A stretch of DNA of 64,000 bases from Caldicellulosiruptor diazotrophicus (GTDB lineage: Bacteria > Bacillota > Thermoanaerobacteria > Caldicellulosiruptorales > Caldicellulosiruptoraceae): assembly GCF_017347585.1 (NCBI RefSeq), contig NZ_AP024480.1, forward strand, positions 2,395,501-2,459,500, given 5' to 3'. Below, one piece after another: positions 1 through 64,000 of this stretch. The translations under genes were made by a program, and so were the position numbers. The notes below the pieces were generated by a model. It had not been told where the DNA came from, made no database searches, and saw nothing but the letters and a program-made list of their open reading frames with translations. Position 1 is the first letter of the stretch. Each line of letters begins with the position of its first letter.

Positions 1-461
1 AGAAAAAGGCAAAAAATAAACTTGGCAGAAACGCTTTTTATGTTCAGCTTATAACCCACTCTGGCGAAATTAGGGAATGTGGTGGCAAATGGAATTTTGT
101 TGAATTTGTAAATAAAATTGTATATGACCTACAAAATGGTTCAATTTCCAAAGTATTTTGTAACCAAATTGTTGAGGTTATGAATCATTTATTAGACACA
201 GAACAAGAATATGTTTCACGAAAAATAGTAGATATTTTAGAGCTGGAAATAAAAAGGTTGTGGAAAAGAAAGAAAAAATATGGAGAGAAAGAATCTGTGT
301 TAAAGATAGAAGATATAATTTATTATTTTAGAGAATATATAACTGAAAAAGGAAAAATTTTTGAAGATTGTGAAATATTCAAAACACAAAACATCTTAAT
401 GTTTGGCTATCTTTTTTCTTTAGCAAAGTTTTTAGCAGGCAAAGGTGATCTCAATTTGTAA
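1..461 (+). CDS. cmr2: Cas10/Cmr2 C-terminal end (partial, type III-B large subunit)
   Basis: The reading frame is already open at base 3 and runs to a TAA at 459-461, so this is the 3' end of a gene that starts outside the window. The translation near the left edge, LGRNAFYVQLITHSGEI, resembles the C-terminal region of Cmr2/Cas10, the large subunit of the type III-B effector, which in full-length proteins carries the palm domains that make cyclic oligoadenylate. Neither the GGDD motif nor an HD domain is inside the visible part, so catalytic competence cannot be judged. Assignment rests on this C-terminal similarity plus the unbroken cmr3-cmr1-cmr4-cmr5-cmr6 series that follows. A later in-frame ATG at 180 is internal and not a start. 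Confidence 0.8.
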   Translation, partial: KKAKNKLGRNAFYVQLITHSGEIRECGGKWNFVEFVNKIVYDLQNGSISKVFCNQIVEVMNHLLDTEQEYVSRKIVDILELEIKRLWKRKKKYGEKESVLKIEDIIYYFREYITEKGKIFEDCEIFKTQNILMFGYLFSLAKFLAGKGDLNL

Positions 462-504
462 AATCAATAAAGGCTTAATATCTGTGTTTGAGGTGGTTCA
501 AAAA

Positions 505-1734
505 ATGATGTTAAAATTTGAACTCAAACCATTTGATGTCTTGTTTTTTGGAAGTGGAAAACCTTTTAACAGGGGAGATGATTCAAGCTCAATCTTTCCC
601 CCGCTTTCGCATACCATTGCTGGAGCAATATCAAAAAAAATTACAACTTTTTTCAAGATAGACTCTTCAAAAGCGATAAAATATATATATGGTCCTTTTA
701 TAAAAAGGCTTACAGTAACATCAAATGAGGAAACCATATTTTTTTCTATACCTTCGAATATATACACTGCAAGAAAAGAAGATAACTCTAATTTTTTCTG
801 CATATTAAATCCGTTGGAAAATCAAGCTTTGAAATTATTTTCTCCTCAAAATACTAATAAGCCAAATACAATCTCTACATTTTGTGTTTACACTAAAGAT
901 GAAACTGAAATTGAACCTTTTACTGGATTTATTTCAATAAAATATTTAAACCATTGGTTAGACGGTTCGTTAGAAAATAAACTTTCAGATACGCATAATG
1001 ACATTGAAAATAAAAGAAACATTATCAAGCTTGATGAGATATGTCAAAACGATGAGAGAATTGGTATAAAAATAAATTATAAACAGGGAACTGTTGAAAA
1101 AGAAAATGGTGTTTTTAGAGTATCTTTTAAAAAACTCAAAATTGAGCCTGCAGAAGAGTTCTCGTTTGTTGTGTGGGTGGAATTTAATCTTGAAGATGAA
1201 AATCTCAAAAAAGCTAATTTAGGACATGACCAAATAAAAGCTATCTTTGAAAAACAACCACGTGTGCTAAAAGTTGGCGGTGAGTCAAAAACAGTATTTT
1301 ATGAGATTGAAGAAGTTTCGTTTTTTGATGAAATAAAAGAGCTTCTTGAAATTGAAAATACTTTTGTTGGATTTTTAAAGTTTGAAAATAATAGTTTATC
1401 AATATTTCCTGAAAAAATTATAAAAATTGAAAAAGGCGAAAAAGTTCAAATTTTATTTCTTACGCAGGGGGTATTTGATAACTTTTTGCCAGATTTTCTC
1501 AATAGATGTGGCTTTAGAACTATAAGCATGACAATGAACAGTTGTCTCAATGTAACACTATATTCATCAAAAAGTACAAGATTTTTCTCAAAAGCAATTC
1601 CAGCTGGTACAGTAATCTGGGCAGTTGCTGAAAAAGATATTGAAATTTCATCAGAAAATACTTCATCTTTGTCAAAAAATAGCTTTATTGGTTCAAATCT
1701 TGTGCTAATTAGAAAGGAGAAAATGAAAAAATGA
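505..1734 (+). CDS. cmr3: Cmr3, type III-B RAMP subunit
   Basis: Cmr3 (Cas5-like RAMP) caps the crRNA 5' tag end of the Cmr complex and contacts Cas10. The N-terminus, LKPFDVLFFGSGKPFNRGDD followed by a run with SSIFPPLSHTIAGAI, is the characteristic Cmr3 opening. I place the start at ATG 505 (an adjacent ATG lies at 508), with AGGTGG at 491-496 about 8 nt upstream. A longer frame opening at 445 would overlap the cas10 end and lacks a good ribosome site. The 409-residue product is of normal family size. Its stop overlaps the cmr1 start as ATGA, indicating translational coupling. Confidence 0.9.
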   Translation: MMLKFELKPFDVLFFGSGKPFNRGDDSSSIFPPLSHTIAGAISKKITTFFKIDSSKAIKYIYGPFIKRLTVTSNEETIFFSIPSNIYTARKEDNSNFFCILNPLENQALKLFSPQNTNKPNTISTFCVYTKDETEIEPFTGFISIKYLNHWLDGSLENKLSDTHNDIENKRNIIKLDEICQNDERIGIKINYKQGTVEKENGVFRVSFKKLKIEPAEEFSFVVWVEFNLEDENLKKANLGHDQIKAIFEKQPRVLKVGGESKTVFYEIEEVSFFDEIKELLEIENTFVGFLKFENNSLSIFPEKIIKIEKGEKVQILFLTQGVFDNFLPDFLNRCGFRTISMTMNSCLNVTLYSSKSTRFFSKAIPAGTVIWAVAEKDIEISSENTSSLSKNSFIGSNLVLIRKEKMKK

Positions 1735-2933
1735 GGGAATACATCTTTCACTGTGAAGTTGTCACTCCTCTTTTTATGGGTGGGAGTGAACCAAATAAAT
1801 TAGAGTTAAGAAGTCAGTCTTTCAACGGACTTTTTAGGTATTGGTTTCGAATTGGAGGAGGAAATTTAGAAGATGAAAAAAGAATATTTGGTTTTGGAGG
1901 AAATAATGCCAGAAAAGGACTTGTGCAGATAATAGTGGTTGAAAAATTTTCTAACATAAATTTTTATCAGAACACACAGACAGCCCAAGCTGAGTTGAAA
2001 AAGGGTTTTATTTATCTGAGCAATTTTTTGGAAAGAACAGGTCGAAAAGATTCTTTTTTCCCAATTGGTAAACAGTTTAAGTTAATCTTTCGTTTTTCAC
2101 CTTTAGCAACAGAAGATGATATAAAAAAGTTCTTTTGCAGTGTGTGGCTTGCTGTAAACCTTGGTAATTTTGGTGTAAGATCCAGAAGAGGCTTTGGATC
2201 TGTAAAAATTACTAAAATAGAGGGTGTTGATTCAGTATTTGATTTTCTCAAGTTTACTCCTCAACCTTCATTAAAAGATTGGTTGAATAATAATCTTAAT
2301 GTGATAAAAAGTACTTTGTTTTCAAAAGAAAGGGAGTGCATTCCTTGTTTGTTTAACAATAGTGTTGAAATATATTATCTGAAAAAAGACAATTTAGAAA
2401 ATTCCTATAAAAAATGGGTTACTAAAATATACGAAAACAAGAAATGCAATAAATATATACCGAATTTAGAAACATCAGATTTTCAGTTGGACAACCCTTT
2501 AAAAGCATTGTCATTTATGGGCTGTTTACTTATGGGCTTTAGAAGCTATTATCTGCCTGATTATGAAAATTTAATTTTTGCAATTAGGAATCCTTCGTTT
2601 GCAGCAAATAATGGAATAATAATTGAAAGGGCTGTGTTTGGTTTGCCTTTGCCTTTTAGAGTTGGGGAAAGCAATTATTTTGTAAACGCGTATGACAATA
2701 AAAAAAATACTAATAGTAGACGGGCATCACCTTTGTGGTTCAAAATATTATTAAATTCTTTAAACAGCGTCGAATGTTTGTTTATAGTAATGAAGTCTGA
2801 TTTTTTACCAAATAACATGGAAATAAACTTGAAAATCCAACAAAACAAAATAAAATGTTCAACAAATAATTGGAGTGCTATAGATACTTTTATTAATACG
2901 TTAATGAGTTGTGGAATAATTGATATTATTTAG
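1731..2933 (+). CDS. cmr1: Cmr1, type III-B RAMP subunit
   Basis: Cmr1 is the Cas7-like RAMP protein at the crRNA 3' end of the Cmr complex, where it helps capture target RNA. The N-terminal stretch CEVVTPLFMGGSEPNKLELR, then SFNGLFRYWFR, is the classic Cmr1 signature (first RAMP beta strand and the arginine-rich helix). A glycine-rich segment NFGVRSRRGFGSV around residue 145-160 is the RAMP G-loop. The 400-residue length is usual. The start ATG overlaps the cmr3 stop by 4 nt and is preceded by AGGAG at about 1716. A 35-bp gap separates it from cmr4. Confidence 0.9.
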   Translation: MREYIFHCEVVTPLFMGGSEPNKLELRSQSFNGLFRYWFRIGGGNLEDEKRIFGFGGNNARKGLVQIIVVEKFSNINFYQNTQTAQAELKKGFIYLSNFLERTGRKDSFFPIGKQFKLIFRFSPLATEDDIKKFFCSVWLAVNLGNFGVRSRRGFGSVKITKIEGVDSVFDFLKFTPQPSLKDWLNNNLNVIKSTLFSKERECIPCLFNNSVEIYYLKKDNLENSYKKWVTKIYENKKCNKYIPNLETSDFQLDNPLKALSFMGCLLMGFRSYYLPDYENLIFAIRNPSFAANNGIIIERAVFGLPLPFRVGESNYFVNAYDNKKNTNSRRASPLWFKILLNSLNSVECLFIVMKSDFLPNNMEINLKIQQNKIKCSTNNWSAIDTFINTLMSCGIIDII

Positions 2934-2968
2934 ACTAAATAGAGAATAAAATTAAAAGGAGTGATAAA

Positions 2969-4075
2969 ATGTTTAAAGATGTAATCTTGACCACATATTA
3001 TTGTGAGACTCCTCTACATATGGGTTCTGGACAGAGTATATCATACGTTGACCTGCCAATTCAAAGAGAAAAACACACAGATTTCCCTGTTATCTGGTCA
3101 AGCAGTATCAAAGGTGTTGCCAGAGATAGGGCTTTGAGAAGCGGATGGAGTAGAACAAAACTTTTGTATATTTTTGGTTCTGAAGCAGATGAATCACCTG
3201 ACAATTTAGTTTCATCTTGTATAAGTTTTACTGATGCAAAAATACTTTTTTACCCTGTGCGTTCAGCAAAGGGCATCTTTGCTTGGATAACTTGTCCATT
3301 TGTCATAAAAAGATTTATCCAAGAAATAGAAGGTGCAGGTATTTTGTGTAATAATCATGATATGTTAAATGCAATAATTAACTGGACTAATTATATAGAA
3401 ACTCCTATATCTCAAAACAAAGTGGTGTTGCTTGACAGTAGTGCCTATATAAAGAATTCTTCAGAAAAAGTAATACTGGAAGAATTTGAATTCTCATCAG
3501 AAGTTAAAAGTGATACTGTAATTATTAACTTTTTTAAAGATATCCTTCCAACAAATATACTTACAGAAGAACTTGAAAAGAGATTAGCAATAGTTTCAGA
3601 TGATATTTTTTCAGTTTTTGTTAAATATGCTGTTGAAATTAGAACTCGAATAAGAATAGACCAAACAACAGGTGTTGTTGACGATAAAGCACTGTTTACC
3701 GAAGAACTTTTGCCTTCAGAGAGTATTTTTTACGGATTTGTTTTTACAACTGACCCGTTTTTCGGTATTGATAATGATTTATACAACAAATTGAAATCAT
3801 CATCTGTTGATTGGGAAAAATTGGGGGATTTAGTTTCTACCGAAAAGTTAAATATATTAAAAGAAGCAGCTGGAGAAAAAAGTGAAAATGAAGCTAATAA
3901 AAGAGAGGACAGGTATTTATCTTCTAAAGATGTTATTAAACAACTTGAAAAACTCCTGAATACGGGACTTCTTCAACTTGGTGCAGATTCAACTCTTGGA
4001 AGAGGTTTTGTCAAGGTAAAAGCTACTTCAATATTGTTTTCGAACTTCGAAAATATGCAGGAGGTAGAGAGCTAA
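2969..4075 (+). CDS. cmr4: Cmr4, type III-B backbone RNase subunit
   Basis: Cmr4 is the Cas7-like subunit that forms the helical backbone of the Cmr complex and cuts bound target RNA at 6-nt intervals. The N-terminus has CETPLHMGSGQSISYVDLPI followed by QREKHTDFPVIW and SSIKGVARD. Asp28 in YVDLPIQRE aligns by eye with the catalytic Asp of characterised Cmr4 proteins, so target-RNA cleavage looks intact. The C-terminus has the G-rich RAMP segment LGADSTLGRGFVKV. At 368 residues it is somewhat longer than the roughly 300 usual for the family, the extra length lying in the C-terminal half. AAGGAG sits 8 nt before the ATG. Confidence 0.92.
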   Translation: MFKDVILTTYYCETPLHMGSGQSISYVDLPIQREKHTDFPVIWSSSIKGVARDRALRSGWSRTKLLYIFGSEADESPDNLVSSCISFTDAKILFYPVRSAKGIFAWITCPFVIKRFIQEIEGAGILCNNHDMLNAIINWTNYIETPISQNKVVLLDSSAYIKNSSEKVILEEFEFSSEVKSDTVIINFFKDILPTNILTEELEKRLAIVSDDIFSVFVKYAVEIRTRIRIDQTTGVVDDKALFTEELLPSESIFYGFVFTTDPFFGIDNDLYNKLKSSSVDWEKLGDLVSTEKLNILKEAAGEKSENEANKREDRYLSSKDVIKQLEKLLNTGLLQLGADSTLGRGFVKVKATSILFSNFENMQEVES

Positions 4076-4076
4076 A

Positions 4077-4448
4077 ATGAGTATAAAAAGCATAGAACAA
4101 GAAATAGCTCAGTTTTGTTTCAATGAAATTTCAAGTTATAAAAGAAAATTAAAAGATAAAGATGAACTTCTAAAATTTAAATCTGATATAAGAAGGCTTC
4201 CAGCTATGATAACTAATAATGGTCTTTTGGCTACCATGGCATTTTACAAAAAGACAAACGAAGATGTTTATAATACAATAAACAACTGGTTTTTAAATAA
4301 GTTGCAAAATCGTGATTTAATCAAATATTTAATTAACATGGATTATGAAGAACTTCTTTTTAAAACGTATGAAGTTCTTAAACTTGCTGATTGGTTAAAA
4401 AGAATTGTTGAGGTGGAAATAAAAGATGAAAAAACAACTGAAGGATAA
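4077..4448 (+). CDS. cmr5: Cmr5, type III-B small subunit
   Basis: Cmr5 is the small, all-helical subunit (Cas11 type) that forms the second filament of the Cmr complex alongside Cmr4. The 123-residue product is predicted helical and contains LPAMITNNGLLATMAFYKKT at about residue 41, the pattern typical of Cmr5, followed by a C-terminal helix ending in a charged tail. It starts one base after the cmr4 stop, with AGGAGG upstream inside cmr4, and its 3' end overlaps cmr6 by 23 bp. Both features support a tightly coupled operon. Confidence 0.9.
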   Translation: MSIKSIEQEIAQFCFNEISSYKRKLKDKDELLKFKSDIRRLPAMITNNGLLATMAFYKKTNEDVYNTINNWFLNKLQNRDLIKYLINMDYEELLFKTYEVLKLADWLKRIVEVEIKDEKTTEG

Positions 4449-5487
4449 GAGTCCGAAAAATAATCTACAAAAAAATTTGCGGGCTAATTTAGCAATTGCA
4501 GAATATGATAATTTTTCACTTGCTTTTTCAAAAGGTATTTCTTTTGAGATATGCAAAAATAAAAATCTTGATCTTATAAATCAAAAAAACAAAAAAGAGT
4601 ACTTACAATCAATTTTAAATTCCAAAGCAAAAGAAAAATTATCTCTTATTCAAAACCAAATAAATTACAAATTGAAAAGTATTGAAGAGCACTTGCTTGC
4701 TAATCACTTTTTAAAGGTTATTGACATTAATTTTAAAAATATATCTAGACTGGTTGTAGGTTTGGGATCTGAGCATGTTTTCGAAACATCCTTAACTCTT
4801 GATTATATTTGGGGAATTCCCTATATACCATCTTCTGCTGTCAAAGGCGGATGTAGGGCTGCTGCATTTCGAGAAATAGTTTTGTTAATATTAGATAATC
4901 TTAATAAAAAAGAATCTCAAAAAGAAATTTGTCAAGACGAAATTGATGAAGTAGCAAAATATGTTTTCCAAAACTTATATAATGAAGACATTTATTTTGA
5001 AAACTATAAACTACTAGATCTTAGCGATATTGATAAAAGAATTTTACTATATAAACTTATATTTGGGACAAAGAATTTTGAAGGGTTATTCACATTTTTA
5101 GATGCATATCCTCAAAATTTATCGGAATTAACCAATATATTTGAATTAGACATAATAAATTCTCATTACCCTGACTATTATAGTAACCCCAAAACAAACC
5201 CAGCTGGGGACTGGTATAATCCACAACCTGTTAACTTCTTAGTAGTAAAACCAGGAGTTGAATTTAAATTTATTGTATTTTATGACCAACATCGTTCTGA
5301 GAAGTTAAAAAAATCTTTTGAGACAGAAAGCATATATTTTGAGCTAATCGAATTATTAGAAAAAGATAATTTTGGGATTCTTAGAAACATCGTAAAAACC
5401 TCTTTAAGCTTTTATGGCATAGGCGCAAAAACACGATTAGGTTATGGTTTATTTGAAATCTTAAATGAACAAGGCAATTCCATTTAA
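4426..5487 (+). CDS. cmr6: Cmr6, type III-B RAMP subunit
   Basis: Cmr6 is the Cas7-like subunit at the 3' end of the crRNA in the Cmr complex. After a lysine-rich N-terminal extension of about 100 residues, the core begins with RLVVGLGSEHVFETSLTLDY and GIPYIPSSAVKGGCRAAAFR, a Cmr6 hallmark. It ends with the RAMP glycine-rich loop GIGAKTRLGYGLFEI. The 353-residue length is at the long end for the family. GAGGTGG upstream of ATG 4426 is a good ribosome site although it lies inside cmr5. This is the last gene of the operon and is followed within 10 bp by a hairpin terminator. Confidence 0.9.
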   Translation: MKKQLKDKSPKNNLQKNLRANLAIAEYDNFSLAFSKGISFEICKNKNLDLINQKNKKEYLQSILNSKAKEKLSLIQNQINYKLKSIEEHLLANHFLKVIDINFKNISRLVVGLGSEHVFETSLTLDYIWGIPYIPSSAVKGGCRAAAFREIVLLILDNLNKKESQKEICQDEIDEVAKYVFQNLYNEDIYFENYKLLDLSDIDKRILLYKLIFGTKNFEGLFTFLDAYPQNLSELTNIFELDIINSHYPDYYSNPKTNPAGDWYNPQPVNFLVVKPGVEFKFIVFYDQHRSEKLKKSFETESIYFELIELLEKDNFGILRNIVKTSLSFYGIGAKTRLGYGLFEILNEQGNSI

Positions 5488-5496
5488 AGCAAAGGG

Positions 5497-5527
5497 GTGA
5501 GGAAATTACTACTACAACTTTCCTCAC
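5497..5527 (+). terminator. Intrinsic terminator after the cmr operon
   Basis: A perfect 9-bp stem, GTGAGGAAA (5497-5505) with TTTCCTCAC (5519-5527), closes a 13-nt loop. A T-rich run follows shortly afterwards. It lies directly downstream of cmr6 and is the natural end of the III-B operon. Confidence 0.7.
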
Positions 5528-5612
5528 TCTATATTATTTATTTTTTTGAGGTATCATAATTTTATGATTTTGTTTAGCACATTAGTAATTTTTTATTTCC
5601 TTTTTTTGGGTT

Positions 5613-5912
5613 TTAACCCTTTTTTATATACTTATTAAAGTTAGAGTATGTTCCTATTGTCTCATCTTTTGATTTTAAATACTCATAAACAGCTTTGACT
5701 GCAACTTCTTTGATACCAAGCTTTGATTTTATATTATCATAGTATTTGTCCAATTTACTTGGTTTGTTCCTATTCTTAGGTTTTCCTTCATAACCTTCAT
5801 AATATTTTTTAACTGTTCTTCTATCCATCCCATATATTCTTGCAAGTTCTGAAAAGTTAGGTTTCATTTTCATCGCCTTTATCATGTTTAAATGTGCTGT
5901 TAAGTTCTGCAT
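5613..5912 (-). pseudogene. Truncated IS21-family IstA transposase, N-terminal part
   Basis: The 99-residue frame begins MQNLTAHLNMIKAMKMKP and contains a helix-turn-helix with FSELARIYGMDRRTVKKYYE, which is the DNA-binding N-terminus of IS21-family IstA transposases. IstA is normally over 400 residues with a DDE core; here the frame stops after IKKG and no core or IstB partner follows. It has a good ribosome site (GGAGGG on the minus strand at about 5922). It is best read as a decayed insertion-sequence remnant beside the CRISPR locus. A role as a small DNA-binding protein is possible but unsupported. Confidence 0.7.
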
Positions 5913-5933
5913 TTGATATCCCTCCTCACTATG

Positions 5934-6232
5934 AGAAAGGATATCATATCAATGTACAATTTTGTACATCCTTATATTCCACTTTCAGTACATTTTTATT
6001 TTATCATTAACATTTCTATCCATGTCTAACAATCTTGCTATTTGACTTTTGTTGTATCCCCGTTTGAAAAGTGTGTAGATTGTTGTGTGCATTTCAACCC
6101 CCAACATTTTCTTGTTATCTTCTCCTTCTGGAGTTTTTCCATACTTTCTATTCTACACTACAGAAGGCTTATTTTTAAGTGGCAAGTGGGGAATTTTTAG
6201 TGTCATTTGATGATTTTATTTTATCATTAACA
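5934..6232. repeat. 299-bp flank, copy 1, leader-distal side of array A
   Basis: This segment is identical, as far as I can read base by base, to 12023-12321 (offset 6,089). It ends exactly where the first repeat of array A begins, just as copy 2 ends where array B begins. It contains a short palindrome (ATGTACAA, TT, TTGTACAT at about 5951-5968) and a 40-codon minus-strand IstA-like fragment. Because transcription of the arrays runs leftward, this is the trailer side, not the leader. Confidence 0.95.
5985..6107 (-). pseudogene. Short IstA-like HTH fragment (copy 1)
   Basis: On the minus strand a 40-codon frame reads MLGVEMHTTIYTLFKRGYNK then SQIARLLDMDRNVND and stops. This resembles the start of an IS21-type transposase helix-turn-helix, where MDRxTVR would be expected, so it is a second, more decayed remnant than the one at 5613-5912. 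A GGAG motif precedes the start. It lies wholly inside the duplicated flank and therefore recurs at 12074-12196. Confidence 0.5.
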
Positions 6233-8876
6233 GTTTACATCCCTAATAGTTCAGATAAAACCGAAGTTGTTTACCCCAACACACCCGTGTCTTTAAACTT
6301 TACATCCCTAACAGTTCAGATAAAACATGATATGGGTATACTAAAAAATATTTTATCTCTAATCTTTCCATCCCTAATAGTTCAGATAAAACGTGATCTC
6401 GATATTATAGCTGTTTATGCAATGCCTGCTTTACATCCCTAATAGTTCAGATAAAACAAGAGGAATACTTCTACTCTGGCAGATATGGAACATTTCTTTA
6501 CATCCCTAATAGTTCATATAAAACTTATATCCTGCGCTATCTGATGGCTCTTAAAAGCCTCGTTTACATCCCTAATAGTTTAGATAAAACGCTGTTCAAA
6601 ATACAAAAAAATGCCACTCGATTATAGTTTACATCCCTTATAGTTCAGATAAAACTTCAGGGAGAAGATGAAGTTGTTGATGTATGCTTGAAGTTTACAT
6701 CCCTAATAGTTCAGATAAAACCTGAACAGATTTTCAATGGTGAGATTGGCAAGTTGTTGTTTACATCCCTAATAGTTCAGATAAAACCTAGTGAGGGTCT
6801 CAGCTGAGCGGGTGCCGTTAATAAGTTTACATCCCTAATAGTTCAGATAAAACACAAAGCTCCGCTTCAGCGGGGCTTTTTTGTTGCTTGTTTACATCCC
6901 TAATAGTTCAGATAAAACCGAATCATACCTATTCATTGCAAACCTGTCGAGTTTGGTTTACATCCCTAATAGTTCAGATAAAACAATTTATGAAGTTGAT
7001 AAAGATACTGGCATATTAACGTTTACATCCCTAATAGTTCAGATAAAACATAGAACAAAAAGTTAAGAAACTATCATAAGAAGAGTTTACATCCCTAATA
7101 GTTCAGATAAAACGCAGCAAAACAAGACGCTATACGACCTTGCGGTTGGTTTACATCCCTAATAGTTCAGATAAAACACTACTTCAGAGATGCCGGGTTT
7201 AGAAACTTTAAACGTTTACATCCCTAATAGTTCAGATAAAACTAGGATTACTTGTTTCTTCACTCTTTCTATTTCCCGTTTACATCCCTAATAGTTCAGA
7301 TAAAACAGTGTCTTATACGCCTCTTCTATGAAGTCGTCCGAAGTTTACATCCCTAATAGTTCAGATAAAACGGAAAATGTACATGAGCTAACGTTGAGCG
7401 CGTAAGCCAGTTTACATCCCTAATAGTTCAGATAAAACCCAGTGATTTAATGTAGGCGGCAATATTATCCTTCAGTTTACATCCCTAATAGTTCAGATAA
7501 AACTTTCACAACAACACAGCGCATCGACACAGCACATCGTTTACATCCCTAATAGTTCAGATAAAACTGTGTTCAGCCATGTATTATCAAATTCTGCTTT
7601 ACCAGTTTACATCCCTAATAGTTCAGATAAAACACAAGCATATGAAGAGAGAAAGGTGTTAACATCAAAGTTTACATCCCTAATAGTTCAGATAAAACTC
7701 ATCATCTCCCGCATAGTTTCTTTTAAAATTTCTCTGTTTACATCCCTAATAGTTCAGATAAAACCCTTGTCGCAGAAGAAGGGTATTCCACTATCAAAGG
7801 TTTACATCCCTAATAGTTCAGATAAAACGAAGATAATTATCAAGACAAATGTTTTTTATCTTCTGTTTACATCCCTAATAGTTCAGATAAAACTAGATTT
7901 AGAAGAGGACAAGGGTTTGGTTTTATCGAGTTTACATCCCTAATAGTTCAGATAAAACCTCATTGGTTTCTGCACTATCCGAAAAGAACACTATGTTTAC
8001 ATCCCTAATAGTTCAGATAAAACTCTAAATACTACTGGGGAAGATGAGTTAGAACAACTGCGTTTACATCCCTAATAGTTCAGATAAAACAAATTAAGAC
8101 AAAAACAAGAGAAATTCAGCAGCAGATGTTTACATCCCTAATAGTTCAGATAAAACAAAATCTATCAAAGCCATTTACTTTCCCTCTTTCTTTAGTTTAC
8201 ATCCCTAATAGTTCAGATAAAACACGCTGATAACGTTAATGGTGAAGATATTACAAAACAGTTTACATCCCTAATAGTTCAGATAAAACCAAAAGATAGG
8301 ACAAGAAAGGTATTTACTTCTCAGCGGTTTACATCCCTAATAGTTTAGATAAAACACAAAGAAACAATTGATATAGCTCCAGAGGAATTTGGTTTACATC
8401 CCTAATAGTTCAGATAAAACCCGTGACTCTCTCCAATGTGCGAAAGTGGACTTAGCGTTTACATCCCTAATAGTTCAGATAAAACAAGCTATAAGTTCCT
8501 CCAATGCTTTCTTTTGTGCTGGGTTTACATCCCTAATAGTTCAGATAAAACTTTCTTGCTCATTAAATCTGCTTTCAGCTCTTTCATGTTTACATCCCTA
8601 ATAGTTCAGATAAAACTCTTCCACCTGCTCATTGTCATCTGCCTTCTCGGATGTTTACATCCCTAATAGTTCAGATAAAACTATCTGTTAGGTCCAACGG
8701 CAACTGAAGCAAAAGCAGTTTACATCCCTAATAGTTCAGATAAAACCCATACCTTCCAGAACCGACTCTAAAATGATTGACTCGTTTACATCCCTAATAG
8801 TTCAGATAAAACAATGGCGGAATCCCACCGCTTGGCTATAAAATCGTCGAGTTTACATCCCTAATAGTTCAGATAA
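6233..8876 (-). CRISPR. CRISPR array A: 41 repeats, 40 spacers
   Basis: A 29-nt repeat (plus-strand form beginning GTTTACATCC and ending AGATAAAAC) recurs every 64-67 bp from 6233 to 8851, with spacers mostly 35-38 nt. I count 41 repeats. The leftmost ones are decayed: 6298 and 6364 carry several changes, 6429 and 6496 begin with C, and 6562 and 6627 have single changes. The repeat is taken as minus-strand, because its reverse complement ends in ATGTAAAC, which resembles known crRNA 5' tags, and because decay is expected at the trailer end. The last repeat, 8851-8876, lacks its final AAC where an insertion sequence begins. Without a leader at its right end, expression would depend on readthrough from array B through the insertion sequence. 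Confidence 0.97.
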
Positions 8877-8944
8877 TAGCCTTTTGCAGAAACGCTCAAG
8901 ATGAGCATTATCAAGCTTTATACAATCTTCAAAAAAGTATTCCT

Positions 8945-9002
8945 TCCTCCTCATAGATAGTGTAAAATATAACTGTATAAAACATATTTTCTATGAGGAG
9001 GA
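8945..9002 (+). promoter_or_regulatory. Hairpin covering the transposase ribosome-binding site
   Basis: A perfect 12-bp inverted repeat, TCCTCCTCATAG (8945-8956) and CTATGAGGAGGA (8991-9002), places the GAGGAGGA ribosome site in the right arm, 7 nt before the ATG at 9010. In transcripts entering from outside, the left arm would pair with and mask the site. Transcripts that start inside the loop region would escape. Such masking is known in several insertion sequences as protection against impinging transcription; here it is inferred from the sequence only. Confidence 0.6.
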
Positions 9003-9009
9003 GGATAAA

Positions 9010-9767
9010 ATGTTTAAAAATCATAATAAACAACTCTCTTTTTTAGAACTTTATGAGCACGTTAAAAACCTCGCTCTCAATAACCCTCATAACCTTCTTG
9101 GCTTCTTCAACAAATACATCAATATCAATAACTTCATCCCTCAATCCTTCTTTAAAGCCTACTATAAATACTTCGGTAAACATAGATGCTTCTCTTTGCA
9201 ATCTATGTTATGTGCTTTCTTCATCCAAAAAATCTTCAAATTCTCTACCTTAACTCAACTCCGTGCTGTCTTGCTCAACTCATACCAGCTTAAATCTTTC
9301 TGCAACTTCGATACTATACCCTCTATCTCTACATTCTCAAGATTTAGAAAAATCTTTTGCTCCGAAATCGAAAACGTCTTTTATAACCTCGCAAAATATG
9401 CTCAAAATATTGCACTTGAAATAAACCCTGACCTTGCTTCTTGCGTAATATTCGACACAACTGCCTTAGTCCCTATGCTCAAAGAAAATAACCCTAAGTT
9501 CATCCAATCTATGCTCAGAAAAACTAAATCTCAAAACCCTAACCTTACATCCTCTGCTGTGTATTATCTCACATACTCAAACCTCCCCAAATCTGCTTCT
9601 GCTTCACCTTATATTACTCGTATGTTCGCTAATGGTCATTTCTGCTATGGATACAAATTCGCTATCATCACTAATGGATTTGGTTTACCTCTTGTAATCA
9701 CTCCTGCCTTCTGTCCTTCTTCTGATGACCCTCAAGACCCTGCTTTTTCTAAAGCTATCTCTGATTC
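9010..9767 (+). pseudogene. DDE transposase, 5' part, interrupted by IS256-family insertion
   Basis: The N-terminal half has the helical region HRCFSLQSMLCAFFIQKIFK typical of IS4/IS1182-like transposases and the first catalytic aspartate in CVIFDTTALVP (Asp149). The frame is broken after AISDS by an IS256-type element at 9768. Joining 9010-9767 to 11083-11767, with one copy of the 8-bp target repeat, gives 1,443 nt, an uninterrupted 480-codon frame. The gene was therefore intact until the nested insertion. A precise family was not assigned. Confidence 0.85.
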
Positions 9768-11074
9768 GGGAGTTAAAATAAAATTGTGTCCACTGTATAA
9801 TTAGTATTGAAATAATTATCAAGGGGGCTACTTAAAATGAATAAAAACGAAATTATTGAGACTGCTAAAAACATGGCTGTAGAGCAAGTATTAAATATGT
9901 ATTGCTCCAAAGATGATCCTAACCGCCCAGCTCTAAAGCAACTCTTAGAAAACTTGCTCGATTGCTTTATGTTATCGGAAAGATCAGTGTACCTTGCTAA
10001 AAATGACAATGACAAAGGCAATGGTTTTTACGATAGAAAACTTGCAACACCTGTTGGCAGTCTTGAAATCTCTGTCCCTCGCACACGTACTGGTAATTTC
10101 CGACCTTCTATCCTCCCTGACCGCTACAAAAGAGTTGATAGTTCATACACTGACCTGCTTATGTCTTTAGTCGTCAATGGTTATTCCGAAAGTTCCCTTG
10201 TCCAGACTTTGAAAGCTTTGAATCTTCCATATTCCGAAAATGAAATACTAAAAATCAAAGAAGACCTTAAAAATGAGCTTCAGTTATTCAAACAAAGAGA
10301 ACTACCAACAAGTGCTTTTGCTCTCATCATCGATGGTTATCATTGTGAAGTTAAGGATAATTCTAAGGTTAAACAAGCTACTTGTTATGTTGTCCTCGGT
10401 ATCGACTTAGAAGGTAAAAAAGACATTTTCGGTGTCTACACTTTCTTCGGCAAAGAAAATAAGGCTGATTGGATGAAAGTATTTGAAGACTTAATTACAA
10501 GAGGGCTAAAAGAGATTCTAATTGTCATAAGTGATGACTTCCCTGGTATTATAGATGCTGTCAAACTTGCTTATCCTCTTGCTGACCATCAACTGTGTTT
10601 TGTCCACCTCCAACGTAATGTCAGAAAACATATGACAAAAGAGGATGCTTCAGCTTTTAACAAGAGTTTAGACAGACTTAGAATTTCTTCCTCCGATTTT
10701 GACGAAGCTGTACTGAAATTTAAAGAACTTTGCGATGGATACCTTTCAAAATATCCTCGATTTATTAAAGCAATATCAGAAAAAGCAGAGTTTTATCTTG
10801 CCCATATGAAATACCCTGAGGAATTAAGGAAGCATATCTACACCACAAACGCCGTTGAAAGTGTAAATAGCATGATTGAAAAGATTAGAGTAAATTCAGG
10901 TGGATACTTTCAGTCTGTTGAAGTCTTAGAAATTAATATTTACTTACAGCGAGAGAACTTACGCCGTACAAAATGGAAAAATGGAGTTCCCAGTATTAGA
11001 AAATGCATCAATAACATAACCCAACTTTACAACTTGCGTTATAAATTGGAAACACAAAATTCTTGACAAGTCTC
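9768..11074 (+). mobile_element. IS256-family insertion sequence nested in another transposase gene
   Basis: A 1,307-bp element carries one transposase gene and is flanked by the 8-bp direct repeat TCTGATTC (9760-9767 and 11075-11082), the size expected for the IS256 family; the flanking identity extends 2 bp further on the left side. The ends, GGGAGTTAAAATAAAATTG at the left and GAGACTTGTCAAGAATTTTG as the reversed right end, are related but imperfect inverted repeats. Precise removal restores the interrupted host frame, so the boundaries are well supported. Confidence 0.88.
9837..11066 (+). CDS. IS256-family (mutator-type) transposase
   Basis: This 409-residue protein has the layout of IS256-family transposases: an N-terminal helical domain with RTRTGNFRPSILPDRYKRVD, then a DDE core. 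The likely catalytic residues are Asp in FALIIDGYHCE, Asp in LIVISDDFPGI and Glu in TTNAVESVNSMIEKIR. The conserved DHQLCFVHLQRNVRKHM block lies between the second Asp and the Glu. Length is normal and the frame is undamaged, so the enzyme could be active. AAGGGGG precedes the ATG by about 10 nt. Confidence 0.95.
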   Translation: MNKNEIIETAKNMAVEQVLNMYCSKDDPNRPALKQLLENLLDCFMLSERSVYLAKNDNDKGNGFYDRKLATPVGSLEISVPRTRTGNFRPSILPDRYKRVDSSYTDLLMSLVVNGYSESSLVQTLKALNLPYSENEILKIKEDLKNELQLFKQRELPTSAFALIIDGYHCEVKDNSKVKQATCYVVLGIDLEGKKDIFGVYTFFGKENKADWMKVFEDLITRGLKEILIVISDDFPGIIDAVKLAYPLADHQLCFVHLQRNVRKHMTKEDASAFNKSLDRLRISSSDFDEAVLKFKELCDGYLSKYPRFIKAISEKAEFYLAHMKYPEELRKHIYTTNAVESVNSMIEKIRVNSGGYFQSVEVLEINIYLQRENLRRTKWKNGVPSIRKCINNITQLYNLRYKLETQNS

Positions 11075-11082
11075 TCTGATTC

Positions 11083-11767
11083 AAAAGCTCTTATTCCCGC
11101 TTTGATTAACCTAAACCATAATTTCCAATTCAATCAGTTTTCAACCTTCATCGCCGACAGTGCTCTTGACTCTTACATGGTCTATTCTTCCCTCATCAAA
11201 GATTTCAATTTCTCTAAAGTCATAATCCCTATTAACCACAGAAATTCTAACCAAACTTCATATACTCCTACCTCTGACCCTAACATCACTATCTCACAAA
11301 ACGGTATACCTTTCTGTAACAAACTAAATAAACCTTTTATCTACGAAGGTCTTTGTAATGGTAAAAATCGCTCCCCAAGAATTAAATGGCGCTGCCCTTG
11401 CTCTCAGATTAAAGACAATAAACGCTTTTGCACTTGCCCACATCCTTGTACTACTTCTAAGTCAGGTAGGATGTTCTATACATACCCGGATGCCAACCTG
11501 CGGTATTATCCAGGTATCGATAGAAATTCTGAGCAGTTTTATCAACTTTACAAATCCAGAGTTACTATCGAGCAAACTATTTTTAATCTAAAGTCTTTTC
11601 TCGGTCATGATACCATCTTCTCATATGACCATATTTCACTTTTTTCTGACTTCTTACTCTCTGCTATTTGTATGCTTTTACTCTTTATTCTCTCTTATGC
11701 CATACTAAAACATCACCAAAATATCTCTTACAAAAAACTTCAAAAACTTAAAAAACTTATTGCCTGA
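11083..11767 (+). pseudogene. DDE transposase, 3' part, after the IS256-family insertion
   Basis: This is the continuation of the gene begun at 9010. It resumes in frame with KALIPALINL after the target repeat. It contains the second catalytic aspartate in STFIADSALDSYMVY and the glutamate in the KSRVTIEQTIFNLK segment, plus a cysteine-rich stretch (CPCSQIKDNKRFCTCPHPC) of the kind seen in IS1182-like proteins. It ends with hydrophobic and lysine-rich residues. Without its N-terminal half it is not expected to be functional. Confidence 0.85.
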
Positions 11768-11824
11768 GATTTCTCTTAACTCTAAAAAATGCATTTTTAA
11801 TCCCTAACAAATTGCCCACACTAA

Positions 11825-11844
11825 AAACCCTTTTTAAAGGGTTT
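11825..11844 (+). terminator. Hairpin terminator after the split transposase
   Basis: The 9-bp stem AAACCCTTT (11825-11833) and AAAGGGTTT (11836-11844) is followed by GATATAATTTT. It lies 58 bp after the transposase stop, inside the insertion sequence. The stem is symmetric, so it may also weaken leftward readthrough from array B into array A. Confidence 0.5.
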
Positions 11845-12022
11845 GATATAATTTTGCCTTTTTTGACTTTTGAATTATTTGGTAATAAATTTATAGTCAC
11901 ATATGTTGCTGATAATGTTGTTATTGTGTGTAAATAGCACAATTTACCTATGCAGCCTCTTGACTTTTATTCCTGTATTCCTATTTTATGGCTTGTACAT
12001 CTATTCATTTTGCAAACGGCTA

Positions 12023-12321
12023 AGAAAGGATATCATATCAATGTACAATTTTGTACATCCTTATATTCCACTTTCAGTACATTTTTATTTTATCATTAAC
12101 ATTTCTATCCATGTCTAACAATCTTGCTATTTGACTTTTGTTGTATCCCCGTTTGAAAAGTGTGTAGATTGTTGTGTGCATTTCAACCCCCAACATTTTC
12201 TTGTTATCTTCTCCTTCTGGAGTTTTTCCATACTTTCTATTCTACACTACAGAAGGCTTATTTTTAAGTGGCAAGTGGGGAATTTTTAGTGTCATTTGAT
12301 GATTTTATTTTATCATTAACA
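12023..12321. repeat. 299-bp flank, copy 2, leader-distal side of array B
   Basis: This copy is identical to 5934-6232 and runs from the end of the insertion sequence to the first repeat of array B. It contains the second copy of the IstA-like minus-strand fragment (12074-12196) and of the ATGTACAA palindrome. The perfect identity over 299 bp, beside arrays whose spacers almost all differ, shows that the flank duplication or exchange was recent relative to spacer turnover. Confidence 0.95.
12074..12196 (-). pseudogene. Short IstA-like HTH fragment (copy 2)
   Basis: This is the exact second copy of the 40-codon fragment at 5985-6107, duplicated together with the flank. It has the same start, the same MDRNVND end of the helix-turn-helix and the same stop. 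It is a remnant with no supported function. Confidence 0.5.
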
Positions 12322-15300
12322 GTTTACATCCCTAATAGTTCAGATAAAACTATGAGTGAGCGAACAAGGCGAGTTGTTAAATACATGTTTACATCCCTAA
12401 TAGTTCAGATAAAACTTAGAGCGCATTACAGAAGTCATGATTATATGAGTGTTTACATCCCTAATAGTTCAGATAAAACATTCCGGAGCGATTGTTTTTC
12501 TTTACCCCACAATTGAGTTTACATCCCTAATAGTTCAGATAAAACTTACCCGAAACAGTAACAACATCTGTCGCTTGCAAGTTTACATCCCTAGTAGTTC
12601 AGATAAAACAATTTATGAAGTTGATAAAGATACTGGCATATTAACGTTTACATCCCTAATAGTTCAGATAAAACAAGACTTTATTTTTTCTTCATATTCT
12701 GATTTTTTAACGTTTACATCCCTAATAGTTCAGATAAAACCTTAAAGCGTGAAAGAGAGAAGTACAAAGACTATGGTTTACATCCCTAATAGTTCAGATA
12801 AAACACAAGAATTGGAGATACTTTGTAAACCTTTTAAAAGAGTTTACATCCCTAATAGTTCAGATAAAACTAAATCATAAGGTTAGCTATGATTTGCTCA
12901 TTAAAAGTTTACATCCCTAATAGTTCAGATAAAACCTTTCAAAGGCGGTTGTTCAAGAGTCGTTGCTTATAGATGTTTACATCCCTAATAGTTCAGATAA
13001 AACCAGCAATCATAAGAAAAATAAGTAAAGATTTTAATCGTTTACATCCCTAATAGTTCAGATAAAACCAATTCAAAAAACTTGGAAGTGATATTAGAAA
13101 TCTTTGTTTACATCCCTAATAGTTCAGATAAAACAGGTGCTGATATAATGCGAGGCCACATTCGCAAGCGCGTTTACATCCCTAATAGTTCAGATAAAAC
13201 TTTCCACCAGCTCAGATTTTATTTTCTTTAGAAACTCGTTTACATCCCTAATAGTTCAGATAAAACAAAATAATTGTAGCGGTAATAGCAGGGCTAGTTG
13301 TAGCGTTTACATCCCTAATAGTTCAGATAAAACATTGAGACTTTTGAAGGATAGCAATGGGCAGTATCTCGTTTACATCCCTAATAGTTCAGATAAAACC
13401 ATATTTGAAACGAATATACCCGAACGTAAAAATTGTGTTTACATCCCTAATAGTTCAGATAAAACAATTGGCAGAGCTTAAGACAAGCCTTATCAAGCAA
13501 AGTTTACATCCCTAATAGTTCAGATAAAACGTGCAGGACAAAGATGATGCTTTTTGCTTACCCAATGTTTACATCCCTAATAGTTCAGATAAAACGTCGC
13601 TTTTAACCACATTAATCCATGCAGGTATCAAGTTTACATCCCTAATAGTTCAGATAAAACAAAGATGGAGAAAAACAAGAAACGACCATACAAACACGTT
13701 TACATCCCTAATAGTTCAGATAAAACAAGACAAAAGACCTGTCTTAGCTGATTTACGAGAAACGTTTACATCCCTAATAGTTCAGATAAAACTAAGTTGG
13801 TGCAGATTAGCGTAGATAGGGGTTTTTAGTTTACATCCCTAATAGTTCAGATAAAACCTTTCAATCTTCTCATCATTTGAGGCATCAGTATCATGGTTTA
13901 CATCCCTAATAGTTCAGATAAAACTTGGAACTGTGCTTTTAAACCCATTGTGGGGTGCAGTGTTTACATCCCTAATAGTTCAGATAAAACCATAGCGATT
14001 TATCAGCGTTGAATACACTTTTGTCGCGTTTACATCCCTAATAGTTCAGATAAAACCAGCGTTATTAACCCTCGCTCAGCCCATTTATCATAGTTTACAT
14101 CCCTAATAGTTCAGATAAAACTTGGTGGTGAATATTTAAGATACCCAAGCGACCCTGAGTTTACATCCCTAATAGTTCAGATAAAACATGAGCGAACTTG
14201 AAGAGCTTATACAGGCTTTTATTGGTTTACATCCCTAATAGTTCAGATAAAACTTGATAACCAAAAATGTAGCCATTGCAATTGCTATTATGTTTACATC
14301 CCTAATAGTTCAGATAAAACTCTGTTTCTTCAGCGTTAGGGTCAAATTCTCTCACATAGTTTACATCCCTAATAGTTCAGATAAAACAAACTGTATTTGC
14401 TGTGTTCTTCAGATTATTCCATGGTTTACATCCCTAATAGTTCAGATAAAACAGAACTCAAAACGAGTGCCTACTCGCTCTTTTGTTTGTTTACATCCCT
14501 AATAGTTCAGATAAAACTTTGTATCCCGTCAACCCAAAAAGAATAATTATAAGTGTTTACATCCCTAATAGTTCAGATAAAACTTGGGATTTTTCGACTA
14601 ACAGTTTTAAACTTGTAAAGTTTACATCCCTAATAGTTCAGATAAAACCTGGGAAGCTGCCTATCGGCTATGGTGATGTGCTAACGTTTACATCCCTAAT
14701 AGTTCAGATAAAACTTGAAGAGCTTGAAATTGAAACTGCTACATACTACCGAGTTTACATCCCTAATAGTTCAGATAAAACCTTGTTATGAACACGATTA
14801 AATCCATGTTTGCAAGGAGTTTACATCCCTAATAGTTCAGATAAAACCTACAACATTGCCAGCAGGGGCAGAAATTAAATTCTACAGTTTACATCCCTAA
14901 TAGTTCAGATAAAACTTTAACACTTTTGAAACATCCAGTGGCTGAAATACAGTTTACATCCCTAATAGTTCATATAAAACTGGGATATTTTTGAGGGTCA
15001 AGTTTTTGTTGAATTCGTTTACATCCCTAATAGTTCAGATAAAACAAGGCATTTTTTATAAATCTATGGTTACACATTAAACGTTTACATCCCTAATAGT
15101 TCAGATAAAACGAAAAGCGAAGCTGTGAGGTTTTTAATGCAAAACTTCGTTTACATCCCTAATAGTTCAGATAAAACCCATATGGGCTGCTTCAAAACAT
15201 TAGAGGATTTGAGTGTTTACATCCCTAATAGTTCAGATAAAACTCCATTATACCCTGTACTCCCCAAAGATGTGCTTTCGTTTACATCCCTAATAGTTCA

Positions 15301-18300
15301 GATAAAACGTTGACTGATTTTATATACCTGCCCTCTATCAAAAGTTTACATCCCTAATAGTTCAGATAAAACTTTTGAAATGCACAATCGGTATAAACCC
15401 CCATGGATTGTTTACATCCCTAATAGTTCAGATAAAACAGAAGATGTATCAATTATTGAAAAAACAGTTATGCGGTTTACATCCCTAATAGTTCAGATAA
15501 AACGTGCCCCGCTTTTGATAGCTTCTTCGACTTTAAATATTGTTTACATCCCTAATAGTTCAGATAAAACCCTTGCTGATGAGGAAAAGGTCATCTACTA
15601 TCCGTACGTTTACATCCCTAATAGTTCAGATAAAACACTGAGCTCACATGCTCAAGTCAGGGCTAACTATTTTGTTTACATCCCTAATAGTTCAGATAAA
15701 ACTTTTGATATCTTCTTCTTTCACACTATCAATTCTCAAGTTTACATCCCTAATAGTTCAGATAAAACAGTGCCTCTCTGTGCGATTGTGGCTCAAAGTA
15801 TGCATGTTTACATCCCTAATAGTTCAGATAAAACGGAGGAGGGAGAAGCGAAAGTATAAGTTACATTCAAGTTTACATCCCTAATAGTTCAGATAAAACT
15901 CAACGACGATATGACAAAAAATATCTTTGAGTTTACATCCCTAATAGTTCAGATAAAACATAAACGTAGCAATTATGCTCATCAACAAAGTAATAAGTTT
16001 ACATCCCTAATAGTTCAGATAAAACCGAAGAACTGTTCAACCCAGATAGAGCCATTGTTCGCGTTTACATCCCTAATAGTTCAGATAAAACCTCAAAGCC
16101 AAATTCCTGCATTTCTTTAACCCAGTACGTTTACATCCCTAATAGTTCAGATAAAACTTAACAATCGCTGTTTCCCTTGCACAAACCATTCAACGTTTAC
16201 ATCCCTAATAGTTCAGATAAAACAACTTCGGGTAACGGTGCAAATGTAGCCGATATTGTCAAGTTTACATCCCTAATAGTTCAGATAAAACAAGTCTTCT
16301 GCAAGCATATTAACAAGCCAGTTCTCAAGTTTACATCTCTAATAGTTCAGATAAAACCAGAGCTGACGGGATACGACGAAACGACAATAAGAAGTTTACA
16401 TCCCTAATAGTTCAGATAAAACAAATTTTGTTAGCAGATAGATATACGTTATCGGCTTGTTTACATCCCTAATAGTTCAGATAAAACTTATAAAAAAAGC
16501 GTCTCAAGTGTATAACCTCATCATAGTTTACATCCCTAATAGTTCAGATAAAACAGTCGAATTTGAAGATTTAAAGTATTGGTTAAAAGAGTTTACATCC
16601 CTAATAGTTCAGATAAAACAAACGCTGCTAAAGCTCTCATTTTTTCCCTAACGCTTTGTTTACATCCCTAATAGTTCAGATAAAACCGCTTTTACAGTTG
16701 TGCAGCGAAACACAATAAATGGGTTTACATCCCTAATAGTTCAGATAAAACTCAATACGCTCGGCGGTAAGTATATCGAAGTTAAAGCGTTTACATCCCT
16801 AATAGTTCAGATAAAACCCATACCAGCGCTCAATTCTTAAGCCGAATTTGACGTTTACATCCCTAATAGTTCAGATAAAACTTTTTGATAAAATAGAGAT
16901 ATACTCACAAAAGAAAGTGTTTACATCCCTAATAGTTCAGATAAAACTCATGTCGTTATACTCAAAAAAACCAAATGCGAGCACGTTTACATCCCTAATA
17001 GTTCAGATAAAACAAGAGCTGTAACAGAATTAGGATCAAGCGGATTATTTTGTTTACATCCCTAATAGTTCAGATAAAACGTCTGTGAAACCTCCGCAAA
17101 GTGTCGCAAAGAAAAGTTTACATCCCTAATAGTTCAGATAAAACTTCTCAAGATTTCTTCAACATTCTGTGTTATTCCAGTGTTTACATCCCTAATAGTT
17201 CAGATAAAACCTTCTAAACTTTCTATTAACGTTGCAAGCTTTTTTTGTTTACATCCCTAATAGTTCAGATAAAACAGAAATTATTAGAAACAGGAAATGA
17301 AGAATTGATAGAGTTTACATCCCTAATAGTTCAGATAAAACCGTTCTGGCTTATCCTCTACTAATAAAAATCTTTACAGTTTACATCCCTAATAGTTCAG
17401 ATAAAACTATTATTAATCAAGTTTGTATTATAGACTGCTGTATTGTTTACATCCCTAATAGTTCAGATAAAACCTAGCCCAAAAGTTAAAGAAATTGAAG
17501 TAAGCAAGAAGAGTTTACATCCCTAATAGTTCAGATAAAACTGAAGTATGCTTTGTCTTTAAATTTTTTTATATCTTTGTTTACATCCCTAATAGTTCAG
17601 ATAAAACTTTAAACCGTCTAAATATTTGATACAACTTACATACAGTTTACATCCCTAATAGTTCAGATAAAACTCAAATATATTATAAAGAAATCTTAAT
17701 TAAATGTTGGTTTACATCCCTAATAGTTCAGATAAAACCAGGAAACTTTGACACTTTTAAAGATTTAAGCTTTAGGTTTACATCCCTAATAGTTCAGATA
17801 AAACACAAATTAGTCAGGGTTGGCCTTATAAAACTCTACATGTTTACATCCCTAATAGTTCAGATAAAACGTTTGTACAATTTACAAAACGTATGCGCGA
17901 TCAAGTGTTTACATCCCTAATAGTTCAGATAAAACGGAGTCGAACCAAATCTGCCCAGCGACAGGGTTCGAGTTTACATCCCTAATAGTTCAGATAAAAC
18001 CAGAAATAGACGAAGAGTTAACTCAAGCAGATTGTGTTTACATCCCTAATAGTTCAGATAAAACCTATGGAAATTTTTATCAACCAGAACCTTACTATAC
18101 GTTTACATCCCTAATAGTTCAGATAAAACTTGGTGCAAGAAAAACTGTACCAAAGGCAATATACCAGTTTACATCCCTAATAGTTCAGATAAAACTTTAA
18201 AATCAAAAGCCCCACCACCAAATCCTAAAATCAGTTTACATCCCTAATAGTTCAGATAAAACAGAAAAGTATAAAGTTCATTAATAGTTTTCTTATCAAG

Positions 18301-21300
18301 TTTACATCCCTAATAGTTCAGATAAAACTCTAAAGCCAAGTGCGACATATGGTGCTACATCATCTTGTTTACATCCCTAATAGTTCAGATAAAACCGTCA
18401 AACTGGATACCAAGTTCTTGAGCAAGTTTCTGTTTACATCCCTAATAGTTCAGATAAAACTTTCCTTTTTATCACCGCGCACATACCAATTGATTTCGTT
18501 TACATCCCTAATAGTTCAGATAAAACCTTTAAATGGTATTAAAAATTTGGGGACTGCGCTTGGGTTTACATCCCTAATAGTTCAGATAAAACAAATTTGA
18601 GCCAACTGAATTTGAGAAATTAAAGAATAGTTTACATCCCTAATAGTTCAGATAAAACTAATGAAGCTCTTGGCCCTTGAGCTCAGGAACTTCAAGTTTA
18701 CATCCCTAATAGTTCAGATAAAACTTGTTACGAAACAAGAAAGATGAAGTGAATTCAGTCGTTTACATCCCTAATAGTTCAGATAAAACTTGTATCAACT
18801 GCTGTTCTAACTACATCGTTTAAATAGTTTACATCCCTAATAGTTCAGATAAAACCCTTCTTGGAATTAAAACTTGCAATGTATTCTCCTAGTTTACATC
18901 CCTAATAGTTCAGATAAAACTTGTTACGAAACAAGAAAGATGAAGTGAATTCAGTCGTTTACATCCCTAATAGTTCAGATAAAACTTGTATCAACTGCTG
19001 CTCTAACTACATCGTTTAAATAGTTTACATCCCTAATAGTTCAGATAAAACCCTTCTTGGAATTAAAACTTGCAATGTATTCTCCTAGTTTACATCCCTA
19101 ATAGTTCAGATAAAACTTCTACGATTTATACAAAAATCGTTATTGGTACGAATGTTTACATCCCTAATAGTTCAGATAAAACCTCGCTTTCACCTATTCT
19201 CAACCTTTTTTCATTTTCGTTTACATCCCTAATAGTTCAGATAAAACTATATTCCTGCAATGATGTTCCTTTAGCAGGGAAGAAGTTTACATCCCTAATA
19301 GTTCAGATAAAACACTCCATTTTGTTGCAGCAACCAATCCACCAACAATGTTTACATCCCTAATAGTTCAGATAAAACCTGTGGAGGCAGAATCGCCTCT
19401 GCAAGCAGCCAAAAGGTTTACATCCCTAATAGTTCAGATAAAACACGTTTCTAAAAATCCTTCTTTGTCTGTAATTTCTATGTTTACATCCCTAATAGTT
19501 CAGATAAAACTTGTCTTCTAATCTTGTTTTTGGGTTAATCCTACCACGTTTACATCCCTAATAGTTCAGATAAAACCATCGCCTTCTTTTGTGAAGAGTT
19601 TGATAAACCATGTGTTTACATCCCTAATAGTTCAGATAAAACCTTTATTTTTTTTCTATTTGCGTTTAGAATTTCTGCGTGTTTACATCCCTAATAGTTC
19701 AGATAAAACTTTTATCCGTCCATCCTCATACACAACCTCAAACGTATGTTTACATCCCTAATAGTTCAGATAAAACTAAGCGTTGTTAAATCAAAAGTTG
19801 CCCCTACATAAGGTTTACATCCCTAATAGTTCAGATAAAACGAAAGTTGCAAGAAGAGCTTACATTGAATATGTATATGTTTACATCCCTAATAGTTCAG
19901 ATAAAACAAGCATCAAGCACAGCTTTTAGCACATTATCCGAATCGTTTACATCCCTAATAGTTCAGATAAAACCTTGAGTGAGTTAGGATTACCCCTAAC
20001 ACTTGCTGACGTTTACATCCCTAATAGTTCAGATAAAACGCAGTGGCATAGAGCTTGTTTGATACATCTTCATGAGTTTACATCCCTAATAGTTCAGATA
20101 AAACTACCTATACAATCACCAGAGACGAGATAGAGTTTTTGTTTACATCCCTAATAGTTCAGATAAAACTTTTGGGACGCTCTTGGCAACTACTTACGCA
20201 CACTCGTTTACATCCCTAATAGTTCAGATAAAACTAGTCCAACCTGATAACGATAATTACCTTGTCGTCAAGTTTACATCCCTAATAGTTCAGATAAAAC
20301 CTGGTTTTCATGCCGAAGTATTGCAAGTTTTAAATGGTTTACATCCCTAATAGTTCAGATAAAACTTCGCCACATTCACGCAAGTCAGATAAAATTGGTC
20401 TGGTTTACATCCCTAATAGTTCAGATAAAACCAAAAACTTGCAACATCTATATCACCAGCTTCATACCGTTTACATCCCTAATAGTTCAGATAAAACAAT
20501 AAATTAACCGTTCCCGTTCTGCCATGCCTGTTTTGTTTACATCCCTAATAGTTCAGATAAAACAAATTTAAAGGCATAAATGTTTTTACTGTTTTTACCA
20601 GTTTACATCCCTAATAGTTCAGATAAAACAGGAACAACAGGAACAGCAGCAGAGAAAAACGGCATAGTTTACATCCCTAATAGTTCAGATAAAACATAAC
20701 CGACATTGTTTTCTATTTCAACCCACTGAAAAGTTTACATCCCTAATAGTTCAGATAAAACCCTTACTGCATACTCGAGTGATATACTTGTTTTTTCGTT
20801 TACATCCCTAATAGTTCAGATAAAACAATACAAGACATTGTAAATGCTGTTGAACAGCTTGTGTTTACATCCCTAATAGTTCAGATAAAACCAGGGAAGA
20901 CATAAAAGAAACTGAAAGGGAAATAAAAGTTTACATCCCTAATAGTTCAGATAAAACCTATGAAAAAATTTGTTCTGAAATTGAATCAAAAATGTTTACA
21001 TCCCTAATAGTTCAGATAAAACGAAAAGAAAAAGACAGCCATTCATCACAATCCCCTGAGTTTACATCCCTAATAGTTCAGATAAAACTTTTCTGAAAAT
21101 GTCCTCGCTCAATCAAATGAAAATGGTTTACATCCCTAATAGTTCAGATAAAACGGCTACTGCGTCAGCTGTTTGGGCTGGGTATGATACATGTTTACAT
21201 CCCTAATAGTTCAGATAAAACAAATAAGGTCTAAAAATTTTTCCCCAACTTTGTTATTGTTTACATCCCTAATAGTTCAGATAAAACTTAACTCTATCAA

Positions 21301-24300
21301 CTAATCCAGACACTTCTGTAAAAGTGTTTACATCCCTAATAGTTCAGATAAAACGAAACGCACTTCAGCTATACGCTTGGCTGAGCAACAGTTTACATCC
21401 CTAATAGTTCAGATAAAACTGTACATGACTTTGTGATATTTTTAGGTTTTTATACTTGTTTACATCCCTAATAGTTCAGATAAAACTAAAATCTTGTCAA
21501 TCAAATTGTGTCGAAATAAGAACAGTTTACATCCCTAATAGTTCAGATAAAACCTCATGATGTGGGAATTTGTAAGCTGATTTTGTTTCGTTTACATCCC
21601 TAATAGTTCAGATAAAACCAGGATTGCCTCTCCACTCCACTTCAACATCCCGCCTGTTTACATCCCTAATAGTTCAGATAAAACAAAGGGACAAATTTGT
21701 TATAACCCGTTAATTCAAAGGTTTACATCCCTAATAGTTCAGATAAAACCTAATACAATACCATTGAAACAACTTTTTGATACCAAGTTTACATCCCTAA
21801 TAGTTCAGATAAAACTATCTTTTACTTTCTTCAATTCAACAGTGCCATCCCTGTTTACATCCCTAATAGTTCAGATAAAACCTATAACCTCTAAATCTTC
21901 TTTCTCCAGTTCCTCTCCAGTTTACATCCCTAATAGTTCAGATAAAACTTAAATACCTCTTAACATCCTTTATCATCCTCTTGCAAGTTTACATCCCTAA
22001 TAGTTCAGATAAAACTTTTTAACTACCCTATTTGTACTTTCAATATTAGCATGTTTACATCCCTAATAGTTCAGATAAAACTAACAGTGATTTTATCATC
22101 TGAGACTGCATTGACTGTGTTTACATCCCTAATAGTTCAGATAAAACTGGCGGCAGCAATTGCTAATTACTTACTCAAAAACAGTTTACATCCCTAATAG
22201 TTCAGATAAAACTTTCTATTTCACTTATGAGATTGTCAAGTTCTCTTTCGTTTACATCCCTAATAGTTCAGATAAAACGTGTTTGGCAGTTTGCCAAATA
22301 AATTAGTTTGCGGGGTTTACATCCCTAATAGTTCAGATAAAACTTGAAGACTTACTTAAGATACCAGCCAAATAAGCCCTGTTTACATCCCTAATAGTTC
22401 AGATAAAACTAATAAGCTTTTTCCCGTCAGCGTCTATTTTAATAAGGTTTACATCCCTAATAGTTCAGATAAAACAAGTGCACAAAATATTAAGGTTCAC
22501 TGAAAATGTTCTGTTTACATCCCTAATAGTTCAGATAAAACATTTACTGGTAGAAGTAAAGGAAGTAGCAATATATGAGTTTACATCCCTAATAGTTCAG
22601 ATAAAACAAAAATATCTTATTAGTTATACAAATGCTCCAAATCGGTTTACATCCCTAATAGTTCAGATAAAACACGGGAAAAGCTTTCAGGAAATTATGA
22701 AACAGATACAGTTTACATCCCTAATAGTTCAGATAAAACAGATTGGAATTTTAAAGATTGTTTTTACACGGTTATGTTTACATCCCTAATAGTTCAGATA
22801 AAACTCAACAGGTGTGCCTTCAATATCATCTTCCAAATCTGTTTACATCCCTAATAGTTCAGATAAAACAGACGGGCTTATTATCAATAAACCCAATAAA
22901 GAGTTGTTTACATCCCTAATAGTTCAGATAAAACTCATTTGCTGAGGCTTCATAATATGCTTCTCTGTAAGTTTACATCCCTAATAGTTCAGATAAAACC
23001 CCCTTGTATAGCAGCCGCAGCGGCATATATAGCCCGGTTTACATCCCTAATAGTTCAGATAAAACTAGGTAACGCTTTTTCAAATATGCAAAAAGCGCTT
23101 GCGTTTACATCCCTAATAGTTCAGATAAAACTAACAGTAATTTATGCTTAAATTTTACGTGTAAATGGTTTACATCCCTAATAGTTCAGATAAAACCAAA
23201 AGAAATAAAAGACGGACAAGCTATAACAGAAGAGTTTACATCCCTAATAGTTCAGATAAAACCATTCTATCTTGACCTCACCGCCCAGTTTTTCAACAGT
23301 TTACATCCCTAATAGTTCAGATAAAACATTCTAAACGCAAATAAAAAAAAGACCAGCCCTACTTGTTTACATCCCTAATAGTTCAGATAAAACCCAATAG
23401 AATATTCTTTTTTTGTTTTATTTACTGAAAGGTTTACATCCCTAATAGTTCAGATAAAACAAGGCACAAACAAATATCTTTCGCCAAATATAGCATTGTT
23501 TACATCCCTAATAGTTCAGATAAAACCTTTTAAGTTTGTATCTACAGCTTTTAAGGAGTTAAGGTTTACATCCCTAATAGTTCAGATAAAACTATTAATT
23601 GCTAACTCATCATCATCTCTAACTAATGGGTTTACATCCCTAATAGTTCAGATAAAACCAACAAACCATCAATAGCTTATAAACTTAGTTGTATCAGTTT
23701 ACATCCCTAATAGTTCAGATAAAACTTCATATCAACGCAGGCGGAGGACAGGGCGTTGAAGTAGTTTACATCCCTAATAGTTCAGATAAAACAAATTAAC
23801 AATACAGTAGTTAGCAATTCAATTTCTTAGTTTACATCCCTAATAGTTCAGATAAAACTTAATGTTTTTCATGCTCCCTCTCCTTCCTCATATACGTTTA
23901 CATCCCTAATAGTTCAGATAAAACCATCATAATAACGCTTAACTATCAAATCACAAAATTGTTTACATCCCTAATAGTTCAGATAAAACGCTGGGGTTGC
24001 TGTGCACGTCGTGTCCACACTTGGGTTTACATCCCTAATAGTTCAGATAAAACTCAAGCAAAATCATAAAGTCCTGTTCGTCTTCAATAAAGTTTACATC
24101 CCTAATAGTTCAGATAAAACTTGCAATTTAATGTTGTACCACCAGAACCTATGCTTAGTTTACATCCCTAATAGTTCAGATAAAACTACGATAAAGATAA
24201 GCTGTGCAACACCAACAAATGGAGTTTACATCCCTAATAGTTCAGATAAAACAAAAATCTACAAATTCAAACTTTTCCATTTGAATATAGTTTACATCCC

Positions 24301-27300
24301 TAATAGTTCAGATAAAACGTGTTTGTAATTGTTTTAGTGCTTTATCAACCACATGTTTACATCCCTAATAGTTCAGATAAAACATATAAATATACCCCTC
24401 GCCCTAAAAATAAATCAAAAGTTTACATCCCTAATAGTTCAGATAAAACACAAATCTATAGATATGATACTTGCTGATTTGCCTTAGTTTACATCCCTAA
24501 TAGTTCAGATAAAACTTGCTGTGTCAGGAAGCACATATACTATAACTTTCCTGTTTACATCCCTAATAGTTCAGATAAAACCCTTTAAAACTTTTAATTG
24601 GTCAGCATTCACAATCTGGTTTACATCCCTAATAGTTCAGATAAAACTTTTTTCCCCAACTCTTTCGCTTCATCAACAGACAAGTTTACATCCCTAATAG
24701 TTCAGATAAAACCTTTTGAATGCTTGCAAAACTTTTCTATAAATTCTATGTTTACATCCCTAATAGTTCAGATAAAACCTTTCTTGCTCATTAAATCTGC
24801 TTTCAGCTCTTTCATGTTTACATCCCTAATAGTTCAGATAAAACTGAATTAACTGAAGCAGAGTATCAGGCTATATCAGCGTTTACATCCCTAATAGTTC
24901 AGATAAAACTGTTTCAAAAACATCACTCCTCTGTTCAAGAAATTCTTGTTTACATCCCTAATAGTTCAGATAAAACAATATTCGTCATACCTTGCTTTTG
25001 CTTCAGTTGCCGTGTTTACATCCCTAATAGTTCAGATAAAACTCTACTACTGCCATATACATACGAATATTTATAACTCGTTTACATCCCTAATAGTTCA
25101 GATAAAACGCTAACTTGTAATTTGCCTTGATATTGCTGTCTGCAAGTTTACATCCCTAATAGTTCAGATAAAACCTCCTTGTTCAACTAATTTTCTAAGA
25201 ACTTTTCTGAAGTTTACATCCCTAATAGTTCAGATAAAACAATTCAATCCGTCCAGGCTGTTGCTTTCGCTTGCAAGGTTTACATCCCTAATAGTTCAGA
25301 TAAAACTTGTGGTTGTTACTGCTACTCCAGTAGCGTTATTGGCGTTTACATCCCTAATAGTTCAGATAAAACTTAGGTGAAGTAAGTGTTGAAATTGCGG
25401 TACAAGATTGTTTACATCCCTAATAGTTCAGATAAAACAAACACCAATAGCTCCAATGATAATTCCTACCAACCAGTTTACATCCCTAATAGTTCAGATA
25501 AAACCCTGTTGACCCTACAAAAACAATGTGTTTTCCATATTCGTTTACATCCCTAATAGTTCAGATAAAACCTTGACAGATTCTTTGCAGCTCTGAAATA
25601 TTACGCACATGTTTACATCCCTAATAGTTCAGATAAAACACTGGTCAAGTAGATATTAGAAATGTAACAATTCAAAAGTTTACATCCCTAATAGTTCAGA
25701 TAAAACCATTGCATTGTAATAGTGCAACAAATCCACAAGTAAAGTTTACATCCCTAATAGTTCAGATAAAACATATAAAGAGGACTTTTTGATGTTGTTC
25801 CTAAAATTGTGTTTACATCCCTAATAGTTCAGATAAAACCTCATTGTAAATAACAAGCTTATAAGATAGTAGTTATTGTTTACATCCCTAATAGTTCAGA
25901 TAAAACCTTTCTTCTCAAATTTCCTATAAGCACTTCGATTTTCCGTTTACATCCCTAATAGTTCAGATAAAACATAAATACAGTTTCAAACACAATTTAT
26001 AATGGAAAAAAGTTTACATCCCTAATAGTTCAGATAAAACCATCATTTGGCATTGGCAAAGCCCAAAAATTGTAAGTGTTTACATCCCTAATAGTTCAGA
26101 TAAAACCTGGTGATAATCCTACATTTTATGTTCAAAATATGAAGTTTACATCCCTAATAGTTCAGATAAAACTTCCGTCAAAATCGGTAAAGGAATATTC
26201 CTTGGTCTTGTTTACATCCCTAATAGTTCAGATAAAACATGAGGAAAGCTAAAGAGTTAGGTTTTATTCAATAAAGGGTTTACATCCCTAATAGTTCAGA
26301 TAAAACAACTGAACCTGTCAGTACCATAGAAAACTACCAGCGTTTACATCCCTAATAGTTCAGATAAAACAGTAAACCGGTTTTTGATTGTATCAGCACA
26401 AATTAAAGTTTACATCCCTAATAGTTCAGATAAAACCTTGATGTATTTGATTGTGTCAAACAGCATGTAAAGGTTTACATCCCTAATAGTTCAGATAAAA
26501 CGTTGTACTTCTGTAGTTGATTGTTTTGATTCTTCGATGTTTACATCCCTAATAGTTCAGATAAAACGTCGATGTTGGGGTAGCGTGCTTTGAAGTCTTT
26601 TACAGTTTACATCCCTAATAGTTCAGATAAAACTTATTATTTGAACATTTTGCGGTTGATTTACATTAACGTTTACATCCCTAATAGTTCAGATAAAACT
26701 GATAAAGGAGTGATACGATGAGTTATTGGCTTGAAAGTTTACATCCCTAATAGTTCAGATAAAACTTTAGGATTTTTAGCAGCAGTAGGAATAAAAGGAT
26801 TTCGTTTACATCCCTAATAGTTCAGATAAAACTAAGGTTGTAATTTCCTAAATCAATCAGAATTTCAAAGTTTACATCCCTAATAGTTCAGATAAAACCG
26901 TAACAGATACGATGCTGCAGTATATAAAGCTTTACGTTTACATCCCTAATAGTTCAGATAAAACCTTTACTTGAAAAAGCTATAAATTTATTAATAAAAG
27001 GTTTACATCCCTAATAGTTCAGATAAAACCAAAATCTTGGCAATTACTGGAGGCAATCATGAACACGTTTACATCCCTAATAGTTCAGATAAAACTTTGA
27101 GGTTTATTTGAAAGATCTTGTCGATTCGACAAGTTTACATCCCTAATAGTTCAGATAAAACTAGCAAATACGTCAATTGATACAGCACATATAAAAACGT
27201 TTACATCCCTAATAGTTCAGATAAAACCATCTATATTGATATTATTCACACTCTCAACTTTAATGTTTACATCCCTAATAGTTCAGATAAAACAACAGCA

Positions 27301-28682
27301 AATTCCTGTATGGCTATCTTGCTAAGATTAGTTTACATCCCTAATAGTTCAGATAAAACGGCAGTTCGAGATACCAACTCAAGACAATCAAACGAGTTTA
27401 CATCCCTAATAGTTCAGATAAAACCACTTTCTGGTCCGGTGACTGGTCAGTGCCAGAAGAGTTTACATCCCTAATAGTTCAGATAAAACAAATATCAAGC
27501 AACATTTGTTCTATCTGCTGAATGATGTTTACATCCCTAATAGTTCAGATAAAACTTAGTATTATTTATATTAGTATTATTTCCGTGCCATTTGTTTACA
27601 TCCCTAATAGTTCAGATAAAACCCGATACAGCAATTGTCAAAACAAATGGTGGTTCAGGGTTTACATCCCTAATAGTTCAGATAAAACGCGGTAGCCTTT
27701 TCTACTTCATCCAGCGCTCCCCTGTGGTTTACATCCCTAATAGTTCAGATAAAACGGTTTTGGGGACACCAATAATATCAAGTATAATTTACGTTTACAT
27801 CCCTAATAGTTCAGATAAAACCCGAAAGGGATAAATATAGTTTTATTTAGCTAAAAATGGTTTACATCCCTAATAGTTCAGATAAAACAGTAATCAAAAT
27901 CAATTTGTGTATCGTACCAAATAAGTTTACATCCCTAATAGTTCAGATAAAACGTAAGTGATAATTCAATTGAGTCTTCTGCATCATACGAGTTTACATC
28001 CCTAATAGTTCAGATAAAACTAACAAACCATCAATAGCTTATAAACTTAGTTGTATCAGTTTACATCCCTAATAGTTCAGATAAAACCACTTACTCTCTG
28101 CATACCATTATATAATTCAAACACGTTTACATCCCTAATAGTTCAGATAAAACAGTTTTTGCATCTCGCAATATCATGATTTGTAAAGGTGTTTACATCC
28201 CTAATAGTTCAGATAAAACTTGTAGTAAAACTTCCTTAAGTGTATTACTTCTCGATAGTTTACATCCCTAATAGTTCAGATAAAACGTATATAACTTGTC
28301 AAAACCTGCCAATTGCCCTTTTGGTTTACATCCCTAATAGTTCAGATAAAACTCTTCACCAAGTGTTACGTAAGGCATTGAAGCACCAGTGTTTACATCC
28401 CTAATAGTTCAGATAAAACTAAATCAGTTTGTTACACCGTTTTTACTAACTTTTGAGTTTACATCCCTAATAGTTCAGATAAAACTGAACAATGAAATTG
28501 TTCAAGTGCAGCTTATTACTCCGTTTACATCCCTAATAGTTCAGATAAAACAAAACTACAGAGAAAATAAAAGAAGCTGCACAACTGCGTTTACATCCCT
28601 AATAGTTCAGATAAAACCAGTCAACAATGACGGCAGTACAACCTTTAACTTTAGTTTACATCCCTAATAGTTCAGATAAAAC
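12322..28682 (-). CRISPR. CRISPR array B: 249 repeats, 248 spacers
   Basis: The same 29-nt repeat as array A continues without a break for 16.4 kb. I count 249 repeats by hand (12322 to 28654), mean unit 65.9 bp, spacers 35-39 nt; a count error of one or two is possible. Repeats are almost invariant; exceptions are 12581 (CTAGTAG), 14952 (TTCATATAAAAC) and 16329 (ATCTCTAATAG). The right end lies beside a promoter and cas2-cas1, so transcription and acquisition are read as right to left. crRNAs can be expected to serve the adjacent I-B Cascade and possibly the III-B Cmr complex. Confidence 0.98.
18725..19116. repeat. Tandem duplication of three repeat-spacer units in array B
   Basis: The block 18725-18920 (three spacers with their repeats, 196 bp) is repeated at 18921-19116. 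The copies differ at one base: T at 18805 versus C at 19001, in the middle spacer. This is the signature of slipped replication or unequal recombination between repeats, followed by a point mutation. Confidence 0.95.
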
Positions 28683-28922
28683 CCACTAACAGTAAATGCT
28701 CTCTCATGGGTATGTGTTTATAATTATAACAAATCTAATAAGCATTCAGCAAACATAAAATGCAGCGAAGGGGTGGTTGGGATTTGTAAGAAGTTGTTAA
28801 AAAGTTTTTTGGACTTTGCAGCAAAAACAATAGAACTTATTCGAACTAATGTTTGAAACGCTGCAAAATGGTTATATCTGCATCAATTAGAGGCATTTGC
28901 TCTTAATTAAATTTTAAAACTT
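28683..28922 (-). promoter_or_regulatory. CRISPR leader with promoter, between cas2 and array B
   Basis: This 240-bp non-coding stretch sits between the first repeat (leader end) and the cas2 stop. On the minus strand a promoter is visible: TTGCTG at 28752-28747 and TATAAT at 28728-28723 with an 18-bp spacer. The predicted start, near 28716, is about 34 nt before the first repeat. The rest is AT-rich with no open frame. Position next to cas1-cas2 and promoter direction both fit a leader. Confidence 0.75.
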
Positions 28923-29186
28923 TTAAATTATTACAGAGTCATAGTTCTTTTCCTGTCCTAAAATCTTTTTGTTACATACAAGTTTGTACTCCATCTCATA
29001 AAAATACACTGAATCTTCATCTTTTTCTATAACAGATAAAAGTTCTCGTTTGCACTTTTCGAGCTTCCCAAGTGTAATTTCGCCCTCAAAAACTGAATTT
29101 TGAACCCATGTAAAGTATTTTTTTAAAATCTTTCTTACCTTGTTGACTCTCTTTTCGTTGATATCGTATGTTACTATAACAAAGAT
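28923..29186 (-). CDS. cas2: Cas2, spacer acquisition; non-standard ATC start
   Basis: Cas2 forms the dimer at the centre of the Cas1-Cas2 integrase. The minus-strand frame ending at TAA 28925-28923 translates as a complete Cas2 of 87 codons: FVIVTYDINEKRVNKVRKIL, then FTWVQNSVFEGEITLGKLEKC, ending KNYDSVII. No ATG, GTG or TTG exists at the proper start. The codon preceding FVIVTYD is ATC (29186-29184), correctly spaced 9 nt after AAGGAG, and in-frame stops TGA TAG lie just upstream. Either ATC is used, or a start mutation has made this gene poorly expressed. The last gene of the I-B operon, 92 bp after cas1. Confidence 0.85.
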   Translation of the reverse strand: MFVIVTYDINEKRVNKVRKILKKYFTWVQNSVFEGEITLGKLEKCKRELLSVIEKDEDSVYFYEMEYKLVCNKKILGQEKNYDSVII

Positions 29187-29278
29187 GTTCTATCACTCCT
29201 TCAAACAGAAAATTTGTAGCCAGATAGAAATTGCTGAATTTTAAAAATTTAAATGTCTCAATGTACATGCAAATCAAC

Positions 29279-30259
29279 TTACCACCATGCTTTGAGCGGT
29301 GAATAAACCTGATCACCTATAAAATGTTTTATCAGCTTGTAGCATTCAAGTCTTATAAATCCCTTGTAGGAAACATTTCTGTTTAATTGTCTGTGCCGAA
29401 CTGTAGTTTCAAGTTTGTTTTGAAATTCTTTTAAAAATATTTTCTTTCCTTCTTGATTTAAATAACAATAATTTAAATCTTCATCAAAATGCTCAAGCTT
29501 TAACTGATGGTTATTAAGAAGCTTGAATATCACAGTATCAACAATCAGTGGTTTAAAAATCTCAGAAATATCAAGGCTGAGGGAAAATCTCTTTTCACTT
29601 GGTTCATGTAAAAAACTTATACTAGGGTCAAGTTGAGTTTGATAAATTTGAGACAAAGTGTGACTGTAAATCAAGCTATTTCCAAACGAAATAAGAGCAT
29701 TGATAGGATTTGTAGGTGGTCTTTTTTCTCTTTTTTCCATTGAAAAATCTTCTGGAAGAAACTGATTAAATGATTGATAATATATATTGCGAATTCTACC
29801 CTCAAGCCCCATTAACTCTGTAATGTTTGATATGTTAAATCTGCCTCTTTCCCATTCATTTTCAATTGCAACTAAAAAGTCTTCAGCTTCTTTTCTTTCT
29901 CTTAAATTTCTCATCATGTGATAAACCGCTGATTCGACAAAACAGTATGCCAAGAAGATTCTCTTTTCTCTATCAAGATAATGAAGCGCTTGCCGAACAA
30001 CAACATCTCCAGATACATTTTTCTTACGGGGCAAGAAACTCCCAGTATAAAAACCATAGTAGTTATAAAAATGAAGAACAATACCATATTGAGAGATATA
30101 ATTTAGAGCTTTAGTGTTTAAGTCTACCTCCCCAAAGATGTGAATCTGCTCAACATTTTCTATATCAATTGCTTTCTTTTCATCACCCATTTCAAAATAA
30201 AGTGTGTTCTCATGCCTTCTTAGTCTCCCATTTGAAGTAATATATAAACTCTTTTGCAT
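29279..30259 (-). CDS. cas1: Cas1 integrase (type I-B)
   Basis: Cas1 is the metal-dependent integrase that inserts new spacers at the leader end. With the start at 30259 (MQKSLYITSNGRLRRHENTL) the protein has 326 residues, the normal length. The metal-site residues are in place: Glu153 in GLEGRIRNIYY, His218 in SFLHEPSEKR, and Asp230/Glu233 in LSLDISEIFKPLIVD. I prefer this ATG over one at 30286 because GGGGGT precedes it by about 10 nt and it lies just after the cas4 stop. No damage is seen. Confidence 0.95.
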   Translation of the reverse strand: MQKSLYITSNGRLRRHENTLYFEMGDEKKAIDIENVEQIHIFGEVDLNTKALNYISQYGIVLHFYNYYGFYTGSFLPRKKNVSGDVVVRQALHYLDREKRIFLAYCFVESAVYHMMRNLRERKEAEDFLVAIENEWERGRFNISNITELMGLEGRIRNIYYQSFNQFLPEDFSMEKREKRPPTNPINALISFGNSLIYSHTLSQIYQTQLDPSISFLHEPSEKRFSLSLDISEIFKPLIVDTVIFKLLNNHQLKLEHFDEDLNYCYLNQEGKKIFLKEFQNKLETTVRHRQLNRNVSYKGFIRLECYKLIKHFIGDQVYSPLKAWW

Positions 30260-30266
30260 AGCAATT

Positions 30267-30791
30267 TTACCCCCAGCAAAACTCAAAGTATGCGCACAAC
30301 CTGCAAATTTTTTGTTTTTGCGCAGGTGGCGGAATAGACTTTGTTGTAATCTCTTCTATCTCTTTTAATGCTTGCTTTACTTTTTCTTCATACTCTGGGG
30401 TAAGTTTCAGCACCTCTTTTCTTTTCTCTTTCGGATAATTGATTATTCCTTGTTTTTGAATTCCCTTTTGTTTGAGATAGTAAAGGTAGTACATAACCTG
30501 CATTGTATCAGCTTCTTTCATTTTACTGCTATATTTTACTTCTCTGATACTGCCGTCTGACATTATGTCAATTGTTATTAGATTATCAATCAAAATTTCC
30601 TTACTATTTTCTTTTGGATATGAGTATTCATGTAAAAGCCGTCCTAATAAAACTTTTTCAGATTTGTTTTCAAATGTAATATTTTTACTAAAAAGCCATA
30701 GTTTTCTTTTACAGACATAAAAATAGTTAATTTTTATAGCCTGGAACTTTAGGTCTTGAAACTCTTGAGAATTTCCCATGTCAAATTTCAC
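30267..30791 (-). CDS. cas4: Cas4 RecB-like nuclease for prespacer processing
   Basis: Cas4 trims prespacers and helps define PAM and orientation before Cas1-Cas2 integration. The 174-residue protein has the four cysteines of the iron-sulfur cluster (Cys27 in YFYVCKRKLW and Cys163, Cys166, Cys172 in ICRLCAYFEFCWG). The RecB-type nuclease motifs are also present: LLHEY, an acidic strand near IDIMSDG, REVKYSSK and the QVMYYLYYLK helix. Length and motifs are those of a stand-alone I-B Cas4. It lies 8 bp after cas3 and 7 bp before cas1. Confidence 0.93.
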   Translation of the reverse strand: MKFDMGNSQEFQDLKFQAIKINYFYVCKRKLWLFSKNITFENKSEKVLLGRLLHEYSYPKENSKEILIDNLITIDIMSDGSIREVKYSSKMKEADTMQVMYYLYYLKQKGIQKQGIINYPKEKRKEVLKLTPEYEEKVKQALKEIEEITTKSIPPPAQKQKICRLCAYFEFCWG

Positions 30792-30799
30792 TCTCTTTT

Positions 30800-33541
30800 T
30801 TAAATAATAAAACTATCTTTTTTACTCTCCTTTTTTTCAGCCCTTATTAAACCTTTTTCATTATCGTAAACAAAATTATAGCTCAAATATACACCCGAAA
30901 GCCAATGTTTGAGTCTTCTTTTCCACTTATTATCTATTTCAATTTCGGTTGTAAGTTTATTATAAACAGGTTCCAAATCTTTTAAATAAAAATGCATAAC
31001 AATATGTTTTGACAAAACATCCTTCTTAAATTGCGTAAAAAGCATTTTTTTATTTTCTCCGCTCTGTTCTATTGTTTTTATAAATTCTTGAATATCCTTT
31101 TTAAATTCTTCAAACTTATTCTTGGGAATAATTTGTACACTACAAATTTCTCTAAAAATCTCTTCTGCTTCAGATTTTTTATCCGACATCAATCCACTAT
31201 TTAATACAATAAGAGTATTGTAAAAATCCTTTAAATATCTGCCATCCTTTTTCATTGTAGAGTAAAATAAAGTTACCAAAATGTACTTATCATATTCTGA
31301 CAGTTCAATTTCTACCTGGTCTAATTTTGCTAACCAATCATGACTGAAAAGAAGAGAATTATAGACACTTTCTTTATTCTCACCTTTACCCTTTTTACCT
31401 TTCTTTTTATTATTTTGTTGAACAAGAATTAAGTCTGCAAACTCCATTCTGAAAAACTCTTCAACACCATTATCGGCAAATTCTTGTTGAAAAGTTTTAT
31501 CTAACAATCCTCCCAAATTAGATTGATTATCCCTTACTTTCCACAACCAAGCAAGTGAAAGGTTAATAAGTTCCTTTGTATAAACTCTCTGCCCACCTGA
31601 TTGTAAATTCTCGTTATTAAATACAAGTACGTTTATATTCGGCTCATTTTGGAATTCTTTTTCAAAAGCTCTAAAAGGTTTATCTAAATTGAATTTCTCA
31701 TTGTTGCTTTTATTGACAACTTCATTATTTTGATAAATATATCTTCTCAAAATTCTCCCCATTCTTTGAACTAAGCAGTCAAGAGGACATATCTCTGTAT
31801 ACAAAACATCAGCATCAATGTCAAGAGAAGCCTCAACTACTTGGGTTGCAACAAGTATTTTGCCAACATTCTCGGTTTTAGGATTCTTAAACTCGCTGTT
31901 TATATAATCAAATTCTTTATTTTCTCTATCTTTTAACGTATATCTGGAATGAATAAGAAAAATTCTTTTTTTCAACTGTTCATTTGCATTATTTTTCAAT
32001 TTATCATACACACTCTGTGCAAAACCCACAGTATTCAATATTACAAGTATTCTTTTGTTATTTTTTGCTTTTTGTAAAATTTCTCTAACCATTTCATCAG
32101 GAATCTCAAATTGCTCATTCTTGGTTTTAATTAAATTTAATTTTATCTTATGTTTGTAGAGTTTACTGAATGCATCTTTTTCTTTCTCATAAATATTTAT
32201 AGAATTCACATTCTCATAAAAGTCAGGAATTACATCTTTAAAATAATCTATTACAAACTTTGGCATAGTAGCAGTCATTAAAAGAAATTTCCCACCCATT
32301 TTGTGTATCCATTCTAAAAATTTTACAATTATAGCACATGCTTTTGGTGAATATGCCTGTATCTCATCAATTGCAATTCGTGAATAAGAAAGAGAAACAA
32401 ATACCCTTTCAAATCCAGGTGGTCTCAATGCATATGGGAAAAACTGGTCTCCAGTTGAGACTATTACAGGATACGACAGTTGTTTTGAAAGTTCATACAA
32501 CTTTATTGAGCCAGTTTCATCTAAATTTTTGTCTAACAAATATACCTCAGCGTCTGAATGTAAAAGACCTGTCTTGTTACACCCAAATGCATTTTTAGCT
32601 CTTTCAAAAGTGTTATTCACTGAGGCTCTTAGTGGTAAAGTATAAAAAAGCTTTTCTCCTGATGACCATAAAAAAGCAAACTCTGTTTTGCCATAACCTG
32701 TTGGTGCTATTAATATAGTGTTTTTTGCTGAACACTTCTCTAATTCTTTAAATTGCCAAGCATTATCTCCAATTCTACTTGAAATAGCTTTAATTATATA
32801 TTCTCTTTCTGGTGCATTAATTTCAACATTTTCTAACTCTTCTTCCGCTCCCTCTTCTTCGCACCACGAAGCAAAATGGTCACAGCGTTGCAAAACCCCC
32901 GATATAAAAATCCATTCTTTTTTGACTTCACCCCTGAGTGGATGGTAGTCAAATTTGTATGGAGGCACTGCCAAATTTACAAAAAGTCTGTGGTTTAAAA
33001 TAGCTTTCAGCCACGTCATATTGATATCGATTAATTCCTTATATTCATCAAAACCAGAAAGTTTCTCAAACTCTTTAACAAGATTTTCTTTTAATTTTTC
33101 TTTCCATTCGTAGATTACTTTTTCACAAACTTGTTTTAACTGCTTATTTTCTAAAGAGATTATTTCATCAAAATTATCTCTCCAATGATGATATGCAATT
33201 GCTGATATTATATAATTTAAATATTTTTCACTATTTAGCTTTTCCTTTAGTTTGTCTATATTAATCCAAAAAACAGAAAATAAAGAATGTGGAATTTCAT
33301 AAACTACATCCCTTGGATAATATCCAATATTACCTAAAGTTTTTATTTGAAAAGATGGTAACACTTTCCCTAAATCATGAAAAAATATTGCAATTTCAAC
33401 CGCATTCAATATAAATTGATTATCTGAAAATTTCTTTTTAAAAAACTCAAAAACCTTCAGCACATCAGAGACATGATGTGCTAAAGTAACTATTTTGTTA
33501 TTATTTTTCTCATCCACTGACTTTGCCCAAATTTCACTCAT
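30800..33541 (-). CDS. cas3: Cas3 HD nuclease-helicase
   Basis: Cas3 is recruited by Cascade to unwind and degrade the non-target strand. The N-terminal HD domain shows TLAHHVSDVL (about residue 20) and IFFHDLGKVLPSF (about residue 60). The SF2 helicase follows with Walker A TGYGKTEFAF, the box IDEIQAYSP, MTATMPKF, QVVEASLDID and QRMGRILRR. At 913 residues it is a full single-chain Cas3. I place the start at ATG 33541 (MSEIWAKSVDE), which overlaps the cas5 stop by 8 bp; the frame is open 28 codons further upstream but inside cas5. Confidence 0.95.
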   Translation of the reverse strand: MSEIWAKSVDEKNNNKIVTLAHHVSDVLKVFEFFKKKFSDNQFILNAVEIAIFFHDLGKVLPSFQIKTLGNIGYYPRDVVYEIPHSLFSVFWINIDKLKEKLNSEKYLNYIISAIAYHHWRDNFDEIISLENKQLKQVCEKVIYEWKEKLKENLVKEFEKLSGFDEYKELIDINMTWLKAILNHRLFVNLAVPPYKFDYHPLRGEVKKEWIFISGVLQRCDHFASWCEEEGAEEELENVEINAPEREYIIKAISSRIGDNAWQFKELEKCSAKNTILIAPTGYGKTEFAFLWSSGEKLFYTLPLRASVNNTFERAKNAFGCNKTGLLHSDAEVYLLDKNLDETGSIKLYELSKQLSYPVIVSTGDQFFPYALRPPGFERVFVSLSYSRIAIDEIQAYSPKACAIIVKFLEWIHKMGGKFLLMTATMPKFVIDYFKDVIPDFYENVNSINIYEKEKDAFSKLYKHKIKLNLIKTKNEQFEIPDEMVREILQKAKNNKRILVILNTVGFAQSVYDKLKNNANEQLKKRIFLIHSRYTLKDRENKEFDYINSEFKNPKTENVGKILVATQVVEASLDIDADVLYTEICPLDCLVQRMGRILRRYIYQNNEVVNKSNNEKFNLDKPFRAFEKEFQNEPNINVLVFNNENLQSGGQRVYTKELINLSLAWLWKVRDNQSNLGGLLDKTFQQEFADNGVEEFFRMEFADLILVQQNNKKKGKKGKGENKESVYNSLLFSHDWLAKLDQVEIELSEYDKYILVTLFYSTMKKDGRYLKDFYNTLIVLNSGLMSDKKSEAEEIFREICSVQIIPKNKFEEFKKDIQEFIKTIEQSGENKKMLFTQFKKDVLSKHIVMHFYLKDLEPVYNKLTTEIEIDNKWKRRLKHWLSGVYLSYNFVYDNEKGLIRAEKKESKKDSFII

Positions 33542-34361
33542 CTTTATCCTCCTCAAGGTCGGTAAAAAATACAGGGATATTGTCTTCTGTATCAAAATAA
33601 GCGACAACATCACCAAAATCTCCATTATTTAGTTTTGCTTTTACATACCTAAAGTTTCTAACACCGTTCTGAATTTTATAAAAAGAGGTCACATTGTAAG
33701 CTAAACCATTAACTTTTTTAAAATCAAAATTGCCATTAATTATAAAAACTTTTTCAGGTACCCAAAAAAAATTTTTATAGTTGCCATTGATTTTATGAAT
33801 TATTAAATCAATATACCTTATCTCTTCAATCAATATCCAATCCTCTGCTCTGCCTAAATGCATAACAGAAGTTTTATTGATGGGATTTTCAAAACTACTT
33901 TTTACAATTTCCAAAAAATCCTTGTCATAATGATATAAGTAAATAAAAATTCTCACATTATTTAAAACATCAGTCACACAAGGCATTTGTCCACCTATGT
34001 GTTCAATGTGTCCACCAACATTTCGATTTGTTACTGAACCAAACCTTCCTATATGACTTTCTGCCTTCAGGTTTCTCAACCAAAAGTATTCTTCAACTTT
34101 GGTTTCAAAGTTTCCACAAACTCCTATTTTAATTTGTTTCAATTTGTGATACAAACATCTGCAGTTGTTACTTACACAAGGTTCCTCTTGCCCTGGGATA
34201 TTTTTAATCCCAAGAACATTTGATATCAAACCTAACACTGTTGAATAAGGTGGAATAGGGTATGTATGTCTTCTTCGATAACTAAATGGTACCCTAAAAT
34301 GCGCTTGCGGCTGATATATTTTTATTTTCAAAGCATAAATAGAATTTTTAATTTCTTTCAT
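33534..34361 (-). CDS. cas5: Cas5, type I-B Cascade subunit
   Basis: Cas5 is the RAMP subunit that binds the crRNA 5' handle in Cascade and anchors Cas8. The N-terminal signature QPQAHFRVPFSYRRRHTYPI followed by PPYSTVLGLISNVLGI is typical of Cas5 of the I-B Tneap/Cas5t group. The 275-residue length is normal. It follows cas7 after 17 bp with a purine-rich ribosome site and overlaps cas3 by 8 bp, so the order cas7-cas5-cas3 is tightly coupled. Confidence 0.92.
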   Translation of the reverse strand: MKEIKNSIYALKIKIYQPQAHFRVPFSYRRRHTYPIPPYSTVLGLISNVLGIKNIPGQEEPCVSNNCRCLYHKLKQIKIGVCGNFETKVEEYFWLRNLKAESHIGRFGSVTNRNVGGHIEHIGGQMPCVTDVLNNVRIFIYLYHYDKDFLEIVKSSFENPINKTSVMHLGRAEDWILIEEIRYIDLIIHKINGNYKNFFWVPEKVFIINGNFDFKKVNGLAYNVTSFYKIQNGVRNFRYVKAKLNNGDFGDVVAYFDTEDNIPVFFTDLEEDKDE

Positions 34362-34378
34362 TTCTCTTCCCTTCCTGA

Positions 34379-35527
<1,149 letters not shown>

Positions 35528-36061
35528 TTAACCCTCCTTATTTTTTTCTATTCCTTCACCTAACAAACCGCTTAAAAATGAATATACCATTACTTTAAAG
35601 CTTTCGACAGAATACTTTGGATTAAAAGCTTTAACAAAATTTTTACCAACTTCTTCTTGTGCATTTACAAATTCTCTCAGAATAATATGAAAAACTTCTT
35701 CTCTCTTCCCTAACCTTGTTAATTCAAGAATTCTAAAAGTTACTGCTTTGGGAACTTTCTTGTCTTTATCAAAAAACCTCTCATAAACTTTGCTTTTTCT
35801 TAAACTTTCTCCATACCATCTTAGCCATTCACAAAGCTCACTAATATTCTGTAAAGAAAATTCCTTATACAAACTCCAAAGCTTAATTTTATCTTCCCCT
35901 TTTGCATTATTAGCAGCCCATTCCAATATTTTTTCCAGCTCAAATCCAAGTTTCTTATATGAGCTAACTGCTTGCGAAAAAGCCTTAAATTCAATTTGAT
36001 TTTGCAGTATTGCCTCTTCTAAAGTTTTCTTAATTTCATCAAAATTAAATTTCTCATTCAT
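35528..36061 (-). CDS. Helical protein between cas8 and cas7, candidate stand-alone small subunit (Cas11-like)
   Basis: I do not recognise this 177-residue protein from its sequence. It reads as nearly all helix, with charged amphipathic stretches such as FDEIKKTLEEAILQNQIEFK and LCEWLRWYGESLRKSKVYER, no cysteine cluster and no nuclease motif. It starts 1 bp after the cas8 stop and ends 3 bp before cas7, so it belongs to the operon. In many I-B systems the Cascade small subunit is made from an internal start within cas8. Here Cas8 is short (415 residues), and a separate helical gene follows immediately, which makes a free-standing Cas11 equivalent the simplest reading. This is inference from position and composition. 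Confidence 0.6.
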   Translation of the reverse strand: MNEKFNFDEIKKTLEEAILQNQIEFKAFSQAVSSYKKLGFELEKILEWAANNAKGEDKIKLWSLYKEFSLQNISELCEWLRWYGESLRKSKVYERFFDKDKKVPKAVTFRILELTRLGKREEVFHIILREFVNAQEEVGKNFVKAFNPKYSVESFKVMVYSFLSGLLGEGIEKNKEG

Positions 36062-36062
36062 A

Positions 36063-37310
36063 TCAGAGCCTCCCTTTTTGTTTTTCCATTATCAATAAAT
36101 AAAGTTCAAAAAGTTTTTGAGATATTTTTATTAAATCACTCTTTTCTTTGACCAATTGAAAATAATGAGCAATAAACTCATCATCTTCATCTGATTTGTC
36201 TTTTTTTGTTTTGTTACTTTCTTCTGACAGTTTTTGCAAGGCTATTTTAAAAACCTTTTCTCCAATTTCCATAATTCTTTCATAATTTTGACTTAATACT
36301 AAATTTAAAATACTTGTTTCCCCGATTTCAGTTAGTATGCTTGAAATTTTGCGATTTAAAAGTAATGAAATTACCTCATGAGGTAAGCTATAAAACTCTA
36401 AGTTATAATCTACTTTCTTTTTATGCCTAACCTTTAATTTACTGACCACTTCAATATTCATCATTGTCCATTTTCCAAGCTGAATATTTACTTTTAATGC
36501 CATCTCCATTACAGACATTCCCAATAACTTTCTTGCCTCGGATGTTTTTACTTTTTCGTTAATAGCTTTGACATACTTATTCAAATACCACATAATTAGA
36601 AATGATGGAGCATTTATAAAAATTTCTGAACCGTCTTCAAGTTGAGTAACCGCTAAATGATGATGAATAATAAAATATGAACATATCGGACAGATTCTTA
36701 ACGATGCATTATTATTCCAGAATGAGTTTGGAAATTCTCCTGCTGACGGACCTAATAAAGAAGAATGCATCAAGTCAAATTTAAAAAGCCTTTTTTCTAA
36801 TTTGCTGGTTTCATCTGGTTCTATGGCTCTTTCATTTCCGCATAAATCACATCTATAAGTAACTTTATTATTAGCCATAGAAAATAAATTTAGTAAAAAA
36901 ATTATAAATTCTTTTCTATCTCCTTGTTGCACTAAGTTCTGGTAGGGCATGTTTTTCGAAAATAATTTATTAAAAGCTCTCACAAGTTTATATCCAAATT
37001 CACCCATCTCATTGTAATATTCTTCTAACTTCTCTCTATTGCTATTCCCTTTTTTATCTTTGTTTTCTAACCACTCTTCAATATCTTCATTTTCAGTTAA
37101 ATACTCTACATAGCAAACCAAAGATTTAGGTATATTTTCTTTACCTACTTTGACTGGTTCAAAAATTGTTTTATCTATACTTATGCTACCATCTTCATTT
37201 AACCAATTTTCAATTACATCCTCACCTAATTTCCATGAAATAACATTCAAAAATCCAATCACAGAAGCATTATAAAGCCAATTTCCTGGATACAATGTGA
37301 GCTTATCCAT
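36063..37310 (-). CDS. cas8: Cas8 (Cst1 type), Cascade large subunit
   Basis: Cas8 recognises the PAM and starts target unwinding. The N-terminus LTLYPGNWLYNASVIGFLNV is characteristic of the Cst1/Cas8b1 group. A treble-clef-like zinc site is formed by CDLCGNERAIE and, some 60 residues later, RICPICSYFIIHHH. The C-terminal third is helical with an acidic lysine-rich linker (KTKKDKSDEDDEF). I use ATG 37310; a GTG at 37319 overlapping the cas6 stop is the alternative. At 415 residues it is short for this group, consistent with a separate small-subunit gene downstream. Confidence 0.88.
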   Translation of the reverse strand: MDKLTLYPGNWLYNASVIGFLNVISWKLGEDVIENWLNEDGSISIDKTIFEPVKVGKENIPKSLVCYVEYLTENEDIEEWLENKDKKGNSNREKLEEYYNEMGEFGYKLVRAFNKLFSKNMPYQNLVQQGDRKEFIIFLLNLFSMANNKVTYRCDLCGNERAIEPDETSKLEKRLFKFDLMHSSLLGPSAGEFPNSFWNNNASLRICPICSYFIIHHHLAVTQLEDGSEIFINAPSFLIMWYLNKYVKAINEKVKTSEARKLLGMSVMEMALKVNIQLGKWTMMNIEVVSKLKVRHKKKVDYNLEFYSLPHEVISLLLNRKISSILTEIGETSILNLVLSQNYERIMEIGEKVFKIALQKLSEESNKTKKDKSDEDDEFIAHYFQLVKEKSDLIKISQKLFELYLLIMEKQKGRL

Positions 37311-37315
37311 TTTTC

Positions 37316-38101
37316 TCACCTCACCACCTCAACAAACCCAAACCCTTGACCTCTGCGAAATCCTATTCCGTTTTGATACAGTTCTTTTAAATCTTCCGGG
37401 TCTCCTGATAGTTCAAACAAACCAGAAAATCCTGTCAAAAACATTATATCTTTGTTAGTTTTCTCAACAAACTCAGAAACTCTGTGTTTTACAACTGCCT
37501 TTTGAATACTTATTGGTTTAAAAGTTAACCGTTTTTGCAGTCCTTTGTTTTGTCCTCTCAAAAGACGAATATTTCTTATCTCAAAATCAACAACATTGTT
37601 GAAAATCTCTTCAAATCCTTCATCATAAGGCAAAACTGGCACCTTTTTGTTGCCTTCTTTTTTCTCAATTAAAATTGGGGCAAATGTTTTGAAGGTCATT
37701 TTTGAGTCAAACTTTTCTGGTTCCCTTACCAAATACGTTTGCTTAAGCGCAATCTTGCAGCTGTCTGTTAAAGGGTATGGATAGAGACGATTGTTAAGTA
37801 GGCTATTATACATGTTTACAAAAAACTCATAGTCAGATGTGGAAATATTTAGCATAATATCCCCTCTGAAAGAAACTGTATCATCTTGAAAGTTCATATT
37901 GGGAAGATTAACAGAAAAAACAAAGGGTTTCTGCCATTTATTCTTTTTTTCACCCCACCAGTAAATTCTATTAAAATAGTTTTTATCATATAGAGAAAGG
38001 GCTCTTTTTAAAAAACTCATAAAAATAGTTCTGTAGTAAACAGGAAGACTATGAACCTCACTTTGTTTTCCAAGCACTTCAAAAATGAATTTTGCTCTCA
38101 C
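37316..38101 (-). CDS. cas6: Cas6 pre-crRNA endoribonuclease
   Basis: Cas6 cuts the repeat RNA 8 nt before the spacer to release crRNAs. The RAMP fold is indicated by FIFEVLGKQSEVHSLPVYYR at the N-terminus and the C-terminal glycine-rich loop GIGFRRGQGFGFVEVV. A histidine in EVHSLPVYYR is a candidate general acid/base but is not proven. I choose GTG 38101, preceded by AGGTGG at a good distance, over an in-frame TTG two codons upstream. First gene of the I-B operon. No other cas6 is visible, so it probably processes transcripts of both arrays. Confidence 0.92.
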   Translation of the reverse strand: MRAKFIFEVLGKQSEVHSLPVYYRTIFMSFLKRALSLYDKNYFNRIYWWGEKKNKWQKPFVFSVNLPNMNFQDDTVSFRGDIMLNISTSDYEFFVNMYNSLLNNRLYPYPLTDSCKIALKQTYLVREPEKFDSKMTFKTFAPILIEKKEGNKKVPVLPYDEGFEEIFNNVVDFEIRNIRLLRGQNKGLQKRLTFKPISIQKAVVKHRVSEFVEKTNKDIMFLTGFSGLFELSGDPEDLKELYQNGIGFRRGQGFGFVEVVR

Positions 38102-38263
38102 GTGCAATATCCCACCTTTTTTAATATTCTACTCAGTTTGTAATTAAATAATATATTTCGACATTAATTACTAAAATCCTTCTTTATTTTTGAAAAATTT
38201 TAAAATTTTTAGATGCATAAAAGATAGTTTAAAATTGCTCTGACTTTTTAAATAAAAATTTTT

Positions 38264-38293
38264 TTGAAACCCTTTATCATTTTCTGTTAATAT
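38264..38293 (+). promoter_or_regulatory. Promoter of the DUF4129 gene
   Basis: TTGAAA (38264-38269) and TAATAT (38288-38293) are spaced by 18 bp, 34 bp before the start codon at 38327. This intergenic stretch also has to hold the divergent cas6 promoter on the other strand, for which I see only weak AT-rich candidates. Confidence 0.5.
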
Positions 38294-38326
38294 ATTTATA
38301 GCTAAACTTCTTTTGGAGTGAAAAGT

Positions 38327-39655
38327 ATGGAAAAAATTAATCAGTTTATCACAAAGTATATATATCTTTTTGCAATAACAAGCCTCGTCTTTCCGATATT
38401 TATTATGTTTTCTTCTATGGTAGTCCAAATAGACTTGTCAAATGTATTCTTGGCATTTGTTGTTATGGACGTTTTATTTTTACTAATACCATATCTTATT
38501 CGTGCAAAAAGCCAAGGAATATGGGAAAGGATTTTGAATATTTTGTTTATAATAGTAGTTCCACAAGGTTTTGCATTAATTGTATTAAAGCCATATGGTT
38601 TTTTTGAAATGTTCCTTGGTCAAGTTTTTTGTATGGGACTTTATATTTACTCATATTTTATGTTCGAAAAAGAACAGGTTTCTCTTTCGCTTGGAGCAGT
38701 CTTAGCAGGTCTTTGGGCTATAATAATAGTGGGAGCAGTATCAAGTTTTATGAATATTCCAAAAAATATTACAAACCAATATACAACCTATTCAATAATC
38801 TTTTTGGTGACAAGTGTCTATCTTATAAATAGGGTTAACTTGGAAAATCTGCTGAGTAGAAGGTATAGAAGGAAAAATAGTATATCAAGCAGTATAAGTT
38901 ATATTAACCTTTTTTTGAGTGTTGGATTTATCGCAACACTTCTTCTTCTTTTCAAATTTAAATGGCTTGCACCATATATAGTTTCATTTATTGTGGAAAC
39001 AATAAAGTTTTTGATGAAGATAATAAAGAAAATCCTTGACTTTTTGAACTCCTTGTTTGCCACAACAAAACTACAGACAGATTCAAAAAACGGTTTAGAA
39101 GAATTCTTCAAAAATATGAAACCAGCAAAAAAGACCCTCATTTCTCAGATTCTTGACTTTATCGGTTATATTCTTGCATTGTCAATATTGGGATTTTTGA
39201 TATACAAGATGTTTGGGATTTTTGTTAATATATTGAAGCAAATGATAGCAAACTTTTTATTATTTTTGAATAGCATTGCTGGTAAGGTTCAGATTGAAGA
39301 ACAAACGCAAAACTATACAGATGTAAAGACATTTATCTTTGCAAAAAAGTTAAATAATCAAAAACTCAAAAATGTTAAACCTAAAAAAATACATTTTGAA
39401 AAAATTAACGACTTAAATTTGCGACTTCGAATCATATTTAAACTTACAATGGAATACTTTTATCACAGAAAAAATTATGTGCTCAAAAGCTCTTATACCC
39501 CGCTTGAGATGGGAAAGACTATCTCAAAAGGCGAACTTTCGAATGCTAATGTGGTGAACAAGCTGGTTGAAGAATATAATAAGGTTAGATATAACAGGAA
39601 ATACAGGGTAGCATCTACTGAAAATTTTGAACGTTTTTTGAAAAACCTCAAATGA
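38327..39655 (+). CDS. Multi-pass membrane protein with C-terminal DUF4129 domain
   Basis: The first 320 residues hold about nine hydrophobic segments, with a lysine-rich loop near residue 240. The C-terminal 100 residues are cytosolic and contain LRLRIIFKLTMEYFYHRKNY and SYTPLEMGKTISKGEL and end in EEYNKVRYNRKY, the pattern of DUF4129. That domain is usually the C-terminus of membrane-bound transglutaminase-like proteins; here no transglutaminase domain is present. ATG 38327 is preceded by GGAG at 8 nt. The gene is divergent from the cas operon and probably co-transcribed with the next gene. Function unknown. Confidence 0.7.
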   Translation: MEKINQFITKYIYLFAITSLVFPIFIMFSSMVVQIDLSNVFLAFVVMDVLFLLIPYLIRAKSQGIWERILNILFIIVVPQGFALIVLKPYGFFEMFLGQVFCMGLYIYSYFMFEKEQVSLSLGAVLAGLWAIIIVGAVSSFMNIPKNITNQYTTYSIIFLVTSVYLINRVNLENLLSRRYRRKNSISSSISYINLFLSVGFIATLLLLFKFKWLAPYIVSFIVETIKFLMKIIKKILDFLNSLFATTKLQTDSKNGLEEFFKNMKPAKKTLISQILDFIGYILALSILGFLIYKMFGIFVNILKQMIANFLLFLNSIAGKVQIEEQTQNYTDVKTFIFAKKLNNQKLKNVKPKKIHFEKINDLNLRLRIIFKLTMEYFYHRKNYVLKSSYTPLEMGKTISKGELSNANVVNKLVEEYNKVRYNRKYRVASTENFERFLKNLK

Positions 39656-39739
39656 ATTTCATTTTAAAATTTGCATATAAAAAGCAATACACGAATAAGT
39701 TATTTATTGAGAAGTAAAAGCTTCAATTTTGAGAAAAAG

Positions 39740-40591
39740 ATGAAATTTAGAAGATATATTTTAGTGATAATAGAAAAAACAAAGCTAAGCAAATTCTTTA
39801 TACCCTTTCTTGCTCTTTTGTGTTCTGCCGCTTTGCTTTTGGTTTATCTCTTTTACAATCCGAAACCAAAAATAAAAGAAGTTGCCAACCAAACCCAGTC
39901 ATATGTTGCTATAATTTTTGAAGATGCTGGAATGGATGAGGAAGAAGTACAAAAGCTTTTGAGTATAAACGTACCGTTTGATATTGCCATTATTCCTTTT
40001 TTACCTTTTTCAAACAAGATATCACTTGCCTCTTATGAAAAAGGAAAAGAAGTTATTCTTCATCTATCGATGGAACCTGAAGATGAAGGTAATACTTGGC
40101 TCTGTCCGCGAAGTATAATGAATTCAACACCAGATGACGAAATTGAAAAAATTTTAAAAGATGCTCTGGCAAATGTAGTAAATAGCAAAGGTCTGAGCAT
40201 TCATCTGGGTACACTTGTCTGCAAAAATGAAAGAATAGTAAAAAAGCTTTCTGCCATTGCAAAGGAAAATAATTTGTTCATAGTAGATTCAACCTTTTCT
40301 TCGGAATCATCATTTTCTAAAATAGGTAAGCAAATAGATCTTGATGTGGTCATCCCAGACATTGTGCTTGATTTAAGAAATGAATTAAAACCAATAGAAG
40401 ATAGATTTGATATTCTTTTTAATACAGCAAAGAAGAAAGGGTTTGCAATAGCAATAGGTCATCTTGGAACAGAGGGGGGCATAACAACAATTGAAGCTTT
40501 CAAGCAAGCAATTCAAAAGGCTGAAAAAGAAAATATAAAGTTTGTATTTGTTTCAGAGATTTTAAAGATCCAAAAAGAAAAAATTAAGTAA
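39740..40591 (+). CDS. Divergent polysaccharide deacetylase family protein (YibQ-like)
   Basis: A single N-terminal membrane anchor (FFIPFLALLCSAALLLVYLF) is followed by an extracytoplasmic domain of the divergent polysaccharide deacetylase group. The visible motifs are VAIIFEDAGMDEEEVQKLLS, then FDIAIIPFLPFS, EVILHLSMEPED, GLSIHLGTLVC and a C-terminal IAIGHLGTEGGITTIEAF. The first motif has ED where many relatives have DDxG. Substrate is not known for this family. ATG 39740 is chosen as the start because it gives a compact positively charged leader; an upstream TTG at 39671 is possible. It is 84 bp after the DUF4129 gene. Confidence 0.8.
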   Translation: MKFRRYILVIIEKTKLSKFFIPFLALLCSAALLLVYLFYNPKPKIKEVANQTQSYVAIIFEDAGMDEEEVQKLLSINVPFDIAIIPFLPFSNKISLASYEKGKEVILHLSMEPEDEGNTWLCPRSIMNSTPDDEIEKILKDALANVVNSKGLSIHLGTLVCKNERIVKKLSAIAKENNLFIVDSTFSSESSFSKIGKQIDLDVVIPDIVLDLRNELKPIEDRFDILFNTAKKKGFAIAIGHLGTEGGITTIEAFKQAIQKAEKENIKFVFVSEILKIQKEKIK

Positions 40592-40683
40592 CTTTAATTG
40601 AATCTTTCTTTTTAACGCAATATAATTAATATTCAGGACCACAAAAGAATAAAAAGCAGAAAGGAGATAAAATAATAAAAGAG

Positions 40684-42906
40684 ATGAAGAAAAGCCTTGT
40701 TGCAGTTTTGATACCACTTGTTTTTTTCATAAATCTATTTTCTTATACCAAAGTTCATGCTCTGCAGAACGCACCTGTAAAGTCTTTATTTGCTGTAAAA
40801 CCAAAAGGAAACTATATTGAGATTTTAAAAGGCAGTCAAGTTATTGCCAAAATATTGCCACCTGAACTTTTAAATGAACCATCAACAAAAAGACAAGAGG
40901 TTCAAACAATTGTGCTGCCGTTTTTTGAAAATGGAGCGGTTAACTGGAAGTTTGAAAAAAGCGAACCTTCAGACCTTTTATTTTTGTCAGATGGCAAAAA
41001 TAATACTTTAAAGATTAATTTTCATACATTAGATGCATTTTATAAAATAACCTCGCCAAATATTGCTCTCAAAGACCAATATCAATCTGTTCAGCTTGCC
41101 TTTAATTACAACTGTACATTTAAAAGACCACCGCAACTCAAAGACGATGAAACAATCAATGTACAAATTTCTATTTTTTCTGAAAATAAATCAAAAATCC
41201 TTGTACTTCCTGAAAAGATAAAAGTAACTTCTGGCAAAGGAACATTTAAAACTTCTTTTTCTATTCCGATTGATAGCAGATATATAAGTTTTGAGATTTT
41301 TCAGACAAGCCACAATCTCATAAGTTGTGAGTTTGAAAATTTCAAGATAACTTTTATAAAACCATCAGAATACCCATTATTGCTTAAAAATGTTCAGGTT
41401 TATAATAACTATATTGAGCAAGAGTTTGAAAATGGTTTCCAAAGGTTTACCAGAAAAATATTTGTATCTTCTTCGCAGGATGTTATAAATGTTGAAGAGA
41501 GTTTAAAGTCTAAGGAAGACCATCAAGTTTTCAAAGAATACTCAGTAGTCGAATTTGAGTCAAAACCTATTTTTATCTTAAAAAGAGATTACAAACTTGA
41601 AAAATTTACAAAACCGATGTATGTTACAGACTCTCTTTCAGACTTTTATTTAAAGCTTGAAAACTGTGCTATAGGTTATGCAAACAACTACGATTCAATT
41701 GAAGCATATAACATTAAAAATAAGGCAAATGTATATATGTTTCTTTCAAATTCTGATGATATAAAATATTTTGTGATTGGAAAAAACAGAGAACACATAT
41801 ACACTACAACACAGCTTTTTAGAAAGGGATTTGAAAAGACATATGCATATTCAATATTTCCTGCAGAATACACATATTCAATAAAATCAAGAGCACCAAA
41901 CGGCACAAAAGCTATTCTAATATTTTCTCATCATTCTGACTCAAACATGATTTCGATTATAAAAGCCATGATGTTTGGCACAACAGATGCTAAAGACCCT
42001 ACTTATATGAAAAAGGGATTTGTAGGATATAAAATTCCAATAACATGGGGATTCTTCTACAAGTCAGTAAAGGGAATACCTGGTTTTGATAATCCAGAAT
42101 ATAGAAATCTTATAGAATTTTTGGCACAAAATAAAATAGAGGTGGTTTTGCACACAGCATCACCAGTTGCCAAAGAAAACACTGTTGAGCTTATTAAAAA
42201 AGCATTAGAGGATACAAGCTATTTAAAACTTGACGACTGGATTGACCACAGCCTTTCTGATGGTACACGAAATGCAGCTTTAAAGAGCGAAGGTGCTATT
42301 CATGGCAGCAAAAACTATTCGTTTGACCTTTTTTTGAAACATGGATACAAATACTGCTGGTCGTATCTTGACGTAAAGCTTGATACTCTTAACATGCTTC
42401 AGCCTGATAAGGTTACATGGCATCCGCAAATTTTTTTCAAAAACTACAACTTTGGTGAAGGCAATTCGTTATACCAATGGAACTCGGTAAGATTCAAAAA
42501 TCTTCCAAAGATTATCTCACAATCTCAGCTTAATAAACTTGTTAATGAAAATGGAGTGTGTATTATTCACGACTATTTTGCACACCCTATGCAGAAAAAT
42601 AAGCTTTTTGTTGTGAAAAATAAAAATGTATATATCTCGCCTCAGTTTGACAAAAGCTTAAGACTTGTTGCAAACCTCATGAGCAAAAAACTTTTGTGGG
42701 TACCAACAGTAAAAGAATTTATCGACTATGAAGTAGCTCTCAAGAACGTACAAATAACTCCGCTTGATTCAACTACTCTTGTTATAGATAATAAAAACTA
42801 TTCTGAAATAAAAGGTTTTACACTAATCGCTCTTTTACAAAATGGTCAGGAAAAGAGAATTATCATTGACCTGCTTCCAGGTATAAACCTCATCACGGTT
42901 CACTAA
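40684..42906 (+). CDS. Secreted protein of unknown function with possible C-terminal carbohydrate-active domain
   Basis: A clear Sec signal peptide (MKKSLVAVLIPLVFFINLFS, cleavage probably after VHA) leads a 740-residue exported protein. Residues about 50-430 are beta-rich without a recognised motif. Residues about 430-690 have IIKAMMFGTTDAKDPTYMKK, KIEVVLHTASPVAKE, DDWIDHSLSDGTRNAALKSE and CIIHDYFAHPM, with scattered His and Asp residues reminiscent of a polysaccharide-deacetylase-like barrel. That resemblance is weak and is inference. The ribosome site (AAAGGAG) lies unusually far, about 17 nt, from ATG 40684. The gene is followed by a strong terminator. Confidence 0.55.
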   Translation: MKKSLVAVLIPLVFFINLFSYTKVHALQNAPVKSLFAVKPKGNYIEILKGSQVIAKILPPELLNEPSTKRQEVQTIVLPFFENGAVNWKFEKSEPSDLLFLSDGKNNTLKINFHTLDAFYKITSPNIALKDQYQSVQLAFNYNCTFKRPPQLKDDETINVQISIFSENKSKILVLPEKIKVTSGKGTFKTSFSIPIDSRYISFEIFQTSHNLISCEFENFKITFIKPSEYPLLLKNVQVYNNYIEQEFENGFQRFTRKIFVSSSQDVINVEESLKSKEDHQVFKEYSVVEFESKPIFILKRDYKLEKFTKPMYVTDSLSDFYLKLENCAIGYANNYDSIEAYNIKNKANVYMFLSNSDDIKYFVIGKNREHIYTTTQLFRKGFEKTYAYSIFPAEYTYSIKSRAPNGTKAILIFSHHSDSNMISIIKAMMFGTTDAKDPTYMKKGFVGYKIPITWGFFYKSVKGIPGFDNPEYRNLIEFLAQNKIEVVLHTASPVAKENTVELIKKALEDTSYLKLDDWIDHSLSDGTRNAALKSEGAIHGSKNYSFDLFLKHGYKYCWSYLDVKLDTLNMLQPDKVTWHPQIFFKNYNFGEGNSLYQWNSVRFKNLPKIISQSQLNKLVNENGVCIIHDYFAHPMQKNKLFVVKNKNVYISPQFDKSLRLVANLMSKKLLWVPTVKEFIDYEVALKNVQITPLDSTTLVIDNKNYSEIKGFTLIALLQNGQEKRIIIDLLPGINLITVH

Positions 42907-42915
42907 AAAACAAAA

Positions 42916-42950
42916 AGGGCTTTAGGAATCAATTTTTCCCTAAAGACCCT
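42916..42950. terminator. Bidirectional intrinsic terminator
   Basis: AGGG and CTTTAGG (42916-42926) pair with CCTAAAG and CCCT (42939-42950), with one bulged A. Runs of A to the left and T to the right let it stop transcription both from the secreted-protein gene and, on the minus strand, from spoVG. Confidence 0.85.
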
Positions 42951-42977
42951 CTTTTTCTTTTAATTTAAGCTACTATT

Positions 42978-43244
42978 TTATTCTCCAGCTGAGATAACAG
43001 CTTCATACTTTTCAATAACAGCTTTTTGAACCATGTCACGCGTCTCCTGATTAATTGGATGAGCAATATCTTTAAACTCACCTTCAGGTGTTTTACGGCT
43101 TGGCATAGCAATGAAAAGCCCGTTTTGCCCCTCGATAATCTTAATGTCATGAACGACAAAACAGTTGTCAAATGTCACAGATACAATAGCCTTCATTCTT
43201 CCTTCGTTTGTAATCTTTCTAATTCTAACATCTGTCACCTGCAT
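42978..43244 (-). CDS. spoVG: SpoVG regulator
   Basis: SpoVG is a small RNA/DNA-binding regulator conserved in Firmicutes, named for sporulation in Bacillus but present in non-sporulating lineages. The sequence [20 protein letters not shown], then [15 protein letters not shown] and [20 protein letters not shown], is diagnostic. ATG 43244 is the family start, with GGAGG 8 nt before it; the frame extends 5 codons upstream. At 88 residues it is of normal length. It follows purR, as in Bacillus, although the intervening yabJ is missing here. Confidence 0.96.
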
Positions 43245-43364
43245 AAGTCCATCCTCCATGTTAAAATTTAATGTTGTTATTTTATATAATTCTCCACTTT
43301 TTAATCTTTTCCTTTATCATTTTTAACAAAAATTTCTTTTTATTTGGTGCATATTGTATAATTT

Positions 43365-44183
43365 TTATGAAATAACCTGAGGGTTGATAGAAAAGATAAT
43401 TTTTTTATTTTCGGCATCAAGTTCCTCAAGAATCAAGAGGCTTTTGTAATCCACATCGACAGACTTTTTATCTTTTGTAGCGATTAGCACCCCAACACCA
43501 ACCAAACTTGATTCGAACTCTGAAAGTAAATCTTTCATACCCCGAACTGTTCCACCGCCGCGCATAAAGTCATCTATAAACAGTACCTTTGTTCCCCTTT
43601 TAATAGCTTTTTTTGCCATTGTCATTGTTTCAATTTTACCTGTTGTGCCAGAAATATATGAAATATTAACAGTTGACCCTTCTGTAAACTTGCTTGAGTT
43701 TCTTGCAACAACTAAAGGTTTATTGAAATACTGGGCAACATACGATGCCAAAGCTATACCTTTTGCCTCAACAGTGGCAATGTAATCTATCTCTTTTTCT
43801 AAGAATAACCTTACAAATATTTTGGCAGCCTTCTTAATTACCTCAGGATTAAAAACTATATCGTTTATATATACAAAGCCGCCTGACACAATTCTCTCAG
43901 GATTTTGCAAGTCATTTCTAAGAAATTCTAAAAACTCCAATTCCTCTTCTTTGTTCATAACAGGGATGTAATAAACCCCACCTGCAGCTCCACTAACTGT
44001 TTCAAGTCTCCCCTGACCTGTTTGAATAAATATTTGAGATATCAAATCTATATCTTCACTCAATGTTGATTTCGCACAGCTCAGTTTTTCACAAAAAAAA
44101 TTGAGGCTAAAAAGTTTCATCGGGTTTTGAACAAGTGTGCTTGTTATAAAAATAAGCCTTTCTTGTTTACCAATCTTTTGCAA
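43365..44183 (-). CDS. purR: PurR purine repressor
   Basis: PurR represses purine biosynthesis genes and responds to PRPP. An N-terminal winged-helix region (KLFSLNFFCEKLSCAKSTLS) precedes a type I phosphoribosyltransferase fold with SGAAGGVYYIPVM, DYIATVEAKGIALA, SKFTEGSTVNISYIS and the PRPP loop VLFIDDFMRGGGTVRG. The best start is TTG 44183 (LQKIGKQERL), with GGAGGTG at correct spacing; the frame continues 10 codons upstream without a ribosome site. This gives 272 residues, close to the Bacillus protein. It is upstream of spoVG by 120 bp. Confidence 0.95.
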   Translation of the reverse strand: MQKIGKQERLIFITSTLVQNPMKLFSLNFFCEKLSCAKSTLSEDIDLISQIFIQTGQGRLETVSGAAGGVYYIPVMNKEEELEFLEFLRNDLQNPERIVSGGFVYINDIVFNPEVIKKAAKIFVRLFLEKEIDYIATVEAKGIALASYVAQYFNKPLVVARNSSKFTEGSTVNISYISGTTGKIETMTMAKKAIKRGTKVLFIDDFMRGGGTVRGMKDLLSEFESSLVGVGVLIATKDKKSVDVDYKSLLILEELDAENKKIIFSINPQVIS

Positions 44184-44301
44184 AAAAGACACCTCCAAAA
44201 ATACAACCGGCAATAGGATACTCTTAAATATTTATTGAAAATTATTATATCATAATTTCCGAATGATACAAAAAATTTTTGAGTGAACGTTCGAATAATA
44301 T

Positions 44302-45957
44302 TTACACAACCATTAATTGATTTTCATGTTTTTTATAAAACTCTAAAAACTCACTTCTAAAAAGTGGTTTTGAAAATAGAAAACCTTGAGCAACGTCACA
44401 ACCAAGATCTTTTGCAATCTTGTAATGAAATGATGTTTCTACACCTTCAGCAATTACTTTTATCTTTAAAGCATGGGCTATATCAATAACTCCTTTAACT
44501 ATCGTCCATATACTCTTGTCAAAGACCACAGTTTCTATACATCTGTTGTCAATCTTTACTGCATCAACAGGAAAATACCTTATAGTATCAATAGCAATAT
44601 TATCACTGCACCAATCATCAATAATTATTCTAAAACCTTTTTGTTTAACTTCTTCAGCAACTTTTAAACATTCAGAAAGATTTGCATCAATGTCCTGTTG
44701 GCTTATCTCAAACACTATCATATCGCTATATTTTTCATAAGAAGTTAAAACCTTGTTTGAAAATATGCGTTCAACCACATACGAGTCTAAAAAAGACACA
44801 TTTAAAGATATAAAAAACTCCTCAGTACATGTCCTCTCAAAATCTTCTATATCCTGTGAAACTGTATCCAGTACCCACTCTTCAATCTCAGGAATCATAC
44901 CTTCTTTCTGGGCAATTGACATAAATTCTTTAGCAGAGATTATCCCCTTTTGAGGGTTTATCCATCTTAAAAACACTTCTGCTCCTGCAACTTTGTTTTT
45001 CTTCAAATCAATCAATGGTTGGTACACAAGCAAAAAATTCTTTTTACATACAGCTGTCTTGAGTTCTTTTGATAAGGAAATACAAAATGAAAATTTTGTA
45101 TTCTCTTCATTACTCGTAAAATATATCTTTCTGTGATTAACTATTTTTGCGTGTTCAAGCGCTTTTGTAGCAGATCTTAAAATCTCAAAAAGGTTATTTC
45201 CATCATTAGGATAAAAAGCAACTCCTATAATACTCTTCAGTTCAAGTTCCTCACCGACTAAATACCATTTTCCATCTATGATTTCTTCTATAATTTTTAT
45301 GTACTGCAAAAGCAAATCCCTACAACCATAATCATAAAAAAGTATTACAAATTTATTATCTTCTATTTTTGCAACAAAACTTCTTTCAGGAAGTTCATTT
45401 TTAAGTTTATATCCAATATCTTTTAATATAACATTAGTAAGTGAATAAAGATTCACCGTTTTAAATTCTAATAAATTTTCTATATCCAAAACAACAACCG
45501 CTATTTCATTAAAATGTGAAGGCACATCTTTTCTTAACCTATCAAAGAATATCTCAAGCTGAAGTTTATTTGGAAGACCTGTAACCATGTCAAAATAGGC
45601 AATCTCAACTATCTTTGTCGTTTTCCCATTTGGTAACTTTTTGTACTCCTTTTTTGTTATCTCAAAAAGTTTTCTTTTTAAAATATCACTCTCTGCAACT
45701 GTCTTATGCAAAAACATTTTAAGTTTATATTTTTCTTGTAAAAGTTTATAAAGCACATAAAATAAATAAAAGCTGTCTGCTATAACTACTGCAGTTGTGA
45801 GAATAGCAACAACTAGTTTGCATTTTTCAAAAAGTGGTTCTCTATAAAATACTATGTAGATAACTCCTGCTAAATAAGCTATGTTCAAGATAAAAAACAA
45901 AAGTGCTGTTTTTAAACCTTTGTTGAAACATTTTGAAAGATAAAACTTTGAAAACAT
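44302..45957 (-). CDS. Membrane GGDEF-EAL protein with degenerate motifs
   Basis: Two transmembrane helices (residues about 15-70) are followed by a GGDEF domain beginning IAYFDMVTGLPNKLQLE, and an EAL domain. Where GGDEF is expected the sequence reads KIEDNKFVILFYD, so cyclase activity is not expected. The EAL signature is GAEVFLRW, keeping the metal-binding Glu and Arg but not the usual Leu. Later motifs are better kept: ISLNVSFLD, VFEISQQDID, IIDDWCSD, VKIDNRC, VIAEGVET and VAQGFLFSKP. Cyclic-di-GMP hydrolysis is possible; a sensory or binding role is an alternative. Single gene. Confidence 0.85.
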   Translation of the reverse strand: MFSKFYLSKCFNKGLKTALLFFILNIAYLAGVIYIVFYREPLFEKCKLVVAILTTAVVIADSFYLFYVLYKLLQEKYKLKMFLHKTVAESDILKRKLFEITKKEYKKLPNGKTTKIVEIAYFDMVTGLPNKLQLEIFFDRLRKDVPSHFNEIAVVVLDIENLLEFKTVNLYSLTNVILKDIGYKLKNELPERSFVAKIEDNKFVILFYDYGCRDLLLQYIKIIEEIIDGKWYLVGEELELKSIIGVAFYPNDGNNLFEILRSATKALEHAKIVNHRKIYFTSNEENTKFSFCISLSKELKTAVCKKNFLLVYQPLIDLKKNKVAGAEVFLRWINPQKGIISAKEFMSIAQKEGMIPEIEEWVLDTVSQDIEDFERTCTEEFFISLNVSFLDSYVVERIFSNKVLTSYEKYSDMIVFEISQQDIDANLSECLKVAEEVKQKGFRIIIDDWCSDNIAIDTIRYFPVDAVKIDNRCIETVVFDKSIWTIVKGVIDIAHALKIKVIAEGVETSFHYKIAKDLGCDVAQGFLFSKPLFRSEFLEFYKKHENQLMVV

Positions 45958-46143
45958 AAATTAAAATGCCTCCAGTCCCCCTCGAATGTTTAATATATTT
46001 TTACCCATGCCTTTAAAGAATCTAACTTCAATATTTATTCATTTCTCATTTCTTAATCGTTTTCATTATACCTTATTACTTTTTAGTATAGCAATATTGT
46101 ATTTTAAAAAACTATACAACTTTTTATTTTATTACTTTATATT

Positions 46144-47982
46144 TCACACCACCACAAACTGACTCATATATAGATTATAATAAAACCCTTTTTTGGCTAA
46201 AAGATCTTCATGGGTACCTTGTTCGATAATTTCACCGTTGTATATAACAAGGATAAGGTCAGCATTTCTGATAGTTGAAAGTCTGTGGGCTATTACAAAA
46301 CTTGTCCTTCCCTGCATAAGTTTTAACATTGCACTTTGAACAAGTTTTTCTGTTCTTGTATCAATGTTACTTGTTGCCTCATCTAAGATAAGAATGGCAG
46401 GGTCAGACAAAATTGCCCTTGCAATAGCCAATAGCTGACGCTGACCTTGGCTCAAATCCATTCCGTTGTCTGTAAGCACTGTATTGTAACCATGCGGAAG
46501 ATGTTTTACAAAGTCATGTGCGTTTGCCATCTTTGAAGCTAATATTACCTCATCGTCAGTGGCTGAAAGCTTTCCATATCGGATATTTTCTTTCACAGGC
46601 TCTGAAAACAAAAACGTGTCTTGAAGGACAATCCCAAGCTTTTTTCTGAGACTGTGTCTGTTTATTTTTCTTATGTCAATACCATCAATTAAAATCTGAC
46701 CACTGTCCACATCATAAAATCTGCTTAGTAAATTTACAATTGTAGTTTTACCACTTCCAGTTGGACCAACTAGCGCAACCATTTGCCCGGGTTTTACTTT
46801 AAAACTGATATTTTTTATCACAGGTTGACCTTTTGTATATGAAAACCATACATTTCTAAATTCTACCTCTCCTTTGATGTCTTTCAGTTCAACTTCATCT
46901 TCTGAAGACATTTCTTCTTGCTCATCCATAATCTCAAATACTCTTTCTGCAGCAGCAAACGCAGATTGAATTTGATTGAACTGGTTTGCAAGATCATTGA
47001 GCGGCCTTGTAAACTGTCTTGCATACTGAATAAAACTTGCAATTGTGCCAACTGTAATAAAGCCTTTGAGTGCTAAAAAACCTCCTGATGCTGCAACAAT
47101 GATAAACGCAAGGTTGTTCAAAAGGTTCATAAGAGGTGGAATGATTCCTGAAAATATCTGTGCTTTTATCCCCACCTGTGTTAATTCCTTATTAACTTTT
47201 TCAAACTTTTTAATTTCTTTTTCTTCTCTTGTAAAAACCTTTATAACTTTTTGACCTGTTATGTCTTCTTCAATTATACCATTTAGACTTCCTAATAGCT
47301 TTTGGTTTTGAGAAAACAATTTTCTCGTTCTCGATGCAATAAGATTAGTAAGCCAAAACATAAGTGGCACAACTGTCAATGTTAAAACTGTCAAAACTGG
47401 ACTTAATAAAAGCATAACAACAATCGAACCTACAATCGTTATAATGCTTGAAAAAATAGAAGTCAAGCTTGCGTTCAAGGTATTTGTAACAACATCAATG
47501 TCGTTTGTAAGCCTTGACATTAAATCTCCATGCGATTTTGTGTCAAAAATCTTTATTGGTAGTTTTTGAAGTTTTGAAAAAAGGTCATTTCGCATCTTAA
47601 AAACAACTTTTTGTGAAATTACCATCATACCATAACCCTGAAGATAAGCAAAAATTGAATTGACAATGTAAATCCCTATCATTCCTAAAATTATTTTATA
47701 AAGTCCACTAAGTCTTCTGGGAATTATATAATTGTCTATAGCTTGTTGAATTAAAAGTGGAGAGATAATCTGTAAAATTGCACCTATTGTAATAGTTAAA
47801 AATATCACTAATAACAAAAGCTTAAATTCTTTAAAATATCCCCATAGCCTTTTTAAAGTAACTTTCAAATCCTTAGGTTTTGAACCTTTGTTTGAAAATC
47901 TATGTCCTGGACCTCTTCCCGGCACAGGACCTGGTCCAAATACAGGCGGTTGAAATGAAGATTGATGCTTTTTATCAGGCAA
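46144..47982 (-). CDS. ABC exporter subunit with canonical ATPase site
   Basis: A type IV (MsbA-like) half transporter: a proline/glycine-rich N-terminus (PVFGPGPVPGRGPGH), six transmembrane helices to about residue 350, then an ATPase domain. Walker A is GPTGSGKTT, signature LSQGQRQ, Walker B plus catalytic Glu ILILDEATS, and the H-loop VIAHRLS. It overlaps the preceding half transporter by 8 bp and almost certainly forms a heterodimer with it, supplying the catalytic glutamate. Pairs of this kind export drugs, lipids or peptides. Substrate unknown. Confidence 0.9.
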   Translation of the reverse strand: MPDKKHQSSFQPPVFGPGPVPGRGPGHRFSNKGSKPKDLKVTLKRLWGYFKEFKLLLLVIFLTITIGAILQIISPLLIQQAIDNYIIPRRLSGLYKIILGMIGIYIVNSIFAYLQGYGMMVISQKVVFKMRNDLFSKLQKLPIKIFDTKSHGDLMSRLTNDIDVVTNTLNASLTSIFSSIITIVGSIVVMLLLSPVLTVLTLTVVPLMFWLTNLIASRTRKLFSQNQKLLGSLNGIIEEDITGQKVIKVFTREEKEIKKFEKVNKELTQVGIKAQIFSGIIPPLMNLLNNLAFIIVAASGGFLALKGFITVGTIASFIQYARQFTRPLNDLANQFNQIQSAFAAAERVFEIMDEQEEMSSEDEVELKDIKGEVEFRNVWFSYTKGQPVIKNISFKVKPGQMVALVGPTGSGKTTIVNLLSRFYDVDSGQILIDGIDIRKINRHSLRKKLGIVLQDTFLFSEPVKENIRYGKLSATDDEVILASKMANAHDFVKHLPHGYNTVLTDNGMDLSQGQRQLLAIARAILSDPAILILDEATSNIDTRTEKLVQSAMLKLMQGRTSFVIAHRLSTIRNADLILVIYNGEIIEQGTHEDLLAKKGFYYNLYMSQFVVV

Positions 47983-49711
47983 TTTTGTTTTCCTCCTCTC
48001 CTGTTTGAGTTAAGTAGATCTCTCTGTAGAGGGGAGAGCTTTTGATAAGCTCATCATGTGTGCCAATTGCGACAATCTTGCCGGCGTCCATAACAATTAT
48101 CTTGTCTGCATGTTTAATTGAAGATATTCTTTGGGCAATTATAAATGTTGTTGTCCCTTTCATGTACTCTTTAAGTGCTGCTTGAATCTTTTTTTCAGTT
48201 GCCATATCGACAGCAGAGGTGCAATCATCTAATATTAGTATTTTAGGTTTTTTCAAGATTGCTCTGGCAATTGAAATTCTCTGTTTTTGCCCACCAGAAA
48301 GGTTTACTCCACGCTCAGATACGTCTGTGTCATACCCTTTTTCAAAACTCATGATAAAATCGTGAGCTTGTGCCGTCTTTGCAGCTTGAATTATCTCTTC
48401 CATTGTGGCATTTTCGTTGCCCCATGCAATGTTTTCTTTTATTGAACCTGTAAAGAGAATTGTGTCTTGTAAAACAATACTTATGACTTTTCGCAAAGCT
48501 TCAACATCATAGTCTTTTACATTTATATCGTCAATCAGTACTTCACCTTCTTGAACATCGTAAAGTCTTGGGATTAAGCTTACCAATGTAGATTTACCAG
48601 AACCTGTTGTGCCAATAATTCCAACTATCTCACCAGGATTTGCAACAAATGATATGTTCTCAAGCGCCGGATTTTCTTCATCTTGGTTATAGTAAAATGT
48701 TACATTTCTAAACTCTACCTTGCCAAATTCAATTGGTTTTTTAATAGCCTTTTCCTTACTTTTGATATCAATCTCGCAATCTAAAACTTCGTTTATTCTT
48801 TCCGCAGATGCACTTGCTCTTGTGATAAATAAAAAGATATTTCCTATCATCATGAGAGAAAACAATATTTGCATAGAATAGTTTATAAATGCCATGAGTT
48901 GTCCCACTTGCAGGTTGCCATATTTTACTTCAAACCCGCCAAACCATACAACACCAACCATTGCCATATTCATAACAAGTCCAAAAAGCGGCATTATTAT
49001 TACAACAATCCCAAAAGCCTTTAAAGAGGTTTGCAAAAGATTCTGGTTTGCATCATAAAACCTTTTTTGTTCATATTCGTGTCTGACAAAAGCTTTTACA
49101 ACCCTGCTTCCTAAAAGGTTCTCGCGCATTACAGCGTTCACCCTATCTATTCTTTTCTGGAGCTGGTAAAATAATGGGAAGCTAAATTTAATCATTAAGT
49201 AAAAAATTAATATTACAAATGGTATACAGACAAATAACACTAAAGATAATTTTGGGTCGATTGTGAGAGTCATTATAATCCCACCTATAAAGAGAAGTGG
49301 TGCTCGTACAACAATCCTAAGCATCATCATAACAACATTTTGAATCTGAGCAACGTCATTTGTGAGTCTCGTAATCAGTGTCTCTGGTCTGAATCTATCT
49401 AAATTTTTAAAAGAAAATGCCATAACCTTTCTAAAAAGTTCGCATCTCAAATCATATGCAAAGTTCTGGCTTGCTATGCTTGAAAATACAACACATCCAC
49501 CACCACCAACCATTCCAATTAAGGCTGCTACAATCATTATTAAACCTATTTTCAAAATATACCCTATATCGCCTCTTTTGAGTCCAATATCAATTATCCT
49601 CTCCATAAACCTCGGCTGCATTAGGTCCATCATAACTTCTAAAAGCATAAAAAGCGGAGCTAAAATCACTGCCCATTTGTAAGGTTTTAAATACCTAAAA
49701 AGCTTTATCAT
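47975..49711 (-). CDS. ABC exporter subunit with degenerate ATPase site
   Basis: The first half transporter of the pair, 578 residues, six transmembrane helices then an ATPase domain with Walker A GTTGSGKST and signature LSGGQKQR. Its Walker B reads ILILDDCTSAVD, where Asp replaces the catalytic Glu, and the H-loop position is Gln (IIAQRIS). These are the marks of the degenerate partner in heterodimeric exporters such as TM287/288 and BmrCD. It overlaps the MarR gene by 17 bp, so regulator and transporter form one operon. Confidence 0.9.
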   Translation of the reverse strand: MIKLFRYLKPYKWAVILAPLFMLLEVMMDLMQPRFMERIIDIGLKRGDIGYILKIGLIMIVAALIGMVGGGGCVVFSSIASQNFAYDLRCELFRKVMAFSFKNLDRFRPETLITRLTNDVAQIQNVVMMMLRIVVRAPLLFIGGIIMTLTIDPKLSLVLFVCIPFVILIFYLMIKFSFPLFYQLQKRIDRVNAVMRENLLGSRVVKAFVRHEYEQKRFYDANQNLLQTSLKAFGIVVIIMPLFGLVMNMAMVGVVWFGGFEVKYGNLQVGQLMAFINYSMQILFSLMMIGNIFLFITRASASAERINEVLDCEIDIKSKEKAIKKPIEFGKVEFRNVTFYYNQDEENPALENISFVANPGEIVGIIGTTGSGKSTLVSLIPRLYDVQEGEVLIDDINVKDYDVEALRKVISIVLQDTILFTGSIKENIAWGNENATMEEIIQAAKTAQAHDFIMSFEKGYDTDVSERGVNLSGGQKQRISIARAILKKPKILILDDCTSAVDMATEKKIQAALKEYMKGTTTFIIAQRISSIKHADKIIVMDAGKIVAIGTHDELIKSSPLYREIYLTQTGEEENKIA

Positions 49712-50195
49712 CTTTACTGCTGCCCTCCTTTTTCTCCAAACAACATCCTATCATTTTAAGTACAAGCTTTTTCAACCTTTTGAGCAAGTACCACAACTCT
49801 TCAATTTCATCTTCAGAAAGTCTCGAAAGGTTTTTTTCTAAATTTTGGTTTACCCACTGAGTGTGAAAACTTAAAAGTTCTTTACCTTTTTTAGTTGTCT
49901 GTACTATTGAAATTCGTCTGTCAGACTCATCTTTAAGCTTTTGTACATATCCTTCAGCAATAAGCTTATCTATAATAGGTGTAAGGTTTGGTGCTGAGAT
50001 GTTAAGCCTTTTTGCAAGCTCAGACATATTCATGGGTCCAAAAACATCTGTGATATGTAAAATGTGAATAAAACGTGGTGGCAGACCATATTTTTCTGAA
50101 AATTCATCTTTTTTTAAAATGTTCTTTGTTATCATTGGAAAAAGCGACAACATGCTCTCAGCAATCTGGTTTACTATTTCTTTCGAAATACCCAT
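49695..50195 (-). CDS. MarR-family transcriptional regulator
   Basis: The 166-residue protein has the MarR winged helix: FIHILHITDVFGPMNMSELA, RLNISAPNLTPIIDKLIAEG and the wing KDESDRRISIVQTTKKGKEL, with dimerisation helices at both ends. MarR proteins repress neighbouring exporter genes and are released by ligands. As the first gene of an operon with the two ABC half transporters, it probably controls its own operon. An AT-rich region upstream (50196-50434) would hold the operator, but I could not define a palindrome with confidence. Confidence 0.9.
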   Translation of the reverse strand: MGISKEIVNQIAESMLSLFPMITKNILKKDEFSEKYGLPPRFIHILHITDVFGPMNMSELAKRLNISAPNLTPIIDKLIAEGYVQKLKDESDRRISIVQTTKKGKELLSFHTQWVNQNLEKNLSRLSEDEIEELWYLLKRLKKLVLKMIGCCLEKKEGSSKDDKAF

Positions 50196-50434
50196 TTTTC
50201 TTTCACCCTTTTAAAATAATTTGATAATCTTTAAAAAAAGTAATATAATATTTTAAAAATATAACTTTTCAACATGTCGTGAGTTCTAGATTTGTTATCA
50301 AAATATAAATAATAAAAATGTTATAAGGTTGTATATCAGTTTGAAGTATTCAAAATAATTATTTTTATATAACAATTATACTACTATAACAAGTTTAAAG
50401 TCAAAAATATTACATACAAAGGAGAATTTAAAAT

Positions 50435-51172
50435 ATGACAGGGCTTGGAACTATAGTAAATGCACTTGCTGTTATTGTAGGCTCTATTTTTGGACTTATT
50501 TTAAAATTTGGGATACCAGAAAGATTCAAGGCAACAATTATGCAGGCAATATCTCTTTCTGTTATCTTTATTGGAATTTCTGGTGTATTGCAGGGAATTT
50601 TTAAAATACTTTCAAACGGCAAAATAGACAGGCAGTTCATAATGCTAATGATTTTTTCGCTTGTAATTGGTGGGCTTGTAGGAGAGATTTTGAGAATTGA
50701 AGATTTTTTGGAAAAGCTTGGTGATAGAATTAAAAAGGCTGTATCAAAAGTAATAAAATCAGAAAACTCAACATTTACAGAAGGCTTTGTCACTGCAAGT
50801 CTTGTGTTTTGTGTTGGAGCTATGGCTATTGTAGGGAGTCTTGAAGATGGGCTAAACCATAACTTTAGCATTCTTTTTGCAAAATCCATTTTAGATGGTA
50901 TAACTTCCATAATATTCTCAGCAACATTGGGAATTGGCGTGATGTTCTCAAGTGTTGCCGTGCTTTTTTATCAAGGGACTATAACACTTTTGGCAGGATT
51001 GATAAAACCATTTTTGACAGACATAGTAGTTTTGCAAATGTCAATGGTGGGTTCTGTTCTGATATTCGCAATAGGAATAAATATGCTTGGCGTATCAAAA
51101 ATTAAAGTTGGCAATCTTCTCCCTGCAATATTTGTGCCTGCTTTGTGGTATTTGATTAATTCGTTTATTTGA
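50435..51172 (+). CDS. DUF554 family membrane protein (YdfK-like)
   Basis: A 245-residue protein with about seven hydrophobic segments. The N-terminus GLGTIVNALAVIVGSIFGLI, the SLVIGGLVGEILRIEDFLEK segment and VGAMAIVGSLEDGLNHNFSI are typical of DUF554, a family of putative transporters of unknown substrate. ATG 50435 follows AAGGAG at 8 nt. The gene stands alone, divergent from marR. Confidence 0.88.
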   Translation: MTGLGTIVNALAVIVGSIFGLILKFGIPERFKATIMQAISLSVIFIGISGVLQGIFKILSNGKIDRQFIMLMIFSLVIGGLVGEILRIEDFLEKLGDRIKKAVSKVIKSENSTFTEGFVTASLVFCVGAMAIVGSLEDGLNHNFSILFAKSILDGITSIIFSATLGIGVMFSSVAVLFYQGTITLLAGLIKPFLTDIVVLQMSMVGSVLIFAIGINMLGVSKIKVGNLLPAIFVPALWYLINSFI

Positions 51173-51776
51173 ATTATTTAAACTTTTTGAAACTGTCTTT
51201 ATGTTAATTAATTGTTATTTACAAATGACAAAAAACAAGGCATTGTGATTTTTTGATTTTTAAGGTTCAGAAACAATTATTGTAGTATATTTTTTTGTTA
51301 TTGTTAGTATTTGTAAACTACTTTGAATAGAATAAGAGATGTAACAATTGGATTATTTACAATATGTTTTTGAAAATTAAAATAATATGGTAAATGGCTT
51401 TTTGTTTGGTTAAGTCACAAAGAATAAAAATATGTTTATCTTAAAAAATTGCGATAACTATTCTTTTTTATCCAAACTCTTCAACAAAGAAAGGGGCGGA
51501 GACAAAGGACAGATTCCTTTGTCATTTTGCCGCCCCTTCCAAAATCTATCTTAAAAGGAGGAGTCTCTTTTTTTCAATCTTTTGTTCTTTCCTTATTAGC
51601 CTTTTCACTTAATATTTAACCCAAAATTTTTTAAAAAAGTATAAAGAATTATTTAAAAATTTGTAAACAATTTTTTAATAAAAACATGACAAATATCACT
51701 GCAAAAATTTTCTTCAATAGTATATTCTAATATTGTAATTGAAGTTAACTAAAATTTGAGAAGGTGATGAAAAGCT
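51173..51776. other. 604-bp intergenic region with no gene
   Basis: AT-rich stretch between the DUF554 gene and the ABC-2 operon. I see no open frame with a ribosome site. The one notable item is a long GC-rich double hairpin at 51491-51538, listed separately. The right end must hold the promoter of the ABC-2 operon; several TATAAT-like sequences occur near 51715-51735 but I could not choose one. Confidence 0.6.
51491..51538. other. Long two-part hairpin in the intergenic region
   Basis: AAGGGGCGG (51491-51499) pairs with CCGCCCCTT (51530-51538), and inside it GACAAAGGA (51501-51509) pairs with TCCTTTGTC (51515-51523) around a 5-nt loop, leaving a 1-nt against 6-nt internal loop. It stands out as GC-rich in an AT-rich gap. 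There is no T-run after it on the plus strand. On the minus strand CCCCTTTCTTTGTT could make it a weak terminator. It could also be a stable RNA or a small palindromic element. Confidence 0.6.
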
Positions 51777-52742
51777 ATGATTGCGCTTGAGGTCAAAAAC
51801 CTTGTAAAAAGATATGCAAATGTTTTGGCTCTTGACAATCTGTCACTAACTGTCAAAGAAGGTGAAATTTTTGGGCTTTTGGGTCCAAATGGTGCAGGAA
51901 AAACTACTTTTATAAACTGTATTCTGGGACTTACTAACATAGACAGAGGTGAAATAAATATATTTGAAAAGCCTCTAAATAAAGCTTTGAAAGAGTTAAA
52001 GTCACAAATTGGAATTGTTCCACAGGAAATCGCACTTTATAGTAACTTAACTGTGTATGAGAATTTAAGCTTTTTCGGGTCACTCTATAATCTCTCTGGA
52101 AAGGTACTGAAAGAGAGAATAGAGTTTGCTTTAGAGTTTGTTCAAATGCATGATAGTATAAAAAAACAGGTAAAAAATCTTTCTGGCGGGATGAAACGAA
52201 GAATAAACATTGCAGCAGCGCTTATAAACAACCCTAAACTTCTTATAATGGATGAACCTACTGTTGGAATTGATATATACTCAAGAAAACTAATTTTAGA
52301 ATCTGTTCAAAAACTTTCTCAAAGTGGGATTACAATAATATACACTACTCACTACATCGAAGAGGTTGATAGAATCTGCACATCTGTTGCTTTTATAAAT
52401 AAAGGAACTGTTATTGAATATGGTCCAAAAGACTATCTTTTGAAAAAACTATCTGAAAAGAACATTATTGAAATAAAACTCAACAAGGCTACTGAAAGAC
52501 TTTTGGAAAAATTAAAAAAAATTGATGACATTGAAAATGCAGTCCTTACTAAAAATCTTCTCACTTTGACAGTTGAAAAATCAAAAAATCCTATCAAAGA
52601 AATTGTGCAGATTTTATCTGAAGATGGTTGCGAAATACTTTCAATCACTTACGAAAAACCAACAATGGAAAAACTGTATTTTGCTGTGATGGGTTATACC
52701 ATAGACGAAAAAGGAGAGATTGTTCATGAGAGCAGCATTTAA
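51777..52742 (+). CDS. ABC-2 type exporter, ATPase subunit
   Basis: A 321-residue ATPase of the DrrA/CcmA type: VKNLVKRYANVLALDNLSLT, Walker A GPNGAGKTT, Q-loop IGIVPQEIALYSNLT, signature LSGGMKRR, Walker B LLIMDEPTVGID and H-loop YTTHYIEEVD. A C-terminal extension of about 90 residues is usual for this group. It powers export through the two ABC-2 permeases encoded next. The gene overlaps the first permease by 17 bp. GAAGGTGATG precedes the ATG. Confidence 0.93.
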   Translation: MIALEVKNLVKRYANVLALDNLSLTVKEGEIFGLLGPNGAGKTTFINCILGLTNIDRGEINIFEKPLNKALKELKSQIGIVPQEIALYSNLTVYENLSFFGSLYNLSGKVLKERIEFALEFVQMHDSIKKQVKNLSGGMKRRINIAAALINNPKLLIMDEPTVGIDIYSRKLILESVQKLSQSGITIIYTTHYIEEVDRICTSVAFINKGTVIEYGPKDYLLKKLSEKNIIEIKLNKATERLLEKLKKIDDIENAVLTKNLLTLTVEKSKNPIKEIVQILSEDGCEILSITYEKPTMEKLYFAVMGYTIDEKGEIVHESSI

Positions 52743-53871
52743 AGCCTTTCTTTATACATTAAAAGAAAACGTAATGAGCATTCCACTTATTTCTATAATG
52801 CTCATCTTTCCAATTGTCTTGATATTCATTCTTGGTAATGCACTTTCTGGATACTTTAAACAGGCTAATATCCCAAAGATGGATATAATTATTGTTGAAG
52901 ATAATTTTAAACCAAGTATTTATGATACTATTTTAAGATATGATAAAACATTTGTAAAAGTATTCCATGCAGAAGTTTTTGCTTCTAAGTCAGTTGCTTT
53001 GAAAAAGTTTTCATCTTCTAATAAATACGTTGCTGTTGTAATGTTTAAAAAGCGTCAAAGGAATAATCATTCAAATTATAGCCCTTTTGGAAATTTTGAT
53101 ATTGAAATTACCTCAAAAGCAGGTTCACAAGAAGCTGAATTTGTCAAAGTGTATTTTAATATTTTTGCAAACTACTACAAATTTATAAAAAGTATTTATT
53201 CGCCTTCTGACATACCAAAATCGATAAATTTTGAATCTGCATTTTCGGGTCACTTCCCAAGAGCTCTTGATTACTATGCAGTTACAATGGTTGTCATGAT
53301 GGCGCTTTATGGAAGTTTTGGTGGAATTGCTGTTATTGAAGAAGAAAGGCGGCAAAATACCTTGCTAAGACTTTTTGCATCACCAAAAAGTCCATATGAT
53401 ATATTCATTGCAAAGGCGCTTGCTCAAATGGTATTTTTGTATGCTCAGCTTTGTCTTATTGTTATATTTTCGAAATACATTTACCACGCAAACTGGGGTA
53501 ATAACTTAATACTTGTATTTATACTTTTGCTTGTATACAGCATATTTGCAATACTTTTTGGAGTTTTTGTCGCTCTTGTTGTTAAAAACTATATGATTTC
53601 AAATGTAATTGTGAGCTCAGCCGCTATCGTATTTACATTTTTGGCAGGAGGATATATGCGAGTTGACTTAGGAAACGGGTTCTTGGGCACGTTGAGAGAG
53701 TTTTTGCCAAATTATGCTGTACAATCAGCTTTCTTTAGTATAATTTACAATCCTGCAGATACAAGATATTCTAAAAATGCTTTGCTATATCTTATTTTCA
53801 TTTGTTTATGTATTTTCATTATTTGCGCACTTTTGATAAGGAAGGTGAAATCATGGCAGTTTTCAGGATAA
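52726..53871 (+). CDS. ABC-2 type exporter permease 1
   Basis: The 381-residue protein has one N-terminal membrane helix (ISIMLIFPIVLIFILGNALS), a large extracytoplasmic domain of about 160 residues, then five membrane helices, the usual ABC-2 layout. VIEEERRQNTLLRLFASPKS PYD after the second helix is the conserved ABC-2 loop. ATG 52726 is chosen because AGGAGA lies 8 nt upstream. It overlaps the ATPase gene before it and the second permease after it. Confidence 0.9.
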   Translation: MRAAFKAFLYTLKENVMSIPLISIMLIFPIVLIFILGNALSGYFKQANIPKMDIIIVEDNFKPSIYDTILRYDKTFVKVFHAEVFASKSVALKKFSSSNKYVAVVMFKKRQRNNHSNYSPFGNFDIEITSKAGSQEAEFVKVYFNIFANYYKFIKSIYSPSDIPKSINFESAFSGHFPRALDYYAVTMVVMMALYGSFGGIAVIEEERRQNTLLRLFASPKSPYDIFIAKALAQMVFLYAQLCLIVIFSKYIYHANWGNNLILVFILLLVYSIFAILFGVFVALVVKNYMISNVIVSSAAIVFTFLAGGYMRVDLGNGFLGTLREFLPNYAVQSAFFSIIYNPADTRYSKNALLYLIFICLCIFIICALLIRKVKSWQFSG

Positions 53872-54965
53872 ATATAAAAAGGTTGCTGAAAGACAGATTC
53901 AATCTATTTTTGATGATAGTACTTCCATCGGTTGCAGTAGCTCTTTCGACATTTTTCGCAACAAATGTTGATACACTTTACAAGATTGGAATTATAACTG
54001 ACAAAAATAAGACAAGTATAGTAGAAGTTATAGATAATCAGCTAAGGAAATGCTTTGATGTAAAAATCTTTGACCCTCAAAAGTCTATTGTAAGTCAGAT
54101 GGTTCAGAGCGGTGTTGACTGCGTTATTGTGTTAAATAATAAGACAATTGATGATATTATAAATGGAAAAAGAACAAATATCAAAATATACACTTTTGGT
54201 AAGGCTGAGACACATATGGTTTTAAAAGAATATATAAATAGCATTTTTAAGGTTCTTATTTCACAAAATAACATAAATAAATCAAAATATTTAGAAACTT
54301 CTAAGTATATTTTTGAACACTCACCTTTGGTATTCAGCGAACAATTTAAGCATGAGTCAAAAGCACTTTCTGTTTCATTTGCTTCGGGACTTTTTGTAAT
54401 GTCTCTTTTTTGGCTTGCTTTAAATGCTTCAAACATTATACTAAAAGATTATCAAGAAAGAGTTATTATAAGGATTCTTTGTTCACCAGTTTCACCACAA
54501 AGTTATATCTTACAATCAATATTGAGCATATTTTCAGTTACATTTTTACAGCTACTATTTTTTGTTGTGTTATGCAAGTATTTTCTCAACCTTTCATTTG
54601 GCGTAAATATTCTGGTCATATTAATAGTTCTTTCTATTTGTAGCTTTATGTTTGTTTCATTTGCAGTGATGTTCATAAGCATAGTAAATGATATAAAAAA
54701 ACTTGCAACTTTAAACTCTATGGTTGTAACAATTATGTGCATGATTGGTGGCTGCTACTGGCCGCTTAGCATTATGCCAATGTTTTTGCAAAAATTAGCT
54801 CTTATTTTTCCAACAACATATGCAACAAATCTTACAAAAAATATGCTAATAGGCAAGCCCCTTGAAAACATGCTAATTGATATATTGATAGTAATAACAT
54901 TTTGTATACTTTTTGTTCTTGTTGGCATAAATCGGCTTTCCAAAAATGTAATTTTAAAGATGTAA
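53853..54965 (+). CDS. ABC-2 type exporter permease 2
   Basis: A paralogue of the preceding permease with the same layout: N-terminal helix (FNLFLMIVLPSVAVALSTFF), an extracytoplasmic domain, then a five-helix core with the loop LKDYQERVIIRILCSPVSP. ATG 53853 (MAVFRINIKRLLKD) is preceded by AAGGTG; the frame extends 17 codons upstream inside permease 1. The two permeases probably form a heterodimer with the ATPase. Cargo unknown; the downstream two-component genes may regulate it. Confidence 0.9.
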   Translation: MAVFRINIKRLLKDRFNLFLMIVLPSVAVALSTFFATNVDTLYKIGIITDKNKTSIVEVIDNQLRKCFDVKIFDPQKSIVSQMVQSGVDCVIVLNNKTIDDIINGKRTNIKIYTFGKAETHMVLKEYINSIFKVLISQNNINKSKYLETSKYIFEHSPLVFSEQFKHESKALSVSFASGLFVMSLFWLALNASNIILKDYQERVIIRILCSPVSPQSYILQSILSIFSVTFLQLLFFVVLCKYFLNLSFGVNILVILIVLSICSFMFVSFAVMFISIVNDIKKLATLNSMVVTIMCMIGGCYWPLSIMPMFLQKLALIFPTTYATNLTKNMLIGKPLENMLIDILIVITFCILFVLVGINRLSKNVILKM

Positions 54966-55063
54966 TTAAATAAATGTTATATTTTCTTGCATTAATATTT
55001 CAAAATACGATATAAAATATGATAAAATGTTTGTAAGAAAACAGTTAAATGAGATGAAATGCT

Positions 55064-56164
55064 ATGTTACCACTAATTGTAACTATATATGCCTTCTTTA
55101 GCCTATATATCAATCTAAAAATTTCAAAAGTTATAATTTTGTTTTTGCTTGTATTTTTGATATTAGATGTTGCAAAAACTGAATATTTGAAATCAAGATT
55201 TTATGTTTTCACAATATCTTTTGTTCAGCTAATTTTAATTGTAATTTCCATCAAACTTTTTGGATGGGAATTTTCATTTTTGATTCCCTGCTCATTGATC
55301 ACATTCTGGGATTATAAAAGCAAACTTGTACCAATGCTAATAGCTTTTTTATTATTGATATTTACGTTCTTTATGCCTGCAAATTTTGCAAAAGATTATT
55401 TCCTAATCTGTATATTTGCTCTTTACTCAAAATCAACCTACCAAATACTTCAAGAAAACAAACAAAAGTATATTCAGAACATAGATAATCTAAGACTCCT
55501 AAATCTTCAACTGAGCAGACTCAAATCAGAACTTTTACAATCCCAGCAAACAATACAAAAGCTTTCTGAAAAAAATCAGCAGATGAAACTTGTAGCTTCT
55601 TTGCATGATACAGTGGGGCACAATTTAGCAGCAGTCAATATCCAGCTAAATGCTCTAAAGACATTTCTTGAGAAAAAAGGTCTTTTAGAAGATGAACAAA
55701 TAAATAAGATACTTTCATCATGTTTAAACCAAACTCAAGTTTCATATAAGAACCTCAGAAACTTTGTATATTCGCACAAAAATTCTTTTGAGTCTAAAAC
55801 AAGGTATATAGAAAAGGTGATAGAAGAGTTTAACTTTTGCAAATTAAATTTAAAGTGCAGCGGTGACATTGAGAATATACCATCGTACATATTCGAAAAC
55901 TTAATGGCAATTTTAAAAGAAGCTCTTGTAAACGTTTCTAAACACTCAAATGCAACTGTTGTTACTGTATATTTAGAAGCAAAACCAATGTATGTTCGCT
56001 TGTATATACATGACAACGGTACAAAAAAAGGAGAAATCAAAGACGGTATTGGACTTATGAGCATAAAATTAAGGTCGAAAGCAATGAATGCCACCGTTAA
56101 TATTGACAACCATTTTGGATTTTCTATAGTTGTGTTTGTTCCATTAAAGTGTAAGGGGGAATAA
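55064..56164 (+). CDS. Sensor histidine kinase, NarL-type partner (HisKA_3)
   Basis: The N-terminal 130 residues hold about five membrane helices with almost no external loop, suggesting detection of a signal in or at the membrane. A coiled coil (residues about 140-180) leads to the HisKA_3 phosphoacceptor in ASLHDTVGHNLAAVNIQLNA. The ATPase domain has the N box LKEALVNVSKHSNAT, DNGTKKGEIKDGIGL and the tail FSIVVFVP. It is arranged like DesK/LiaS kinases and sits 6 bp before its response regulator. Confidence 0.92.
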   Translation: MLPLIVTIYAFFSLYINLKISKVIILFLLVFLILDVAKTEYLKSRFYVFTISFVQLILIVISIKLFGWEFSFLIPCSLITFWDYKSKLVPMLIAFLLLIFTFFMPANFAKDYFLICIFALYSKSTYQILQENKQKYIQNIDNLRLLNLQLSRLKSELLQSQQTIQKLSEKNQQMKLVASLHDTVGHNLAAVNIQLNALKTFLEKKGLLEDEQINKILSSCLNQTQVSYKNLRNFVYSHKNSFESKTRYIEKVIEEFNFCKLNLKCSGDIENIPSYIFENLMAILKEALVNVSKHSNATVVTVYLEAKPMYVRLYIHDNGTKKGEIKDGIGLMSIKLRSKAMNATVNIDNHFGFSIVVFVPLKCKGE

Positions 56165-56170
56165 ATTTCT

Positions 56171-56806
56171 GTGGTAAAACCAAAGGTGTTGATTGTTGAC
56201 GATGATAAATCTGTTTTAGATGGTCTTAAAATCATACTTGAACTTGAAAACTTTGATGTGGTTGGGCTTTGCACAAATGCAAAAGATGCAATAGACGTAG
56301 TAATGCAAAAAAATCCAGACATTGTTCTTATGGATATTAGAATGCCTGTTATGGATGGGATTGATGGAACTTTTAATATAAAAACCAAATTTCCAAATGT
56401 CAAAGTGATAATATTAACAACATTTTGTGAAGAGGATTACATAGAAAAGAGCCTGAGTTTTGGCGCAGATGGGTACATCCTTAAAAGCTCTGATGCAAAG
56501 CATATTGTAAATTCCATTTTGTCTGTGCTTGATGGTAAGGTTGTTATAGACAAAGAAATTGCTTTATACATTTCAGATGTATTGAAAAGGACTAGTAAAC
56601 AGCTACTTGAAAAAACACAAAACCTTACTGAAAGAGAGCTTCAAATTGCAAAGCTCATATCGCAAGGATACTCAAATAAGGAAATTGCAGCCATGCTTTT
56701 CATCTCTGAAGGTACAGTAAGAAACTACATAACATCCATTCTTCAAAAGTTAAATCTTAAAAACAGAACACAAATTGCAGTATACTATCTAACCAAATTT
56801 TCTTAA
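56171..56806 (+). CDS. NarL/LuxR-family response regulator
   Basis: A receiver domain with acidic pair VLIVDDDKSV, phosphoacceptor Asp in VLMDIRMPVMDG and Lys in YILKSSDAKH is joined to a LuxR-type helix-turn-helix (LTERELQIAKLISQGYSNKE, AAMLFISEGTVRNYITSILQ). The start is GTG 56171, with AAGGGGGA upstream. It is the cognate regulator of the kinase just before it and probably controls the ABC-2 exporter operon. From about 56324 to just past the stop the DNA is nearly identical to the orphan regulator at 62925-63560. Confidence 0.95.
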   Translation: MVKPKVLIVDDDKSVLDGLKIILELENFDVVGLCTNAKDAIDVVMQKNPDIVLMDIRMPVMDGIDGTFNIKTKFPNVKVIILTTFCEEDYIEKSLSFGADGYILKSSDAKHIVNSILSVLDGKVVIDKEIALYISDVLKRTSKQLLEKTQNLTERELQIAKLISQGYSNKEIAAMLFISEGTVRNYITSILQKLNLKNRTQIAVYYLTKFS

Positions 56807-56936
56807 TCTCAAAAGTGTTAGACATAGGCATTTGTTAATCAATTGTTACTCAAAAGCATGCTTGAATAAATGGTTATAAAAAAATATAATCTGTCTGTAC
56901 CCTGTTTATGTAGACCTTTTGTCGGAGTGATTTTTA

Positions 56937-57608
56937 ATGTATAAGATAATGATTATTGAAGACGATATATCTATTGCTGAAACTATAAAAAACCACCTGT
57001 CCAAATGGGATTTCGACGCACTTTATGTTACAGATTTTAAAAATATCATTGAGTGCTTTATTCAATTTGAGCCACATCTCGTGTTAATTGATATAATATT
57101 GCCTTTTTACAACGGGTTTTACTGGTGTAACGAAATACGCAAAATATCAAAAGTTCCTATTATGTTTATATCTTCTGCAAGCGATAATATGAATATCATA
57201 ATGGCTATCAATATGGGTGGAGATGATTTTATTGAAAAACCTTTTGATTTGAACGTCCTTACAGCAAAAGTCCATGCCCTGATAAGGAGAACTTACTCAT
57301 TTGTCTCAAATATAAACCTTATTGAGCACAAGGGAGTTATTTTAAATCTCAATAATACCACTCTAATTCATCAAAATAAAAAAATTGAGTTAACAAAAAA
57401 TGAATACAAAATTTTGCAATTGCTTATGGAAAATGCCGGAAGAGTGGTATCCCGTGAAGAAATTATGCAACACCTTTGGCAAAGTGATAGCTTTATTGAC
57501 GATAATACTCTTACAGTAAATATAACAAGGCTTCGCAAAAAGTTAGCTGAGTTAGGTCTCGAAAATTTTATCAAAACCAAAAAAGGCATTGGATATATTA
57601 TAGAATGA
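56937..57608 (+). CDS. bceR: OmpR-family response regulator of a Bce-type system
   Basis: A receiver (IIEDDISIAETIKN, Asp in LVLIDIILPFYNG, Lys in FIEKPFDLNVL) is followed by a winged helix (IELTKNEYKILQLLMENAGR and DDNTLTVNITRLRKKLAELG). With the short-loop kinase and the BceAB-like transporter downstream, this is a BceR-type regulator that activates the transporter genes in response to cell-wall-active peptides. The symbol is used for the type, not for proven orthology. Its stop overlaps an in-frame start of the kinase. Confidence 0.9.
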   Translation: MYKIMIIEDDISIAETIKNHLSKWDFDALYVTDFKNIIECFIQFEPHLVLIDIILPFYNGFYWCNEIRKISKVPIMFISSASDNMNIIMAINMGGDDFIEKPFDLNVLTAKVHALIRRTYSFVSNINLIEHKGVILNLNNTTLIHQNKKIELTKNEYKILQLLMENAGRVVSREEIMQHLWQSDSFIDDNTLTVNITRLRKKLAELGLENFIKTKKGIGYIIE

Positions 57609-57619
57609 GGGGAAAAAAT

Positions 57620-58630
57620 ATGAAGGATTACATAAACATTATAGGGGCATATTTAAAACGGAATATGTTGCTTATCATTTATCTGTTGGTTTCAAGCTGT
57701 ATATTTTTTTCTATTTCATTCCTTTATTCTCTTCCTTTAGAACCCACAGTTTATAGCTTAGTACTAACATATATTTTTGCATTTATCATTGGAATTACTG
57801 ACTTTTTCTCATTTTATAAACAACATATAACACTTGAAAAACTAAAACGAAACATTACGATTGCGGATTTTTCTTTTTCAATTGCAAAGGATTTGATTGA
57901 AAAAGATTATCAAGAACTAATTAAAATCATTAATGAAAGCAAAATTGAAATTTTAACTAATAATGAGAAAGTCTATAGAGATATGATTGATTATTACACA
58001 GCATGGGCACATCAAATTAAAACACCCATAGCTGCTATAAAGCTGGTTTTACAAGCAGAACAATCAAAAATTAGCAGTGAACTTTTAGAACAACTATTCA
58101 AGGTAGAGCAGTATGTTGAAATGGTTCTTCAATATCTTCGTATGGAAAATATGAGCAATGACTTACTACTAAAGAAATATTCACTTGACCATATTGTAAA
58201 ACAAGCGCTGCGAAAATACTCTCTAATTTTTATACGAAAAAAGATAAAACTCAATTACAAAGAATTAAACTGCCATGTGTTAACTGACGAAAAATGGCTA
58301 ACATTTGTTATTGAACAAATACTTTCAAATGCGCTTAAATATACAAACCCCGGTGGTCAAATCTCTATTTATATGGAAAACAATTTGCCAAATACATTGG
58401 TTATTGAAGATACAGGCATAGGTATTGCAAAAGAGGATTTGCCCCGTGTTTTTGAAAAAGGCTTTACAGGGTATAACGGTCGCCTGGAGAAAAAATCTAC
58501 AGGTATTGGACTTTACCTTTGCAAGCGGATTTTATATAAACTATCACACAAAATTATAATCGAATCAGAAGTTGGAAAGGGCACAAAAGTAAAAATCAAT
58601 TTTGATACTGTTGATATAGCACCAGATTAG
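57620..58630 (+). CDS. bceS: Bce-type intramembrane-sensing histidine kinase
   Basis: Two N-terminal membrane helices (NMLLIIYLLVSSCIFFSISF and LVLTYIFAFIIGITDFFSF) are separated by only a short loop, the hallmark of intramembrane-sensing kinases that read flux through a partner ABC transporter. The phosphoacceptor is in YYTAWAHQIKTPIAAIKL; the ATPase has QILSNALKYTNPGGQ, VIEDTGIGIAKEDLPRVFEK and STGIGLYLCKRI. I prefer ATG 57620, with GAGGGG 8 nt before it, to the ATG at 57605 that overlaps the regulator stop. Confidence 0.9.
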   Translation: MKDYINIIGAYLKRNMLLIIYLLVSSCIFFSISFLYSLPLEPTVYSLVLTYIFAFIIGITDFFSFYKQHITLEKLKRNITIADFSFSIAKDLIEKDYQELIKIINESKIEILTNNEKVYRDMIDYYTAWAHQIKTPIAAIKLVLQAEQSKISSELLEQLFKVEQYVEMVLQYLRMENMSNDLLLKKYSLDHIVKQALRKYSLIFIRKKIKLNYKELNCHVLTDEKWLTFVIEQILSNALKYTNPGGQISIYMENNLPNTLVIEDTGIGIAKEDLPRVFEKGFTGYNGRLEKKSTGIGLYLCKRILYKLSHKIIIESEVGKGTKVKINFDTVDIAPD

Positions 58631-58668
58631 TTTATCTAATTAAAACCTTACTAAAATGTAAGATTGAG

Positions 58669-58711
58669 AAGAGAAAATGTAAGCCAAAAATAAGGCAAGC
58701 ATTTTCTCTTT
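58669..58711 (+). terminator. Terminator after the bceRS-type pair
   Basis: AAGAGAAAATG (58669-58679) pairs with CATTTTCTCTT (58701-58711), followed by TTTTG. It lies 38 bp after the kinase stop and separates the regulatory genes from the transporter genes. Confidence 0.7.
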
Positions 58712-58717
58712 TTTGTT

Positions 58718-58723
58718 ATAATG
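58718..58723 (+). promoter_or_regulatory. -10 element of the bceAB-type transporter promoter
   Basis: A perfect TATAAT lies 46 bp before the transporter ATPase start. No good -35 hexamer occurs 17-18 bp upstream; that position falls within the terminator hairpin. A strong -10 with a poor -35 is what an activator-dependent promoter looks like, consistent with activation by the BceR-type regulator. The regulator site itself was not identified. Confidence 0.55.
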
Positions 58724-58768
58724 GACAAGAATAAAAAAGTCAATTTTGCACTCGGAGGGAAGTAAAAT

Positions 58769-59542
58769 ATGACACATGTTCTTTTAGAAGTGAATAGTTT
58801 AAAGAAAATCTACACAACAAGATTTGGTGGAAATCCTGTTCAGGCACTTGCAAGTGTATCTTTTTCAGTAGAGCAAGGAGAATATATAGCTATTATGGGC
58901 GAATCAGGTTCAGGTAAAACAACACTGTTAAACATCATTGCAGGTTTTGATAAACCTACAAGCGGTAAAGTATTACTAAATGGCAGAGAAATTACGTCAA
59001 TGAATGAAAAAGAAATCTCAGCCTTCAGACGAAATAACATAGGCTTTGTGTTTCAAGATTACAATCTTCTTGACACATTTTCTATACAAGACAACATCCT
59101 GTTACCTCTTGTATTAGCAGGAAGACCATATACAGAAATGTATGAGAGGTTAAAACCTGTTGCTGAAAAACTTAGAATTTCTGATATTCTCTCAAAATAT
59201 CCTTATGAGGTCTCAGGCGGACAAAAACAAAGAGCTGCAATTGCCCGTGCACTTATTACAAAACCCCAGCTTATTCTTGCCGATGAACCAACTGGTGCTC
59301 TTGACTCACATTCATCCGAAGAATTATTAAGACTATTTGCCGAGATAAATAATGAAGGTCAAACAATTCTTGTAGTCACACACAGCATAAAAGTTGCAAG
59401 CTATGCAAAAAGAGTTTTGTTTATAAAAGATGGAGAGATTTTTCATCAAATTTATAAAGGTTCAATGTCAAATGATGAAATGTATCAGAAAATCTCCGAT
59501 ACGCTTACCATGATTGCAACAGGAGGTATCCGGAATGCTTAA
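58769..59542 (+). CDS. bceA: BceA-type ABC transporter ATPase
   Basis: A 257-residue ATPase of the MacB/LolD/BceA group: Walker A GESGSGKTT, FVFQDYNLLDTFSIQDNILL, signature VSGGQKQR, Walker B LILADEPTGALD and H-loop VVTHSIKVASYAKR. It drives the BceB-type permease, with which it overlaps by 8 bp, to shield lipid-cycle intermediates from antimicrobial peptides. GGAGGGAAG precedes the ATG by 8 nt. Confidence 0.93.
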   Translation: MTHVLLEVNSLKKIYTTRFGGNPVQALASVSFSVEQGEYIAIMGESGSGKTTLLNIIAGFDKPTSGKVLLNGREITSMNEKEISAFRRNNIGFVFQDYNLLDTFSIQDNILLPLVLAGRPYTEMYERLKPVAEKLRISDILSKYPYEVSGGQKQRAAIARALITKPQLILADEPTGALDSHSSEELLRLFAEINNEGQTILVVTHSIKVASYAKRVLFIKDGEIFHQIYKGSMSNDEMYQKISDTLTMIATGGIRNA

Positions 59543-61505
59543 ATCTTTTTATATAAAATTTGCAGCCAACAACATAAAAAGAAATACCCAAGCATATATC
59601 CCATATATTTTGACCTGTATTGGAGCAGTTATGATGTTTTACAACATGTGTTTTTTGGCTAATACAGAAGATATCGGACATTTGAGCGATAGCCAAGCGC
59701 TGAGGAGTATTTTGCGATTTGGAGCAGGAGTAATTGGTATTTTTTCTGTTATATTTATTTTTTATGTAAACAGCTTTTTGATAAAGAGGCGTAAAAAAGA
59801 ATTGGGACTTTTCAATATTTTTGGAATGGAAAAAAGACATATAGCAAGGATTATGTTTTTTGAAACGGTAATCATAGGACTGATATGTATTGCATCTGGT
59901 ATTTTATCAGGAATAATTTTAAGCAAACTTATGACACTTCTACTTTTTAAAATTGTAAGTTTTAAAGTTGTGTTTGGTTTTGAAATATCACCGTCACCCA
60001 TTTTGGTCACAACTCTTTTATTCAGCGGAATTTTTATATTAAACCTTATATATAACATCTTCTCGGTACATCTATCAAAACCCATTGAATTATTAAAAGC
60101 AAGCAATGTAGGAGAAAAAGAACCAAAAACAAAATGGCTTTTAACCATCATTGGTATAGTTTGCCTTGGGATTGGATATTACATTGCACTTACAACTGAA
60201 AAGCCTTTAGCAGCGATGAACATCTTTTTTGTTGCAGTTATCTTAGTAATGATAGCGACATATTGTTTGTTTACCGCTGGAAGCATAGCATTTTTAAAGA
60301 CTCTTCGGAAAAACAAAAACTATTACTATAAACCTCATCATTTTATATGGATTTCTAACATGATATACAGGATGAAACAAAATGCAGTTGGACTTGCAAA
60401 CATATGTATACTTTCAACAGCAGTAATTGTTGTACTTTCAACCACAATTTCCCTGTATATTGGAGTTGAGGATATTTTAAAAACTCGCTATCCACAAGAA
60501 ATAATTATTACATCGGACAATATTAACTTAGAAAATGTAAAAAAAGTTGATAATACGATAATGCAGCAATTGAAAAAATTTAATATAGTTTCTAAAAACA
60601 TGGTTAAATATAAATATTTGGAGCTTGCTTTGATTCAAGATAAAACTCATTTCAGAATAAAAAAACAAAATTTTTTTGATAAGAACTCAGCCACTGCCTT
60701 TGTAGTGCCTCTTGAGGACTACAATAATATTGAAAAGAAAGTTATCAAATTATCTGATAATGAAGTTCTTCTGTATACTAGTAATGTTAATATCTCTGAG
60801 AACATTATCAATTTCAATGGTTTCAAACTCTCAATTAAAAAACGATTAACTTCAAACTCTCTAACTAATAGCCTTACACCAGCTATTAGTTGTTTTTGGA
60901 TAATAGTCAAAGACATTGAAACAATGAAGAAAATCTTCTGTTCACTAAATAGCAATAAAAACGACATGGTACAATTTTCATATTATTATGGTTTTGATTT
61001 TGATGGTAACAATGATAATCTCATGGACATTTGCACAGCACTAAAAAATAGCTTAAATAAAATAGTAAATAATGCAACAATTGAAGTTCGTGAAATGGCA
61101 AGAGAAGGTTTTTACTCTATCTATGGCGGGTTATTATTCATTGGTTTGTTTCTTGGACTTTTGTTTATTATGGCAACAGTGCTTATAATTTATTATAAAC
61201 AAATTGAAGAAGGCTTTGATGATAGGCATCGCTATGAAATTTTACAGAAAGTGGGTATGACGCATCAGGAGATTAAAAAGTCAATACAAAGCCAAATACT
61301 TGCAACCTTCTTTTTGCCTTTATTCTCAGCAATAGTTCACATAGCGTTTGCTTTTAAAATAATAGTTAAAATGTTACAGGTATTCAACCTTACAAATATA
61401 CCTTTGTATGCTCTTTGCACATCTGCTGTTATACTTGTGTTTGCTATATTTTATACTGGCGTGTATGCCCTTACAGCAAAAACCTATTACAAAATTGTAA
61501 GTTAG
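59535..61505 (+). CDS. bceB: BceB-type FtsX-domain ABC permease
   Basis: The 656-residue permease shows the Bce layout: ten membrane helices, an FtsX domain near the N-terminus (SFLIKRRKKELGLFNIFGME) and a large extracytoplasmic domain of roughly 200 residues between helices 7 and 8 (residues about 310-530) that would bind the peptide or its lipid target. A second FtsX-like segment (DRHRYEILQKVGMTHQEI) lies near the C-terminus. ATG 59535 follows AGGAGG at 8 nt; the frame also opens 7 codons upstream at a TTG. Last gene of the module. Confidence 0.92.
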   Translation: MLKSFYIKFAANNIKRNTQAYIPYILTCIGAVMMFYNMCFLANTEDIGHLSDSQALRSILRFGAGVIGIFSVIFIFYVNSFLIKRRKKELGLFNIFGMEKRHIARIMFFETVIIGLICIASGILSGIILSKLMTLLLFKIVSFKVVFGFEISPSPILVTTLLFSGIFILNLIYNIFSVHLSKPIELLKASNVGEKEPKTKWLLTIIGIVCLGIGYYIALTTEKPLAAMNIFFVAVILVMIATYCLFTAGSIAFLKTLRKNKNYYYKPHHFIWISNMIYRMKQNAVGLANICILSTAVIVVLSTTISLYIGVEDILKTRYPQEIIITSDNINLENVKKVDNTIMQQLKKFNIVSKNMVKYKYLELALIQDKTHFRIKKQNFFDKNSATAFVVPLEDYNNIEKKVIKLSDNEVLLYTSNVNISENIINFNGFKLSIKKRLTSNSLTNSLTPAISCFWIIVKDIETMKKIFCSLNSNKNDMVQFSYYYGFDFDGNNDNLMDICTALKNSLNKIVNNATIEVREMAREGFYSIYGGLLFIGLFLGLLFIMATVLIIYYKQIEEGFDDRHRYEILQKVGMTHQEIKKSIQSQILATFFLPLFSAIVHIAFAFKIIVKMLQVFNLTNIPLYALCTSAVILVFAIFYTGVYALTAKTYYKIVS

Positions 61506-61675
61506 TTTATTTAATACTTTTTGTTGCCTTTTGCAGCAAAGAATAGATATTTTAAAGACTGCAGAGGGTTTTTCTATTTTGTGTAAGTATTGCCTAACTT
61601 AAAACTTTAATATTGTATATTATTTATGTCCTGAAATATTTAAATTGCTGAGGATAAAAAATTTTTAAAGCAAGT

Positions 61676-61831
61676 ATGACACAAACCCTTGTATTTGTAG
61701 TTGTGGGAATTGGCATTAGTACTTTTCTTCACGGCTACATTCCAACAGGTGTACTTGCAAAAATTGCTGGCAAGAACAATCCCTTTACTGTGGTATTTGT
61801 AACTTTACTTGGAATACTCCTTTTTTTCTAA
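61676..61831 (+). pseudogene. Permease fragment (UPF0718/DUF318-like)
   Basis: A 51-codon frame reads MTQTLVFVVVGIGISTFLHG, YIPTGVLAKIAGKNNPF and TVVFVTLLGILLFF. The pattern of a helix, then H-x-Y-x-P, a short loop with AGKNNP and another helix resembles the repeat unit of UPF0718 permeases, which are over 250 residues with two such units. Only one is present and there is no good ribosome site, so it is taken as a remnant. Confidence 0.5.
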
Positions 61832-61943
61832 ATTCTAAAGCATCATGTCTTAGTGTTTGTGAAACACCCTTGCAAAGGTTGAACATGAGTAAAAGACTAC
61901 CTTAAGAGCTATCTCAGTAGTCACCGGCTTGTCAGTTGAAAGA

Positions 61944-61962
61944 AGCACGCTGCATGCGTGCT
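61944..61962. other. Short perfect palindrome in a structured non-coding segment
   Basis: AGCACGC and GCGTGCT are separated by TGCAT, a GC-rich stem in an AT-rich context. The surrounding 61900-62010 has no open frame. It does not end in a T-run. It may be the end of a lost mobile element; see findings. Confidence 0.5.
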
Positions 61963-62040
61963 GAAACCTCTTCTCAATCAAAAATGTGAAAGTTGCTCCC
62001 AACAAGCTTTTTAAAAAGCTGGCTTTATAAAAAACAAAAA

Positions 62041-62077
62041 AGCCACAGATAGTTTGCAGAAAAAATTATCTGTGGCT
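62041..62077 (-). terminator. Terminator of the PIN-toxin pair (minus strand)
   Basis: AGCCACAGATA (62041-62051) pairs with TATCTGTGGCT (62067-62077), an 11-bp stem. On the minus strand it is followed by TTTTGTTTTTT. It lies just downstream of the small gene at 62095-62265. Confidence 0.85.
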
Positions 62078-62094
62078 TGCCTGTTATGAAATTA

Positions 62095-62265
62095 TTAAAT
62101 AATTTCCTTCTTTCTTTTCTTTTTCAGTTCCTCTAATTCTCTCTCTACTTTTTTTGCCGTTTCTTCAAAATATCTAATAAATTCTTCTGGGGTCATGCCT
62201 TTTGTTTCTTCGTAGATCTCCTCCTGTATCCTGTGCAGTTCTTTCATCGCACTTGTTTCAAACAT
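62095..62265 (-). CDS. Small charged protein, putative antitoxin of the PIN toxin
   Basis: A 56-codon frame, MFETSAMKELHRIQEEIYEE then KGMTPEEFIRYFEETAKKVE and a lysine-rich end. It is highly charged, helical and starts 5 bp after the toxin stop, with a GGAG ribosome site inside the toxin 3' end. The short MTPEEFIRYFEE segment resembles C-terminal toxin-wrapping helices of small antitoxins. No DNA-binding domain is evident. Antitoxin function is inferred from gene pairing. Confidence 0.7.
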   Translation of the reverse strand: MFETSAMKELHRIQEEIYEETKGMTPEEFIRYFEETAKKVERELEELKKKRKKEII

Positions 62266-62270
62266 ATTTG

Positions 62271-62747
62271 TCACTCCTCTTCCTCTAATATCATAAGTGG
62301 GGACACCAGTTGAATTTCTCTATAACCCATAAGTTTGTTTATTGCGTTTACGCCTTGAATTGTCCTATATCTAACTATATGCTTAAAATTCCATGATACC
62401 AAAATATCACATTCGTTAATGCTTGCAACTGCAATATGGACTGCGTCGTCGAAATACTTTGACGGAATTATACATTCATTTACATACTTCTGCGCAAGTT
62501 CCAAAACTTGTTGGTTAATCTCAATTCTCGTGAATTCTATCTGGGACATATACTCTAATAGCCTGCTTCTTTTTGGTTCCTTGCACTTATTTAATTCAGT
62601 TATTACTGCACTTGAAATGTATACATTGTATTTTCCTTGTTTAAGCTCATCCCAAAATTTTTTTGTTATCTGCATATACTCAGGATTATCCTGCTGGTCT
62701 AAGTGACTTATAACTGAGGTGTCAATGTATACTCGTAGTCTCCTCAA
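62271..62747 (-). CDS. PIN-domain ribonuclease, VapC-like toxin
   Basis: The 158-residue protein has the PIN acidic residues: Asp in VYIDTSVISHL, Glu in SSAVITELNKC, Asp in KYFDDAVHIAVASI and the late SWNFKHIV segment. PIN toxins cleave tRNA or rRNA and are held in check by an antitoxin. The start is TTG 62747; no ATG is available and the upstream GGAG is rather far. The partner gene lies downstream rather than upstream, the reverse of the usual vapBC order. Confidence 0.85.
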   Translation of the reverse strand: MRRLRVYIDTSVISHLDQQDNPEYMQITKKFWDELKQGKYNVYISSAVITELNKCKEPKRSRLLEYMSQIEFTRIEINQQVLELAQKYVNECIIPSKYFDDAVHIAVASINECDILVSWNFKHIVRYRTIQGVNAINKLMGYREIQLVSPLMILEEEE

Positions 62748-62924
62748 TGCTACAAACTTTCTCCTTTCTTACACTAACACCTCTTCCCCGCCTCTGATTT
62801 AATTATACCACAAGCCGGCGTATTCTAGAATATATCTTCATTATTATAAAAAATTTTAGTAAAATAAAAGCATTGGTAGAAAACATTCAAGCATTTGAAC
62901 TTTGAAGGCAAAGGGAAGACTACT

Positions 62925-63560
62925 TTGAAAAAACCTAAGGTTTTAATTGTTGATGATAACCCTGCCGTTTTGGACGGTCTTAAAATCATCCTTGAGCTTG
63001 AAAATTTTGATGTTGTAAGCCTTTACACCAATGCAAAAGAGGCAATAGAGTTTCTCAATATGTGGCATGTTGATGTTGTTCTTATGGATATTAGAATGCC
63101 TGTTATGGATGGTATTGAGGGAACTTTTAATATAAAAACCAAATTTCCAAATGTCAAAGTGATAATATTAACAACATTTTGTGAAGAAGATTACATAGAA
63201 AAGAGCTTGAGTTTTGGCGCAGATGGGTACATCCTTAAAAGCTCTGATGCAAAGCATATTGTAAATTCCATTTTGTCTGTGCTTGATGGTAAGGTTGTTA
63301 TAGACAAAGAAATTGCTTTATACGTTTCAGATGTATTGAAAAGGACTAGTAAGCAGCTGCTTGAAAAAACACAAAACCTTACTGAAAGAGAGCTTGAAAT
63401 TGCAAAGCTCATATCACAAGGATACTCAAATAAGGAAATTGCAGCCATGCTTTTCATCTCTGAAGGTACAGTAAGAAACTACATAACATCCATTCTTCAA
63501 AAGTTAAATCTTAAAAACAGAACACAAATTGCAGTATACTATCTAACCAAATTTTCTTAA
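62925..63560 (+). CDS. Orphan NarL/LuxR-family response regulator, partly converted copy
   Basis: Receiver (VLIVDDNPAVLDGL, Asp in VVLMDIRMPVMDG, Lys in YILKSSDAKH) plus LuxR helix-turn-helix. From about codon 52 the protein differs from the regulator at 56171-56806 by only a few residues, while the first 50 codons are clearly diverged. TTG 62925 is chosen as start (LKKPKVLIVDD, aligning with the GTG start of the other copy), preceded by AAAGGGAAG. No histidine kinase is adjacent, so cross-talk with the kinase at 55064 is plausible. Confidence 0.9.
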   Translation: MKKPKVLIVDDNPAVLDGLKIILELENFDVVSLYTNAKEAIEFLNMWHVDVVLMDIRMPVMDGIEGTFNIKTKFPNVKVIILTTFCEEDYIEKSLSFGADGYILKSSDAKHIVNSILSVLDGKVVIDKEIALYVSDVLKRTSKQLLEKTQNLTERELEIAKLISQGYSNKEIAAMLFISEGTVRNYITSILQKLNLKNRTQIAVYYLTKFS

Positions 63561-63655
63561 TCTTACTTTTTGTGTTTGCCGGAGTAAAGATGTTATCCAA
63601 AAATGTACTTCGAAGGTGTTAATTAAAGTTTTTCTTGTGATAATATTTTAATTCA

Positions 63656-63802
63656 TTAATGTAATATATCGTAAATTAGTCTGCCAACAAATTCTCCAAT
63701 TCTAAAGGTTAAAAGAGAAAATAATCCAAAACCAATAAAAATCAGCGATACCCTAATTATAGGTGGGAATTTCTCCAATTTTGTAATCATCTGTTTTAGC
63801 AT
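63656..63802 (-). CDS. Small single-span membrane protein
   Basis: A 48-codon frame, MLKQMITKLEKFPPIIRVSL then IFIGFGLFSLLTFRIGEFVG and a short tail. It has GGAGG 8 nt before ATG 63802, which makes it a credible gene despite its size. One membrane helix (residues about 18-33) follows a positively charged N-terminus. No family recognised. Confidence 0.6.
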   Translation of the reverse strand: MLKQMITKLEKFPPIIRVSLIFIGFGLFSLLTFRIGEFVGRLIYDILH

Positions 63803-63916
63803 TTACCAAACCTCCAGTTCTATATCGGAGATGATTAATGGCATTTTTTAATAATTATATCACAGCAATTTTTTTGCAAAATGTAAAATTTTCTACATGT
63901 GAACAGTGTGGCTAAG

Positions 63917-64000
63917 CTAAATGCATATCTGTAATTCATCCAGTAGTCTTGCAACATTTGATACAAACTCACCCATTCTATAATTATTTCTTGCAGTATA
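63917..64000 (-). CDS. C-terminal end of an unidentified gene (partial)
   Basis: A minus-strand frame open at the right edge ends at TAG 63919-63917 and reads RNNYRMGEFVSNVARLLDEL followed by QICI. The gene begins outside the window. Too little is visible to name it, and it could be a chance open frame, although it contains no stop in 27 codons and reads as a plausible amphipathic helix. Confidence 0.35.
   Translation of the reverse strand, partial: YTARNNYRMGEFVSNVARLLDELQICI

What the first reader, a model, noticed from the sequence alone, without database searches (positions are those of the whole stretch)
35528..36061. Unrecognised helical gene between cas8 and cas7: a possible stand-alone I-B small subunit
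In known I-B Cascades the small subunit is commonly produced by internal translation of cas8. Here a 177-residue helical protein is encoded separately, 1 bp after a short cas8 and 3 bp before cas7. Cas8 plus this protein add up to about the size of a longer Cas8. A gene split that frees the small subunit would be a neat evolutionary intermediate toward I-A and III arrangements.
Basis: inference. Interest (0 to 1): 0.6.

Follow-up and report, generated by a model that had tools for sequence, protein, structure and literature searches.

The report
Separate Cas11b gene in I-B CRISPR
The overlooked gene between cas8 and cas7 encodes the small subunit (Cas11) of this type I-B CRISPR complex as a gene of its own, whereas related systems hide the same domain in the tail of cas8; the family is already catalogued, but no paper that I found has studied this separate-gene form.

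Summary
A 177-aa, all-helical protein lies 1 bp after a short cas8b and 3 bp before cas7, inside a complete I-B operon with its CRISPR array. It is not unrecognised: PADLOC calls it Cas11b, "Small subunit of some of I-B systems" (E 1.3e-67), though Pfam and NCBIfam have no model for it. Its C-terminal 75-95 residues are homologous to the C-terminal domain of fused Cas8b proteins (hhalign 99.6% and 98.6%). The short Cas8b resembles solved I-B Cas8 chains up to about residue 350, with no sign of that domain.

I found 44 split loci across at least 16 named phyla, all keeping the gene. Fused relatives usually carry a Shine-Dalgarno and start codon at the homologous junction (13/16 versus 18/181 background windows), so both designs make free Cas11b. 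The split form is best read as one old fission, with one in-frame fused member (L112) among it. It is not an intermediate toward I-A or III.

Split and fused effector cassettes replace each other between the same cas6, cas4/cas1 and CRISPR repeats within one genus: a ready natural test. The small-subunit role here is inferred; Cas11's known fold was not recovered by structure search.

The parts
35528..36061 (-). cas11b, stand-alone small subunit, 177 aa: N-terminal helical hairpin (about 1-95) plus conserved core (about 98-171)
   Evidence: PADLOC PDLC01190 E 1.3e-67, PDLC01193 E 5e-64; alignment; model pLDDT 88.9
36063..37319 (-). short cas8b, 418 aa, CXXC-CXXC type, without the C-terminal Cas11 domain
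   Evidence: TIGR01908 26.0 bits, cutoff 19.4; PDLC01204 E 2e-130; VIA-align Z 10.0 to 8h67_L, model 3-346
34379..35524 (-). cas7 (Cst2/DevR), 381 aa
   Evidence: TIGR02585 E 2e-43; PF01905
33534..34361 (-). cas5b, 275 aa
   Evidence: TIGR01895 E 1e-35
30800..33625 (-). cas3 (HD + helicase), 941 aa
   Evidence: TIGR01587 and TIGR01596
37316..38107 (-). cas6, 263 aa; overlaps the cas8b start by 4 bases; shared with fused-cassette relatives
   Evidence: TIGR01877; 69-89% identity to fused-cassette loci of the genus
30267..30791 (-). cas4, shared with fused-cassette relatives
   Evidence: TIGR00372; 79-86% identity
29279..30286 (-). cas1, shared with fused-cassette relatives
   Evidence: TIGR03641; 87-95% identity
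26522..28680 (.). CRISPR array, repeat GTTTACATCCCTAATAGTTCAGATAAAAC about every 66 bp; same repeat in fused-cassette genome G005
   Evidence: only 26500-29300 was scanned; the array may begin earlier; the high end is approximate
36062..36076 (-). Shine-Dalgarno GGGAGG at the end of cas8b, then TGA-T-ATG: coupled start of cas11b

Best explanation
The gene encodes Cas11b, the small 'belly' subunit of this type I-B Cascade, as a separate cistron translated right after a Cas8b that has lost its own C-terminal Cas11 domain. Inferred mechanism: several free Cas11b copies line the crRNA-Cas7 filament, join Cas8b to it and hold the non-target strand of the R-loop. Because this Cas8b has no Cas11-like tail, the position next to Cas8b that the tail fills in fused I-B systems should be filled by one more free Cas11b, as I would expect from type I-A. 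Shown here: homology, gene order, co-conservation, constraint and the domain-lacking Cas8b. Inferred: assembly, stoichiometry and R-loop role, taken from published I-B Cascades.
For: PADLOC Cas11b E 1.3e-67 and 5e-64; the fused Cas8b model PDLC02050 matches the window's cas8 (profile 168-348) and this protein (356-492) one after the other. Profile comparison with fused C-terminal domains: 99.6%, E 5e-25, and 98.6%, E 9e-16. 44 split loci in at least 16 named phyla, none with the short cas8b, a complete cas8-cas7 interval and no cas11b (one frame-broken fused locus, L083, taken out). Fused Cas8b genes carry a Shine-Dalgarno and start just before the homologous core: 13/16 versus 18/181 background windows, and 14/15 in the other cassette type (no background run for that set). 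The window's cas8b has no internal start with a Shine-Dalgarno match of 5 or more. Cas8b model: best matches are I-B Cas8 8h67_L Z 10.0 (rmsd 5.8, 233 aligned), 8fcj_I 9.6 (8.6, 288), 8ip0_J 9.2 (6.5, 255) and I-A 7tr6_C 6.9 (7.2, 270), unrelated rows at 5.4 and below. dN/dS 0.10-0.15. Literature: Cas8b tail plus three Cas11b form the belly in Synechocystis I-B (PMC11096372); Cas8b1 does not co-purify without Cas11 in T. maritima (PMC13199841).
Against: No direct structural match of the Cas11b model to a solved Cas11: hits are unrelated helical bundles below Z 6, most of them to the N-terminal hairpin; the core was barely tested. No sequence match to PDB Cas11 chains. The N-terminal ~95 residues have no counterpart in the fused domain and their role is unknown. 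No experiment on this clade was found.
Confidence: 0.9

Rival explanations
1. Split is ancestral in this part of I-B and the fused Bacillota clade (and the other fused cassettes) arose by fusion, so the window shows the original rather than a derived state.
For: One fused, in-frame member (L112) groups with split loci with its junction ribosome site intact, so fusion does occur. The root of the ingroup is poorly resolved.
Against: Both neighbouring lineages (Bacillota fused clade and the outgroup cassettes) are fused, and holding all split rows (with L112 and L114) as one clade raises the likelihood by 8.1 (p-AU 0.67), so one fission is the cheaper history. The root was not tested with I-A or other subtypes.
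Confidence: 0.2
2. An accessory Cas protein of another function, recruited between cas8 and cas7.
For: Long N-terminal helical hairpin absent from fused domains; fold search finds no Cas11.
Against: The conserved part is the very domain found at the end of fused Cas8b, and Cas8b lacks it exactly when this gene is present. Split loci with a 98-110 aa protein lacking the hairpin exist (L104, L120, L122).
Confidence: 0.05
3. A recent frameshift or assembly error splitting a normal cas8b.
For: Such cases exist: L083 is broken in the middle of Cas8, and L045 is a broken fused gene.
Against: The junction is conserved across many phyla with its own ribosome site and start; purifying selection acts on the frame; the protein is longer than the fused domain.
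Confidence: 0.01

Closest known systems
PADLOC Cas11b (PDLC01190, PDLC01193), 'Small subunit of some of I-B systems'
   Same: Same family over nearly full length; same genomic setting
   Different: Nothing that would set it apart; the window's protein is an ordinary member
Cas11b made by internal translation of cas8b (Synechocystis, Haloferax, T. maritima)
   Same: Helical small subunit positioned as the Cas8b C-terminal domain; free copies expected
   Different: Own gene; Cas8b carries no copy; about 95 extra N-terminal residues relative to the fused domains aligned here; direct sequence comparison with these three proteins was not made
Type I-A Cas11a/Csa5 and type I-E Cse2
   Same: Separate gene beside a large subunit
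   Different: No sequence match found; belongs to another lineage, so resemblance in layout only
Fused Cas8b (PDLC02050; TIGR01908 Cas8b1/Cst1), including the alternative cassette in the same genus
   Same: Cas8b part and Cas11 core in the same order
   Different: One gene with internal Shine-Dalgarno and start; cas7/5/3 of the genus's fused cassettes only 29-40% identical to the window's

Membership tests
Cas11b, type I-B small subunit (PADLOC) | Full-length match to the family profile | tested here: met
   PDLC01190 1-144/144, E 1.3e-67; PDLC01193 1-161/164, E 5e-64
Cas11b, type I-B small subunit (PADLOC) | Homology to the C-terminal domain of Cas8b | tested here: met
   hhalign 99.6% and 98.6%
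Cas11 superfamily | Small, mostly alpha-helical protein | tested here: met
   eight helices in the model, pLDDT 88.9
Cas11 superfamily | Structural match to solved Cas11/Cmr5/Csa5/Cse2 | tested here: inconclusive
   No such chain among matches; the N-terminal hairpin dominates the hits
Cas11 superfamily | Present in Cascade in several copies, in the belly | not testable with these tools
   needs purification or cryo-EM
Type I-B effector operon | cas8b, cas7, cas5, cas3, cas6 with cas4-cas1-cas2 and array | tested here: met
Type I-A effector (Cas8a + Cas11a) | I-A type Cas8/Cas7/Cas5 families | tested here: not met
   Cas7 and Cas5 fall in I-B/TNEAP models, Cas1 in I-B

The most novel reading that the evidence does not exclude
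Type I-B comprises two interchangeable effector designs, one with a Cas8b that carries its own Cas11 domain and one with a tail-less Cas8b in which a free, N-terminally extended Cas11b takes that place. Whole effector cassettes of the two designs have been exchanged in nature between the same cas6, cas4-cas1 and CRISPR repeats, so both read the same crRNAs.
Probability: 0.45. Interest if true: 0.55.

Novelty: new member of a known kind. Interest (0 to 1): 0.42.

Why it matters
A 2026 paper still states that type I-B makes its small subunit by internal translation and lists only I-A and I-E as having a separate gene (PMC13199841). A broad I-B branch does it differently. It gives a system in which Cas8 and Cas11 can be removed independently without recoding an internal start, and a tail-less Cas8b that tests whether the Cas8 tail is needed. 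Cassette pairs on identical repeats (this genome against G005, G009 against G002) allow a side-by-side test with the same crRNA.

Tried and rejected
Foldseek and VIA-align of the Cas11b model against the PDB: only unrelated helical bundles (14-3-3 and others), Z below 6, mostly to the N-terminal hairpin; inconclusive. Profile searches of PDB sequences with Cas11b, the fused tails and Cas8b: only designed or unrelated proteins, or nothing. Scan of genome contigs with the single protein: no relatives; a Cas7 alignment worked. L083 looked like an independent split but is a break in mid-Cas8 (both parts align to fused L086, at 275-477 and 1-277). L045 is a broken fused gene. A weak Pfam match to Cmr2_hel_dom2 (E 1.9) and NCBIfam DNA polymerase III delta' (E 0.014) was treated as chance. 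An AU test of the split loci without L112 did not finish and was not repeated. Literature searches found no description of a stand-alone I-B cas11; only openly licensed papers are held.

Full report
On the minus strand the operon reads cas6 (38107-37316), cas8b (37319-36063, 418 aa), the 177-aa ORF (36061-35528), cas7 (35524-34379), cas5 (34361-33534), cas3 (33625-30800), cas4, cas1 and cas2, then a CRISPR array with repeat GTTTACATCCCTAATAGTTCAGATAAAAC. The ORF is under purifying selection: dN/dS is 0.10-0.15 against two close relatives, lower than cas8 (0.30-0.37) and cas7 (0.18) in the same pairs.

What it is. Pfam and NCBIfam have no credible match, so an annotation pipeline resting on them would probably leave it hypothetical. 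PADLOC has it as Cas11b, 'Small subunit of some of I-B systems', E 1.3e-67, and as a second Cas11b profile, E 5e-64. The fused Cas8b model PDLC02050 matches the window's cas8 at profile positions 168-348 and this ORF at 356-492, one after the other. A 42-sequence alignment of the stand-alone family matches the tail of fused Cas8b of Bacillota (hhalign 99.6%, E 5e-25, columns 100-171) and the tail of the other fused cassette type (98.6%, E 9e-16, columns 81-175). The conserved core reads roughly YRxLExxRxGxRxxVxxxxLRxF...LxxAFxPxYsxxxFxxxxySFLsG.

What Cas8b lacks. The Cas11 profile has no hit in any split Cas8b. The AlphaFold model of the window's Cas8b (pLDDT 90.4) has as its best VIA-align matches I-B Cas8 chains: 8h67_L, Z 10.0, rmsd 5.8, 233 aligned, model 3-346 to chain 7-357; 8fcj_I, Z 9.6, rmsd 8.6, 288 aligned; 8ip0_J, Z 9.2, rmsd 6.5, 255 aligned; then I-A 7tr6_C, Z 6.9, rmsd 7.2, 270 aligned. 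Unrelated chains follow at 5.4 and below. Foldseek alone did not rank these at the top. Middling Z values can be chance, but four Cascade chains in the first four places are unlikely to be.

How wide. A Cas7 scan of GTDB species gave 54 loci. Together with whole-genome searches I annotated 92 stretches including the window, some of them the same place twice. Forty-four carry the split arrangement (45 counted, less L083, which is a mid-gene break of a fused cas8b), in at least 16 named phyla; many are metagenome bins, so host names are only as good as the bins. No locus has the short cas8b, a complete cas8-cas7 interval and no cas11b. In a sample of 398 genomes of the window's phylum, stand-alone genes occur only in its own genus and in one genome of another family, G114. 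Many of the hosts are thermophilic lineages by name; I did not test this against the sampling.

Two designs, one product. In the nearest fused set (15 Bacillota or Thermotogales genes and L112), 13 of 16 genes have a start codon with a Shine-Dalgarno match of at least five bases within 35 codons before the Cas11 core, against 18 of 181 background windows; at seven bases the counts are 9 of 16 and 2 of 181. In the second fused type, 14 of 15 genes have such a start 103-123 codons from the end. That is the internal-translation design known from Synechocystis (PMC11096372), Haloferax (PMC11899642) and T. maritima (PMC13199841). The window's cas8b has none; instead its last codons carry AAAGGGAGG and the next gene starts after TGA-T. 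The stand-alone protein is longer: 159-191 aa in most loci, against about 90-105 aa after the internal start in the nearest fused clade, through an N-terminal helical hairpin (model helices 25-52 and 56-89). Three split loci have only the short form, 98-110 aa (L104, L120, L122), so the hairpin is not required for the arrangement.

History. Trees of Cas7+Cas5 and of Cas7+Cas5+Cas3 group most split loci, with the Bacillota fused clade next to them and other fused cassettes as outgroup; deep forks are open. Holding all split rows with L112 and L114 together gives a better likelihood by 8.1 (p-AU 0.67). One fission of a fused cas8b at its internal ribosome site is therefore the cheapest history, though the root was not tested with other subtypes. 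L112, whose nearest kin L122 is split, reads Cas8b into Cas11b in frame with the ribosome site and ATG kept, so the two states appear to interconvert. Nothing links this to the origin of I-A or III.

Cassette exchange. Within the genus, cas6, cas4, cas1 and the CRISPR repeat are shared while cas8-cas7-cas5-cas3 differ in kind. Window (split) against G005 (fused): cas6 89, cas4 86, cas1 95% and the same repeat, but cas7 38, cas5 35, cas3 37%. G009 (split) against G002 (fused): cas6 94, cas4 95, cas1 97% and the same repeat, but cas7 37%. Two genomes (G001, G008) hold both designs, and in G001 the split cassette has a broken cas7. I read this as block replacement of the effector between conserved flanks; exact breakpoints were not mapped.

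Mechanism. In the Synechocystis I-B complex the Cas8b tail and three Cas11b copies form the belly that supports the non-target strand (PMC11096372); in T. maritima Cas8b1 did not co-purify without Cas11 (PMC13199841). I infer the same role here, with one more free Cas11b where the Cas8b tail would sit. The homology and gene logic are shown; copy number and position are not. The weak point is that no structural search tied the model to a solved Cas11, and that part remains inconclusive.

Verdict. A real, ordinary member of a catalogued but apparently unstudied Cas11b family. The more interesting point is the natural exchange of the two effector designs on one crRNA system.

Noticed in passing
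window 29279-38107; compare L035/L041 and window/L044: Effector cassettes (cas8-cas7-cas5-cas3, split or fused type) have replaced each other between conserved cas6 and cas4-cas1 with identical CRISPR repeats.
   Followed up: partly
L112:1-792: Cas8b-Cas11b fused in frame in a locus that groups with split loci, with Shine-Dalgarno and ATG kept at the junction: fission and fusion appear reversible.
   Followed up: partly
window about 28915-29185 (-); also L041 after cas1: cas2 is readable (IFVIVTYDINEKRVNK...) but has no ATG, GTG or TTG at its expected start, so ORF lists miss it.
   Followed up: no
L037:9797-11229: In G001 the split cassette lies about 12 kb from a complete fused cassette and its cas7 is broken into two ORFs, suggesting decay after replacement.
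   Followed up: no
L078 and L079 (G114): A genome of another family in the phylum carries both cassette types about 40 kb apart, with low cas6 identity to the window (39-40%) but cas7 64% in the split one: likely horizontal transfer of the effector.
   Followed up: no
L122, L128, L130, L136, L137, L139, L142, L145: Cas7 open frames of 477-572 aa, about 100-190 aa longer than usual; the extra part was not examined.
   Followed up: no
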